Positions 1 to 64,000 of a DNA stretch of 64,000 bases are shown one piece after another. The stretch lies in contig OY754468.1 in assembly GCA_963575645.1 (NCBI GenBank), positions 11,470,001 through 11,534,000 of the forward strand, read 5' to 3'. The position numbers and the translations under genes were made by a program. Under the pieces are notes generated by a model. The model did no database searches, was not told where the DNA came from, and saw only the letters and a program-made list of their open reading frames with translations. Origin of the DNA: Xanthostigma xanthostigma. Its lineage: Eukaryota > Arthropoda > Insecta > Raphidioptera > Raphidiidae. The number at the start of each line of letters is the position of its first letter. Within the stretch, counting starts at the first letter, position 1.

Positions 1-304
1 AATTAGATTCCTTCATAAATTATGTACATTAAACAGTACACGAAATTTTGCGTAGGCTAGGGAAATTAAAACTTCGTTGTATATTTCATTTTATAATTTG
101 AATATATCTTTCCTCATTTTGTACATTCTGCTTTACGTAAATAATGTATATTTTCAACATCGTTTTTTTACCTTCAAATCGCCATCTTTAAATTAATTCA
201 AATCGTGAAATTATAGCGTTTTTTGTACGGCTCAGGTCGTGAAGAGATTCTGTCGAAAGCCGCCCGTTGCTATTTTTCGCTTATTGCTCAACCCTCTTTT
301 GTCA

Positions 305-722
305 TCTAAATATAAAAGGAAACCGTGACTGACTGACTGACTATCAACGCACAGCTCAAACCATTGGACGGAATGGACTGCACACAGATAGTTATGACGT
401 AGGCAACCGCTAAGAACGGATTTTTGAAAATTCAACCCCTAAAACAGTGTAACGGGGGTTCAAAATTTCCATGGCGAAAACATATAAGATAGATGTATCA
501 ATTCGAAAATGCGCAAGATTACTCCTGTCAACAAATAAATAAACACGTGTTTCGTGCTTTTTCAAAAACAACCCCTTCAGCGGGGGAAAAGAGGTAAATA
601 GTTGTCAGACCGTTGATCACGTGAATGTCACACCAATTTTGAAATTTATTTGGGGGGGTCTACGTCAACAAAGGAGTAACTATGCCAAATAATGAGAATG
701 CATCCGTGTTTCGTCTCAATCG
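305..722 (+). mobile_element. Helitron-like element, family A, 3'-truncated
   Basis: It begins A|TCTAAATATAAAAGG, as a Helitron 5' end should (TC after A), and continues with a GACTGACTGACT stretch. It matches the reverse strand of 21201-21675 almost throughout, stopping near position 722 before the 3' hairpin. Another repeat (737-1155) takes over directly. Confidence 0.6.
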
Positions 723-736
723 CAAAAATTTCGTGT

Positions 737-1155
737 CATGAATTACGATGTTCGTCCGCGCTAATCTCCGAAACCACTGAATCTATTTTAATGAAATTTT
801 TTTATGTGTCTTGCTTGGTCCAACCTATAGGTTGGACCAAGCAAGACACATAAAAATAGGATAGTTTTTATAATATTTTGTACAAAATTTGTCAAAAAAA
901 ACTTTTAGTAACATGTAGCGACCTCTGATAGAATTTTCTCAAAGCTATTAGTTCAGAAGCAAACAAAAAAAAAACTGTTTTAGTACCAAGTAGCGACATC
1001 TAACAGAATTCACTCAAAGCTATTAGTTCAGAAGCAAATCTGGTCGAATTTGCTCAAAGCTATTGTTAGTTCAGACGCCACGGGTCGCAAACAAAACACA
1101 TTTTGCAGAATTATATCTATCGCGCCCGGGTGAAACCGGGCCGGGCCGGTGGTTG
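737..1155 (+). mobile_element. Helitron-like element, family B
   Basis: It opens with a stretch ending GCTAATCTCCGAAACCACTG and ends with a GC hairpin (CCCGGG TGAAA CCGGG at 1125-1140) just before a degraded CTAG-type end. Inside are two to three copies of a roughly 70-bp unit containing CAAAGCTATTAGTTCAGA. Sister copies lie at 26856-27186 and 47583-48142. Such short elements depend on Rep/helicase supplied elsewhere. Confidence 0.6.
799..856. repeat. 58-bp perfect palindrome
   Basis: Two 29-bp arms meet with no spacer at CCTA|TAGG. The arm is the family-B Helitron segment containing GTGTCTTGCTTGGTCCAAC, which in other copies occurs once and in one direction only, so the palindrome arose by local inverted duplication inside this copy. 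Confidence 0.9.
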
Positions 1156-1962
1156 TTCAATAAAATATGACATGTATAATACAAAGGCAATCTAGTATTT
1201 AGTATTGCTTTATTCGTGCGAAATCGAATAATATTAAATATCTTATGCATACAATTGTTCGTTTTCAAAAAGCGTTTGTAAATAACAATAATTCAATCCA
1301 CAATTTCTGCGTCGCGGTGATCTTTTTAACCGAAATATTTCTCGAAGGCACTCTGCATGAAAAGCGTCGTCTTCGTTGCATCATCGTGAAAGATATATTG
1401 CACATGTGCATAAAAACAGTCACAACTTAGGTGGGGTGTTTATAGCAAAGTTTTGAGAGAGAATTGATATATGAATGGTTTTAACCGTCCGACGGACCAC
1501 CTATCTCCTAGGATGCAGTCGCCAAGCTGCGGCCAAAAGCGTATACAACAACCGACTAGCACGTGTCCAGATAGGTCAAACTTTAATGGCGTTTCCCATT
1601 CGACGTATACGGAACGTTTTCGTTCAATCGCCTCAGTAATACCGAAAAAGAGGTGCGTCGGTTCGTGGACACATGGCGGAAGTCATGCTCTTTACGCATT
1701 TTATATTAATGTTGAAAATTTACAAAAAAAAAAAAACAAAATTATTAAATTTTTATTATTAATAATAGCGGCTCATTAGGCTATTGATTATGTCCTAAAA
1801 AATAGGGAAATAAGGAACTAAGACGTTCTACGGTTATTATTGCAGGAATCGCTCAAAGGTTTATTTAAGAAGAAAAAACCGCGGAGTTCTATTAAATTAA
1901 ACGGTGGAAATTGAAGAATGAAGATCCTTTAAAATGCTGGGCCGAATAAATGTTTTAAATAC

Positions 1963-2458
1963 GCACAAACATTATGGGATTTGGTTCTCGGTTAAATTGA
2001 TAAAAAATCGTTTTATTTTATGGTTTAAAGATCACTAAGAAGAAGTGTCCATGGGCGCATAGCCTAAAAACCAATAGATTTTTAGGTACAGATATGTTTA
2101 GCAAGATTTTAGATATAGGGATATCCATTGAATTCACAAACATGTTCCATGTTCAACTTTTGTGCTTTTTTTAGAAATAGAAAAATAGTGGAAAACTAGG
2201 TAATGTTGGGAGGTATCACCTTGTATAAAATAATAATATCATATTTAGGATTCAGCGCACTTAAAAATATATTTCAAGAGTTTAGGATTTTTTAAGATTG
2301 TGAATGCAATCGATATCCCCAAATTTTAAAATCTCGCTAAACACATCTGTAGCCAAAAATCTATTGGTTTGGGCACTTTTTTTTAGTGACCATTAAACCA
2401 TAAAATAAAACCATTTTCGATCAATTTAACCGAGAACCAAATCGCATAAGGTCTGTGC
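1963..2458. mobile_element. Foldback MITE, about 500 bp
   Basis: The first 170 bp (from GCACAAACATTATGGGATTT) and the last 170 bp are inverted copies with moderate divergence; both carry a stretch around GGTTCTCGGTTAAATTGAT. A short unpaired middle separates them. No clear target duplication was found, so the superfamily is open. Confidence 0.65.
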
Positions 2459-2469
2459 GGCGTCCTTTG

Positions 2470-2690
2470 CAGAACACACTGTATACGCGACGTTCCTATC
2501 CAAAGCCCACTAGATTCGCGCTGGACCATGTGTTTGGTCATACATCATCAACGCTGCACTGATTCACTCTGTCGTCCTCCCTCCCCCGCCACTCCTCCCG
2601 GCGGACCGACGACTCATTCTTAATCCCGTCGTCGTCTTCGTGCTCGTCGACGATGCGCCCGGCAACTTACTTTGTTCACTTTTTTTTTAT
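2470..2690. other. GC-richer, CpG-containing stretch
   Basis: This 220-bp island is distinctly richer in G+C and CpG than its surroundings, with runs such as GTCGTCGTCTTCGTGCTCG. No convincing exon with splice sites could be read on either strand. It may be a regulatory stretch or the remnant of a GC-rich repeat. Confidence 0.3.
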
Positions 2691-3260
2691 TCTATACGAT
2701 GACGCGCTGTTGTGAAACACTTCTTTTTCTTCTTTTGCATCCCCATTTTTAGATATGGTCGCTTTTCTTCTGTTACTGGATTTATACAGTTCGGATAGGA
2801 GCTTATAAAATTATCAGTAATAGGTATAAGATGAAGGAAGGTTTTGGTTGAGGATCATAAAATAAGCTTTACCAATGTTTCGCTAGTGGCCAACGTTTCG
2901 AAAAATTTATTTTCATCTTCAGGGCCTCAAACTGGTCAAGTAAACCTTCCTTCATCTTAACATTCTATTGGATCAACACTACTTTATACTGAAGTAATAG
3001 GTATCTCCGAACAACGTTTTAAAGCTTAGAACGTAATCTATACTAATATATAAATTTCAACCCCTAAAATGCATGTCAAAAATCGGTCTGATTGATTGAC
3101 AGCGGGGATGAACAACAAACATCTAAAAATTCACATAAATCTATAGAGAGCTCATCAATTATTGACAAAAAATGTCTATTAAGGCCCACTTTTTTGATCA
3201 AATAATTAAATATTTTATTTTTTTAATTCCAGAATCTCGATAATTCATTTCTTCGATTTC

Positions 3261-3639
3261 ACCGAGCGGAGTGGCATAGACTCGCATTCGGAAGGTACCG
3301 GGTTCGAATCTCGGCGGGGGCAGATGTGACTAGGACTTTTTCCTACTGCCTCTCGCCGAGAAACGGTAATACTTCTACCGGCCATCTTGTTGAGGTTTTC
3401 CATGATTTCCCTCAATAATTCCAAATAAATATCAAGGTCATGGCCGATTACCTGTCAAACACCTATGCTCAAAATTTGCCTACCTTATCCTAATTTCCTC
3501 AAAAAATCCTGCATTCGCCCATTGCTATTAAATTAAGTTGAAGTTTAAAAATTGTAGAAAATAACGGGAAGTAATGGTGCGAATGGCGTCTGTTATGACA
3601 TAAAATCGAGAAACGGACGTTAAACGCATTATTATTATT
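3261..3639 (+). mobile_element. tRNA-derived SINE, copy 1, with target duplication
   Basis: The head resembles a tRNA: a degraded A box and a B box GGTTCGAATC. A roughly 300-bp body follows and the tail is (ATT)n. A perfect 14-bp direct repeat (ATTTCTTCGATTTC, 3247-3260 and 3640-3653) flanks it, the mark of LINE-driven insertion. Five more copies lie in the window. Confidence 0.88.
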
Positions 3640-4001
3640 ATTTCTTCGATTTCGGAATTGATAAGTACGTTTAAAAAATTTTGTTCGGAATGTTTGTATG
3701 GGTTGATCTACTATAAAACTATATAAATAAAGCTATGCCAATAAAGCACACACAACGTTCGTTTGCGCTCGTTTGATAAACAACAACAATAAAATTTTAA
3801 TTGCCATCGAAAGAGTGTCATGTTTCTTAAAACAAAAACTTTGTTGTTCGTATTTTAAGAACTTCATGTAAGACACGTTTAAAAATTGGCTGCGAACCAG
3901 GAGTCTCGCTTAATACAAAGAATTTTTATAATTGTTTTTGAAGTTAAACTTCTTTAGCGACGACGTATCCGTTCGAAATTTTCAGTAACTTTAAAGGGAA
4001 A

Positions 4002-4201
4002 ACGATGTGACTTCCATTATTATTTTATCAGGCAAATAAATATTTATACCCCGGAAGTAAGAGAGAATAGATTTATCCCCGCAGTACTAAACATAATTAT
4101 GGTTTGTGAATTGGATTTGGCTATTTATTTGGAGGAATAGTTATTTGAAGAACAAATGAACCGAATAAATAACTACTTACATTTGGTGAACATGGCCATA
4201 A
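4002..4201 (+). repeat. Interspersed repeat shared with 52424-52615
   Basis: About 190 bp, beginning near ATGTGAC and including TTTATCAGG, matches 52424-52615 at roughly 80 percent by eye. The match ends at the TAA where a Harbinger MITE is inserted. Family unknown. Confidence 0.6.
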
Positions 4202-4583
4202 AGGCCTCCATACACCTCGTTCTTTTTTGGCAGTTTTAACCGCACGGGTAAAACTGTACGGGTAAAACGGTCGGAGTGTGGCCAAAAACAGTCCTTCTTA
4301 TCGGCGTTAAAAAATATCTGCTGCTGCTTGATTTAAACCGTCCGTTTTAAACGTGTTCGTTCAAGTCGGCCCGTGTGTGTGACGACGCAGTTAAAAAGGA
4401 CGGGTTTTGTTCGACTCTGTAACGTTGTAGGATCCATCAAAGCAGATCAGATGATGCCACGACTTCAGAAAAACTGAACGGAACAACGCCTAGTGTGAGG
4501 ATATGGTCGTTATTCGTGTTTACCCGTACAGTTTTACCCGTGCGGTTAAAACTGCCAAAAAAGAACGAGGTGTATGGGGGCCT
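4202..4583. mobile_element. Harbinger-type MITE with 3-bp TAA duplication
   Basis: The ends form inverted repeats of about 65 bp starting AGGCCTCCATACACCTCG on the left and AGGCCCCCATACACCTCG on the right. TAA lies on both sides (4199-4201, 4584-4586), which together with the length suits a PIF/Harbinger non-autonomous element. It carries no transposase. Confidence 0.85.
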
Positions 4584-4976
4584 TAAGGGATGTAAGCCAT
4601 CTGACGTTCTTGATCGATTATTGATTGAATTCTTGTCCCCCCCTTGCTCTGCCACTGCGACAGCAGACAGTCCCACAGTAGTCACCATAAAACGCTCAGC
4701 TCCAGTTAATCGACAAGACAATCGAAAATAAAACCGGTATTCGCATGACAATTACAAAAAAATAATAATAGCGAAGAAAGCATCTTAAATAGTTGTCGGG
4801 TTGGTGCGTGTTTCAAGGTCGCAGTCAACTTCATACGTCTATAGTAACTATGTCACCGCTGCATGCCGTTGCGAGCCACGAGTTGCAGAGCATCGCGTCG
4901 GCGCGCAAAGTCGCCATAACCGGCTTCCATAGCAGCGTTCTTCTGTTTCCATTAAAGACGCCAGTCCACTGTAAAT

Positions 4977-6240
4977 CTGTCTAAAGTTGCCTCGAATCAT
5001 CGAGTCTTCTCTTTCGAAATTCTTCGGCTAGTTCTATGTCGTTTGTTCCATTCTCTTTCGTTCTTACTTGACACTAGAGTCTAGTGTCAAGGAGTAGAGG
5101 ATTCTCAAAAAATCTTGTGATTGAGAGGGCAAGTGCCTCACAATCACAAGATTTTTTCCTCTAGTATGTATTCCTATTCGGATAGGAGACTTTTAATAAA
5201 CCATCCTACTTTGCTTTCAGCAAGCTCTACAAAAAACCTCATTATCTGGTCTTGCAGCCTTTTGGAGAAAACTGCTTCACATTTACCATACTGACCATTA
5301 CCCATCTTTGAGAAGTGGTACACCTTAGAGGAAAATGGCCAGTGAAGCGTTCTATGTTTTGAGCATAGTATACTCGTACCGAAGATTATTGAACCTGCCT
5401 CCTTCCTCTTTTAGTATTCGTTCTTACTTGACACTAGAGTCTAGTGTCAAGGAATGGAGGATTCTCAAAAAATCTTATGATTGTGAGGGCAAGTGCCTCA
5501 CAATCACAAGATTTTTTGTGAATCCTCTAGTATGTATTCCTATTCGGATAGGAGTCTTTTGATAAACCATCCTACTTTGCTTTCAGCAAGCTCTACAAAA
5601 GACCTCATCGGCTTTCTGGTCTTGCAGCCTTTTGGGAGAAAACTGCTTCTCATTTACCATATTGACCATTACCCATCTTTGAGAAGTGGTGCCACATCAG
5701 AGAAAAATGACCAGTGAAGCGTTCTATGTTTTAAACATAGCATACTCGACACATGTTAGCATCATCCGAAGATTATCAAAACTGCCTTCTTCCTCTTTTA
5801 GTATTCAATGTCTTCAGACCAAATCGGTTTCTTATTGAGTTCATTGATTAATCTTGGAAGGTTATGTCTATTCGGACACTGTTTAAAGATGCCTCGAACC
5901 ATCGAGTCTTCTCTTTCGAAATTCTTCCACTAATTCTATGTCGTTTGTTCCATTCTTTGTCATTTTTATTTGACACTAGAGTCTATTGTCAAGGAATACA
6001 TACTAAAGGAATCGCAAAAAATCTTGTGATTGTGAGGGCAAGTGCCTCACAATCACGAGATTTTTTGTCATAAGTTCTTCGTCAAACGTCAACGTCGTCG
6101 TATCACTTTAGGCTTATTTTCTCCACACATGCTTCTAGTATGCTTCTCTTACTCCTTGAGGTCACATTATACAAAGTTGTTAATTGACTCTTTGATCAGT
6201 TTGAAATATCAACGCAAAACGTCATATTGTCTTCACAAAA
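4977..6240. repeat. Three-unit tandem repeat carrying paired hairpins
   Basis: Units spaced about 360 and 549 bp repeat the same text. Each has a 25-bp palindrome (CTTGACACTAGA G TCTAGTGTCAAG at 5067-5091 and 5427-5451; a worn copy near 5969-5992), then a 51-bp hairpin with 22-bp arms around the loop GCAAGTG (5107-5157, 5467-5517, 6016-6066). About 220 bp of shared non-hairpin sequence follows. Each hairpin has at most one mismatch. I recognise no family; it could be a terminal array of a DNA element or a local satellite. Confidence 0.8.
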
Positions 6241-7062
6241 CTAGTTAAAGCTAGAACCTAGACGCCATGTTGGGATTTTAATTGTGAGTACAGTTCGTCA
6301 ATTACAAATTCCCATTTCTAAGGTACCAGCCTGACGACAATCAAACAATTTTATCGAGCGTCTATAATCTACAACTAAACGTAATTTGTATTATCATTTC
6401 GACACTAAACTAAAAATAAGAATCCGCGTCAAACATTGGCTTCAGATTGACTTTACTACAAAGTAAAAAAAGGCCGTATCGCTAGTCAAAACAGTGGATG
6501 ACAAATTTAATAAATATTTTGATACCCAACGGGTTCGTTCGCTCTTCATAAGATCACTGTTTCTATGCAGAAAAGAGGCAAGAAAGTTTCAAACCAAGCC
6601 AATCAACCAATCAGAAAGCTGCAGCGCGGTTACACATAAACTATAGCAGGTACCACACGTATAGGTACTTTATGTGTTTAAAAAATGAAATGGTCAAGAG
6701 TGTCCAAGATTTTTAAAATAACCCAATTATAATTCGACCGTCCCCAACGCATTCGTTCGTAGTCTTTTGCATGTAAATGAACTATCTCGACGTTTGGGAG
6801 TTGGGAACAGTGGCTTGGGTAAAATCATGCAAAAACCTCAATCAAGGTAGTGAAATAACAACTCGGACGTTCCTGATTGTAAGCCGAGTTCCACTTTTAC
6901 GCATCGATATCGTTAGTTGGTTTCGAAAGTATCTATGGCTACTATTTAGTAATTGACAAAGCTTTGGAACCTTATCTGGTCAACCCTGCTGCGACGACAG
7001 GGGATCGCTCGCAGACGTGGTGCACCATTCTCTAAAGGTAAGAGTCAAAGAAACACAAAGTG

Positions 7063-7106
7063 ACACACACACACAGAGAGAGAGAGAAAGAGAGGGGGCG
7101 AGAGAG
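7063..7106 (+). repeat. (CA)n-(GA)n microsatellite
   Basis: A short CA run grades into a GA run. Simple sequence only; the overlapping small frames are rich in Glu/Arg because of it. Confidence 0.85.
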
Positions 7107-7458
7107 AATGTACTTTTTCGATTTGACCTTGACGATGGTGTCAGATGTCCGCCATTATGCCCGCCAGTTCGACGACAAGACGCGGCGTGCGGCTGCTGCG
7201 GTTATTGTAAAAGAGTCGCGAAAAACCGGTTGGCTGGTACTTGAAACACACTCGTACCAACTTAATTTCTGCGGCTGCAAGAACAAACAGCCTAAATCGT
7301 TTATAATGGCATTGTGTCGACGCTCACAAAGGTGCTCCAAAGGCAGAGAACAGCAATACCGAACAACTGGTTAGATCGAATTTTGGAAAAATTCTGTGCG
7401 TCTGTTTGTCTGTTAGTCTGTGAGCACGATGCAGATCAAACAGAAATCAGGTGCAGTT

Positions 7459-9208
7459 TGTAACGTTCCCCGTTGGCCCTTACGCCGTGTTGATAAGGAC
7501 GAAACGCTACTTCTTCCTGAACAAATACCAACGCTATTGTTGATATCTGTAGAGGGCAAAATCTTTAATTATTTTCCAAAAAATGTATTTCTTTTCTTTT
7601 TTACATCAAAAACAACATTACTTTTAAATTCAAATTTTATTCAATCAAAATATATTTTAAATCAATTTTATTTAACTTAACTTATAACTAACTTAACCTA
7701 AAGTTAACTTTAACTTTTTTAACTTTTTATTTTCAAAAATTATTTTACAATTTATTATATTTCAAAATTTCATTTTTATATTTTATAAATTCCAATTATT
7801 TCTCAACTTCGCTAATTTCAAATTATTTTCCAATTTACATATTATATGTCTTTATAATTCAATTTATCTTATAATTTTTCATTTAATATTTAATTAATCA
7901 AAATATGACTTTATTTTTTAAAGTAATTCATATACCCCTTCGTTATCTTCGGACTTTGCTAAATCTTTTTATTATATCATTATTTCTATTCGATATTATG
8001 CGTTATCTCTCATTCATTCATTTTAACTTTTATACCATTTTTTATATCATCATAATTTCTGTAGTTGCCCGATCTTTGCGGGTCTACAATAATAATACCT
8101 TTTTAAATACTTTATAATATTTCATAATTTCATCATAATAATTTTTTATAATTGCCCGTCTTTGCGGGTCGACAATTATATACTTTTAATACTTTATAAA
8201 TTTTTATCATTCATTCTTAATTTTTAGATCAAACGCATTGTTTCTTATATTAATACTTCAATTCTATAAATATTGAGCAAAGTTCGATAGCAAAGGAAGA
8301 AGTATATGGCAAACTTCTCTAAACATTATCCTATTCTTTTCAATATAAATATTCGCAAAGTATTGAATCTTTTTGAATTTAATATAAACAAAATTTATCA
8401 TATCATAAAAAAAATGAAAATTAATGTTCTTTAATTATTTGAAATCAAAATTATATAATTTACTGTGGAGATATACTTATTCTGAACTCCATTTTTTTTA
8501 TATGTTTAATATTTTTTACACTAAAAAACTAATACTTAATACCTATCTATATTTAAATTGTTTCTTTTATTATTTACAGTCCCTTTTTGGATATATTTAT
8601 TTACATTGACGCGTTAATATTGATAAGAGCAAAACCATCGAATCAATATTAACGGTATTATTTATTATATTATATAAGGCATTTTTTGATCAATTGATTT
8701 TATTTTTGTGCTCCTTTTTCCTATTGTATTTTTATTTAATTAAAAATGTTATCCAAAGTTTTATTACCTCATGATGACCAGAAAACTCCGTTCTTGATGA
8801 AATCAAGTAGGTAACGAAAAAAATGAAAATTTACTGATTAGCAAAATTAAACTATAAACTTATCGCGTGTACTTCCTTCTAAAGTTCGCAAGCAAGAGAG
8901 ACTCTTATCATCTTTTAGATTTCAAAAATGCTATCAATGACGGCGTTATTTCACCCCACTCTATCTTGATTCACCAATCAGTGCGATCGAAATTTTCAAG
9001 TTTACAGCAATATCAATCAGAATCGAACTTAGATAACATCTTTTTGAAAAGTACATTGTGTTCGTAAATGTAATTTGATTTAATAGCGTTTTGCATTTAG
9101 AATACTGAATGTTCAAAAATAAGTGAATTTAATTAATTAATAGAATTTTATGTTTCGGCTACTCAAAATAATGATTGGGGACAACGCCTGTAATGTTGTC
9201 ACATTACA
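7459..9208 (-). repeat. 3' LTR of the gypsy-type element
   Basis: The same 1750 bp as the other LTR, with the same small open frames at a constant 5682-bp offset. It abuts the polypurine tract on its interior side. Confidence 0.92.
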
Positions 9209-9223
9209 GCTACCCCCCTCCCG
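9209..9223 (-). promoter_or_regulatory. Polypurine tract
   Basis: The minus strand reads CGGGAGGGGGGTAGC directly before the 3' LTR, the expected place for priming of plus-strand DNA. Confidence 0.75.
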
Positions 9224-9447
9224 AGAAAACAAATTTTGTGAAAATAAATGTGAAGCATTTCATTTTCATCATAAATTTGGTATTTAATTCTGATTTCGGA
9301 AAAAAGAACAACAAAATATTTTTACAAATGACATAAAAAAAAATTATATACATTATATACCTTGACTGTTTTCGCTCAATTTTCATCACTCTCATGTCCA
9401 TCGGTTGTGCTTATGTCGTTATCACTAAAAGAAAAATCAATTATACC

Positions 9448-10209
9448 TTAGTAGACATCTTTGAGACGGTGATTGTGGTCGGCGGTCAAATTCCGGTACT
9501 TCTTCAAGTGAATTATTTTGGGTGTGTTGCTCGTCTGGTGATGTTCGCCTGTTTCGGGATATACTCGCATACGAGCATTATTACGTCTTGTCGTCTTGAC
9601 TCCATGTGGTTCGTGTCGCTTTCTTGGATTATCTGTACGATTCTTCATTTTATGTCGTGGTTGGATTCTTCGATTTTTTATGTCGAGTTTCGTTCTCAGC
9701 GGAAATTTGATAAATGTTTCGTGGATGGTTAACGGTTTTGTTTCGTCGATGGTTAATGGTTTTATTTTGTCGCTGGTCAATTCATCTGGCGGTGCTACAG
9801 GTAACTTGTGTGTGGTGCTGTTATTCCCGTTCGTTATTTCTTTTCGTATCGGTCTTCTTGGGGCGTCTGTATAAGCTTTAGACTTCGCGAGAAAGCTGCT
9901 CCTAATTAGTACGTTGACATATAAATTGGACATGATATAAGCCACTATTTCAAATTGAAAACCTTGGATAATGGCACTAATTATTGTAGCGTGTTGAATT
10001 GGTTTGCATTTTCTCTCGTAAATCGTCAATTTGTCACATTTACTTTGTTTTCTTCCGTATGCTGTGATTAGTTTTAACGCAGTTGTTGATAGCGCGGGTA
10101 GAAGTTGTTTCGCTTCTTCGTTGGATTTCTGATAGTTGGTTTCCGATATGACGGTGATTGTTGGTCTGGACTTTACAATGGCGAATTCACATTCTTGTTG
10201 TCTGAGCAA
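9448..10209 (-). CDS. Second frame of the LTR element, weakly protease-like
   Basis: 253 residues downstream of gag. The first 110 or so faintly resemble a retropepsin-like fold of insect gypsy elements (VISETNYQ, TAYGRKQSKC, LYVNVLIRSSFLAK). The remainder is Pro/Thr/Lys/Arg-rich and unrecognised. The open frame extends upstream without a Met. Similarity is by eye only and a different origin is possible. Confidence 0.4.
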   Translation of the reverse strand: MLRQQECEFAIVKSRPTITVISETNYQKSNEEAKQLLPALSTTALKLITAYGRKQSKCDKLTIYERKCKPIQHATIISAIIQGFQFEIVAYIMSNLYVNVLIRSSFLAKSKAYTDAPRRPIRKEITNGNNSTTHKLPVAPPDELTSDKIKPLTIDETKPLTIHETFIKFPLRTKLDIKNRRIQPRHKMKNRTDNPRKRHEPHGVKTTRRNNARMRVYPETGEHHQTSNTPKIIHLKKYRNLTADHNHRLKDVY

Positions 10210-10361
10210 TAATATGTCTGGTATGACTGAAATAGTTTTGTGGCGGCTTGGATGTACTTCTTCTATTAAATCTTCACTGATATTGTTGTGGAAGATACTG
10301 TGGCTATTACGTGCATGTGGACTCTGTTTATAGTTCTTCTTCTCGCCAACCTTCCCCAGAG

Positions 10362-11819
10362 TTAGGATGGTTGTCGATTGGAGTTTTCCGAACTATCTTC
10401 ATTCGGTCGACGTTGATTGTTTATATTTTGTCTTGACGGTCCCGTGTTATAATTTCGGTTTTCGTTGTCATTTCGACGCCAATTTGTATTTCGGTCGTTG
10501 TGATAATTTCGGTCTTGCTCCCTCTGTTGAAAATTTGAGTTGTTGTTTGGTCGTGATATATTTGGATTGTTGGTATCCGGAATACCAATACCTCTTGCTT
10601 GTCCATTGTTGGAGATGTTATCCATTATGGTTAATGTTTCTAGCATATCGAGCATAGTTGTGGGTCGTGATAAAGCAATTTGTTGTTGCCACGGATGTGG
10701 GAAATGCCTCATGACGCTTTCGATTAAGTATTCGGTAGATATTGGTGTATCCAAATACTTAGTTCGTTCCACCCAGTACAGGAAATGTTGCGTAAAATTC
10801 CCATACCGAGGGTTAAATCTTGCCGGAGATGATAAATTCCACAATATTTTTGATTGAATATTGTGCGACCAAAATTGTTTTTTGAATTGTTTTTCGAATG
10901 TTTCCCAATCCACTAGAAGTTCTTCTATGGAGCCAAACCAACGGAATGCGGTACCTCTCAAATACTTCTTTAAATTTTCGTGTAGTATTTGAGTGTTTCG
11001 TTGCTGTTTCGGTCCCATAATTTTCTTTAATTGATTTAGAAATTCCACTGGGTGTATTCTGTCTCTTTCGCCGTAGAATGGTTCCAGGTCAATAGGTCTG
11101 GTATTTTCATGACTATGGGCGTGACATGGTTCCCCTGCGATGTTGAGGTTTTGAATTTTTTCTTCTATTGCTTCTATTACTTGTGATTGTTCGCTGATGT
11201 TTTGCCGCATGGTCTCTGTTTTTTCGTTTACAGTTTCTTCCAGGGCTCGAGATCGATCTTCAATATCTTGTACTTGTTGGGTTACGTGATGTTCCAGTAG
11301 ATCTTGCCTTCGCTCGACGACCGTTATTTTCTTGTCCAGTTCGTTTTGCCTTTCGGATAATTTAATCTGGATTTCATTTATCTTGGTGTCTAAAGTTTCG
11401 GTGATTTCTTCTTTTACATGATGTATGTCTTCTTTTAGGTTTAATATATTAACTGCCGTACTCTGTGCTATTGTTGCATTAGTGGCCATTTTGTTTTCAA
11501 GATTTGATGCACTAGTGGCCATTTTGTTTTCCAGGCTCGATAATCTGTCCATTATCAGAAAATACACTTCATCCCTGGGATCTGGTTGTCGTTTAGATTC
11601 TTCGGGTTTCTTTTGCTCAGGCGTTGTTGCTAAATCAGGCATGTCGAAACTAATCCGGGTAGATTCGGTATTAGTTCCGTCTGACTCGTCCGCTTTCTTA
11701 ATTTCTATTATTTCGTGTGCATCTGTGTTGTCTGGTTTTGTTTCCGGTACTTCATTACTTTCCGGTATTGGTTCCAATCCCGGGGTTAAATCCGAAAAAT
11801 CGGTCGATGCGTCGTCCAT
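10362..11819 (-). CDS. gag: Gag-like protein of the LTR element
   Basis: An open frame of 485 residues with Gag layout. Residues 1-75 are acidic. Roughly 80-230 is a long heptad-rich coiled coil with a short internal duplication (LENKMATSAS/LENKMATNAT). About 245-410 resembles the capsid-like retrotransposon Gag domain (motifs PFYGERD, LRGTAFRWF, WETFEKQFKKQFW). The tail from 410 is basic and Asn/Arg-rich. Gag forms the particle shell and packages element RNA. It is first after the leader and starts at the first good ATG. Confidence 0.85.
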   Translation of the reverse strand: MDDASTDFSDLTPGLEPIPESNEVPETKPDNTDAHEIIEIKKADESDGTNTESTRISFDMPDLATTPEQKKPEESKRQPDPRDEVYFLIMDRLSSLENKMATSASNLENKMATNATIAQSTAVNILNLKEDIHHVKEEITETLDTKINEIQIKLSERQNELDKKITVVERRQDLLEHHVTQQVQDIEDRSRALEETVNEKTETMRQNISEQSQVIEAIEEKIQNLNIAGEPCHAHSHENTRPIDLEPFYGERDRIHPVEFLNQLKKIMGPKQQRNTQILHENLKKYLRGTAFRWFGSIEELLVDWETFEKQFKKQFWSHNIQSKILWNLSSPARFNPRYGNFTQHFLYWVERTKYLDTPISTEYLIESVMRHFPHPWQQQIALSRPTTMLDMLETLTIMDNISNNGQARGIGIPDTNNPNISRPNNNSNFQQREQDRNYHNDRNTNWRRNDNENRNYNTGPSRQNINNQRRPNEDSSENSNRQPS

Positions 11820-11969
11820 TGTTATATATTTGATTTTTTAGTTCGACTTATTACTTTTATTTAATTTGTTTTCAAATTAATTTTTTGTTGTTACAGCTTA
11901 TTAATTTGTGACGTTATTTGTTATTTAATTTTATTTATTTATTATTCTTATTATTAGCGAGACAATCAC

Positions 11970-12790
11970 AATCTCATATCAGAGAAAAACCTTCCAATAT
12001 TCAATTGATAACCCAGACTATTTTACAATCTTGTATCAAAGAAAAACCGCTCAATACTTAATCATAAAACAGCGTAGGACAATCTCAAATAATAAATGTT
12101 ATTTTAATTATTATAATAAATTGTTTAGTTTACTTGTTAATAGTCGATACTATTGTTTTTGTCTAATCCGGTAATATTTAATTATTTATTTCTTTAATTG
12201 TTAATAATAATTAATTTATAATTAATCAATCGAAGTTTACTTTTCAGAGTATTAGAGAAAAACTTATTCTTTATTTATAACTATCGTATTAGAGATAAAC
12301 CGTCTAATAGATAATTTCAATTTGTTTAATTTTATTTATTATAAATCCGTATTACTCTTGTTTTGTTGTATTAGAGATAAACCATCTAATAAACAATTAT
12401 CGTGAAGTATTATACTTTCGTTAGTTTTTTACTGTTAATTTTATCCAAATTTAACTTATCAGTATTCAAGTTTTAATATCAGTACTTTTCTTTATTTATT
12501 TATAATTATCGTATTAGAGATAAACCGTCTAATAGATAACTTCAATTAGTTTAATTTTCTTTGTTGTAAATCCGTATTAATTTTATTTTGTTATATTAGA
12601 GATAAACCATCTAATATACAATCGTCGTATTATGGTTAATTTATTTTAATTATTATATTAAATATCAAAGAAAAACCATCTGATAAATAATATTATAGTT
12701 TAATTCCAATTATTAATTTAATTAATTTTTTAATTACTTTTATTAATTTGTAATTGTAATATCAGAGAGAAACCGTCCAATATTCAATTG
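11970..12790 (-). repeat. Stem-loop array in the leader of the LTR element
   Basis: About nine copies of a 23-25-bp motif with a conserved core GATAAACC or GAAAAACC. The clearest are at 12287-12309, 12369-12391, 12512-12534, 12594-12616 and 12663-12685; weaker ones at 11976-12000, 12033-12057, 12249-12270 and 12758-12784. In the clear copies the flanks TATTAGA and TCTAATA pair. The copy at 12663 has TATCA opposite TGATA, a change on both sides that keeps the pairing. The array lies between primer site and gag, where structured signals are common in this class. Confidence 0.78.
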
Positions 12791-13117
12791 TTTTAACTAT
12801 ATTCTAATATAACTTAACAAAAAAAAATTTCAAATAAGTTTTAATTTCAAATAATATTCAAATAATATTTGCAGTTTTATTTCACTGCTGTATCAAAAAA
12901 TCAATTTATTTAGTGTAAAATAATGTCGTTTTGATGCAATGTTAGAACAACTTTTTAGCTTGCATAATTCCGTCAATGACAAGTTTTTGAATAATAGTCG
13001 AATGCACGATGCTATCCCGTTACGTGTTTATCGACTTAGAATAATTTTTATGTTAATTTACAAACTTTTTGAAAATTTTATAAAACTTTGCAAATTCCCC
13101 CTGTGCAAAAAATGACA

Positions 13118-13137
13118 GGGTCCTGTCACGGTCGCCA
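13118..13137 (-). promoter_or_regulatory. Primer-binding site, tRNA-Arg type
   Basis: Three bases inside the 5' LTR the minus strand reads TGGCGACCGTGACAGGAC, complementary to the 3' end (with CCA) of the insect tRNA-Arg(UCG) type as I recall it. The position and the TGG start are what reverse transcription of LTR elements requires. Confidence 0.85.
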
Positions 13138-13140
13138 ATT

Positions 13141-14890
13141 TGTAACGTTCCCCGTTGGCCCTTACGCCGTGTTGATAAGGACGAAACGCTACTTCTTCCT
13201 GAACAAATACCAACGCTATTGTTGATATCTGTAGAGGGCAAAATCTTTAATTATTTTCCAAAAAATGTATTTCTTTTCTTTTTTACATCAAAAACAACAT
13301 TACTTTTAAATTCAAATTTTATTCAATCAAAATATATTTTAAATCAATTTTATTTAACTTAACTTATAACTAACTTAACCTAAAGTTAACTTTAACTTTT
13401 TTAACTTTTTATTTTCAAAAATTATTTTACAATTTATTATATTTCAAAATTTCATTTTTATATTTTATAAATTCCAATTATTTCTCAACTTCGCTAATTT
13501 CAAATTATTTTCCAATTTACATATTATATGTCTTTATAATTCAATTTATCTTATAATTTTTCATTTAATATTTAATTAATCAAAATATGACTTTATTTTT
13601 TAAAGTAATTCATATACCCCTTCGTTATCTTCGGACTTTGCTAAATCTTTTTATTATATCATTATTTCTATTCGATATTATGCGTTATCTCTCATTCATT
13701 CATTTTAACTTTTATACCATTTTTTATATCATCATAATTTCTGTAGTTGCCCGATCTTTGCGGGTCTACAATAATAATACCTTTTTAAATACTTTATAAT
13801 ATTTCATAATTTCATCATAATAATTTTTTATAATTGCCCGTCTTTGCGGGTCGACAATTATATACTTTTAATACTTTATAAATTTTTATCATTCATTCTT
13901 AATTTTTAGATCAAACGCATTGTTTCTTATATTAATACTTCAATTCTATAAATATTGAGCAAAGTTCGATAGCAAAGGAAGAAGTATATGGCAAACTTCT
14001 CTAAACATTATCCTATTCTTTTCAATATAAATATTCGCAAAGTATTGAATCTTTTTGAATTTAATATAAACAAAATTTATCATATCATAAAAAAAATGAA
14101 AATTAATGTTCTTTAATTATTTGAAATCAAAATTATATAATTTACTGTGGAGATATACTTATTCTGAACTCCATTTTTTTTATATGTTTAATATTTTTTA
14201 CACTAAAAAACTAATACTTAATACCTATCTATATTTAAATTGTTTCTTTTATTATTTACAGTCCCTTTTTGGATATATTTATTTACATTGACGCGTTAAT
14301 ATTGATAAGAGCAAAACCATCGAATCAATATTAACGGTATTATTTATTATATTATATAAGGCATTTTTTGATCAATTGATTTTATTTTTGTGCTCCTTTT
14401 TCCTATTGTATTTTTATTTAATTAAAAATGTTATCCAAAGTTTTATTACCTCATGATGACCAGAAAACTCCGTTCTTGATGAAATCAAGTAGGTAACGAA
14501 AAAAATGAAAATTTACTGATTAGCAAAATTAAACTATAAACTTATCGCGTGTACTTCCTTCTAAAGTTCGCAAGCAAGAGAGACTCTTATCATCTTTTAG
14601 ATTTCAAAAATGCTATCAATGACGGCGTTATTTCACCCCACTCTATCTTGATTCACCAATCAGTGCGATCGAAATTTTCAAGTTTACAGCAATATCAATC
14701 AGAATCGAACTTAGATAACATCTTTTTGAAAAGTACATTGTGTTCGTAAATGTAATTTGATTTAATAGCGTTTTGCATTTAGAATACTGAATGTTCAAAA
14801 ATAAGTGAATTTAATTAATTAATAGAATTTTATGTTTCGGCTACTCAAAATAATGATTGGGGACAACGCCTGTAATGTTGTCACATTACA
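13141..14890 (-). repeat. 5' LTR of the gypsy-type element
   Basis: 1750 bp, bounded by the short inverted repeat TGTAA/TTACA. AT-rich, with two small GC hairpins around TTGCCCG...CGGG. Promoter and polyadenylation signals were not assigned. Confidence 0.92.
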
Positions 14891-15442
14891 AGTTTCGCTT
14901 CGATTGTAACGGAATGTAAAGTAAGTATGCGTTTTTGTATAGAAATTATTAGAAATGAAGGATAGAGATAGAGAAATAGGCGATTTAGTTTTGCGGCCAC
15001 AGATTTTATTAGTGTAAGTACCGGTCATTGATACACCCACTGACATAAAAAAATGGACGGTGCAAACAAGACACTTGCTCTTTTTAGAAACAAACTCGGA
15101 CCAATAGATTTGATGTTTTTAACCGTATCTGTTAAATCACTACATATTAAGTACAAAGTCCTCTACGGTTTTCACCAATGGACGGATTGAATCAAGAGAA
15201 AGGTTTATGTGTATAATTCATTAATGTTTTGTGTAAATCGGTTCAAATATGACGATGATTGTTGAAGATGTCGGAAATAATCAAGCCGACTGGGAGCTTT
15301 CATCGAAAACGCTGCCTAATCCCTTTGATATATAACAAAAACAACGTATGGTGGAATTGTTCCTCTTTTATTAACCGACGAAAAACAAAAACGGAGGAGG
15401 TTCTCAAGTCGACGCGTATATTTTTTTTTTTATTTTTTTTTT

Positions 15443-15780
15443 TTATGTATGACCACGCATAACTTTTTACAGAGTAGTCCGATTTTGATAAATATTTTTT
15501 TATTTGAAAGGGTATACCCCGAAGTTGGTCCCATTTAAATTTGGTAAAAAAATTCCAACCCTAAGGGTAGGAAAACAGGGGATGATTGATTGTTCACTCA
15601 CTGATTGTAATGTATGACCACACATAACTTTTTACAGAGTAGTCCGATTTTGATAATTATTTTTTTATTGGATAGGGTATACCTCGAGGTTGGTCTCATA
15701 TAAATTTAGAAAAAAAATTCCTACCCTAAGGGTGGGAAAATAGGGGTGATTTATTGTTCACTCACAGATTTATGTATTAC
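15443..15780 (+). repeat. Two-unit tandem repeat, about 165 bp each
   Basis: Both units contain CATAACTTTTTACAGAGTAG, a TACCCTAAGGGT-like short palindrome and TTGTTCACTCAC. They lie inside the interruption of the family-C element and differ at perhaps 10 percent of sites. Confidence 0.8.
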
Positions 15781-15816
15781 AATTATAAATTATATAGCCA
15801 CAAAAAATTATAAAAT

Positions 15817-16192
15817 AAAAACTTTTTAACAAAAAAATTAAACCGCCAAAAAACTGAAAAGCAAAAAATAATAAATCTTTTTATTTAACTAAGTTCTATC
15901 TAAGTAGTTGAACGTATGTGACAGTCTAGTATATCTAAGTAATTTTGAGTCGGCGTCAACAATCCTTCGCCGGAAATCTCTGAGATTTCACGAAGTTAAT
16001 TGTTAATTTGATTTGGTTATTTCTTTTAGTGATCTTTGTTCATTGATTGTTTGACGCCGACTCAAAACTACTTAGATATACTAGACTGTCACATACGTTC
16101 AACTACTTAAATAGAACTTAGTTAAATAAAAAGATTTATTATTTTTTGCTTTTCAGTTTTTCGGCGGTTTAATTTTTTTGTTAAAAAGTTTT
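15817..16192. mobile_element. Foldback MITE, 376 bp
   Basis: Arms of about 143 bp (15817-15959 and 16051-16192) are nearly perfect inverted copies around a 91-bp loop; both contain GACAGTCTAGTATATCTAAG or its reverse. The ends start AAAACTTTTTAAC. No firm target duplication, superfamily unknown. Confidence 0.8.
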
Positions 16193-16689
16193 AGGTCTAC
16201 AGAAAAGTCCGCGATGGCACATGTCTATATTTTAAGGATAGCTTTCTATACCCATTTTAGTGTTAAGCGCTTTTCGTGAATATCAATTTTGTAAGTCAAC
16301 GAAAAAACGTTGGCGATCTACGAATTCGAGTGATGTCGCTTAATAAAGCTTAAGTAGTAGACTTTTTAATATAGGTAATGCGTTCAGTCTATGCTCTCTA
16401 TGTCAATGGATACACCTACACATAGACATTCAGCAAACCTGAACAACCGGTTGGCCTGCAACACTTCGGATCTGATTAAAATGCACTTACTAATAGAAAC
16501 ACCACGTATTCGCCATTTACATTATAATTATTACTGCATATACCTATATTTATATTTACACTTTTATTTAAAAAGTGCATTTCTTATTGGAACCGTTTGA
16601 CATTATAATATTAATTAAATAATAAACTATTAACAATTCATGGCAATATTTTTCTTTCGCCGAGGTTAAAACAAAGCATTTTTTTAATA

Positions 16690-16990
16690 CGCTGCACACG
16701 AGGCTGGAAACACTGCTTGGGCTGGGCACGAGGCTGGAAATGACGTCACTGCGGACTCGCCTGCCAGCTCAGATTTTAAAGAACAGGGGCTATTTCTCTT
16801 GCTAGGTCATCTGCTCGCTCTGAGCAAGAACCAATCAGGAAACAATATCTTGTCACGTGGGCGACATGAACAAACGCCCACAAATCAACATGGCGTCATT
16901 CTGCTCAGAATCAGACAAAAGACACGTCTTGCTCTGTGTACTTATATTTGAACTGTCACTGCGCGCACACCAGATCTATCCGCAAAACTA
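16690..16990. other. GC-richer stretch with a CRE-like octamer
   Basis: TGACGTCA (16741-16748) follows two direct copies of CACGAGGCTGGAAA, and CACGTGGGCG lies at about 16855. It could be a small enhancer or a repeat remnant; no exon is visible. Confidence 0.3.
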
Positions 16991-17450
16991 GCTTCAGTAT
17001 TTTAAATTGTAAAATTTACCGTGTTATCCTCACCCCCTCAAATAAAATGTGTTCATTTTGTAACAGGTCAAGGAATGGTACTCTTTTTTATTGATAACAA
17101 TCTTAAAAATGTTTGTCGTTTCGTTTTTAAAGTGAAATTTGCACAAAATGAACAAATTTTATTTGAAGGGGTGAGGGTAATATAAAGTTTACCCCGCGTA
17201 CTCGGTGATCTGTAGCTTGAACAAAAAAAGTTTGGGACAAAAGACGCCTTTTTTTGCCCGAAGAACTCAACTCAAAAAAAAATTGCTGTAACCACCGCCC
17301 CCCCCCCTCCCACAGGGGCACCCCCTTGGAAGGAATTTTTGTGACCGAAAAATACATTACGAGTTGAACAACCTTCATTCCCAACATTTTTCAAAAAAAT
17401 GTAATCTCTCTGGGATATTCAGCCGTTCCGAGACTTTTGAAACACCCGGT

Positions 17451-17846
17451 ATATCTGTCTGTCCGTCTAAACGCGATAAACTCAAAAACTACCGAACGGA
17501 TTTTCATACGGTTATCACTAATAGAAAGAGCGATAAACGAGGAAAGTTTTCGCATATAATTTGTAAATGTTTTTTATCCAAAATAATTGCGTTTGGTCAC
17601 GAAAAACTGCATCCGTGTCATGCAGCGACATCAAGTAGGCGGAGGCGCAACTAGTTACGTTCAAATGGCGAGCTACTGTAGCACACCGAGCGGCAACTAG
17701 CAGTGTGAGCTAGCGGGCACTGCCATCTAGCTATCAGCTCAAAGCTATTAGTTCAGACGTTTCGGTGCTGTAGTCGTTTCTTAATGAAATACATAGCAGA
17801 ATTTTCAGACAACACAAAATATATCTATCGCACCCGGGTGAAACCG
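17451..17846 (+). mobile_element. Helitron-like element, family D, 3' end worn
   Basis: Starts TCTGTCTGTCCGTCTAAACG, with the AACTCAAAAACTACCGAACG stretch typical of this family, and ends with the CCCGGGTGAAACCGGG hairpin. The usual CTAG end is not present after the hairpin. Confidence 0.6.
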
Positions 17847-18030
17847 GGCGTTTTATACAAACAAAAAAGACAAATGAAATCAGCCGACACACGAGACAGA
17901 TTAGCTACCTAAGAGCATTATGTCTAATTAGCGCGAGGCATAAATTAGCGCGAGACTTCAGACGAGAGAAAAGCTTGTGCTGCATTAAAACAACAAACGA
18001 CGATGCTCTATATTATGGTCCGTGTTTGTA

Positions 18031-18070
18031 TACGAGAAAGAGAGAGAAAGAGAGAGGGGAGCGGTAGAGG
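18031..18070 (+). repeat. GA-rich simple repeat
   Basis: Imperfect GAGA run; the overlapping frame owes its Arg/Glu content to it. Confidence 0.7.
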
Positions 18071-18410
18071 AGAACAGAACAGGAAGAGGGCAAACTGTGT
18101 GCGGTTTGAAAATTCGCGGTGCACCAAGTTTGGATTGAGGTTAACTTCAGAATATTCTGTAGACAGCTTTCCCTGTGTGTCATTTCAGCACAGCGCAGCA
18201 GTTTCCCGTTTTCGGAACATCAACCAACGCAAATATACAAATGCACAGGCAACACTGTGTGCATACACTAAAGAGCAAGATAAGCTAATCGTTGGTTAAG
18301 GGTTAATTATACCCAGGATATAACCCTCGATAATCATAATATATAAGTTTTTCAATCACATTGACAAAATCCAACTATGTGAAAATCGGTCAAGTACTAT
18401 TAGTACAAGA

Positions 18411-19091
18411 TCCCGATTTGGCCCGATCTTCATCCATCGAGTTTTCTAATGAAATTTGGTAATATTAGGCCACAGATAGTACAGCTCTTCCTCGAATTAA
18501 TGCTACGGCGGTTTCCGGGGGAGTGTAGTGGAAAAGAGGAGGGGTTATAGTCAGTAGGACCCCGGCACTACCGTTTGAGGAGTCAATAAGGATTTTCCCT
18601 CCTCAAAAAAAAAATATTAGGTATTAATAAAGAAAAACTGATTTGGTTGACATTCAATTTCCTGGCACAGCTATTTTCAATAAAAAAATATTGTTGTTAA
18701 TTTTATTTCTGAAATGTAGTTACTGAGTTTTCAGATAAATTTGTTACCAATGGAAAGTAAAATATATATATAAAATGCCAAAGTTTGGTCGACATTTTGA
18801 TTCCTGACATAAAACTAGGTAGAGAGGCACCTTCGAATTAGTATATCTTGCAGTTATAGGGTTTTCTATATTGTCATATATGAAAATATAGATCATTTTA
18901 TTGCGAACACGTAGAACATATTATATGTAGATAACCATGGTAACGAATAATTAACAACTTTCATTTTTTATTAAAAATAGCTGTGCCAAGAAATTGAATG
19001 TCAATCAAATAAATTTTTCTTTATTGATATATTATATTATCAAATTTTATTAGAAAACTCGATTGATGAATATGGAGCCAAATCGGGAACT
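18411..19091. mobile_element. Foldback MITE split by a small retroposon
   Basis: The left end (TCCCGATTTGGCCCGATCTT) is mirrored by the right end (CCAAATCGGGA). The inner arms also pair, for example AAATAGCTGTGCCAAGAAAT on the right with AATTTCCTGGCACAGCTATT on the left. The pairing is interrupted on the left by the insertion at 18468-18612. Confidence 0.7.
18468..18612 (+). mobile_element. Short poly(A)-tailed retroposon
   Basis: About 145 bp, GC-richer than its host, ending in about ten A residues and flanked by AATATTA on both sides (18461-18467 and 18613-18619). The tail and duplication indicate a SINE or a 5'-truncated LINE; the body was not recognised. Confidence 0.65.
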
Positions 19092-19912
19092 ATAAATATC
19101 GTTTGTATACAGATGATTATGACGTACTTGTAGCAATTTAGCCATACTACTATTTAAGCTGTGACCACTGCATTTAAAAGAATTGTGAACTATAGACGCT
19201 CGACAATTGAGCGCACATACATTTTATTCAATAGATGTCTGCTGTACTTATTCCAAAACTAAAAATGAGTTGAACCTACTTGCATAAAAAAATGTCGAAA
19301 CTTTATTGACAAACTGTCGAATGTTTTAAAATGTTCGAAAAAACACCGCGGGCATAAATATCGCTTACAAGATATCGATATTTACAATCGAGAGCGAAAC
19401 AGTCGGAATTAATTTATCGATCCCCGAGGAACGTCTGTACGCGAGGAGGAGACACATTTTTGAGGTTATTTTATAAACTGGCTGCAGTCATAACAATGGC
19501 ATTCTCATTTCTCGGCGCTGTAAATATGAGCAAGGGATATACCTACTCATAATCATACTAGGGCTGTAACAATTATTATTATTTTATTCAACATATTTAT
19601 TGACGTAAGTTTGTAACATGAATATTCCTAGTTCATGCCATCTTGTCTCTGTTTCTCCACATGACCACCAGTCACCAGAGTACACCAGAGGCGGCGTGGC
19701 TTTTTAAGGCTCTTTTACGATCGAGGTATGAAGAAAATAGTATACACCACACTGGCCGAAAGTTTGATATCCTTGCCCTTCGCGCCATGATGCCTGAGGC
19801 GAGCCCTGTAGTGTAATATATTATTCTATCACAAAAATCAATACACTAAATTTTTCATAAAAAGAGTCAAAATAATAGTTCTGATAAATGTCTGCCGCCA
19901 GATACTCCCAAC

Positions 19913-21028
19913 CAGCGTTGCCAGACGTCCCGATTTTGGCGGGACGTCCCGATTTTTAAATCACAATTAAATGTCCCGCGCGGGACAGGCTCAGTCCCGC
20001 TTTTCGGGGATAACTCGGGGATAACTTTAAAAGAAGTTAAATCTTCACAGAAATATCATGAATAAGTAATTCTTATAAATAATTATTCTGTTATTGTAAG
20101 TTGCAATTTGTAACACTCACTCCACAGACTATTGTTTGAAACGCCATATTTTTCTAATGAATAAAGTTTTTTTGATTTTGATTTCTGATTTTTTTTTTTG
20201 ACGTGATAACGTCTTATAAATTGATGAATCACCAATCTTATAAATTGATAAAACACCGGCTGCATGCACGAAAAAGTGTAACGTTCCTAACGTTCGTAAC
20301 GTTCCGCCTGACCCTGTGCGTGCTTTTCTCGAAAATGGCCCTAACGATTTGGATGAAATTTACTGGAAAGGGATTTTGGGGGGCAAAAAATCGTTTTAGC
20401 TAGGTCTCATCTCTCGAAAAAATCGTTTTCTTACAAATTTTATCATTATAAAAATCAATTTTTTGACGTATGAAAATACTTAAATATTGTAAGTAGGTTT
20501 TGGAATTTTATATAAACAGTGAAACAATTGTTTTATAAATATTATGACAGCTAATCTTTGAGACTTAAAATAAATACGAAAGAAAGAAAGTTAAAAAAAA
20601 CAATTATATTATATGGTGAGTAATTTAAATAAATAAAATTAACCTAAATTTGAAGCGAAAGATGCAATATCATAGATTCGAATTATTATAATTATTATAT
20701 AAATTTAGGTTATGTATTACGGAATACGTTATCACGTAAAGCTATCGTCCGTAAACCAACTTTACAGACAACCAATTTTTTTTTTTTTATTCTGAAGACG
20801 AATAAGACAACTATTTAACGATAGGGTAAATCTGATTTAAAATATTATATTTTTATTAAAATACATTTTCTATGGCTATTTTTGCTATATATTGTCACGT
20901 AAACGTAATTTTAATTCAAATAAAAAGATAAATAGGTATTTGAAAACTTTTAATTATATACGTTTTTTTACTAAGAATCACTCAGAGTTCCAAAATCCCG
21001 ACTTGGCAAAAAAAAAATGGCAACGCTG
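19913..21028. mobile_element. hAT-type MITE with 8-bp duplication
   Basis: The ends are CAGCGTTGCCA and TGGCAACGCTG. The flanks CTCCCAAC (19905-19912) and CTCCCAAT (21029-21036) agree at seven of eight bases, as expected for hAT. Near the left end is a short inverted motif around GGGACGTCCCG. The T-tract element at 20200 sits inside it. Confidence 0.82.
20200..20775 (+). mobile_element. T-tract element, full copy
   Basis: Starts GACGTGATAACGTCTTATAA and ends ACTTTACAGACAACCAA, with T runs on both sides. ACGTGATAACGT near the 5' end is mirrored by ACGTTATCACGT near the 3' end. It holds no coding frame. Relatives are at 23974, 42599 and 43134. I do not recognise the superfamily. Confidence 0.7.
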
Positions 21029-21200
21029 CTCCCAATCCTTATTTATTTATAGATAGACACTGTGTGTAGATGGGATATGTTTGCCAACATGCATGTTTTG
21101 TTCGAAACAATGTATACTACAGAAACATACATATACAGCGTGTTTCATTAGGTCCCAAAAGAATAAATCCACAAATTGCTAGACATATATATATGCAGAC

Positions 21201-21675
21201 GAGCCGTTACCCGCGGCTTCGCACGCGATTGATACGGAACACGGATGCATTCCCACTATTTTGCATAGTTACTCCTTTCTCGACGTAGACCCCCCAAATA
21301 AATTTCAAAATTGACGACATTCACGTGATCAACGTCCTGACAAACCTTGAAAATGACACCCATGTTGATTTATAGACCATTTACCCCTTTTCAGCCTCTG
21401 AAGGGGTTGTTTTTGAAAAAGCATGAAATACGTGTTTATTTGCTGACAGGATTAATTCTGCGCATTCCCAAATTGATATATCTTATATGATTTCTTAATG
21501 AAAATTTTGAACCCCCGTTATACTCTTTTAGGGGTTGAATTTTCAAAAATTCGTTCTTAGCGGATGCTTACGTCATAATAACTATCTGGGTGCGAACTTT
21601 CAGCCCAATCCGTCCAGTATTTTGAGCTGTGCATTGATAGATCAGTCAGTCACGGTTTCCTTTTATATATTTAGA
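21201..21675 (-). mobile_element. Helitron-like element, family A
   Basis: On the minus strand it begins A|TCTAAATATATAAAAGG and ends with GAAGCCGCGGGTAACGGCTCG-like text, close to the usual GC hairpin plus CTAG end. It matches 305-722. Confidence 0.65.
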
Positions 21676-22757
21676 TTTTAGAAGAAGATATATTGTTGGA
21701 TGAATATTATAATAGCACTCTCAAGCGATCTCTATCTAGCATGCTAATGATCTTAGTTATCGAGCGTCTCTTTCAACGTGATCATCTCATTTAACTGCTA
21801 ACAGCATCCACTCATCAAAAACCAAGAGGTAACATGCTGATTCCCTATCTGACTTCAGCCAAAAAGAAATCAACATCACCGTCGAGAAATATTGGTCCGA
21901 CCCGTAGGCCCCGCCATCCGACCGACGCCAATAGCATAATATGATGCTATATGGCAAATACACTAATAATCCCGTTATAGATACGTCACCGCTAGACACT
22001 TTTAGCTGATTGGCTGCCTGGTTCTTTGTATAGATAACTGGTGTATACATCTCTTTTCACGAACAATACCACTCTATCTATACGCTAAACTGGTGTGCAG
22101 GTTCATCATAATATATGGCACTTAAAAAACTCAGCCTTTTTAAATCAACACATGTTTTAAATTCTTGGTTGCAGTCAAGAGGAACGATAAAAGAACAAAA
22201 TATTTGATTGTGCACAGTTCAAAATTATCAAATTTTGATAGGCGGGACGACCCTATTCTTATGTAAAACTGAAAAATTACACTGTAAAATTTAGTTTATC
22301 TATAAAACCACCCAAAAAATCTTTTTTGAAATATTCAACCTATAGGTTATAATGTTACACGGGTAATCCCATACATGTAGCATATGAAGGTATTCCGTTT
22401 GAAATGAACTCGCTTTGATGTCGAGATAAAAGCGCATAAAAAATAATGAAATAATTAAAAGTACTGCCAGAGTCAAACAGCACACTGTATGTTCGCTCAA
22501 CGCGCATGCGCGGCACAAAGAACGTCAACAAAACGCTTGGGAAAATTTTAAGAGATTTTTATCACGTTTCGTTTCGGCACAAAAGTTATCTTGATAACAA
22601 AACTGTAAAAATAGCGAATGTGAAAAGTGTTTTTCGTAGATTATTCAGATTTTCCTAAGCAATTCCGCAAAAACTGAACGGGGCTTTAAACGTCTTACCT
22701 CCACATCCCTAGCTCTCAATAGAGAACTGACGAAACTATCAATTTGTTATCAAAACT

Positions 22758-23203
22758 ATAGCGGTCCGGTCCGGCTTTGCGCAAATTCGTAGATTGCCAC
22801 CGTTTTTTCGTCGACTTACGTTGAAAAATTGATATCCACGAAAAGCGCTTAACATTAAAATAGGTATAGTAAGCTATCCTTAAAAGATAGACATATGCCA
22901 TCGCGGACTTTTCTGTAGACCTATAAAAGAGGAACAATTCCACCATCCATCGTTTTGTTATTATCTCGAAGGGATTAGGCAGCGTTTTCGATGAAAGCTC
23001 CGAGTCGGCTTGATTCTTTCCGACATCTTCAACAGTCATCGTCATATTTCAACCAATTAATGAAAAATGAATTATACACTCTCTGGAATCACTCCGTTCA
23101 TTGGTGAAAATCGTATGAAAACCCGTTCGGTTGTTTTGAGTTTATCGCGTTCAGACAGACAGACAGACGCGGCGGGTGGATTTTGTTTTATAAATATCAT
23201 AGA
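22758..23203 (-). mobile_element. Helitron-like element, family C
   Basis: The minus strand runs from TCTATGATATTTATAAAAC through a CTGTCTGTCTGTCTGAACGC stretch to GCCGGACCGGACCGCTATAG. It is the uninterrupted relative of 15150-16335. Confidence 0.65.
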
Positions 23204-23778
23204 AACAAAAGAACGGATAGTTCCTGTAACCTTTTCTTAACACGCAGGCCACATGTCTACAGAAACTCATTCCGAGCCAATTAAAACAAAGTACGAAATA
23301 CGCACAAAGCGTCCAAACACCGTATCGCAATGAATAATTGAAAAGTACACGTAATTACATATTTATTAGTTTCGGAATGAACGGGCAGAGGTCGGCGCTA
23401 GTATATTTGAGTTACATAAGGAGGATCTCGCGGGAATAAAGTTTGACAATTCCTGATGTAAATGTGCACGTACACTACATATATATTTGTAATATCTATA
23501 GTATCTACGTTATAGGTTATGTAAATCACTGCGAAACTCTCGGCTAATAAACAACGTGATTTGCGATATCTATACATGACAACATTTTTTTTCTGCGTAA
23601 ACCGTATCATATTTTATTGGACAAATTACGAGTTACACTCACGGGATTAGCCAACTTATCGGGATTTTACTGTAATCGCTTTGTAATATTTTTATCATAT
23701 TTTACTAGCCTTTCGGATTCGATGGGATGTTTGGTATATTAGTGTAGTTCAGATAACGCAGTGTTTATACAGACAACA

Positions 23779-24898
23779 ACTGTATTGAAACTAAATTTTG
23801 GGCGGATGTTTGGTATGCAAATATGAAGAGCCCTATTGTTTTTGGGGAAAATCGGCGCATGCGCAGAAGAAATATATGTTATTACGGTGTTTTTTATATA
23901 ATAACGGTATACTTTTCATAACGGCTTATTATTCTATTTATTTTTTCAAGAAAGTTTCGTTAAACATTTTTTTGACGTGATAACGTCTTATAAATTGATG
24001 AATCACCAATCTTATAAATTGATAAAACACCGGCTGCATGTACGAAAAAGTGTAACGTTCCTAAATCCTAACGTTCGTAACGCGTAACGTTCCGCCTGAC
24101 CCTGTGCGTGCTTTTTGCTAATTTCTCGTTCAATTTAAATCAGATCGGTTTGAAACCAGTCTTAAACGAAAGAGGAGAACATTTTACATAGATTTCGTAT
24201 AACAGAATTTGCCTAAACAGTTTTTTTATACAAATTTATATAGAAAAATAGCTGTATAAATGCAATGTTGTCTAATGCATGGCGCGACGCGGTCGGTCGT
24301 CTTTGTTTGCCGTACATGGAAATTAGAAAATAACGTATGTCTTGTCTTAACATGAAAACGGCTGCATTTCTAATGTTTAATTCAATTTTTTGACATTAGT
24401 ATTTTGTGAAATTCAACGCCTTCTAAGTTAAGTATTGGAATAACTAATTATTATTAGAACATAATACTTTGACAGTTGCAAACGTCACTTTTGACATTTC
24501 TTATCATTCCGACACCAAGGATAAGCGGATTGAAACCAAATTTTGGGAGGTTTAGGTTATGTATTACGGAATACGTTATCACGTAAAACTATCATCCGTA
24601 AACCGACTTTACAGACAACCAATTTTTTTTCTAAGCTTCATAGTTTCGGAAATATTTTGAAAATAAAAAAATCTTTTGTTTCGTAGATCTGTCAGAAATA
24701 AAGCATGCTTTGATTAATTTTTACATGACGTGGAATATATGTAGGTAACCATGGCAAGGAATAGCAAATATCATATTGAATACTAATTACTAGCCATGAC
24801 CCGGGTCACCTCACGCGACAGCAGAAATTTTCTTTTCTTTATTAAAATCAAATGCCAACATTTTTGAAGTTGGAATGGTCCCGTCGCCCAATTGGCTG
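23779..24898 (+). mobile_element. CCATTCC-family element, invaded copy
   Basis: Its left part (GGCGGATGTTTGGTATGC on) and right part (to CCCAATTGGCTG) match 39632-40245. The T-tract element at 23974-24622 separates them at a run of T. Confidence 0.65.
23974..24622 (+). mobile_element. T-tract element, rearranged copy
   Basis: Has the same two ends as 20200-20775, but the middle (about 24125-24560) differs and includes a scrap of the host family (GGATTGAAACCAAATTTTGG). T runs flank it on both sides. Confidence 0.6.
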
Positions 24899-24899
24899 A

Positions 24900-24978
24900 A
24901 AATTTTTATATTAAAGAAAGGCCCCATCCGATGAATTTACCACGCGCCTCAGGTGGTATAGTTCACCCTAGTTGCCAT
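24900..24978 (+). mobile_element. hAT MITE remnant (CAGTGGCG family)
   Basis: The phrase CCCCATCCGATGAATTT followed by GCCTCAGGTGG matches the right end of the element at 46501-46764. Confidence 0.5.
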
Positions 24979-25329
24979 TTCTTTATCGATGTGAAAAAAA
25001 GAAAACATTACTTTTTACAAATTTACTGGCGCGTAAAAGAATGCCACAAGTTGACATTCGACTGGCCCGTAATAAAAACTGGCGGCAGGAGCCGGGGCCG
25101 ACGATTTCTCATGGGAAATCGAACATGCACTGTTTATGTATAAGACTTGTGTCCACCGACACATATCGGAGAGTGTCTTTTCCTCCTGCGAACCGTCGCG
25201 ACCCGCGCATCACGGGGCGGCGACCGTTGTTTTATGATTAGATAAACAAGTCGTGGGAATAAAACCAGGTCCGAATCACTGTCACCGGAAGCATTGCTTG
25301 CCGGACTTTTTGGTCACGGAGAATTCACG

Positions 25330-25800
25330 AAATAAAAACCCCAAAGTGCGAGTCGCACCCGAGGCGTACAGACTTGGAATCGAGTGTAGAAGATTTTTCC
25401 CGCTTAGCTGTTGGAAAACTGTTGCCACCATACATAGACAAACGTCGCGGTCAGGTTGCCAACTAAGCGTGTAATTGCAATTAGTTCAGATGGACTACTG
25501 AAGTGTATTGTACCTCGTGGCTATATCTGATAGGCTTGTTGTCGTACCGTGTTGTAAGCGAGAGTTCTCAAACGCGCCGGTAGCGGACGCCTGTTTCGTA
25601 TTAGAACTGTTACTGTGCACGTGCGTAGCGTGTTGTTGCGGTTTTAAAACATTTTTTTTGTGATGTAACTACAATTTTACGGCTTTCGGATTTTTCCCTT
25701 TACTTGTGCTATCAGACATTGATTCTTGCCAAATTTCATAATTCTAGGTCAACGGGAAGTACCTTATAGGTATACGGACCTCAAACGGTATAGGTATAAG
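25330..25800 (+). mobile_element. ggaaccctaaa-family repeat, copy 1
   Basis: Shares its core (GGACTACTGAA, GTAGCGGACGC, TTCGGATTTTTCCC) with 36470-37135. Only part of the family is present and no end could be fixed. This class is widespread in moths, from memory. Confidence 0.5.
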
Positions 25801-26159
25801 GTTGAATATTGAATGCGAACCTGTTATTTTCCCGGCGTTGCATGTCTATTTATGATTCAATAATAGAAAAGAACGGTACTAGAAAAAGTCCCGACATTAT
25901 CACATCGCAAGTCCTAAGAGAGGAAAGATGTACGCCCATCACTGACCAGAGACGACCCACAAGTCGAATCCCAGAGTACATTGCGACAAACGATCTGACT
26001 GTGCTGACACGATAATCGCAATTTTAACAGGGCGTGCCTCCCCACAAAATTTTGATTGACGGAGTCAACTGTAGACAAAGTCAAGTTTTTTTACATTTTT
26101 AGGGAAAAATCATAAGTTTAGTTCTCTTCGTATCCAAGAATTCGACGTGCTATTTGGTG

Positions 26160-26579
26160 ATTGTTTTCGGCAAGTATCTCTGTCTGTTGCCTTTTCACGC
26201 TTAAACAGATTTCGATAAAATTTGGCAAGGAGATAGACTGCAGCCTGAAGAAGGACACAGGCTACTTTTTGTCTAAAAAAATACCTCAAGGGAGCGAAAT
26301 AGAGGATGAAAGTTTGTACCGGGAACCCAACAATTCTCAAATCAGAGATATGAAAGTTCATAATTAGGCATTTGATAAATAAATAAAGAAATACGTGTTT
26401 CAGATATTTTGCAAAATCATCCCTCAAGGGGGGGGGGGGGTAGGGGATGATTTCAAAAACCACAACAAAAAATTCAAAGTGTATAAGCGTTTTAAAGTTG
26501 TACTTCAGTACGGTGGAGCCTACTGTTGTCGCTGCCTTGTTTCATGTCAGTCGCGTGCAGAGCCGCGGGTAACGGCTAG
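26160..26579 (+). mobile_element. Helitron-like element, family E
   Basis: Has the stretch CTCTGTCTGTTGCC...TTTCGATAAAATTTGGCAAGG common in insect Helitrons and ends GCCGCGGGTAACGGCTAG|T, a proper CTAG-T end after a GC hairpin. A G-run of about 11 lies at 26430-26441. Confidence 0.65.
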
Positions 26580-26810
26580 TAAATAATAAATTTAAGCATT
26601 ATAATTTATTAAATAAACTTGAAATCATTGTCGACATAATCAGCTTATAATTAATTCAGCTTCAAAAATTTTATTTCACGAGTAATGCTGCGATTTTATT
26701 ACATTTATGTCTGTCAAAATATTACGAGCTCGTCTCAACGCCTCGCTACAAAGTTGCATCGAATGTGAACAAGGCAGTAATGAGCCTCATACAATATCAA
26801 AGACTAGCGG

Positions 26811-27186
26811 CCCGGTTCGGCTTCGCCCGAATTCGTAGATTTTAATAACATTTTGTAAATGTGTCTTGCTTGGTCCAACTTACGGTATAGGATGGTTTTT
26901 AATTTTTTTTATTGCAATAAACAGGGAGAGAGGGAGACAAAGAGACTGTCCTTCTACATATATAAAGCATATTTATATAGTGTTTTGGTTACGTCTAGCG
27001 ATATCTGATAGAATTTGCTCAAAGCTATTAGTTTAGAAGCAAATCTGGTAGAATTAAAACTATTAGTTCAGAAGCAAATCTGGTAGAATCTGCTCAAAGC
27101 TTTTAGTTCAGACGCCGGGCCGCAAACGAAATACATTTCGCAGAATTATATCTATCTCGCTCGGGCGAAACCGGGCCGGGCCACTA
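26811..27186 (+). mobile_element. Composite Helitron scrap and family-B copy
   Basis: 26811-26855 is the 3' end of another family in reverse (CTAGCGGCCCGGTTCGGC). It joins directly to a family-B element that ends in CGGGCGAAACCGGGCCGGGCC, with two copies of the CAAAGCTATTAGTT unit inside. Confidence 0.55.
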
Positions 27187-27651
27187 CTTATTTAATAAAT
27201 TAGTTTTTTTTTATATTATACCCAATGACATTTGCATTCACCAAAACCAGTCGAAAATTTATATTTATTTCTCCTAATTCGGTATAAAGTCGCGGCACAA
27301 ATTAAAAAAAAAAAACGAATAACGTTAATATCCCGTTGTGATTGTGCAATAAGGCCGCTAATTGAATACGCCGTGTATCCGCGAGTGCCGTGCTGGAAGT
27401 CGAAGCGCAAGCAAAGGAAAAAAAAGGTAATAACGGTTATAAATAAAAAGTAATTCACCGGGGGTCGGGGGGATCACGCACGCACCGTACACGGTAAACA
27501 GGGAGCAAATACTCTTTGCACGAGTTTATCATAATTACATCAAAAATGTGGCCCGCACAAATGGTTTGGTATATAATGTAAGCGCCTGGCGCTCACGTCT
27601 CGTTTAGCGCGGCTAATTCGTCCGAAATAGGGCTTCGACTCGGTTAAGATA

Positions 27652-27988
27652 CAGTAGAACCTCTGTAAGTAGAACTTCAAAAAAGTTCGAGTTATAGAGT
27701 TTTCGACTTGTGAAGGATTTCGATTCAGGCGGATTTTATAAGGAAATATTCGACTTATAGAAGTTAAGATTCATTCTGACTAATTTTGAGTGGCTGTGTT
27801 CGAGATGCAGAGGTCCAATTTATTTTTTCGAAATGGCTTGAAGGGACCCACTGATTAATTCGACATATATAGACGGTTGGGATTTCGAGTAATGGAGGTT
27901 TTAGGACTGGAAGAGAAGGGAACAAAACATTTTTTCGAGTTTTGAAGGTTTCCGATTTATCAAAGTGCGACTTAAAGAGATTCTACTG
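27652..27988. mobile_element. Tc1/mariner-pogo-type MITE, 337 bp
   Basis: Ends CAGTAGAACCTCTGTAAGT and, reversed, CAGTAGAATCTCTTTAAGT, with TA on both sides (27650-27651, 27989-27990). The interior is non-coding with several degenerate inner copies of the end motif (GAGTTATAGAG and similar). Confidence 0.78.
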
Positions 27989-28253
27989 TATTAACCCTTT
28001 CGCAAATGACCTTGAATCCCTTACTCTGGGATTCGGAGAAGCATTATTATTAAACGAAAGAGACATTGACCGATCTAGTAATATTCCCAAACTTTTCCAG
28101 GTTTTTCAAACAGTGGTCATCCGGTTTATATACTATAGCTGTACCCGGCTACGCGTTACTGTGGCACAGTCTGATTTAATGAGGGAAAAAAAGAAAAGAC
28201 AAAGCACACATTGCTAATAGGTATGTTTAATTTCAGAATGATTTTGGGCAGTA

Positions 28254-28516
28254 GCCAGATGACAACACAAATTTTAACAAACCTGAAATTTTTATATGTT
28301 ATTTAATAGTAATATTACAAGCCTATATTTATGATGGCAGACATTGCCTCCGGTTTTAACATCCCGGCAGACACAATAAAAGGTCCGCTGTATGAGCGCG
28401 ATGATATTATTATGCAAACATATGAGTGAGAGCATCCAATGTCTGCCATCATAAATATAGGCTTATAATATTACTATAACTAACGTATAAAAATTTCAGT
28501 TGTGTTGTCAATTGGC
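28254..28516. mobile_element. Foldback MITE with TA duplication, 263 bp
   Basis: The arms pair from GCC...GACAACACAA inward, through CCTATATTTATGATGGCAGA, to the middle, with a small insertion in the left arm. TA is present at 28252-28253 and 28517-28518, which suits a Tc1/mariner-type MITE. Confidence 0.75.
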
Positions 28517-29084
28517 TACTTAGCTCTTCAGCTAAATATTTTTTGTTCTATTGTCTGTGCAGATCCAGCAATTGTCTGGTTTGCCGACTGTAGAATACGC
28601 AACGTAGAATTGTCCATGTGAGAAGGAATAATAATAATAATATTTATTGGTTAAAGCTAAAAGCTGTTTTACAACTTAACCTACTTATTATGTAAGATCT
28701 ACAAGATTCAATTAAACAATTCTATCGGAAAATGCTAAGTGACACCAGCTACCATGAAGCACGCTGCCCGGCATGAGCAATGTTTAGTATTGTTTAGTAT
28801 AACGTCCAAGATATAGATTGCAATACAACCCTGACTTAAAAAATAGTATTTTATTTGTGGATTAGACCCTACAACCTCGTTTTAAAGGGGCAATATTATT
28901 GGGTTTTTACTTACATCAACATCTTGAAAAAACAGATTATCGCTCACCTGAAACAAATAAAAAGCGTGATCAGTTTACTAATGATGTGTCTAGAAAAAAA
29001 GATATCTGAAGCTCAATTGCTCAAAACGTCTTCGAATAAATTTGCTTTGACAATGACCTTAAATTATCAAATCTTTATTTAACG

Positions 29085-29220
29085 TCCGAATAGAACTCTT
29101 CAAATGAATAAAACTATCGACCAATTTTTTCAGACTACAAATGGACAAAAATTATAATTCAATAGATGACGTTTCGGTTCGGATTTGGATCTTCTTCAAA
29201 ATATAACGAATTCGCGTTAA
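29085..29220 (-). repeat. Repeat with hammerhead-like core
   Basis: On the minus strand 29199-29168 reads TTGAAGAAGATCC...CCGAAACGTC, close to a hammerhead ribozyme core. The adjoining stretch (TATCGACCAATTTTTTCAGAC) also occurs at 45440-45465. Confidence 0.4.
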
Positions 29221-30219
29221 ACGGGGACCAGAAATGTGTCTAATACGCGCTACAGGTGATTTTTAAGTTGATTCTTCTTTTTAAACAGCGTGTATAAATC
29301 AAATAAATAGATGAAAAATATTTAAAGTAACTTTATTTATCAAAACTCACAAATAAGAAAGTTTAATTACTTTCTTTAAATTTCAATTAATTAATTCAAA
29401 AGCCCGTTTAACACACGCGAAGAAATGATAGCACGAATCGGAAACAAATAATTCGCGGATGGCCCTTTATCGCAGAAGCTTGGCTACGACGCACGCATCT
29501 CTGTGTCCAACAAAATGGGGGACAACTTACTTGATAGTGACATAACATATTTTCATAGTGACATAGCATAACGCCAGGACCGATCTCAAAATTCGATAAG
29601 GTTTAATAAAACTTTGAAATCCCGTTTCTCTTTCATTGAGTTTTGATAAAAAAAGTTACTTGAAATATTTGTTTGTCTGATTTCTACACGCTGTTAAAAA
29701 AAGAATGAACTTAAAAATCATCCTGTATATACGCCCACACAAACGCGTTACGTGCGCGAGTTAGCCACCAGAGACTAAGGCTTTGTCGTATATAAATATT
29801 CAGAGGTAGAAGCGCTTGCCTGTGGACGACTCTTTTTTGTTTCTTTTTGACTTCAGATTTTGACAAACAAACGGAAACCAACGAATAAAATAACCCTCAC
29901 GCGAACATTTGCGAAACGAAAATTGAAACGCACCATTTTTTTTTTACTTCGCAAGAAGTAATAATGAAGAGCTAGTAATTCGATTCATAAAAAAAATATT
30001 TTTATATCTTTTCTCGAGTGTTGCCGGAGAAGATTTTAAGTTTTTATGCCAACTTATAAGTGCACCAAATTTCGTTAAAATTGATCGAATAGACGCTGAT
30101 TATCCCAGCTATCCACAATCTACTCGTTTATATCTAAAATCAATCCAAGCGTTCCTAAAGTACAACGTCAGAGCAGACTGGCAAAAATAAAATCAACGAT
30201 AAGTTGGGACACTTCTATT

Positions 30220-30808
30220 TCTATATATAAAACAAAGTCCGTCTGTCTGTCTGAACGCGAGAAACTCAAAAACTACCAAACGGATTTTCATTAATAAAAA
30301 GAGCGATAAACGAGGAAGGTTTATGTATATAATTTGTACAAAATGGCCATACTATGACGGTGTTTTGTCAAAAAAAAAAAAAAAAATTATCCGTGGCCAA
30401 ATCTTTGGAGATACATCAAAACAATGTTTTTTGATAGTTCTGCTGTGTCGATGGGAAGGTCAATATAATATTTCCAGAGAGAAAATATGTATTAATATAA
30501 GTTGGGACACTTCTGTATACAAATCAAAGTCCTCCGCCGCGTTTGTCTGTCTGTTTGTCTGAACGCGAGAAACTCAAATACTACCGAACGGATTTTCATA
30601 CGGTTTTCATTAATAGAAAGAACGATAAACGAGGAAGGTTTTTGTATATAATTTGTACAAAATGGCAAAATCTTTGGAGATACATCAAAACAATGTACTT
30701 TGATAGTTCTGCTGTGTCGATAGGTCAATATAATATTTCCAGAGAGAAAATATGTATTAATAAATGTTACAATTTTGCACCCGGGTGAAACCGGGACAGG
30801 GCCGCTAG
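30220..30808 (+). mobile_element. Helitron-like element, family D, internally duplicated
   Basis: Starts TCTATATATAAAACAAAGTC and ends ACCGGGACAGGGCCGCTAG|T after a CCCGGGTGAAACCGGG hairpin. The 5' two thirds are present twice in tandem (about 30200-30499 and 30500-30760), with the repeat beginning AAGTTGGGACACTTCT. The second copy lacks a stretch of about 40 bp. Confidence 0.75.
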
Positions 30809-31419
30809 TAATGTTATAAATCGGGATTGTAATGAGATACTTATCAATTGTGGTTAAACAGTGACGAACGGCACCTTAAAATAACGCCTAGTCCTTCAAA
30901 ATTTTAAACGAACATGTCTTTATACTCTTTTCAATTTGTTTATCGTTCCTCCGCTATTGAAGACCGCTGGTTTGTACACAAAAATTAAATATCCGTATTT
31001 CAATACTGTATTAAAATAATTTGAAATAATTTGCCGTTGTTCCTTCCAACCAGACATCGTAGAAAATTTAACTACAAATTGATTAAATTTAATATTGCAT
31101 CTGGGATTCACTTGCATTATTTATAGGTTATAATAACTAAATCGTGCTATTGTTTGCTATGATTGGAGAATTATATTTACAAAGCATACCAGCGTTTCTC
31201 AAACTATTTACGTCCGTTTTGCGTGCTCGTGATCAAAAAGCAATTGAGGCGATTGTTTATTTGCATTGCAAAAAATGCACTCTCGGTAAATTTGAAATTG
31301 CAGTTTAGGTATCACTGTTTTTTGCACACATTTTTGTGTCTTAGTTAAAAAGTGTATAAAAAATGGTTTTTCATTATTTGTCGCGGTCAGTTTAATCAAT
31401 TAAGTGTATGATATTGCGA

Positions 31420-31620
31420 TAAGTCCAGAAGGACTACCCGAATTGTACTGTAAACACGGCTATATTTTATAGCCTAGCGGTCGTACCGTACTGTATGCGA
31501 GACTTCTCATGTTCGACAATAGAAATACACACTCTGTGAAAATTTCGACTCTCTACCTATTACGGTTCGTGAGATGCAGTACGCTGACAGACAGACGGAC
31601 ATTAAAGATGAAGGAAATTA
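31420..31620 (+). mobile_element. ggaaccctaaa-family repeat, copy 2 (fragment)
   Basis: GGACTACCCGAATTGTACTG and the following 90 bp match 25490-25600 and 36635-36720. Confidence 0.5.
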
Positions 31621-32019
31621 TCACTCTAGCAGCGAGATTGGTAGGTCAGTACATTTAAAAATTTGTCGAGTTTCCCCTACCTAAGCGTAAAATAGTGTAT
31701 ATTAATTATAACGTTTGTCGATAATAAATGAATTTCCACACAAATTTACATTGAATATTGCTATTTTGTGAATTATTCACATAATTCACACAACAAATAG
31801 AACGTGTACAATAAAATTCATTGGCATATATTTTAACACAGGAATATGTATTCTGTATACAGGGCCTTCAACGAAACCGGTAACAGTGATCGTGCATCCT
31901 ACTAGATACAAAATAAAAGTTCATTAATGTTTTTTTGTCCAATTCGAGACTTACAATCTGAAACTGCTAAGGTATATTTTTTTGTACTTCAAAGTCAATC
32001 GGAAATCTCCATTTTTTTC

Positions 32020-32700
32020 TCTATAAATTCGCATAAAATTTTCGTAAGTTTGCATAAGAAAATATTCGAGGAAAACGTCATCAATACACCTATCAATTAA
32101 ATACACGGAAATTTTTTTTTCATAGCACTCCACACATGTGTGAACTATTGATAATACTGTGTTTAATAAATTGATGACGCTTTTCTTGAACATTTTCTTA
32201 TGCAACCTCAAATACCTGCCCCAAAATGTTTGGTAGATCTCCCACTATATGTACTCCTTACAGGTTTATATAACGTAGACACACACATAAAATACATTTT
32301 CACAGGGTTGCATAAGAAAATATTCAAGAAAAACGCCATCAATTTATGAATTAAACGCACAGTAGGTAATAATTATTTTTCACAGCACTCAACGCATGTG
32401 TAAATTATTAATAATTATTATTACTGTGCATTTAATTAAAAACTGATAATGCTTTCTCGAATATTTTCTTATGTAACCTCAAGTACCTGCCCCAAAATGT
32501 TTTACAGCTCTCCCCCTAGTTTATATAACGTAGACACATGTATAAAATAATTTTCGTACGGTTGCATACGACAATATCCTAGAAAAACGTTATCAATTGA
32601 TGACGTTAGTCTCGAATATTTTCTTATGTCACCTTCAAATACCTGCCTTAAAATACGTACACCTTACAGGTTTATATAACGTAGACACATGTATAAAATA
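32020..32700. repeat. Three tandem foldback units
   Basis: Units begin near 32020, 32266 and 32531. Each contains a TTGCATAAGAAAATATTC-like sequence and, in the first two, a matching inverted partner (GAATATTTTCTTATG) about 170 bp later, so each unit can fold on itself. Spacers share ACCTGCCCCAAAATG and TTTATATAACGTAGACAC. The third unit is shorter. Family unknown. Confidence 0.7.
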
Positions 32701-33099
32701 AAAGACGGGCGCACATAATATACACGGAACGGCGGCGGCTGGCTGACTTGCGTTGAGTTCAGAGCACGCCACTTTTCCCATTAACGTTAGTCTGTTACTC
32801 TTTCACCATTAATAATAATCTTTAGTTATATTTCGCGGAGATTGGTAACAGTCGGGTACCTTATAGTAGACCCTTGTGCAGTGGTACCAACACCTACAGT
32901 AGATACACGTACTACCCTACGTGCATTAAACAAGTACCGTCACACGATCTACAGGAGGAAGACATGATCACGATGTCATTTCAAGCAGGTAGAAAATAGT
33001 CGCGTTCTTAGGGATTTTTTTTATATAGATATTTATGGACGCATCAACATCGAAGGTCATTAGCGTCTGGAGCTATGAATTATGGATCTATTAAAGCTA

Positions 33100-33300
33100 A
33101 ATGAGGTAATCCTGATGAGTGGAGGATCGACAGTATGCGCTTGATGTCGTTTTCGGTGTCTTCGAAAATGCTAGGAAGATCGTCGAAACATCCGCAAGAG
33201 ATTCGCTCAGCAGCACGTTGTGGACATTCCAAGAAGACACGTTTCGTGCTGGCAAGGACTGCGGATGGTCGGTCAAAAAGATATTTATGCGTCAGAAAAG
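33100..33300 (-). pseudogene. LINE ORF2 C-terminal remnant
   Basis: A minus-strand frame of about 67 codons reads like the tail of I/Jockey-type LINE proteins, with FLECPQRAAERIS in the degenerate zinc-knuckle region and DIKRILSILHSSGL at the end. It stops being coding on both sides, so only the tail survives. By-eye similarity only. Confidence 0.45.
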
Positions 33301-33337
33301 TGTCCTATGCTTGTTTTCTTTTTTCTTGACTTCATCA

Positions 33338-33661
33338 TCTATCTTCTGGAGTGTTTGTTTGTTTGTTTGGTTGAACGCGCCAATCTCAGGAACTACCGGT
33401 TCGAATTGATTTTTTTTTAATTGCATAGTTCATTTATCAAAGAAGGCTATAATATAATATCACGCTACGACCAATAGGAGCAGAGCATCAATGAAAAATA
33501 TCACTCAAAATTTGTCCAAAAACTTTTGATCGATAACTCCGATCATCATGAAATTTGGACACAACATTCATCTCGGTAAACTAAGATGAATGTGCGTACT
33601 CATGTTCTTCCCTTCCCTATTCGTTCTTTTGCACCCGGGTAAAACCGGGCGGGACCGCTAG
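33338..33661 (+). mobile_element. Helitron-like element, family D, diverged
   Basis: Starts A|TCTATCTTCTGGAG and ends ACCGGGCGGGACCGCTAG|T after a CCCGGGTAAAACCGGG hairpin. Confidence 0.65.
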
Positions 33662-36469
33662 TTTCATATATAACGAGCAACAACAAATATATATACATAC
33701 ATATACATATACTATACGTGCAAAGACTTTGTACGACGCCAAATACTAAAGGAAAATCAGCCAACAGACTCCGACTCGCACTTGATCCGTTCTTTTTCTC
33801 ACACAAAAAAAAAAAAAACTGACGTCACTAAAAATCATCTGACATTCCCTGAATTTCCCGCCTTCTTCAAGTTTTCCAGACGGTAGTCACCCCGATAACT
33901 AAGATTGTACATTATTAAGCTCTGGACTAAGCAACTAGTAGATAATTATGTTCTTTAAACGTAATGAGAAGACGTCAACGACTTTTCAATCATCTGTATC
34001 ATACAGAAGAGCAGTTGGGGTGGTGCCGCTGTGTTGGACGCCAACTTTGGCCAAAAGTCACGAGTGCCATAAAGTCTACTAAAAAATAATCTCATTATCT
34101 GCTTGTGCACTTTTCTGGCTTCACTTTCTGTGAGAGGAGAGAACATAACGTATTGTATATAATGTGTGTGTGTGTCTGTGTCTATATTATATTTCAGTGA
34201 CGTTCCATAAAATCTTTTTAAAACAAAGCTTACCTTCATAATGTTCGAGTCTGGATTAACGTGCGTTTCTGCAGGAGTTCTTTTATTTCAAACGTTGCGA
34301 TATGCACTTGCAAGGAATCGCGTTTTGGTCTGTGGGCTGGCGCATCCCCCCTCGAAGATTCGTTCCAGAATGGTTCCGGTGAAATGTTACGAAAACGTGT
34401 CTTCCGTGTGTCAGAGAAGCGACGCAAAGTTTAGCAGCTCCATTCTAATCAGCTATGTGTCCTAAAAGATCCCGAGAAATCTCTTTCGTTCAATTTTCAT
34501 GTTCCACTGTGCATTCCACTACAAATTAACATTTTATTCCACATTTCCCTTTCTGGCAAGTCTATTCGAATCAACTGATGTAAATTTTCCTGGTTTCCTT
34601 CTTTCTACACGAACCCAGTTCAGAAACAACATCAAAAAACACATTTTTCTTCCACGTAAGACCTTTGTCTTTTTCTTGTTCAATCCGAAGGACTCTTCAA
34701 CGTTTCCTTCTTTATACAGGAATGTAGTACATAGGCAATTTACTGAATTTCTTACAGAATCTGAAACTCCTATCTCCCTGCTTCTTCATTCCGACTGATT
34801 CTATATCTGTTGTTTTCTTCTTTCTAAAGTAATTCAATTTCGAAAAAAACGCTGCAATTACTATTTAGTTATGCATTTTAGCCTTTTTCCATCACACATT
34901 ATTGGAACATAGGAGTCCGTGTTTATCTCTTAAAAATAGTCACAATAGAATAAGTTATTCGTCGGCCTTCCCTATTCCTTTATTCTATTCCAATTAAGTT
35001 TTCCTTTCTTTTCACAATTCAAAGCTTTCTTGGCAGACACAGTTAGTTGCTTTTCTTCCACTTGAATTAAATGCTTGCATATATTCCTTCGGTATCTTAT
35101 TCTTTGTTCGAAGTCGTCAGGAAATTCTATCTCAATTCTATACAACCATCAAGCCATTGCCTCGATCTAATCTAAACTTCTGATCCACATCTAACACGCC
35201 CTTCGGAATAAATTCTAATCTTCATAGTATTCCTTGCATTTTTACTTGACGGAGCAAAAGAAAAAACAAAATACATTTGTCGAATATATTGCTGTATTTA
35301 TTCTTAATGTTTATGGAACAACCTAAATGATGATGCAACTATGACTATGCTTATTATTGCTCATCCACTTACAACGACATCAAATCTGTCCGCATTAAAT
35401 GTCTCGTTGCTTTTCTATAACGTCGTCGAATAACTACAAAATAACTCTTGCAAACTTCAACTTATACCCTCATATAATATATACGTTATATACAAACATA
35501 CCCTGTCTCGTGTAGTTATAATTTTCTTTAAGTCTATTCTCAGTTTCGTTGCCCATGGCGAAAGAAAGATTTAGCACGGTTTGAAATTAGCATTTTGCAA
35601 TAATATATAGGTTTCACTATCTTCCGACGTCGCTGGTTCGAGCCATCCCCGCCAACCCCTAGATATCTGTCTATACGTCCCCAAAATGTTTCGATCATTC
35701 CTCAACGCCTTCGTAAAAAAGAAGAATATGCCATGTTCTCTCGCTATTTACTGCAATTTAACCTATTCTCAGTGTCAAACAAATGAATATAACATACCGA
35801 AGCAATGATAGTCGAACAGTTCCCACTTACGCCACCGTAAGTGCAGCCTACAATTACCCCACAGTCATAATTTGCGTACTTCTGTGACTTCGAACTCATT
35901 CGCTCAATATTCCACATCGTGGAACAATCAGTAAATGTAAGTCGCACAGTTACATTTTCTGCCACCACGAACGCGACCCGTCTGAGATCCCTACATTTTC
36001 CATCCGTGCGCGTAGTCTGCAGACGTTCACGACCTCGGTTTTCGAGCGTCTATAATTTTCAAAGCCAATTCGGGTCGTGATTCTTTCAGCTTACAAGTTT
36101 AGCATCGAGAAAGCGCGGCTGAGCTGACGATAATTGTTTCGAAAGTTTTAAACGGGGCACGCCTGTACAGACATCGCAGCACGTATAAAGTTGTCTTTTT
36201 ACATTTTATTTTTATGAAGTTTAATAAAAATAAATGTCTTGTTAAACCATTCAATGCGAACGTATAAAATGAATTTACCTACACACTCAATTCAATCATC
36301 CAGAAAAGCAAGCGCATTGAAACAATACGACATTGAGAAAGTGCATATATACCGTGTTGAGGTAGATTATAATAGAGAAAATAAAAAGGTTTCTTTTTAA
36401 AAGTAAAATTCGAGAGACATGAAAAACCGATTCATTTCAGATTTAGATCATTGAGTCGGAGGACTAGCG

Positions 36470-37135
36470 GACCGAAGGTTCCGTACAAACTTGTAGGTAT
36501 GTAAGTAGCACGGGAAACCAGACTCGAAATTTTTTCCCGCTGGAAAACTATTGTCCCCATACCTACATCGACAAAGGTCGCGGTCAGTTTGCCAACTGAG
36601 CGTGTAGTTGCAATGGGTTCGGATTGGACTACTGAACTGTATTGTAACCTCGTGGCTATATAATATGACAGCCTAGTTGTCGCACCGTGCTGTATGCGAG
36701 AGTTCTCATATTGTGCAGTATAAACGCTCCGGTAGCGGACGCTTGTTTTGTATTCGAACTGTTACTCTGTGTACGTGCATAGCATGTTGTTGCGGTTTAA
36801 AAACATTATTTTTTTTGTGATGTAACTACAAATTTTCGGTTTTCGGATTTTTCCCTTTATTTGTACTATAAGACACTGCTTCTTGCTAAATTTCATGGGA
36901 ACTACCCTATAGGTTTTGAGTCCCTTGCCAGTGTCAAAATATGCAATCTTTCGATTGCGTTGACTTAGAAGTTTGATTTTTTCACAGCTCCAAGGGATTT
37001 CAGACTTGAGTATTTGATATCAATTTCAACCTGACACCTCCACGCGTTCCTGAGAAAAAGGGTCTTGACAGACAGGCGGACAACGAAGTGCTCCTATAAG
37101 GATTTCTTTTGAGGTACGAAACCCTAAAAACAGCA
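36470..37135 (+). mobile_element. ggaaccctaaa-family repeat, long copy
   Basis: The longest copy here. It runs from a GGAGGACTAGCGGACC start to TTGAGGTACGAAACCCTAAA, with GACAGACAGGCGGACAACGA near the end. Parts match 25330-25800, 31420-31620 and 51560-51715. No duplication could be fixed, so class is undetermined. Confidence 0.55.
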
Positions 37136-38868
37136 ACAAATTGACTTTTTAACCACAGCAATTTTATTATCGGATATGTATTTTTAGAGCTATGCTCCCA
37201 TATCCCGCAAAACCTTATTTAGAGCTTGGTTTTTGCTAAAAATATGGGAGCACGTCTCTATATTAGCGATTTGAATGCATTTTTTAATGTGGCCTTATTG
37301 CACCACATCTTCTTGAAGGGATTAACAGCCGTCACGTACACCACACTTTTGTGATTGGCTGTCTCAAGGTCAACGAAATTGTTGACTAAAAATCAAAATG
37401 TCGACAGTAGAGTGCATTTTCTAGATACATATTTTTTTAATTCTATACTTTCGTCAAACTCCAGAGTATGAATTCAACAATTGGGGAAGGGCTAAAAAAA
37501 TAAAAAACTAAGTACTCGATATATTATTTAAAAAGAACCGATAAAATTTTAATATCAACTGCAAATAAGAACAAGTAACAAATGGCTGAATTTATCTTTG
37601 TTAAGCAAACAAACGAAATTATCTAAGCACACAAAACACGGGGTACTTTCAATGTAGATACATCAAACCTTTGTAACTGTTGTGTGTTCAGCGGATTATC
37701 TTTGCATATAGAAATACTCGATACTCCGTTTCACCTATCTTCATTTCGAGGAACTAAAAAAAAACGTTCGTTCGATGAACACAGAGCCGGCTTACACCCT
37801 TTTAGGTACAGAAATATCAATAAATATAAAACAACTGCTCGTCTTTCGCGAACAAAGAGGAACACGGCAAACATCAATCTTAAAATAAATGGGGCAGTGA
37901 GGATGAACGTTTTTTTGAAATGGTAGTAGTTAGTTCCAGAGGAGGCCGCTGGTGTTATTCGGTTTGCGAGGTCCAAGCGGCAAATCGTCGTTGGTTCTGT
38001 AATACCTCCAATGTGCAAAAGTAAAATTTGCAGGAAATTCCAAAAAATGGATGATAAGAACTAGCAATTTCAGAGGTATATTACTAATTCATACTTATCT
38101 TCACTATACATGTTTAATTAAGACGAAGTATTTTCTTAAAAAAATATTTAACGTTAATTTCGGATTTATTGGCACATGGGAGGAATTATTTGATACAACT
38201 TTTCACATAAGAGTTATTTCCCATTGTTGGTTACTGTAAAATTAATTTGGAGGTATTACTAGTGTATAGAGCTCCGTTTCCTGAATCTTTTCATCTAAAA
38301 AACGTAAAATCTGCCAACTATGCACATAGAAGCTATTACAGAGCCAACGACGAAATGCTAAATCGATACCAATTACCAACACATCCTCGTCAATGACATT
38401 TTAACGACTTTGTGATTTTTTTCAAAAACGTCCGTCCTCTCTGCCGCACCCAGTATAGCAGAAATAAAAAATCGATATAAGCGATTTTGCCTTGTGGCTC
38501 GCAGAAACAATTAACATATTGCGCATGATTTGTCTGCCTATATTTAGGTCATTGCGTCGTTGAAATTGCACCCCTGTTTGAATAAACCAATCAGCTGATA
38601 AATGTGATTATCAGATGTTTGCTAATTAGACTTTACTGTTTCATTAACACGGCTGCAAGTCGACAAACACAGGGTGATCCGCAAAAAATTTAACGTTGTA
38701 TCATTACTAACAATGAAGGTTGCGTGGCAACGACTTTAATGGCAGCATTTAACAAATGCCAAATCAAAAGCCACAATATTGATATTATTTGCAATAAATT
38801 AAATTTTAAAAGCAAGAGATTTACATAGTCCAAGTTAAATATAAATGACATTTTTGACATTGTCATTA

Positions 38869-39023
38869 GGTTCGTTCCAAGCAGCCAGCAAACGGTCCCG
38901 AAACCGTCACCCGCATGCGCAGTATGTAAAACGTCTTCTAAAATCGCCACTAACAGCTTCGTTTTACCTAGTGCGCATGCGGGTGGCGGTTTCGTTACCG
39001 TTTGCTGGCTGCTTGGAACGAAC
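38869..39023. mobile_element. Harbinger-like MITE, 155 bp
   Basis: Arms of about 57 bp start GGTTCGTTCCAAGCAGCCAG and its reverse, with one or two mismatches, around a roughly 40-bp loop. TTA lies at both edges (38866-38868, 39024-39026), fitting a 3-bp Harbinger duplication. Both arms contain CGCATGCG. Confidence 0.75.
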
Positions 39024-39055
39024 TTATTATAAGTTGGTAAAAATATGAACGGGGA

Positions 39056-39350
39056 CTGCCAGCTGACGTCATTCCCGCGCTTACGCTGATTGGTCAGATG
39101 GAACGAGGCAACCTTTGTAATCTAATAACCTTGGCTATTGGTGGCCTTAAAAAATAGTCGTCATATAGAAGTCAATTATAAAGGCTGATAGGTTGTCAAA
39201 AATATTAAAAAATCGTCAGCTGACTTCATTCCTGCGCTTATGCTGATTGGTCAGATGGAACGAGGCAGCCTGTGTACTCGATAACCTTGACTGTTGGTGG
39301 GCTTAAAAAAATAGCGATCATGGAATTTAATTTTAAAGGCCGTTTATAAC
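39056..39350 (+). repeat. Two-unit tandem repeat, about 165 bp
   Basis: Both units contain CTGATTGGTCAGATGGAACG and end in a GGGCTTAAAAAA-like run. Similarity is about 80 percent by eye. Confidence 0.8.
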
Positions 39351-39631
39351 ACCGGTCCTAAAAAAAATTATTCTACCAAAAATTTCTCTCGGAATGTAAT
39401 TCATTTTGTCTGCCGAACCATTTTTTACGATGCAATGCGACGGCCATTTCAACATCGACAAAATAGGTATAAATAAACAAAACAGAGTGCACGAATGCGT
39501 CGCTGCACTGACCTGTCCCAAAGTTATTTCATATTAATTTACAGTGAAATGAAACGAGACCAAACCTTCGACTACGAATATACAGTAGACGGGCACATAA
39601 TCGAACTCGTGTAATTTCAATAATATCGTCT

Positions 39632-40245
39632 TTTACCATTCCAACCCACAAGTGGGAAACGGTAGTAGTTAAGGTCAAAAATCACTTTTCAAAAATTTTA
39701 CAATATCTTTTCGTTTTGAGGTCCCCGAATCCAAAAAACATATTTTTAGAAGAACTCTATGCGTCTGTTTGTCTGTGAGCACGATACACGTCAAACGGAT
39801 GATCGTATTGAATCCAAATTTTGGGAGGATGTTTGGTATGCAAATATGGAAAGCTCTATTGTTTTTGGGGAAAATCGGCGCATGCGCAGAAGAAATATAT
39901 GCTATAACGGTGTTTTTTTGTATAATACTGGTATACTTCTTATAACGGCTTATTATTCTATTTATTTTTTCAAAACTTTATAGTTTCGGGAATATTATGA
40001 AAATAAAAAAAATTAGCTGTTCTGTTGTTTTGTAGATCTGTCAGTAATGAGCTGTTAAGCATTAATTTTTACATAACGTGGAACATTTTATGTAGGTAGC
40101 CATGGCAACGAATAGCAAATATTATATTGAATACTAGCCATTACCTGCGTTACCTCACGCTATATCAGAAATTTGATTTTCTTTATTACACTATATGAAA
40201 TGTCAACATTTTGGTGTTGGAATGGTCCCGTCGCCCAATTGGCTG
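39632..40245 (+). mobile_element. CCATTCC-family element, complete-looking copy
   Basis: Begins TTTACCATTCCAACCCACAA and ends TGTTGGAATGGTCCCGTCGC then CCAATTGGCTG. CCATTCCAAC and GTTGGAATGG are inverted near the ends. Internal landmarks are GGCGCATGCGCAGAAG and CCATGGCAACGAATA. Non-coding. Superfamily unknown. Confidence 0.7.
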
Positions 40246-40439
40246 GAATGTTTTTAATGCAGTAAGTAAATAGACTGAAGTATCTAGCTTTTTTTTTTTT
40301 TGGTAAAATGAAAATTGAATATAAAAAATTTCGATTCCTCGACTATGAAGTGAAGCCAAAAAAAAAGGTTCTACAACCGAAGTCTAAAACTGCGCAGTAA
40401 TCCGGGCGAATTCCATTAGTGCAATAGTCTAAGGGCGTT

Positions 40440-41050
40440 TTTACGCGTGTTTTGCATAGGTTCGCAGGACGTAGGCGGCCGTTCAAAATAGTTAGACATT
40501 TACACAATTAAATACACAATTAATTCCAACTCTGACGAAATATAACGCGCATTTTATCGCGTCACGACAATTGACGACCGTAGCCGAGGCAGACCGAGTG
40601 CACCAGTGCTCGCTGACATCCTCTCCCCCCTCCCGACCCTTTCGCTGTGCACCCGACACGGAGGCCGGTCGGTGCACATTGCACGGAACACGAACCTCTC
40701 TATCGGGTGTAACATTTCGCTCTTTATCTGTGGTCGCAAAATTGCTTTTCGCATCTTCGATTACTAAAATATCTTGAGATGTCTCGAGAGGTTATTAAAA
40801 ATCATTCAAAAGATTTTTATACTTACGAGTTATAGAGTACGCACGGCGAAAGATGAAGCCACCGCGTCATAGTAACGTGAATGCATTGTGCCCGCCACTA
40901 GCTTGCTATTGGCTGTTTCGGACATCCATGTGCGTCGAGACGTGGAATTTTAATGGATATGTCGAATTTACTCCGCACGACACTGTCTGCGGGCAAGCAG
41001 GCGTTCACTAGCATATTATTGATGACGTGCCTGGGCTTCATCTCTCAGCG
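40440..41050. other. GC-richer stretch, possible regulatory DNA
   Basis: CpG-rich text such as ACGACCGTAGCCGAGGCAGA stands out from the AT-rich surroundings. The second half has a weak inverted pair (GATGAAGCC at 40851 against GGCTTCATC at 41035), hinting at an old MITE. No exon could be supported. Confidence 0.3.
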
Positions 41051-41315
41051 AACTCTACGACTTATGATACAATTTCCCGTATTGGGATCCGTTAAATGGA
41101 CGGAGCTTTAAAAACATGGCGACGATGAGGTATAATTTCTCATATAGTTCCTATATAGGTACAGTGCAATAAAATGATAAATATCACCCACAATATGTGT
41201 GCGCGATCTTTAAAACGCAACAAAAATGTTTTCCGCATGACGGCTGTGCGAGTGTGTGTGTGTCTGCCTGTGGAATTTTCTATCGGTCCCAATAACTTCT
41301 ACAAATATCCACCGA

Positions 41316-41543
41316 CTAGTAGCCCGGTCCGGCATCGCCCGAATTTGTAGATTGTCACCGTTTTTTCGTAGACTTTCGTTGCAAAATTGGCCTCCACGTA
41401 AAGCGCTTTTATTTTAACGCGATAATATATATTATAGTCTGTGTCATTCATTCTAAATAGTGGTGAAAGAATTTTTCAAATAGGTGCAGTGGTTCCGGAG
41501 ATTACCCTCCGCATACACGCACCCTCTATAATATTAGTATAGA
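41316..41543 (-). mobile_element. Minimal Helitron-like element, 228 bp
   Basis: On the minus strand it begins A|TCTATACTAATATTATAG and ends CCGGACCGGGCTACTAG|T, so both termini and the A/T insertion site are as expected. The 3' part (AAAACGGTGACAATCTAC) is related to family C. Confidence 0.75.
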
Positions 41544-41569
41544 TTTTGAAGATTTTTTGGAGTTTAGTC

Positions 41570-41872
41570 CTTAAGAAACGATTGTGAGTTATAAGGTCCG
41601 GTACGGAAATTTTATGAGTAGTAAAATCAATTGGTGAAGTGTTACGCTCCACCGATTCAAGTGTGGCGTTACGCTCATCCGCTTCAAAAGAGACGAGCAT
41701 ATAAGTATATCTGTAGGATTTAACGTGCGAAAGAAATAGATGGAATAAAAAAGAGATAAACGTATACATCCGTAAGATTTAACGTGCGAAAGAATGAGAT
41801 GGAATACATTACACAGCCTATCTAAGGTAAACTCCAGTCGTGCGTCGGAGCTGACGCACACACACACACACA
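41570..41872 (-). repeat. Interspersed repeat shared with 46120-46330
   Basis: Reversed, it matches 46120-46330, with CCAATTGATTTTACTACTCA and CATTCTTTCGCACGTTAAAT shared. Here the TTTCGCACGTTAAATC segment is doubled. Family not recognised. Confidence 0.6.
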
Positions 41873-41887
41873 CCAACACACACACAC
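41855..41887 (+). repeat. (CA)n microsatellite
   Basis: A nearly uninterrupted CA run inside the repeat above. Confidence 0.85.
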
Positions 41888-42598
41888 TTTTTTTTTTAAA
41901 TGCTTGTGCCAATAGGTGTCTGGTTTTGACCATAGGTTTTGGAAATATACATTCTTGGAAATTCTATCGAAATTTTGACGATTTCGGAAAATGGAAATTA
42001 AGCACGGTTCTTGATTATTTGTAAAACGCGCAATCTATTTCAAACAGAAATTGTGTCCCATCAAAAACAAAAATAATAATCTGACGCTCGACTATTCTTC
42101 TGGGGAAAACTGCACGAGTCTACAATTTCAGTTGAAATTAAAAGAGGAAAAAACGGGCAATTTTTTTTAAATTTAATATTCAGCCCCAGAACAAGTTATG
42201 CAAACACACATTCGTGTTTAGTTAAATGAGAGCGACCTAACAGAGTAACACTCGCGCCTATATTTTAATTGTACTTTTGGGGTTTATTTTTAGCTTTAAT
42301 TTGTAGTATGTTCGTTTTAACATGCACATCATATACAGACTGGTTCAAATTAACTCACTGTACCATTTTACAGACGCTCTCTCAATGTGCCACCGTTCTT
42401 TCACTGAATATTAAAAGTGACCACAAAACACCGAATCACTAATACAGTCTAAAATTCGGCATTACAAAAATATAACCTCATCTGTTAATTGAATAAAATA
42501 GTGTTGTAAAGGCTGATAACAATATAAAGAATTTAACAATGACAGGATAGTCCTGCTGTCATTAATATTAAATAATTCATTATTATCAATAATTTTTT

Positions 42599-43110
42599 GA
42601 CGTGATAACGTCTTATAAATTTATGAATCACCAATCTAATAAATTGATGAAACACCGGCTGCATGCACGAAAAAGTGTAACGTTCCTAGCGTTCCGCCTG
42701 ACCCTGTGCGTGCTTTTCTCGAAAACGGCCCTAACGATTTGGATGAAATTTACTGAAAAGGGATTTTGGGGGGCAAAAAATCGTTTTAGCTAGGTCTCAT
42801 CTCTCGAAAAAATCGTTTTCTTACAAATTTTATCATTATAAAAATAAATTTTATGACGTATGAAAATACTTAAATATTGTAAGTAGGTTTTAGAATTTTA
42901 TATAAACAATGAAACAATTGTTTTCAAAATATTATGACAGTTAATCTTTGAGACTTAAAATAAATACGAAAGAAAGAAAGTTAAAAAAAAACAATTATTA
43001 TTATAGGTGGTGAGTATAATTTTAATAAATAAAATTACCTAACCTAAATTTGAAGCGAAAGATGCAATATCATAGATTCGAATTATTATAATTATTATAT
43101 GTAGAAGATA
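42599..43110 (+). mobile_element. T-tract element, 5' part
   Basis: Matches 20200-20700 closely from GACGTGATAACGTCTTATAA to ATTATAATTATTATAT, then stops. The 3' end is not present before the next copy begins. Confidence 0.7.
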
Positions 43111-43133
43111 GGAGAAATAGAACATAAATTATT

Positions 43134-43324
43134 GACGTGATAACGTTTTATAAATTGATGAATCACGTCAATATAAAAAGATGAAACACCGGCTGCATGC
43201 ACGAAAAAGTGTAACGTTCCTAACGTTCCGCCTGACCCTGTGCGTGATTATTAAATATGATATTCGAGCGGAATACGTTATCACGTAAAACTATCGTCCG
43301 TAAACCGACTTTACAGACAACCAA
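43134..43324 (+). mobile_element. T-tract element, short 191-bp copy
   Basis: Keeps both ends (GACGTGATAACGTTTTATAA and TTTACAGACAACCAA) and the GTGTAACGTTCC motif, with the middle absent. A run of T follows. Confidence 0.7.
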
Positions 43325-43689
43325 TTTTTTTTAATAATTTTTTCCATCGCGATACACTTTTGTTTATTTCAGGCTGCAATACTTGTCTAAACATCAGCCA
43401 AATATTATTGTATTCATAATTAGATGCGCTTTAGAATAGTAATTTATTTTATCAATTAACACGTGAGGGAAATAAGTCCAATTCACTTATATTACCTGAT
43501 TATACCTGACTGCAGGTAACTCTCCTAGTCATAGTTATAACAAGGTTTATAGTGTAGCGATAAAAAAAAAACTGATTGTTAATTAGGAGCAGGACTATCC
43601 AGAAAGACATTACATTTTTAAATCATTAATACACTATAACAATCGATGCAAGACTCGCTAACCAAGTAAGTAGCACCTGGAAATGATTT

Positions 43690-43975
43690 ATCAGAATAAA
43701 CGATGATTACAATTTTTAATCATCTAAAAATGTCGCTATGATACCATCATCATTAAGAGATGTACCATATTATTGGCAATATCAGAAAATTATTACAACT
43801 TCTAATCATGTTCTGATGATACTATGATACCATCCATCAAGAGATGTAGGTACCTACCATATTAGAAAGCATCAGGAGATGATTGCAACTTCTAGCCATG
43901 TCCTGATGGTGCTATCATCATCAAAAGATGATTAATAGCATCAGAAAATTATTAAAACTTTTAATCATGTTCAGA
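43690..43975 (+). repeat. Minisatellite, about three 110-bp units
   Basis: Units share CAGAAAATTATTA, CTTCTAATCATGTTCTGATG and CATCAAGAGATG with drift. No coding meaning is seen. Confidence 0.65.
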
Positions 43976-44451
43976 TTTTAGCCTTGCCAAAATGAGTCAT
44001 TTTCGTTGTTTTCACCGTCTAAACTACTTTATAAAGTATGTCATTATCCACGCCTAAATCAGTTTCCAGAAAACATTCAGTAGCTCTTGGTCTACAAAAA
44101 AAAAGTCACAGATAGACAACGGCTTCGCTACATGCTCGGCTACTCTCAAACCTACGGGTACGCGTCGTCATTTTTAAAGAACACAATCGACACTAGCGCG
44201 TAGGCAGTACGGCATCATAATAATTTTAGGAGTGTGGGACAAAATGGACATTAAAATCAATTCCATTCTTCGTTTTAAACGGCTCTAATTTATATCAAGG
44301 ATGATTTAATTATCAACTATAGACGTACGTGAAAGAATGTATAAAAAATGCCTACATTATATCTCGACTTATTATGAATGCGGTATTTTCTATCAAAGCT
44401 GCGTAATTTTTATCAGTTTGGCTTACATGCACTTTCCTTTAATTGCTAGTG

Positions 44452-44871
44452 AATAATAATAATAATAATGTGTTTAACGTCCTTTTCTCGACTTTATGTC
44501 ATAACAGACGCCATTCGCACCATTACTATTTTCCATTTATCACACTTCCCGTTATTTTCTACATTTTTGAACTTCAACTTAATTAATAGCTATGGGCGAA
44601 TGAAGGAATTCTAAGGAAATTAGGATAAGTTAAGCAAATTTTGAGCAAAGGAGTTTGACAGGTAATAGGTCATGGCCTTGAATAAGGAACCATCTCGATA
44701 TTTATCTGAAATTATTGAGGAAAACCTCTAAACGATGGCGGGTACAGGAATAACCGTTTCTCGGCGAGGGGCATTAGGAAAAAGTCTACAGCCACACTGC
44801 CCCCGCCGAGATTCGATCCCGGTACCTCCCGAATGGGAGTCTAGTGCTCTCACCAATATGCTACACCGCTC
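44452..44871 (-). mobile_element. tRNA-derived SINE, copy 2
   Basis: Reads on the minus strand from GAGCGGTGTAGCATATTGG through the B box to a tail seen as AATAATAATAAT on the plus strand. Full length. Confidence 0.85.
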
Positions 44872-45424
44872 AAAATTAATTTTTATATTTATCATGTAAA
44901 ACCGACACAACGAAATCCCTACTTTAAAAAAACACGCCATTTATCTCGAAAACGGTTCGACCCATTCAGACGCGGTTTTCAGGGTTTGTAATTCATCAGT
45001 GATGGTTCTTAGATAGGTGTTATGGTGGTACGCTGCACAGAAAATGATATTGTGTAAAAAACAAAATTTAAAGATGTAAAAGTTGTAAACGTTCTATTAG
45101 AAACCCCTTGACTAAAAGAATGTACGTAACCAAAGAAAATCGGTTGGGGGCCGTCATTTTATGCCCTGAAATGAACTAAAATATTGCAATTTTGACTGAT
45201 TGAAATCACGTTAGGTACGTAATTAATTAATTATAGTCTTTAACTGATATTCCAATATTCTTAATTCAGGGCAGAGAACTGTAGTCCCCGACGGATTTTC
45301 TTTGGTTACTTACTCTCTTTTAGTCGAGAGGTTTTAAAATTTTATTTAACTTTCTATTACAACCAATGAAGTAACTATATCGTTTGACTTCAAATCTTTG
45401 ATTAACGTCTGATTAGAACTATTC

Positions 45425-45526
45425 AATAAATAAGATTATCGACCAATTTTTCAGACAATATATTAACAAAAAAATAAATAATTTTTGTTAATATAATGTC
45501 TGAAAAATTGATCGATAATTTTATTC
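45425..45526. repeat. Imperfect hairpin, about 45-bp arms
   Basis: GACCAATTTTTCAGACA and TGTCTGAAAAATTGATC face each other around an AT loop. The left arm recurs near 29100-29130, so it is part of a repeat family. Confidence 0.65.
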
Positions 45527-46119
45527 AGGTATATCGTTTGACGCCTGTGGCAAATTGGACTAAATGTTGTAGCAATAAATATTAGGATCATCCTGTGTTT
45601 ACGGGCATCTCCGGCCGGGGGACGGTGGAGTTTTTCCCGTTCTGCCACCCTATTGTTACACATTTATCGTGGGTTTTTTTTTCAAAATTTTTAATTTCGC
45701 TTTTTTTAACAATCAACAAAATTTTAATAAGATGCCAAGTTTCGTAAGACGTCATCAAAACAGTTAACTTATAAAATAAAGTTGCATAATGGCAATCTAG
45801 CACCCTTGACATTAAATTTAATGGAATATTAAATACCTTAAATGTCAAAACAGTACATAATAATATCACAAATAATTAGCATAAGAGAGAACAGCCTTCT
45901 GGGACACAATGGATTACATTGTAGCATTAAAACGGATTAGAGTTAAAACCTGCGATGCTGATCCAAATATTTGCCTCCATAATTTTCAGTAATTAAGTCT
46001 GTCATCCACTTCAGACAAAGATGTGTTGCGCTGCCACCGGCAGAGCCAAACAAACCTTTCGATTCAGTTTTTGTCCGAGAACTTTTTTCATGTTCAAATA
46101 ATCCGTACAGTTAACAAAG

Positions 46120-46335
46120 TGTGTGTTCCGAAGCACGATTGGAGTTTACTCCTTAGATACGCATCTCATTCTTTCGCACGTTAAATATATGTCTGTCTCT
46201 TTTGAAGCGGACGAGCGTAACGGCACACTTGAAGCGGTGGAGTGTAACGCCGCACCAATTGATTTTACTACTCACAGAATTTCTGTACCGGGTCTTATAA
46301 CTCAATATCGTTTCTTAAAGAGTAAATTAAAAAAA
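46120..46335 (+). repeat. Interspersed repeat shared with 41570-41872
   Basis: Opposite orientation and about 80 percent similar by eye. Contains TTTCGCACGTTAAAT once. Confidence 0.6.
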
Positions 46336-46500
46336 AAACAGCAGAAATTCTAATAAAATCGTAGTCTATTCTAGTTAGAACTACACGCGTATGCAAAATT
46401 TCAAAAGCCAATCGGAGAGCCGCAAGTGCGTCAAGATCGACTTGCAAAATTGGTGGCACTAAGCAAGTCAAATAAAAGCTTTCAAAAAAATAGTGACAGC

Positions 46501-46764
46501 CAGTGGCGTAACTATAGGATGTCAGAACGGGCAAAATGCCACGGGCCCCTGGCCGAGAGGTCGTTAGTACAGAAAGAACCTAACATTTATTGCAAATTTG
46601 GTGAAAAATATTAATTTTGTATTTAATCAATTTAACGAATTATACAAATATCTACTTGACTTCGTGATTTATAAAGATGAAATTACAACGTGAAGCTTTT
46701 TTATATTAAGGGAGGGCTCCATCCGATGAATTTTCCACGGGCCTCAGGTGGGGCTACGCCACTG
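46501..46764. mobile_element. hAT-type MITE (CAGTGGCG), 264 bp
   Basis: Ends CAGTGGCGTAACTATAGG and, reversed, CAGTGGCGTAGCCCCACC. The flanks GTGACAGC (46493-46500) and GTGATGGC (46765-46772) agree at six of eight bases. A remnant of the family lies at 24900. Confidence 0.75.
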
Positions 46765-47582
46765 GTGATGGCACATCTGTGGACAGTTTCAATCAGAAAA
46801 AAAATAAACAAACACGTCAAACGGTTGAGTAAGGGAGTTTGATTGATATTATTTGCAAAGAAAAAAAAATCTCTCGGGCAGTTAATTTGTAAACGCGAGT
46901 TATATGAAGAAGTAATATAATAGTAGAGAGCTCACGAACTTCGGAGTTATGATTTTCATTGTTAGGGTGGAGCGAGCGTCGTAACTGAAAGTAATAAACC
47001 ACTATACGCAATGTCGTTTATTTGGATTAGAAGCGAAAGGTCAGTCGGCACCGACACCGTAAAACACAGGTCACCAAACGCTATTTCTCTCTCTCTCTTC
47101 TCTCGGCTTTCGAGTTCTGCGTCGCAAAATAGACTCTCGCCTAGCTGAATCCATATATTTTATAGCTTCTATATTGCTAGTGACCGTAAAGTGGAAGCGT
47201 GGCGTATTAAGTGAGACAGCAAATGACCCCTGAACTTTTTCCGACTCACACAATCCACTAAAATAGGAAACGGGATGAATTGAGAATCAAACAGCGGTTC
47301 ACGATGGCATCAAATCCAAAAATGTTTGGTACAAGAGTTGATCTCTTTGACCCAAAGAACAATAATCCTAGATAAAAAATACAGGGTCGTATTTAAGAAA
47401 GTGTAGGTGACCTTTATATTTTGGAGACACCTCCACCAAAAGAAAAAAAATTTACATCACTGTTTTTCCCCCTTGATTCCCTGTAACTTTTGCCCGAAAC
47501 TTTTTTTTCGAAAACCCTTCCTCTAAGAAATAAAAGGGTGTTCGGTTTTTAAAAACCATACTGTATATAAAATTCTAGTGTC

Positions 47583-48142
47583 AAAATTTTGGCCGCGCTT
47601 ATCTCCGAGACCACTGAACCGACTTTAATGAAATTTTGTAAATGTGTCTTGCTTGGCCCAACTTACACTATAGGAGTTTTTAATTTTTTTTATTAAAAGA
47701 AACAGGGAGTGATGGAAAGAGATAGAATATATCCGTATATATAAAGTACCTATTCCTACATATATCGTTTCACGACGTTCGTCCGCGATAATCTCCGAAA
47801 CCAGTGAACCGATGTTAATGAAATTTTGTAAATGTGTCTTGCTTGGTCTAACTTACACTATAGGATAGTTTTTATTAAATATTTTGTACAAAATTACGGT
47901 GTTTTGTCAATAAAAATTGTTTTAGTAACATGCAGCGACGTCTGACAGAATTCGTTTAAAGCTATCAGTTCAGAAGCAAACAAAAACCGTTTTAGTAACA
48001 TGAAGCGACATCTAATAGAATTTTCTCAAAGCTATTAGTTCAGAAGCAAATCTGGTATAATTTACTCAAAGCTATTAGTTCAGACGCCGGGCCGTAAACG
48101 AAATACATTTTGCAGAATTATATCTATCGCACCCGGGTCGCT
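47583..48142 (+). mobile_element. Helitron-like element, family B
   Basis: Contains the CTTATCTCCGAGACCACTG stretch twice (second copy from about 47775) and three copies of the CAAAGCTATTAGTT unit. The end reads GCACCCGGGTCGCTAG|T, so the hairpin is shortened. Confidence 0.65.
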
Positions 48143-48756
48143 AGTCATCCTATAAAATGCACTTTAAAAAAATGAGCGTATTAACGAGTGGTCAGTGTAA
48201 TTTCGATGCTAATTTTAAAGCAGGTTTTAATAATACACACAGCACAGACATTAATTTATTCGTTATGCTCTAAATAATCCGTAAATATTGTGTCATTATT
48301 TGAAATAATAAACATTTTGCAAATAATAATAAAAATAGATAAACATTCCACTTGGACAAAGTCGCGGGTCACAGCCACTATAAAATAAAGTGTGCCCGTA
48401 ATACGCGCGCTAAAAACACGATGTGTTTGGCAACTTGTACACTTGAAAAGTACACGATGACGTTGCTTCGAGGGGAAGTTTGCGAGAGGCGGTTGTGTTA
48501 TGCTACCTTATATACGCTACGGAGAGAGAAAGAGCTATACACAGATACACGACGACAAGAACTCCAGAAGAAGGGTCGTAGATATTTCATATTTGTTCGA
48601 AAATCACAGCTTCCCGAGAGCTTTTTAGGTGGGTTCGTGAAAAAAGTTATATTATTGTTTCTGAATCGTATTAATTGTTTGAACTGCCTTGTTTTGTTCA
48701 AGCGTCGTCCGTTTTTTTTATCGAGAACTCAGTCGACGAGTTTCCTTGAGAGATGA

Positions 48757-48866
48757 TATTTTTACCATTCCAACCCCAAAACAAGTGAGGAACGGTACCA
48801 ATTTTGGTCAAAATTCACTTTTCAAAATTTTACATTTTTTCCATTTTACGGACCACCTAGTCGTGG
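48757..48866 (+). mobile_element. CCATTCC-family element, 5' fragment
   Basis: TTTACCATTCCAACCCC and about 90 bp after it match the left end of 39632-40245. Confidence 0.6.
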
Positions 48867-49110
48867 AACGATGACAAAAGCAATAAAAAAAATGTTAATT
48901 TATTGCAAAGAACTCGGTACTTATGTAAAAATACAAGTAAATAAATAAGATTTTCATAGAATAAATTCCGTTTCGTTTACTTTTGCACAGCGTGCTCTGC
49001 ATAGATTTACAAAACATATTATACGGGATGTTTACAGTGAAATTGCCACTGCAAAACACCCAAAACCAAAGATCTATTATCCTAATGTAGATAAGCCGAT
49101 ATACATACTC

Positions 49111-49490
49111 TGCAATGTGGTGTGGCACTAGACTCGCATTCGGGAGGTATCGGGTTCGAGACCCGACGGGGGCAGATATGGCTGGAACTTATTCCTGCTG
49201 CCTCTTGCCGAGAAACGGTAATTCCTGTACCGGCCATCTTGTTCACGGTTTTCCATGGTTTCCCTCAATAATTCCAGATAAATATCGAGATGGTTCCTTA
49301 TTCAAGGCCTGTCAAACTCCTAGGCTCAAAAATTGCCTACCTTATTCTAATTGCCTAAAATTGCTTCATTCGTCCATTGCTATTAATTAAGTGGAAGTTT
49401 AAAAATATAGAAAGTAACGGGAAGTGTGATAGATGGAAAATAGTAATGGAGCGAATGGCGTCCGTTATGAAATAAAGTCGAAAAACCGTA
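49111..49490 (+). mobile_element. tRNA-derived SINE, copy 3
   Basis: The first tRNA-like bases are diverged (ATGTGGTGTGGCACTAG) and the B box reads GGTTCGAGACC. The rest follows the family, but the ATT tail is nearly lost. Confidence 0.8.
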
Positions 49491-50274
49491 ATATTTCTTC
49501 AATGGAAGCGGTCGTTCCTCAGAGCTATAGGAATGTTGGAAGCAGCAAATCTTTCTCCAAACCATCTCCATTCTCGTTAACGCGGCTGTTCTGGCTCTAC
49601 AGTAGAAGTGTCATGTGTGTAGACAATGCGTCTCTGTGTTTAATGTTTCACTGAGTTAACCTATCCAATTGTTCCCTTAACACAAAAAAACGCAACTGAT
49701 AGATCGAGCGATGCGTTAATTTTGATATTGCACATACCGCTAAATTAGCGGTATGTGCTTTATTATCGCTTTGAGCGTCAGAGCTGACTTTCGTTCATAT
49801 AAGAAGTTATATCTAAGTTAATTTCACACGAAATCCATTCAAATTGAAGCTTTTTCAAAAGAGGAGATTCTGATCTATAAAACAGAACCATTTTTAAATC
49901 AATTCGAGTTCATAAATACTATTAAAATTGTAATTGAAAGTTACAAACAGCAGTTGTCGGTTGGTCTGTACGTATGTACGGATGTACGTATGTACGTACG
50001 TCACGACTCTACAGATCGCAATTTTGGTCGGATTGCCTTGGGTTATATTTTATTCACTTTGTTTACTATCAGACCAGAACCCTATTTAAATTCACATAAA
50101 TGTGTTCAGTAGTTTAATTTTTATAAACAGTTTTATTTTATTATTTTTGACAGCTAATAGTTAAAATAAAAAACCTTAAAAAAACAAAAAAATACCTATT
50201 ACTGTTATTGTAATGTAGTGTATTACGTAGAATAACTGCTCCACTTCTATACCATAATAACAACGCAAGCTGGG

Positions 50275-50352
50275 ATATCAGAATGGCCGAGTGGTTAAAC
50301 GCGTAGTCCAGTAATAGCAAGGTGCCGAGTTCGATTCCCGCTGACACCAAGT
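50275..50352 (+). pseudogene. tRNA-like relic (Leu/Ser type)
   Basis: TGGCCGAGTGGTTAAACGCG is a good A-box/D-arm of a class II tRNA and GAGTTCGATTCCC a good B box, followed by ACACCA and a T run. The T stem and acceptor do not pair cleanly in my folding, so this is more likely a decayed tRNA or SINE head than a working gene. Confidence 0.45.
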
Positions 50353-50880
50353 AATATTTTTTTTTTCTATTCCATTTTATTTTTATTTTTTTTTCTATTT
50401 TTTTAATTGTTTTTTTTTTTTAAATCTATTTTCTCAATTTTTTTTCATTATAATATGTACAGTGGAAAACTTGCGGGATGTGCACTTTTGGTTTTGCCAA
50501 CTATCGACTTTATTATTTTTCTAAAACTAAGTCGTTATCCGCTTATAGATCGACCCAGTATAATCTAATGGATAGTATGACAGTTTTACAAGTAACATTT
50601 CATGTAAATGGCATTTAAAATTTACGAACGACATAAAAACGGTAAATGTTAACCACGATAACGATCTGCTAGTGCACGCCAGAGTAACTATTACGTATAT
50701 ATAGATAAGCAGTTACTATTATTACAATAAGTACTGCCTAGATACTACTATTGAAGCTAGAAATCTGTGGCCAAAATACAAAACCGCTTAAGCACAATTT
50801 TTCATAAACATTATCCTATCCAAAACGTGCCAATTTCATAATTTTGAACGGTGTATGTTATTCGTCATGCATAGCCAAAT

Positions 50881-51264
50881 AATATAATAATAATAACAGA
50901 CGCCATTCGCACCATTACTATTTCCATCTATCACACTTCTCGTTATTTTCTACGTTTTTAAACTTCCACTTAATTAATAGCAATGAGCGAATTAAGGAAT
51001 TTTAGGATAAGGTAGGCAAATTTTCAGCATAGGAGCTAGACAGGTAATCGGCCATGGCTTTGAATAAAGAACCATCTCGATATTTATCTGGAGTTAATGA
51101 GGGAAACCATGAAAAACGTCAACAAGATGGCCGGTGCAGATATTTCCGTTTCTCAGCGAGAGGCAGCAGGAAAAAGTCCCAGCCATATCTGCCCCCGCCG
51201 GGATTCGAACCCGGTTCCTCCCGAATGCGAGTCTACTGCTCTCACCGCTACGCTACACCGCTCG
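50881..51264 (-). mobile_element. tRNA-derived SINE, copy 4
   Basis: Minus-strand copy with intact B box GGTTCGAATCC and head CCGAGCGGTGTAGCGTAGCG. The tail is AATAATAATA on the plus strand. Confidence 0.87.
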
Positions 51265-51559
51265 GTATACATAAATAAATAATGTAAACCAACTTTTTAG
51301 TTCTTCGTAATTGCAAACAAGAATTAAAGAAATATATATTTTTTTAAATGCTCAGCATAAACCGCCATATGTCGTAGAAAAGACGCTTCTTTTAGAAAGA
51401 GAGGTAGGTATATAAATTATGTTTCTTGTGATTCGCACAGATCAGAAGATCTAGTCAGCCAATCACAGACTAGGTAATTATCTACGTCATTACGAATTCT
51501 ATGTTTAAAGTTCTATCGAAAATAATGAGATTTTACCATAGAAGCTTCTAAAAAATTCT

Positions 51560-51715
51560 AAAAAACACTGTATCATAACCAAAAGAATTCTCAACTTTTT
51601 GAAGATAATTTTCATCTTTGAGTTTAGAAGTTACAAGCCTCTAACAGACGGACGGACAACGTTGCCACAACAATAGGGCTCCTTTTAGACTCTTTGGATA
51701 CGGAACTCCAAAAAA
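51560..51715 (+). mobile_element. ggaaccctaaa-family repeat, fragment
   Basis: GACGGACGGACAACG and GGATACGGAACTCCAAAAA are the worn 3' end of the family. Confidence 0.45.
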
Positions 51716-52423
51716 GAAATACGAGACGACCCCACTCAAAAGCTATTCTGAGGTCAAAACCGACGGCAAAAGCCACACTGCGAATATATCAAATTCCCGT
51801 CGAGAAGCAGTGCAGGAAACAATTCATAATAATTACAAACCGGTATATATTTTTGAAGTTGGCAACTTCGGAAACACTTTAATGATTTTCACGAGAAAAA
51901 AGTGTAAATGGGTGCGCCGCTTAATCTACTGTCACCGTACATAAAGCTTTGTGACTGAAATGCGCTAAATGTGTTTTCTTGTAAGACTATTGATTACCCC
52001 ATAACTACGAAAGGCACACACAAACACAGATACGCAGGGCCGGCTTTGAACACCGGTCGAAACGACACGGACACTTAATCAAAGGAACAATGGCCATATT
52101 CACCGAACACTATTAAAGATAGAAGTTACTAATCTTAGAACAAAACTTACTTTCAATTCACCAAGCAAATTATCAGGTAGAATAGTTAGTTAAAGAATAA
52201 ATATACACCGCGTTATACTTTTTTGTTGAATATTTGACGTTCAGCCAAAAATCCGACCTATGGCGTTAGTGTAAACGTCAAAAAAAAGTTTCACAAACTA
52301 ATGTTTTATCCTGACCCAATTTCACACCAAATTCACAAAAGGTTAATAAACAACACATAAATAAACTCACAATAGCAAACAGTAGATATAATACTCCGCG
52401 TTTATAGGTTAGGTATTATGATC

Positions 52424-52615
52424 TATGTGACGATCATTATTTTATCAGGTGAATAAATATTTATACTCTGGAAGTAAGACAGAATAGATTTATAGCCGCA
52501 ATAAACATAATTATGGTTGGTGAATTGAGTTATCGATATATATTCGGAGGAATAATTATCTGAAGAACAAATAAACCGAATAAATAACTACTTACGTTTA
52601 GTGAATATGACCATA
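52424..52615 (+). repeat. Interspersed repeat shared with 4002-4201
   Basis: The same 190-bp text, without the Harbinger MITE. Confidence 0.6.
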
Positions 52616-53052
52616 AGCAGAATAAAACTACATTTTTTTTGTTATAGTAATCACGCGCCTGCCATGCTATTATTTATCGCGTGATGCAGTATTTAACACA
52701 TTTAAAAATAGGTTAAATCATTGCTAAGCAATTTATTATTCACAGGTTATGATTTAGTTTTTAAATTTACAAAAAAAAAAAAGAAAAAACAAGCACATAG
52801 TTATTATAGATTTTATCGGATTTCATATTTCTTTGACGTTCTTTGACGACATGTTTATGGTAAACAAAGCAATCTACCCTATACACTTGATCTGTTTCTT
52901 GATAATAACTGGCGACACTTCGATTTGGTCTTTGACTCTGGGACCAGTGGCTTGCTTCATTTTCAAAATAACAATCCAGCCTTTTCTCCAATTTTCCGAC
53001 ACACATCACCGGGCGGCTTTGTCATCTTCGGAGCTCAAATGCGGTTTAGGAG

Positions 53053-53086
53053 CTCCGAAGACGACAAAAATAATAGTCGAAACGTC
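53053..53086 (+). ncRNA. Hammerhead-ribozyme-like motif
   Basis: CCGAAGACGAC, a loop, GTCGAAACGTC: this resembles the core (CUGANGA, stem II, GAAA, then GUC) that Penelope-like and other retroelements carry. Position 4 of the core is C rather than U, so cleavage is doubtful. Related motifs lie at 2892-2922 and 29168-29199 on the minus strand. Confidence 0.35.
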
Positions 53087-53643
53087 AGCATAATAAATAT
53101 TCAATTTTCACTATAGTATTGATTTTTTCTGATCCCATGCTACGAAGAATTTCTTCATCCAAACATTATAATCAACCAAGGATCACATTCATCTCTACGT
53201 TGAGATAAGTTTTCTTCATAATAGCAGGGCTAATGTAGGGTGGTGAAAAAATAGTGCCGACTCTGCGCGTAGCTTTCGGAACGACGAGAACAAAAATAGA
53301 TACTTGTGACTGCGACAAGCGCTGGCCTCGATTCGAAACATCCCAATATCGTCGCCATACGCACCTTATTATTGCAGGTTTGTACAAAACCTATACAGTG
53401 TATGGTATATATCCAATGGACACTGATAGAGCGAGGTCAGCTGGGGAATTGATCGATTCTTATCATTTGTGACCGGATTGTGGTGTATATAAATCCTTCA
53501 TTCTGAAGTCCTAGTGCTAGAAGTTCTACAGTATGTAATTTAGCATTTTGGAACAAAATAAACAGACCAGAATTGGCCACGACATCATTAAAAATTAATT
53601 GATTTATATTTTAAAGTTCTTATGGTAACTTTTAGAAACATTA

Positions 53644-54050
53644 ATATTAATAATGCGTTTAACGTCTCTCGACTTGATGTCAAAACAGACGCCATTCGCA
53701 CCATTACTATTTTCCATCAATCACACTTCCCGTAATTTTCTACATTTTTAAACTTCCACTTAATTAATATCAATGGACGAATGAAGGAATTTAAGGCAAT
53801 TAGGAAAAGGCAGGCATCTTTTGAGCATAGGAGTTGGGCAGGTAATCAGCCATGGCCTTGAATAAAAAGACCATCTCGCTATTTATCTGAAATAATTAAC
53901 CTCAACAAGATGGCTGGTACAGAAATTATCGTTTCTCGGCGAGAAGCAGTAGGAAAAAAATCCCAGCCACATCTGCCCACGCCGGGATTCGAACCCAGTA
54001 TCTCCCGATTGCGAATCTAGTGCTCTCACCACTACGCTACACCGCCAGGT
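53644..54050 (-). mobile_element. tRNA-derived SINE, copy 5, with target duplication
   Basis: Flanked by a perfect 16-bp repeat ACTTTTAGAAACATTA (53628-53643, 54051-54066). The tail is short and the head is intact. Confidence 0.9.
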
Positions 54051-54950
54051 ACTTTTAGAAACATTAGGTGTAGCTATTCATTCTTTTCTCATTCATTAAA
54101 TACTTTTTGAAGAATGAATGCTTCAGAAATAAGCCATTGCCACAATTCTTGATTTATTTATGGTGAAGATCAGAAGCCTGAAGTTTTGCTATTTTTTCTC
54201 TCTCGCACATAAAACCGTGTTTGTCATGGCGCAGCATTCTGATCCGTTCATTTTATCCCAATGCTACATGTCCAATGACCACCTTCTCTGTTTAGTCACT
54301 ATACTACAGTCAACAGACCTCTGACCTTATTAACGCTACCTGAGACACGTTAAGCTGTGAAATGAACGATTTTAACTAATAAAATCAGAGATATTGTGGA
54401 CTATATCACTTGGTCGACCCTGAATGCGTCACCAAAATACGGCTACGGCGCGATGTTTCGAGCGGATGTTTATTTTGTGCATTATACACATGCTCTACCC
54501 GAAATTATAATTTGGTTGAACACACGTGGCGTCTCACAGGGCATAGTATTGTGTCCCGATTAATCCTCGGCGTGCAATTACAGCAACGTTGCCTTAAAAT
54601 TATTTCAGTAATAACTAGCGGAGCATGTTTATTCTTTCCGTATGTCTGTTCAGGCAGCACGCAAAACAACTACAGTAGAACTATTTTCAACCTTGTAGGA
54701 ACTAATCGCAGTCATAGAGCAATCAGAAAAAAACCTTTGAGGTTTAATAATGTATTTTTCAATTGGTTGAGCTGCATGAGAGACACTTCAAGACACTTGA
54801 TACTAAAAACATGAATATGCGTGAGTAAAATCAATTGAAAACAGATGGTGTTGAAAATACCAGTCGACAACTCAAGTTGTCAGACAGATTCTAGATTGTA
54901 GACGTTCGGCTGGTGAAATCATCAGCGTCTCAACTTAGGTTGGCACTCTT

Positions 54951-55478
54951 AGCAGACTCCCTCGCTAAAGGAGGAACTAAAACTTTTATAGGCCCTGAAC
55001 CTTTCTGTGGCGATTCTAAGAGCCATGTCAAATTAGAGATTCGCAAATAAGAGGACGAAAAGAAGGCCTCTCGTTGGAAACCTTAGGACTGAGACAATCA
55101 AAGAGAGTTATCTTGCACAATACCAAAAGAACTAAAGAACTCCTTATGCTCAGCAACTGAGAATATTGACAGGACTCCTTACAGGCCACTGGCCTCTGAC
55201 ATACCATCTCTCAAAAATAAGTAAAGCCCAAGATGATAACTGTCGCTTCTGTAAAGAAGCAAAAGAAACTGCTGAACACATCCTATGTGAATGTGAAGCA
55301 GTGCTCTCCAAAAGGCTGCTATATCTTAACAGGATTTTTCCAAAGCCCGAGAACATATGGAGAGCAGCCCCCAGTAAGGTAATAAGGTTCATAAAAAGGA
55401 TTCTACCAGACTAGGAGATGTACAAAAGATCTTTTAGGTCGCAGTGTTTGTGAGATACCCCAAATAAATCTAATCTAA
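54951..55478 (+). pseudogene. 5'-truncated LINE, 3' end of ORF2
   Basis: A 528-bp insertion flanked by a perfect 15-bp repeat TAGGTTGGCACTCTT (54936-54950, 55479-55493). It starts in the RNase H region (ADSLAKGGT) and continues into the zinc-knuckle tail CRFCKEAKETAEHILCEC, ending FIKRILPD, with an in-frame stop and at least one frame change between. The 3' tail is AATAAATCTAATCTAAT. RNase H plus this knuckle points to the I/R1/LOA-type LINEs. The duplication shows the truncation happened at insertion. Confidence 0.85.
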
Positions 55479-56241
55479 TAGGTTGGCACTCTTCTTGATG
55501 GAAATAGGTTGCAAAATCATAATTCCGGCTTCATAGAGGTGTGGACCACGCAGTTGGTCAACCCTGTTTGAATTAACGAATCGAAAAACAGAACGACGTT
55601 CTGAATCAAGGACTTTAAAACTTAAAAAGTAATCGATGCTGACATCCAATCTATACTACACTACGAAAATAATTCCGTATCCTATGACACTGTTTTAATA
55701 CTTGCTACGCAACTATGTACACCCGTTACGTACCTACATATTTATTTATAAATTTTAACCAGCTGACAGAAAATATGTCAACACAGACAGTATACCTTAA
55801 ACTGAAAAATGACGGAGAGAAAAAAAATAAAATAAATGCAAAAGTAATAAATTTTTTTTGTGAGACTATCTCCTCCTAGACTACCGGATCGATTTCGACG
55901 ATCGAGATGTCGTCTGAAAGAGCAATAGGGTGTCAGAATTGCTATAAGTAAATTTTAAGGGTCGAAAATCGACATTCAAAAAATCTATTATCTATTAAAA
56001 TATGGATTTAAAAAAAATATTTTTACTTTACTTGCAATTGTAATTGTATCTGTATATTAAAACTTAGATGTGTTGGGTACAGTCTCTTACAAAAATGCAC
56101 GGAGAATATCTAACTGTTGGTAGTTACTATTACGCTATATACTTTTGTCTACGACTGTCGCGAGTGAACTACTTTAAAAAAAATATGTCATTATCAAATC
56201 ACATTTTCTGACAATACTTATTTGTGATTTTTTTATATATA

Positions 56242-56750
56242 CAGTGTAAACTCTATATAGCGAACTTGGACTGTGCACTTTGTGGCGTTATTGAGAGTTG
56301 TCGTTAAACGAAGAGGAGAAATAATCCATTAATATTTTTTTACTCATAATATATAAAACTGACCAACATCACTTATCTTTTCTCCCGCCTCTATTGTGCG
56401 TATTAATAAAACTTTTTTCGTCAATACACAAAGATTTTCTTTCACTCGCCATGTTCACAGTTTGTGGGCAACTAAGAATATGATAACTTATCGATAAGCA
56501 GCTGCGCTAAGCATATGAAAGATAATCCCAACAAACAAAACAACGAATTTCTTAGAATCTTCGGTACGCATGACGCCGACAACAAAGCAACAAAATAAGA
56601 AACGAGTACTGTTTATTGCTTAATGATGACGTATTGTTGTCGTTTAGAGTGTGTCGTTATTTAGAGTGTATCATTGTATGGATAACAAGGTAAACAAGTA
56701 ATTAAGGAGTTTGTCGTTATATCGAGTGACGTTAAAGGGAGTTTACACTG
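56242..56750. mobile_element. Tc1/mariner-pogo-type MITE, 509 bp
   Basis: Ends CAGTGTAAACTCTATATAG and, reversed, CAGTGTAAACTCCCTTTAAC, with TA on both sides. Inner copies of GTCGTTATTTAGAGTG-like text. No transposase frame. Confidence 0.78.
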
Positions 56751-57170
56751 TACATTTATAGTCGCTGCAAATTTAGATTCTACTCTATGATTATCTAACG
56801 TCATTCTCAACACAGCTTTTCTGACAATGCACTGTCTAACCGGTAGACATTCAGGTTTTAAATGTACCTTTATTAAAAACGTGCATTTTGTGAAAGTTTC
56901 GTTTCAAATGCCAAAGTATTATTTTTTTTTAAACGCGCGATTCAAATAAAACTTGCCGATTTGTTTCGGTCGAATCTTTTCTAAAGCAATACCGAATGCA
57001 ATAATACGGCGCACGGGTCATGAACCTTGCACAAATGATGCTCTCAACGCTGAGAAACACAAAAGTCGGCCGATCTCCGCCTGCACACAGAGCGGAATTG
57101 ACGAAATTAACTTTCGCCACACGTTCACGTCGCGTCCGCAATAAGCGATGCTGCCAAATTGCTTGTTTTC

Positions 57171-58169
57171 TTTACCATTCCAACCCACAAGTGGGGAATG
57201 GTACTAGTTTAGGTCAAGAATAACTTTTCCAATTTTTACAATATCTTTTTTTTTCGAGGTCCCCCGAATCAAAACAAACATATTTTTGAAAAAACTCTGT
57301 GCGTCTGTCTGAGAGTACGATACAGGTCAAACGGATGAATGGATTGAAACCAAATTTTGGGAGGATATTTGGTATGCACATGTACACAAGAAATCTATGC
57401 AAACCATTATTTAAAACATGCAAAATTTTAACAATTTACGACCTTTATGTTTACGAATCAGTTCTTTTCGTGAAAAAGCATCCACATATTTTTTTTGTCT
57501 AATGTCAGCAGTCATGATCACAACACTCGTAATAAGGATTACCATGTACTGTCTCTTACTCGCAACAATAAAAGTGTTTGTAATCATTTGGTAAAAATGT
57601 ACAATCACATTTATAAAACTTTCTTTAAATGCTTTTAAAATTAAAGTCAAAAGCCATCTATTAAACGTAAATAACTATTCACTTTTAGACTTTTGCATGC
57701 TTAAATTTTAAAATACTTATTAATAATGATGTGACATGTTTTTATCTTTGTAGTATGACGCATTCCATACCTATTTGGGTACCAACGAAAATAAAGTACT
57801 ATTATTATTATTATAATGGTGTTTTTATACAATAATGGTATACTTTTCACAACGACTTATTATTCTATTTATTTTTTCAAGAAAGTTTAGTTAAAAAAAT
57901 TTTTTTCTAAATTTTTTAGTTCCGGAAATATTTAAAAACAAAAAAAATCAGTTTTGTTGATCTGTCAGAAATAAACTAGTTAAGCATGCTTTGATTAATT
58001 TTTACATGACGTGGAACATATTATGTAGGTAACCATGGCAACGAATACCAAATATCATTAGCCATTACCCGCATCACCTCACGCGGTATCAGAAATTTTA
58101 TTTTCTATCATACTAGACATCAAATGTCAACATTTTAAAGTTGGAATGGTCCCGTCGCCCAATTGGCTG
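57171..58169 (+). mobile_element. CCATTCC-family element, invaded copy
   Basis: Both ends match 39632-40245. The middle (about 57400-57812) is foreign. Confidence 0.65.
57400..57812 (+). mobile_element. Probable retroposon inside the CCATTCC element
   Basis: About 410 bp that other family members lack. It ends AATAAAGTACTATTATTATT, a tail typical of insect LINEs and SINEs. The body is not recognised and no duplication was fixed. Confidence 0.45.
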
Positions 58170-60137
58170 AAATATTTTCGATTATTTCCGTTGCGTTTAT
58201 TTCACGACCATCAACTGTTCAGTTAATATAGGCCTAGTAGTTGGGATCGACCTACGTTTGATTTGAATTTGTGCCGTTACCAGATCTAGTTTCGATATCC
58301 GGCTTTTCGAAAGGAGAACTATGGTATATCTACATGAAAGTGTATTAATAGTAATCTGTAATGAAGAGAGACAGCACGGCTGACAGGGACGTATATTTTA
58401 AAGTTAAATGAATTAGCAAAAAGAGCGAATTTTCCTCGAGTTTAAGTAACACATTCTAGCTGTGACGTGTTTTGTATTTACAGCGCGCTTTATTACTGCG
58501 CTAAGCATGCGACTACATGAACTAAAAAATGTTTGATTACCGTTTATAATTAGTCTTTTCGGCTTTTTTATGATAAATGTTTGCACCTAATTAAACTTAG
58601 CTTGTATCCAAAAATTATGAATTGTGAATATGGAGATTGATGCGTTACAGTCCCAATCAAAAGTAAGTCGAATTATACATGGGAACTTTTCCATAATACA
58701 TTTTTACAAAAAGTTATAAGTTGATGATACCAATAAATTATTGTCATAAAGGCATAAATAAATAACTGCTTTTAATAATAATTAATTATTTCAGTATTTT
58801 ACTTAATGGACTAACTTTTTTTGTACAAAGTTAAGTTAGAAAAAATTAATTTATCTAAATATGTTTTTTACATATTTTTGCAGTAAATAATTAAAAAAGA
58901 AATTAGAGGTAACAAAAATTAAAATTAAAAGTTGAAAATTCAGTTAAAATTGTTAAAATTGTCAAGAATAAAAGTCCATAATCGAAAATTGCTAATGTTT
59001 AATAATTTTTTTTTTTTTATTAAAAGTCTCCTAATTAAATTGGAAAAAATATTAAAATATGCGTAAGACATACATAGTTAGTTTTTGGAACTGCAGACAT
59101 TATTTGGTTATTTGTAAAAAATTAAAATGAACAGTTTGCATGCTAGGTTCACATATTTTCCATAAGACTACTTACATGTAAAAATTTTTTTTAATTTTTA
59201 GCTTTATAAATCTCCTAATGATTTTGGATTTTTTACAGAAAATTTTGTCATAAAAAATCTATTAAAAAAAGTTTATTTCAGATTTTTTTCATTATCTTCG
59301 TAAAACGGCTCAACCTCCTTAATAGACATAAAATATTTTTTTTACTATTAGATTAAAAAAAAACACATTTTATCTCAAATGTGTGAAGATTCATACTAAC
59401 TGTAATAATTGTAGCGGTTTTATTTTTATCTGTCTAAACAAAACCTATACCTATTAAAAAAACTATTAAGAATGCATATTTAAAGAACTAGTAATCAAGC
59501 ATTATTTAAATTATAAGCGAAACCTTTACAAATTGCATGACATTTAAAACTAGTATAGTTTACAATATTATTCCGATGCAGCGTTGGCGACGGAGATCCC
59601 ATTTATCTTTTTATATCAAATTAGCGTGTCCATTTGTAAATGCAATTAAGGTTAATAATTCACTTGGCTAAATTGTTTCTATAAAATAGACATGAGCACT
59701 AGCCTATATTATGTACAGGGTGTCTTATTTTCGACGGGATCAATTATTGTACTTCCGTACGATTGTCTACGGATGGCGACTTCACAGCAGCTATACCAAA
59801 TGCACCCTTCACAGGTTTCCAGATCAGTCTGAATGCATTGAATATTAATATAGGTGACCGGTAATTGCTCGTATTCCTCTCGGGAGAAGAAAATATGACT
59901 AATTTAGAACCTTATCACTTGCGGGTCGGAAATGCGTCATTTTTTTATTATTATAATGACATTTCTGTGAAGAAATTTTATTTTATTTTTTTTATTTATT
60001 GTAAGTTTTAACACACAACATAAAATCTAACAGTAAATTTTGTGGTTTTTAGCTTTAGGAAGGTTGGTCAATTAGTAAGCTATCAGATCATGGAAAAATT
60101 CAGGCCAAAAAGTGAGAATATTTTTTTTTATTTTTAA

Positions 60138-60674
60138 GGTAGTACGAGCACCAAGGCAACTTTAAATAAAAGGCTTGATTTTTTAATATTTCGGTAGATG
60201 GATGATATGTTTTCATTGATTTCTCCAAAAGTAGTCGGCGGAAATTAAAAAATAAAACTATTTAAATTCAAGATAATTAAAACCTTAATAAATTATTGAA
60301 AACAAAGAAAACCCGTTGTGCCCGACTAATTAAAAAGATAGGTATTTAATCTTTTTAATTAAATATCTTTTTAATTAGTCGGGCACAACGGGTTTTTTTT
60401 GTTTTCAATAATTTATTAAGATTTTAACTTTAATTTAAATAGTTTTTTTTTTAATTTCCACCGACTAGTTTTGGAGAAATCAATGAAAACATATCATCCA
60501 TCTACCGTTTTACCATAAAGCCAATGTTAAATATGCCTACTTTTGAAGTCATTTATTTATTTAAATAATCGGGCAACCCCCCCTAAAATTTTCAGAATTG
60601 GTTTAGACTTAGTCCAACTTCATATAAAAAAAATCAAGCCTTTTATTTAAAATTGCCTTGGTGCTCGTACTACC
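60138..60674. mobile_element. Foldback MITE with TTAA/TA ends, 537 bp
   Basis: Arms of about 200 bp starting GGTAGTACGAGCACCAAGGC meet at a centre containing CCCGTTGTGCCCGACTAATT and its reverse. The right arm carries about 100 extra bases. TTAA stands at both edges (60134-60137, 60675-60678), so either a piggyBac-type TTAA or a Tc1-type TA duplication fits. Confidence 0.8.
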
Positions 60675-61098
60675 TTAACTCCCAAATTTCGGATTTTTGT
60701 AAAAGGAAAACCGTTACCAAGGTTTTCTCTTACATTTCATTTTATCTTTTATTTCTCCGTCGTAGAATCATTTTCCCTTAAACCTCACATGCAATTTCAA
60801 ACCGGCACGCCGCCAAAGAAGTTTCACTTTGACATGAGTGCATTGGTCTAGCGTCATCAGATATATAGAATACAAGTTCTGTGTAGTGCAGTGCATCTCG
60901 CAAAGGCAATTAGCCTCGGCAGCACAATAAACCGGAATGCCATAGGATAATAGCTCTGCCGTAATGCCACTGTCTATTGCAAATCCTCAATCTGATTATT
61001 TATGCATGGTTTCTGTACATATATCTATTACGGTAGCTATAATACAACAATGCTCTCGAGTTCGCCGGTGCTCCGGTGCAATGTCTAATGCACTATTA

Positions 61099-61515
61099 CC
61101 GAGCGGTGTAGCGTAGTAGTGAGAGCACTAGACTCGCATTCAGGAGGTGCCGGGTTCGAATCCCGGCGGGTGCACATGTGGCTGAGGACATTTTCCTGCT
61201 GCCTCTCGCCGAGAAACGATCATTCCTGTAGCGACCGTCCTGTCGATGTTTTCCATGGTTTCCCTCAATAATTCCAGATGATAATATTGAGATGGTTCTT
61301 TATTCAAGGTCATGGTTGATCACCTGCCAAACTCCTATGCTCAAAATTTGCGTACCTTATCCTAATGTCCTAAAATTCCTTCATTCGCCCACTGCTATTA
61401 ATTAAGTTGAAGTTTAAAAATGTAAAGAACAACGAGAAGTATGGTAGATGGAAAGTAGTAATGGCGTATGTTACGACGTTGAGAAAAGGACGTTAAACGC
61501 ATTATTATTATTATA
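61099..61515 (+). mobile_element. tRNA-derived SINE, copy 6
   Basis: The best-preserved head: GAGCGGTGTAGCGTAGTAG as A-box region, GGTTCGAATCCCGGC as B box. It ends in (ATT)n, directly against the MITE at 61516. Confidence 0.9.
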
Positions 61516-62245
61516 CAGTGTGTCCCCGGATTGAGTTCACAATAGGTGAGATTGACCAAAAATTTTCGAATTGGAATTTCATATTTTGGGATTCCGCCCT
61601 GCTTGGTCTGAAACTTATTTTTAGTTTACTTTCGATTTTTTTAAATCAAGTAGGCCTTTACAGTTGAACAAAATCTTTTTTCGTTTCAGGTAAAGTACCT
61701 TTTCCGTTCATAGTACGCAAAAGTGTCACTAAGAAAAGTTGTTCATAATGAAAAATTATGGCGTTATGCAAATTTTCAGAATGAACGGCCTACTTTGATA
61801 ATAGAAGTAGAAAAATATTTATTATTAACGATTACATGATAAATCTTAGATGAGAAAACAGGGTGATTAGAAATGTTCAAATTAACATTAAAATTTTTGC
61901 AGTTTATCAAAAAAATAAATTAAACTCCAATTACTCTAATTGGCTTCCTCTACGCGATTGTTTTTCAAACAAAACAAAACAAAAGCGGATCATTCTGAAA
62001 ATTTGCATAACACCATAATTTTTCATTGTGAACAACTTTTCTTAGTGACACTTTTGCAAAAGGTACTTTACCTGAAACAAAAAGAGGTTTTGCTCAACTG
62101 TAAAGGCCTACTTGATTTAAAAAAATCGAAAGTAAACTAAAAATAAGTTTCAGACCAAGCAGGGCGGAATCCCAAAATATGAAATTCCAATTCGAAAATT
62201 TTTGGTCAATCTCACCTATTGTGAACTCAATCCGGGGACACACTG
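61516..62245. mobile_element. Tc1/mariner-type foldback MITE, 730 bp
   Basis: TA lies on both sides (61514-61515, 62246-62247) and the ends are CAGTGTGTCCCCGGATTG and its reverse. The outer 152 bp of the two arms (61516-61667, 62094-62245) show no mismatch; pairing continues to about 270 bp with a few changes. About 200 unpaired bases form the loop. Recent by this measure. Confidence 0.9.
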
Positions 62246-62779
62246 TATCTATCTAAGATAGTATCAAAATTTGAAAAGATCAGGGCGTGGAGAAATCGTC
62301 TGCACCGTAGAGGATAGAGAGACACGAGACTGGCAGGTCGCAATGCGAATCACGTGTTCCGAATATCGACGTCGATAAGGGTTCGTAAAGGCCTAAACTT
62401 TGAATACCTAATGAAAGAAAGGACATTATCTATTTTTTTACTAGGGAGATTTATTGGCAATAAAATAAAAATATTATTTATGATAAGAACTTTCAATTCC
62501 AACCAATATTTACTTTGAGGCGAGATTTAAATTTGTCAAGGTTGCACTATTGCTTATCCTTCAAGAAGTCTAATCTTCATTATCTAAAATTAACGATTGG
62601 TTTCTAGTCCAGCCCTGGTGTCTTCTAATTCGAATACCATAGTGCATTAACTACTTCCGCTAATATGTCAATTCAGTTCAAAGGAATTCTGTAATATGAA
62701 CTGTCCCGTTCAATTCGGAAAACGGACTCCAATTGGGCCTGATTTCAATTAGATACATCTTTGTTTACTCCTTGGAAAT

Positions 62780-62852
62780 TCGACTGTGATGTACATACGA
62801 ACTGACGGACAATAAGGGTTCCTTTATGCCTCTTGAGGTACGGAACCCAAAA
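62780..62852 (+). mobile_element. ggaaccctaaa-family repeat, 3' scrap
   Basis: GACGGACAATAAGGGTTCC followed by TTGAGGTACGGAACCCAAAA. Confidence 0.5.
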
Positions 62853-63408
62853 AGAATTTGACCGTGTTACTAAATTACGAAACGGTTTAAAAAACTTTTA
62901 ATTGAAAACGTGAAAGTCTACATAAAATTAAGATCAACACTGAACAATTGTCTTCGGAATTGCTTCGTGTGGTTTTCTTATCGAGAGCACGGCTCCGATA
63001 TCAAAAAAAAGAAACTAAAAACCCATAAATATTTTAAAAAATCAACTAAACGTAGAATGTAGATGATGAATCAAGTATTGTTGGGCCAGACCTTTAGAAA
63101 TACAACAATGTGGCGGCAGCGTAACAAAAGCTTACCACTGCGTGGATAATGAATAATGAATGAAACACCCTTACAACTTATAATAATAAACTGGAAGCAC
63201 ACAGTAAAGTTGCTGAATGGATCTCTCTATCCAGACAATGTACAAATTCAAACATAACTAGTAATAAATCTTTAATGTTTAATAATTTTATTTTGAGAAA
63301 AAAACCGGATATTTTTCACCATTTTATTCTATACCGAGCATAGGAATAAAATCGCAATCAAACCGTTAGGGTGTAAACATATACTTCTGTCTTTTATTAC
63401 GCCGTAAG

Positions 63409-63507
63409 CACTGGCGTATCCATGAGGGCAAAACAAGCACGTGGGATCCGGCTTAAGAAATTTCTAATTTGCCCCCTCTTGGGCCAAAAGCTGGATACGC
63501 CCATGTG
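63409..63507. mobile_element. Tiny hAT-like MITE, 99 bp
   Basis: CACTGGCGTATCCA and, reversed, CACATGGGCGTATCCA form the ends, resembling the CAGTGGCG hAT group. No duplication found. It is 260 bp from the mbl splice donor. Confidence 0.5.
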
Positions 63508-63760
63508 AACGTCATAGAAAAAGACAAAGTTTTTGAAACAGAGATACTTTATTCAGATTGAATTCAAGTACATCAACCAATCCTATCTTCGGAGAAATCA
63601 GATAATTACATCGAAGAAAGAGACGCAGATATATTTGCGATACGCTGTGTTGCTTTCACTCACCGCACATTGAGTATATAATAAATTATTAAATATATGA
63701 AAAGCAATTGCAAAGTTCCGCCCGACATATACGAAAAGCAAGTTGATATAAAAATATGTC

Positions 63761-63770
63761 CACATACCTT
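63761..63770 (-). promoter_or_regulatory. mbl: 5' splice site of mbl coding exon
   Basis: The minus strand reads AAG then GTATGTG, matching the MAG|GTRNGT donor consensus. It cuts between Lys62 and the expected Gly-Arg-Cys of the second zinc finger. To my knowledge MBNL genes of other animals have an intron at the same place. Confidence 0.88.
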
Positions 63771-63953
63771 AATACTATCGTAGCAGGCGGTGACTCGGCC
63801 GTTCTGTACTTCGACGTTGGCCGGCGGATGAGCGAACTTGCATTCGGTATCCGGACGAGAGCATTTGTTACGCTGGAATTCGCGGCAAACTTCCAACTGC
63901 AGCCAGCGCGAATCCTTACCGTTCAGGAGATTATTCATGTTTACCATCGCCAT
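63768..63953 (-). CDS. mbl: muscleblind, first coding exon (partial gene)
   Basis: Muscleblind binds YGCY-type motifs in pre-mRNA and controls alternative splicing in muscle and neurons. The 62 codons here match the insect Muscleblind N-terminus. Residues 17-42 hold the first CCCH finger with exact spacing: C23-x7-C31-x6-C38-x3-H42, inside the family signature [10 protein letters not shown]57 is the first cysteine of the second finger, which is cut by the intron after Lys62. The exon ends AAG and is followed by GTATGTG, a good donor. The ATG at 63953-63951 has an insect-like context (AACAAAATGGC); Met3 and Met6 are weaker alternatives. Reading through the donor would add 35 unrelated residues and stop at 63660, so splicing is expected. 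Tandem CCCH pairs of this type are specific to Muscleblind/MBNL, so the identification is firm; the rest of the gene lies outside the window. Confidence 0.96.
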
Positions 63954-64000
63954 TTTGTTTTAAATTGATTGATTAATTTAGTTTTAATTGATTAATAGAG
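63954..64000 (-). other. mbl: mbl 5' untranslated region (partial)
   Basis: This is the AT-rich sequence directly upstream of the mbl ATG. No AG dinucleotide occurs on the minus strand between the window edge and the ATG, so there is no splice acceptor here and the exon should continue as 5' UTR beyond position 64000. Confidence 0.7.

Follow-up and report, generated by a model that had tools for sequence, protein, structure and literature searches.

An LTR element in the snakefly Xanthostigma xanthostigma carries a run of small hairpin-forming sequences between its primer site and gag. Are these sequences selected as RNA structures and, if so, what reads them? The window analysed here is the whole 64,000-nt stretch around the element (G000:C5:11470001-11534000), taken from a 623-Mb genome that also served for genome-wide pattern searches. 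The element is of Ty3/gypsy type and lies on the minus strand of the window, with LTRs ending in TG..CA, a short target duplication and a tRNA primer site (Table 1). ARAGORN called 2 tRNA-Arg(UCG) genes in the genome among three stretches tried, with L054 and L055 returned as tRNA-Arg(tcg) and no tRNA in L053. The first-pass annotation described the element as young, and its 1750-bp LTRs are identical. Because the window pol frame aligns only to the two stretches of the L042 pol frame given in Table 1, the RT, RNase H and integrase core are missing from this copy. In copy L042, a 9.9-kb stretch, the gag and pol frames are open, no further frame reaches 200 aa, and pol has the order protease, RT, RNase H, integrase; the best match of the protease is gag-asp_proteas, slightly under its curated cut-off. 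Judged by sequence, this copy is young, and its anatomy makes it non-autonomous. Two other repeated regions lie outside it: a pair of 142-nt direct repeats, 89% alike and 165 nt start to start, just beyond the element at 15440-15746, and nested direct repeats of 86-120 nt with several spacings at 4977-6066.

Table 1. Features of the LTR element in the window, listed in the direction of transcription.
Feature	Position	Strand	Description
Target duplication AGTT	7455-7458 and 14891-14894		flanks the window element
5' LTR	13141..14890	-	1750 bp, 1750/1750 identical to the 3' LTR
LTR hairpin, 5' LTR	14295..14335	-	GTTAATATTGATTCGA TGGTTTTGC TCTTATCAATATTAAC; 14/16 paired
Primer binding site TGGCGACCGTGACAGGAC	13120..13137	-	18 nt, complementary to the tRNA-Arg(UCG) 3' end plus CCA
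Leader hairpin 1	12759..12783	-	ATATTGGA CGGTTTCTC TCTGATAT; first after the primer site
Leader hairpin 2	12662..12686	-	TATCAGA TGGTTTTTC TTTGATA; carries the two-sided change
Leader hairpin 3	12593..12617	-	TATTAGA TGGTTTATC TCTAATA
Leader hairpin 4	12511..12535	-	
Leader hairpin 5	12368..12392	-	paralogue of hairpin 3 via duplication, 225-nt spacing
Leader hairpin 6	12286..12310	-	paralogue of hairpin 4
Decayed half-site	12249..12264	-	keeps loop and 3' arm; pairing 5' arm lost
Leader hairpin 7	12033..12057	-	TATTGAG CGGTTTTTC TTTGATA; 4 Watson-Crick and 3 G.U pairs
Leader hairpin 8	11976..12000	-	TATTGGA AGGTTTTTC TCTGATA; nearest gag
gag	10362..11819	-	485 aa; low-confidence N-terminus, long helix, capsid-like region, N/R-rich tail
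pol remnant	9448..10392	-	matches residues 1-157 and 946-1101 of the L042 pol frame
3' LTR	7459..9208	-	1750 bp
LTR hairpin, 3' LTR	8613..8653	-	copy of the 5' LTR hairpin

The window leader, from primer site to gag, is 1316 nt long and 21.8% G+C. Its array comprises eight intact hairpins and one half-site, each hairpin with a 7-bp stem and a 9-nt loop that reads (Y/A)GGUUU(W/C)UC in the transcribed strand. About nine stem-loops had been announced; eight of them are intact, but the ninth is the half-site. The fixed loop of the earlier description does recur, but the sequence given for it, GATAAACC, is the complement of the RNA loop, since the element's transcript comes from the minus strand. 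That the motif recurs between the primer site and gag is agreed on by repeat, pattern and covariance-model searches. The first returned a 32-nt family of 8 copies, from 11976 to 12790. A pattern of loop plus 3' arm had nine matches in the array region (eight exact, one with 1 mismatch) and, with 2 mismatches allowed, 16 in the whole window, where shuffled sequence gave 4.31 on average and at most 10. The covariance model, built in part from the same eight sites and run with filters off, scored the eight hairpins at E 2.7e-08 to 1.7e-06, with the next window match at E 0.27. Searched by itself, the loop GGTTTNTC has 8 sites in the sense strand of the window leader and 0 in the antisense strand. 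All eight sites defined in this way pair at 7/7 positions (48 Watson-Crick, 8 G.U and 0 A.C cells), a degree of pairing that arms at other leader positions reach in 1 of 1284 cases. The two-sided change reported at 12663-12685 is present: stems that read TATTAGA/TCTAATA elsewhere read TATCAGA/TTTGATA there.

To follow the array through the family, we aligned 13 leaders of family A, the window included, and scanned the first 1420 nt from the primer site for loops; two further partial matches, L043 and L044, were left out of the alignment. Absence of the array from other copies had been named beforehand as grounds for abandoning the structural reading. It is present, whole or in part, in 13/13 aligned leaders, and no leader hairpin was seen in the unaligned L043 and L044. 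The 96 loop-defined sites largely bear out the claim that stems stay paired while their sequence shifts: 82 pair 7/7, 12 pair 6/7, one pairs 5/7 and one 3/7, and 11 of the twelve 6/7 cases are a single site, TGTTGAC TGGTTTTTC TTCAACA, with six good pairs. Within family A, stem changes are few. One in L036 breaks a pair, small indels disturb two sites in L033 and L034, and L041 has lost the GG from one loop. The number of hairpins also varies, several having been deleted in L041 and L037. As a separate observation, the leaders of L033 and L034 (G000:C1:33998000-34011800) lie 5.8 kb apart in the same orientation, as in a tandem short form, LTR-internal-LTR-internal.

The stem cells of the 13 leaders, which are not independent because the copies are related by descent, comprise 565 Watson-Crick, 89 G.U, 0 A.C and 18 other combinations. 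G.U without A.C indicates pairing in the sense RNA rather than DNA palindromes. This asymmetry bears directly on a DNA-level account, in which the array would hold sites for zinc-finger or other DNA-binding proteins and act as an insulator or enhancer. The account has an anatomical precedent: gypsy of Drosophila, ZAM and Idefix carry a motif array between the 5' LTR and gag that is described, in the available part of PMC8872304, as a DNA regulatory element contacted by host proteins, and both location and repeated layout match those of the 5'UTR insulators there. DNA palindromes, however, have no preferred strand, and in the sense strand the leaders deviate by 89 G.U against 0 A.C; moreover, stem sequences change completely between sites. 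Against this, the 89 G.U cells share ancestry, and sites in the LTRs hold 4 A.C. We nonetheless disfavour a DNA insulator on the strength of the leader asymmetry, and consider a DNA-level role very improbable.

The stems are also the most conserved part of the leader. Minority letters account for 9/1397 stem positions, 20/900 in loops, 54/2018 in near flanks and 385/12025 in the rest, and 7/126 stem columns are variable compared with 194/1000 other leader columns. These figures matter for a further alternative, that tandem duplication in an AT-rich leader produced the array without selection on structure. Part of the array has certainly been duplicated, as a 137-nt pair at 225-nt spacing, 90% alike, lies within it. 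Yet variation is lower in the stems than in the remaining leader and leaves pairing intact, and hairpins found in the 3'UTR, in the LTR and in the sister family are no simple copies; duplication without selection is, of the explanations weighed here, the one we find hardest to credit.

Covariation, the check proposed with the original observation, was assessed over 27 distinct hairpins. This set is 27 of 29 rows, two chance-looking rows having been dropped, and it takes in three kinds of hairpin missing from an earlier, hand-picked set of 14: LTR forms with GAATAGA, LTR forms of the sister family, and the L036 form with its broken pair. Among the collected rows, loop positions GG, T and C are invariant on differing stems. 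Pairing holds in 95.2% of cells. Two-sided changes occur in 41 cells, compared with 11.5 in shuffles (reached in 0/500), and all seven pairs have changed on both sides, which 6/500 shuffles attain; the covariation score is 0.751, compared with 0.318 when shuffled and at most 0.263 in slid versions. Since both sets were prefiltered at 6/7 pairs or more, the loop-only scans described above are the unbiased test. With G.U present in the absence of A.C, stems the least variable part and related loops sitting on unrelated stems, selection on RNA structure in the leader array, as first proposed, is well supported.

Folded alone, each of the eight is predicted to form a 7-8 bp stem with the first loop base unpaired and one or two further pairs. 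The 840-nt array region, compared with 60 shuffles each, has a z of -2.6 in sense and -0.6 in antisense; the suggested comparison with shuffled sequence thus gave a predicted folding energy that is low, but only moderately so. When the leader is folded as a whole, hairpins 1-8 have mean pair probabilities of 0.99, 0.98, 0.00, 0.63, 0.50, 0.89, 0.95 and 0.82, hairpin 3 being predicted not to form. Structure by itself could serve as a translation device, controlling start-site choice or internal entry with no protein docking, and the position of the array between the primer site and gag, in a long and AT-rich leader, would suit such a role. A conserved loop is not needed for it, however, and the same loop recurs in the LTR and 3'UTR. 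We regard a purely structural translation device as improbable.

The array had been placed in the leader, and so it is, but hairpins of this kind extend to the LTR and 3'UTR as well. In both L038 and L042, the 3'UTR has the loop CGGTTTATC on a stem immediately ahead of the 3' LTR; the L042 stem is 13 bp long, GCGTTGACATGAG/CTCATGTCAACGT, and unrelated in sequence to the leader stems. The same loop is found in the L042 LTR on the stem GGATTAGA/TTTAATCC. Across the scanned loci, LTR hairpins take seven forms, in which one inner pair is A-T, G-C or G.U depending on the form, and some forms hold C.A or A.C mismatches. In nine copies, 17 loop-defined LTR sites have 86 Watson-Crick, 11 G.U, 4 A.C and 18 other cells; the corresponding leader counts for those copies are 405, 63, 0 and 8. 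When one LTR hairpin was searched for in the genome with its paired positions left free, the 56 matches contained no two-sided change and lent no support: 16 exact rows are identical, and 15/15 one-mismatch rows lose the outermost pair. Between the gag start and the 3' LTR, nine loop-like sequences occur in 9 copies (a gag start was not found for L037). Seven of them pair at only 1-2/7 positions, and the remaining two, which pair 7/7, are the hairpins already described in the 3'UTR of L038 and L042.

When up to 2 mismatches are allowed, a leader 23-mer matches the genome 131 times, compared with 15 for a reversed control. Among the best 100 of the 131, 58/58 with zero mismatches and 16/17 with one mismatch lie inside the 13 copies; among the 25 two-mismatch matches listed, of 56, are additional leader sites, hairpins of the LTR and isolated matches at scattered places. 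Among the matches listed, the 23-mer is therefore almost confined to this element family.

Related elements in the same genome carry hairpins of their own. In 11 loci of a sister family (L020-L030; gag 49% identical), the leader contains two hairpins whose loops are altered; one of the two pairs 6/7 in L024. Three longer stretches of this family hold one to four LTR hairpins, spaced 67-69 nt apart where there are four. A search for its stem pattern with one free pair gave 81 exact rows, which a count by hand divides into A-T 60, G-C 11, G-T 9 and A-C 1, seven of the nine G-T rows coming from one array. At G000:C10:9247014-9247520, sister-family LTR-type hairpins have expanded to eight copies at a spacing of about 69 nt. 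More distantly, five stretches upstream of gag relatives at about 30% identity were examined, and four have 114-nt repeats before gag. These tandem repeats (L048-L051, about 1720-2420) contain a bulged-C hairpin, ATCA-C-GGAGGGCG CAAGTT TGTTCTCC-TGAT, that differs in sequence from the family A hairpin. We aligned 11 of the 17 distant hairpins, leaving out four repeats of those kept and two that fold differently. In these 11, 97.0% of cells pair and G.U/A.U changes occur with pairing kept; no two-sided change was found among them, and shuffles do equally well. At most, these distant relatives hint at a lineage that habitually carries hairpin arrays in its leaders. Another locus, L052 (G000:C8:33884700-33887400), looks as though its LTR end and primer site were duplicated: at sense positions 2360-2510, a primer-site-like repeat, TGGCGAYYYTGCCAGGA, follows TTACAATT at least three times, with the repeats 40-86 nt apart.

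What might read such an array, for which the first-pass annotation named no partner? The fixed loop, variable stems, many copies, sense-strand pairing and unpaired loop-like sequences of the coding part argue for docking of a protein. The main rival to the element's own Gag is a host RNA-binding protein that would control stability, translation or localisation of the element RNA, for example in the germ line, through sites gathered in the leader, LTR and 3'UTR. Sites of hairpin-binding proteins usually have one loop in common, with the stem free to vary. The LTR and 3'UTR sites, and the unpaired state of loop-like sequences in the coding part, would suit a host factor equally, as would a labile copy number like that of the sister-family LTR arrays. 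The near-confinement of the leader 23-mer used as query to this element family, among the matches listed, speaks against one, and comparison with known motifs does not supply a candidate. Smaug recognises a hairpin loop CNGGN0-4, according to the available text of PMC4053848, and we rejected it as a match, a C two bases before GG being found in 5/29 hairpin rows (two of the 29 chance-looking). An Rfam search of window positions 11800-13200 gave two matches, at E 3.2 and 4.4, both under the gathering score. On balance, we consider a host protein somewhat unlikely as the partner.

We favour Gag because the signal is family-specific, is kept in pol-deleted copies and accompanies a Gag without a CCHC knuckle. 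The window Gag has 1 Cys in all, so that its choice of RNA would need another feature; to our knowledge, how LTR-retrotransposon Gags lacking zinc knuckles choose their RNA is poorly understood. The structure model of Gag is of low confidence overall (pLDDT 61.5, pTM 0.29). Its best PDB matches, to the capsids of dArc1 and Ty3, have E values of 0.011-0.035, all above 0.001, and Pfam Ty3_capsid matches at E 0.004, under its cut-off; the modelled capsid region would thus resemble Ty3 and dArc1 capsids weakly. Hairpin-forming sequences that pair in the sense strand and bear compensatory changes occur in pol-bearing and pol-deleted copies alike, and the pol-deleted window copy, with its identical LTRs, retains the array, as a cis signal that is put to use in trans would be expected to do.

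Our leading interpretation is that the array is a selected set of multivalent RNA-protein recognition sites, with Gag as partner, serving packaging and/or a switch from translation to packaging. We put it forward tentatively, at close to an even chance; protein binding, the identity of Gag and the packaging outcome are its conjectural parts. The fixed loop, on any stable stem, would provide a docking site of sequence plus structure repeated along the genomic RNA. Many weak sites may jointly tag the RNA for packaging and/or flip it from translation to packaging, and non-autonomous copies without most of pol could be served by the same signal. Kissing contact between loops was considered separately and rejected: the loop complements GATAAACC, GAAAAACC and ATAAACC are absent from the sense strand of the window copy and L042. 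On that strand the window copy has no AAAAACC and L042 has one, and the 5-mer AAACC occurs 9 times in the window copy and 21 times in L042.

Several known systems offer partial likenesses. Dispersed packaging signals of MS2, STNV, HBV and picornaviruses likewise consist of many stem-loops sharing a short motif while the sequence around them varies, and are proposed, in the available parts of PMC6281560 and PMC7612645, to bind coat protein together. Unlike these, our sites cluster in the leader, LTR and 3'UTR, with loop-like sequences of the coding part at 1-2/7 pairs, and protein contact is here our conjecture. In plants, LTRs of Sirevirus (Ty1/copia) carry high-copy palindromic RM boxes in non-coding parts; in the accessible text of PMC2829016, these are mostly CGG-CCG and upstream of the TATA box, and the authors discuss DNA-binding factors. 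The window array has instead strand-specific, RNA-like pairing in the leader and a 9-nt loop, and lacks the CGG-CCG palindrome; it differs from gypsy-type insulators too, its pairing being strand-specific and the evidence favouring sense RNA. Dispersed viral packaging signals appear closest in mechanism, and Sirevirus boxes and 5'UTR insulators in anatomy. In Ty1 and Ty3 genomic RNA, 5' structures take part in packaging, with Gag sites imprecisely mapped and packaging sequences not clearly defined, and the parts of PMC4974528 and PMC11381356 available to us describe no repeated, loop-matched hairpin array in the 5' cis-acting region. Fungal GalEa Copia elements have a Conserved Hairpin Site just after the 5' LTR (PMC5445492); as described in the available text, it is a single hairpin and the primer site is absent, whereas the window element has a hairpin array and a tRNA-Arg primer site. 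The accessible parts of PMC12992720 and PMC2443393 hold nothing on such hairpins. Our literature search, in which subscription papers (for example, work on Idefix Gag and its 5'UTR) were poorly covered, returned related kinds only and no loop-matched hairpin array in an LTR leader. As far as the text available describes them, the compared systems each lack the combination of a leader array, one loop and strand-specific pairing of RNA.

More broadly, and with less assurance than for the array of the window family, a metazoan Ty3/gypsy lineage may possess a loop-coded array in leader, LTR and 3'UTR that is read cooperatively by a zinc-knuckle-less Gag, its pol-deleted relatives being packaged in trans and distant relatives in the same genome using a different array at the same position; we hold this wider proposal to be possible, though short of probable. 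The 25-nt hairpin, with eight repeats, natural stem variants and a fixed loop, is a short RNA open to direct testing. If Gag does read the array, this would be a reason why pol-deleted copies stay mobile.
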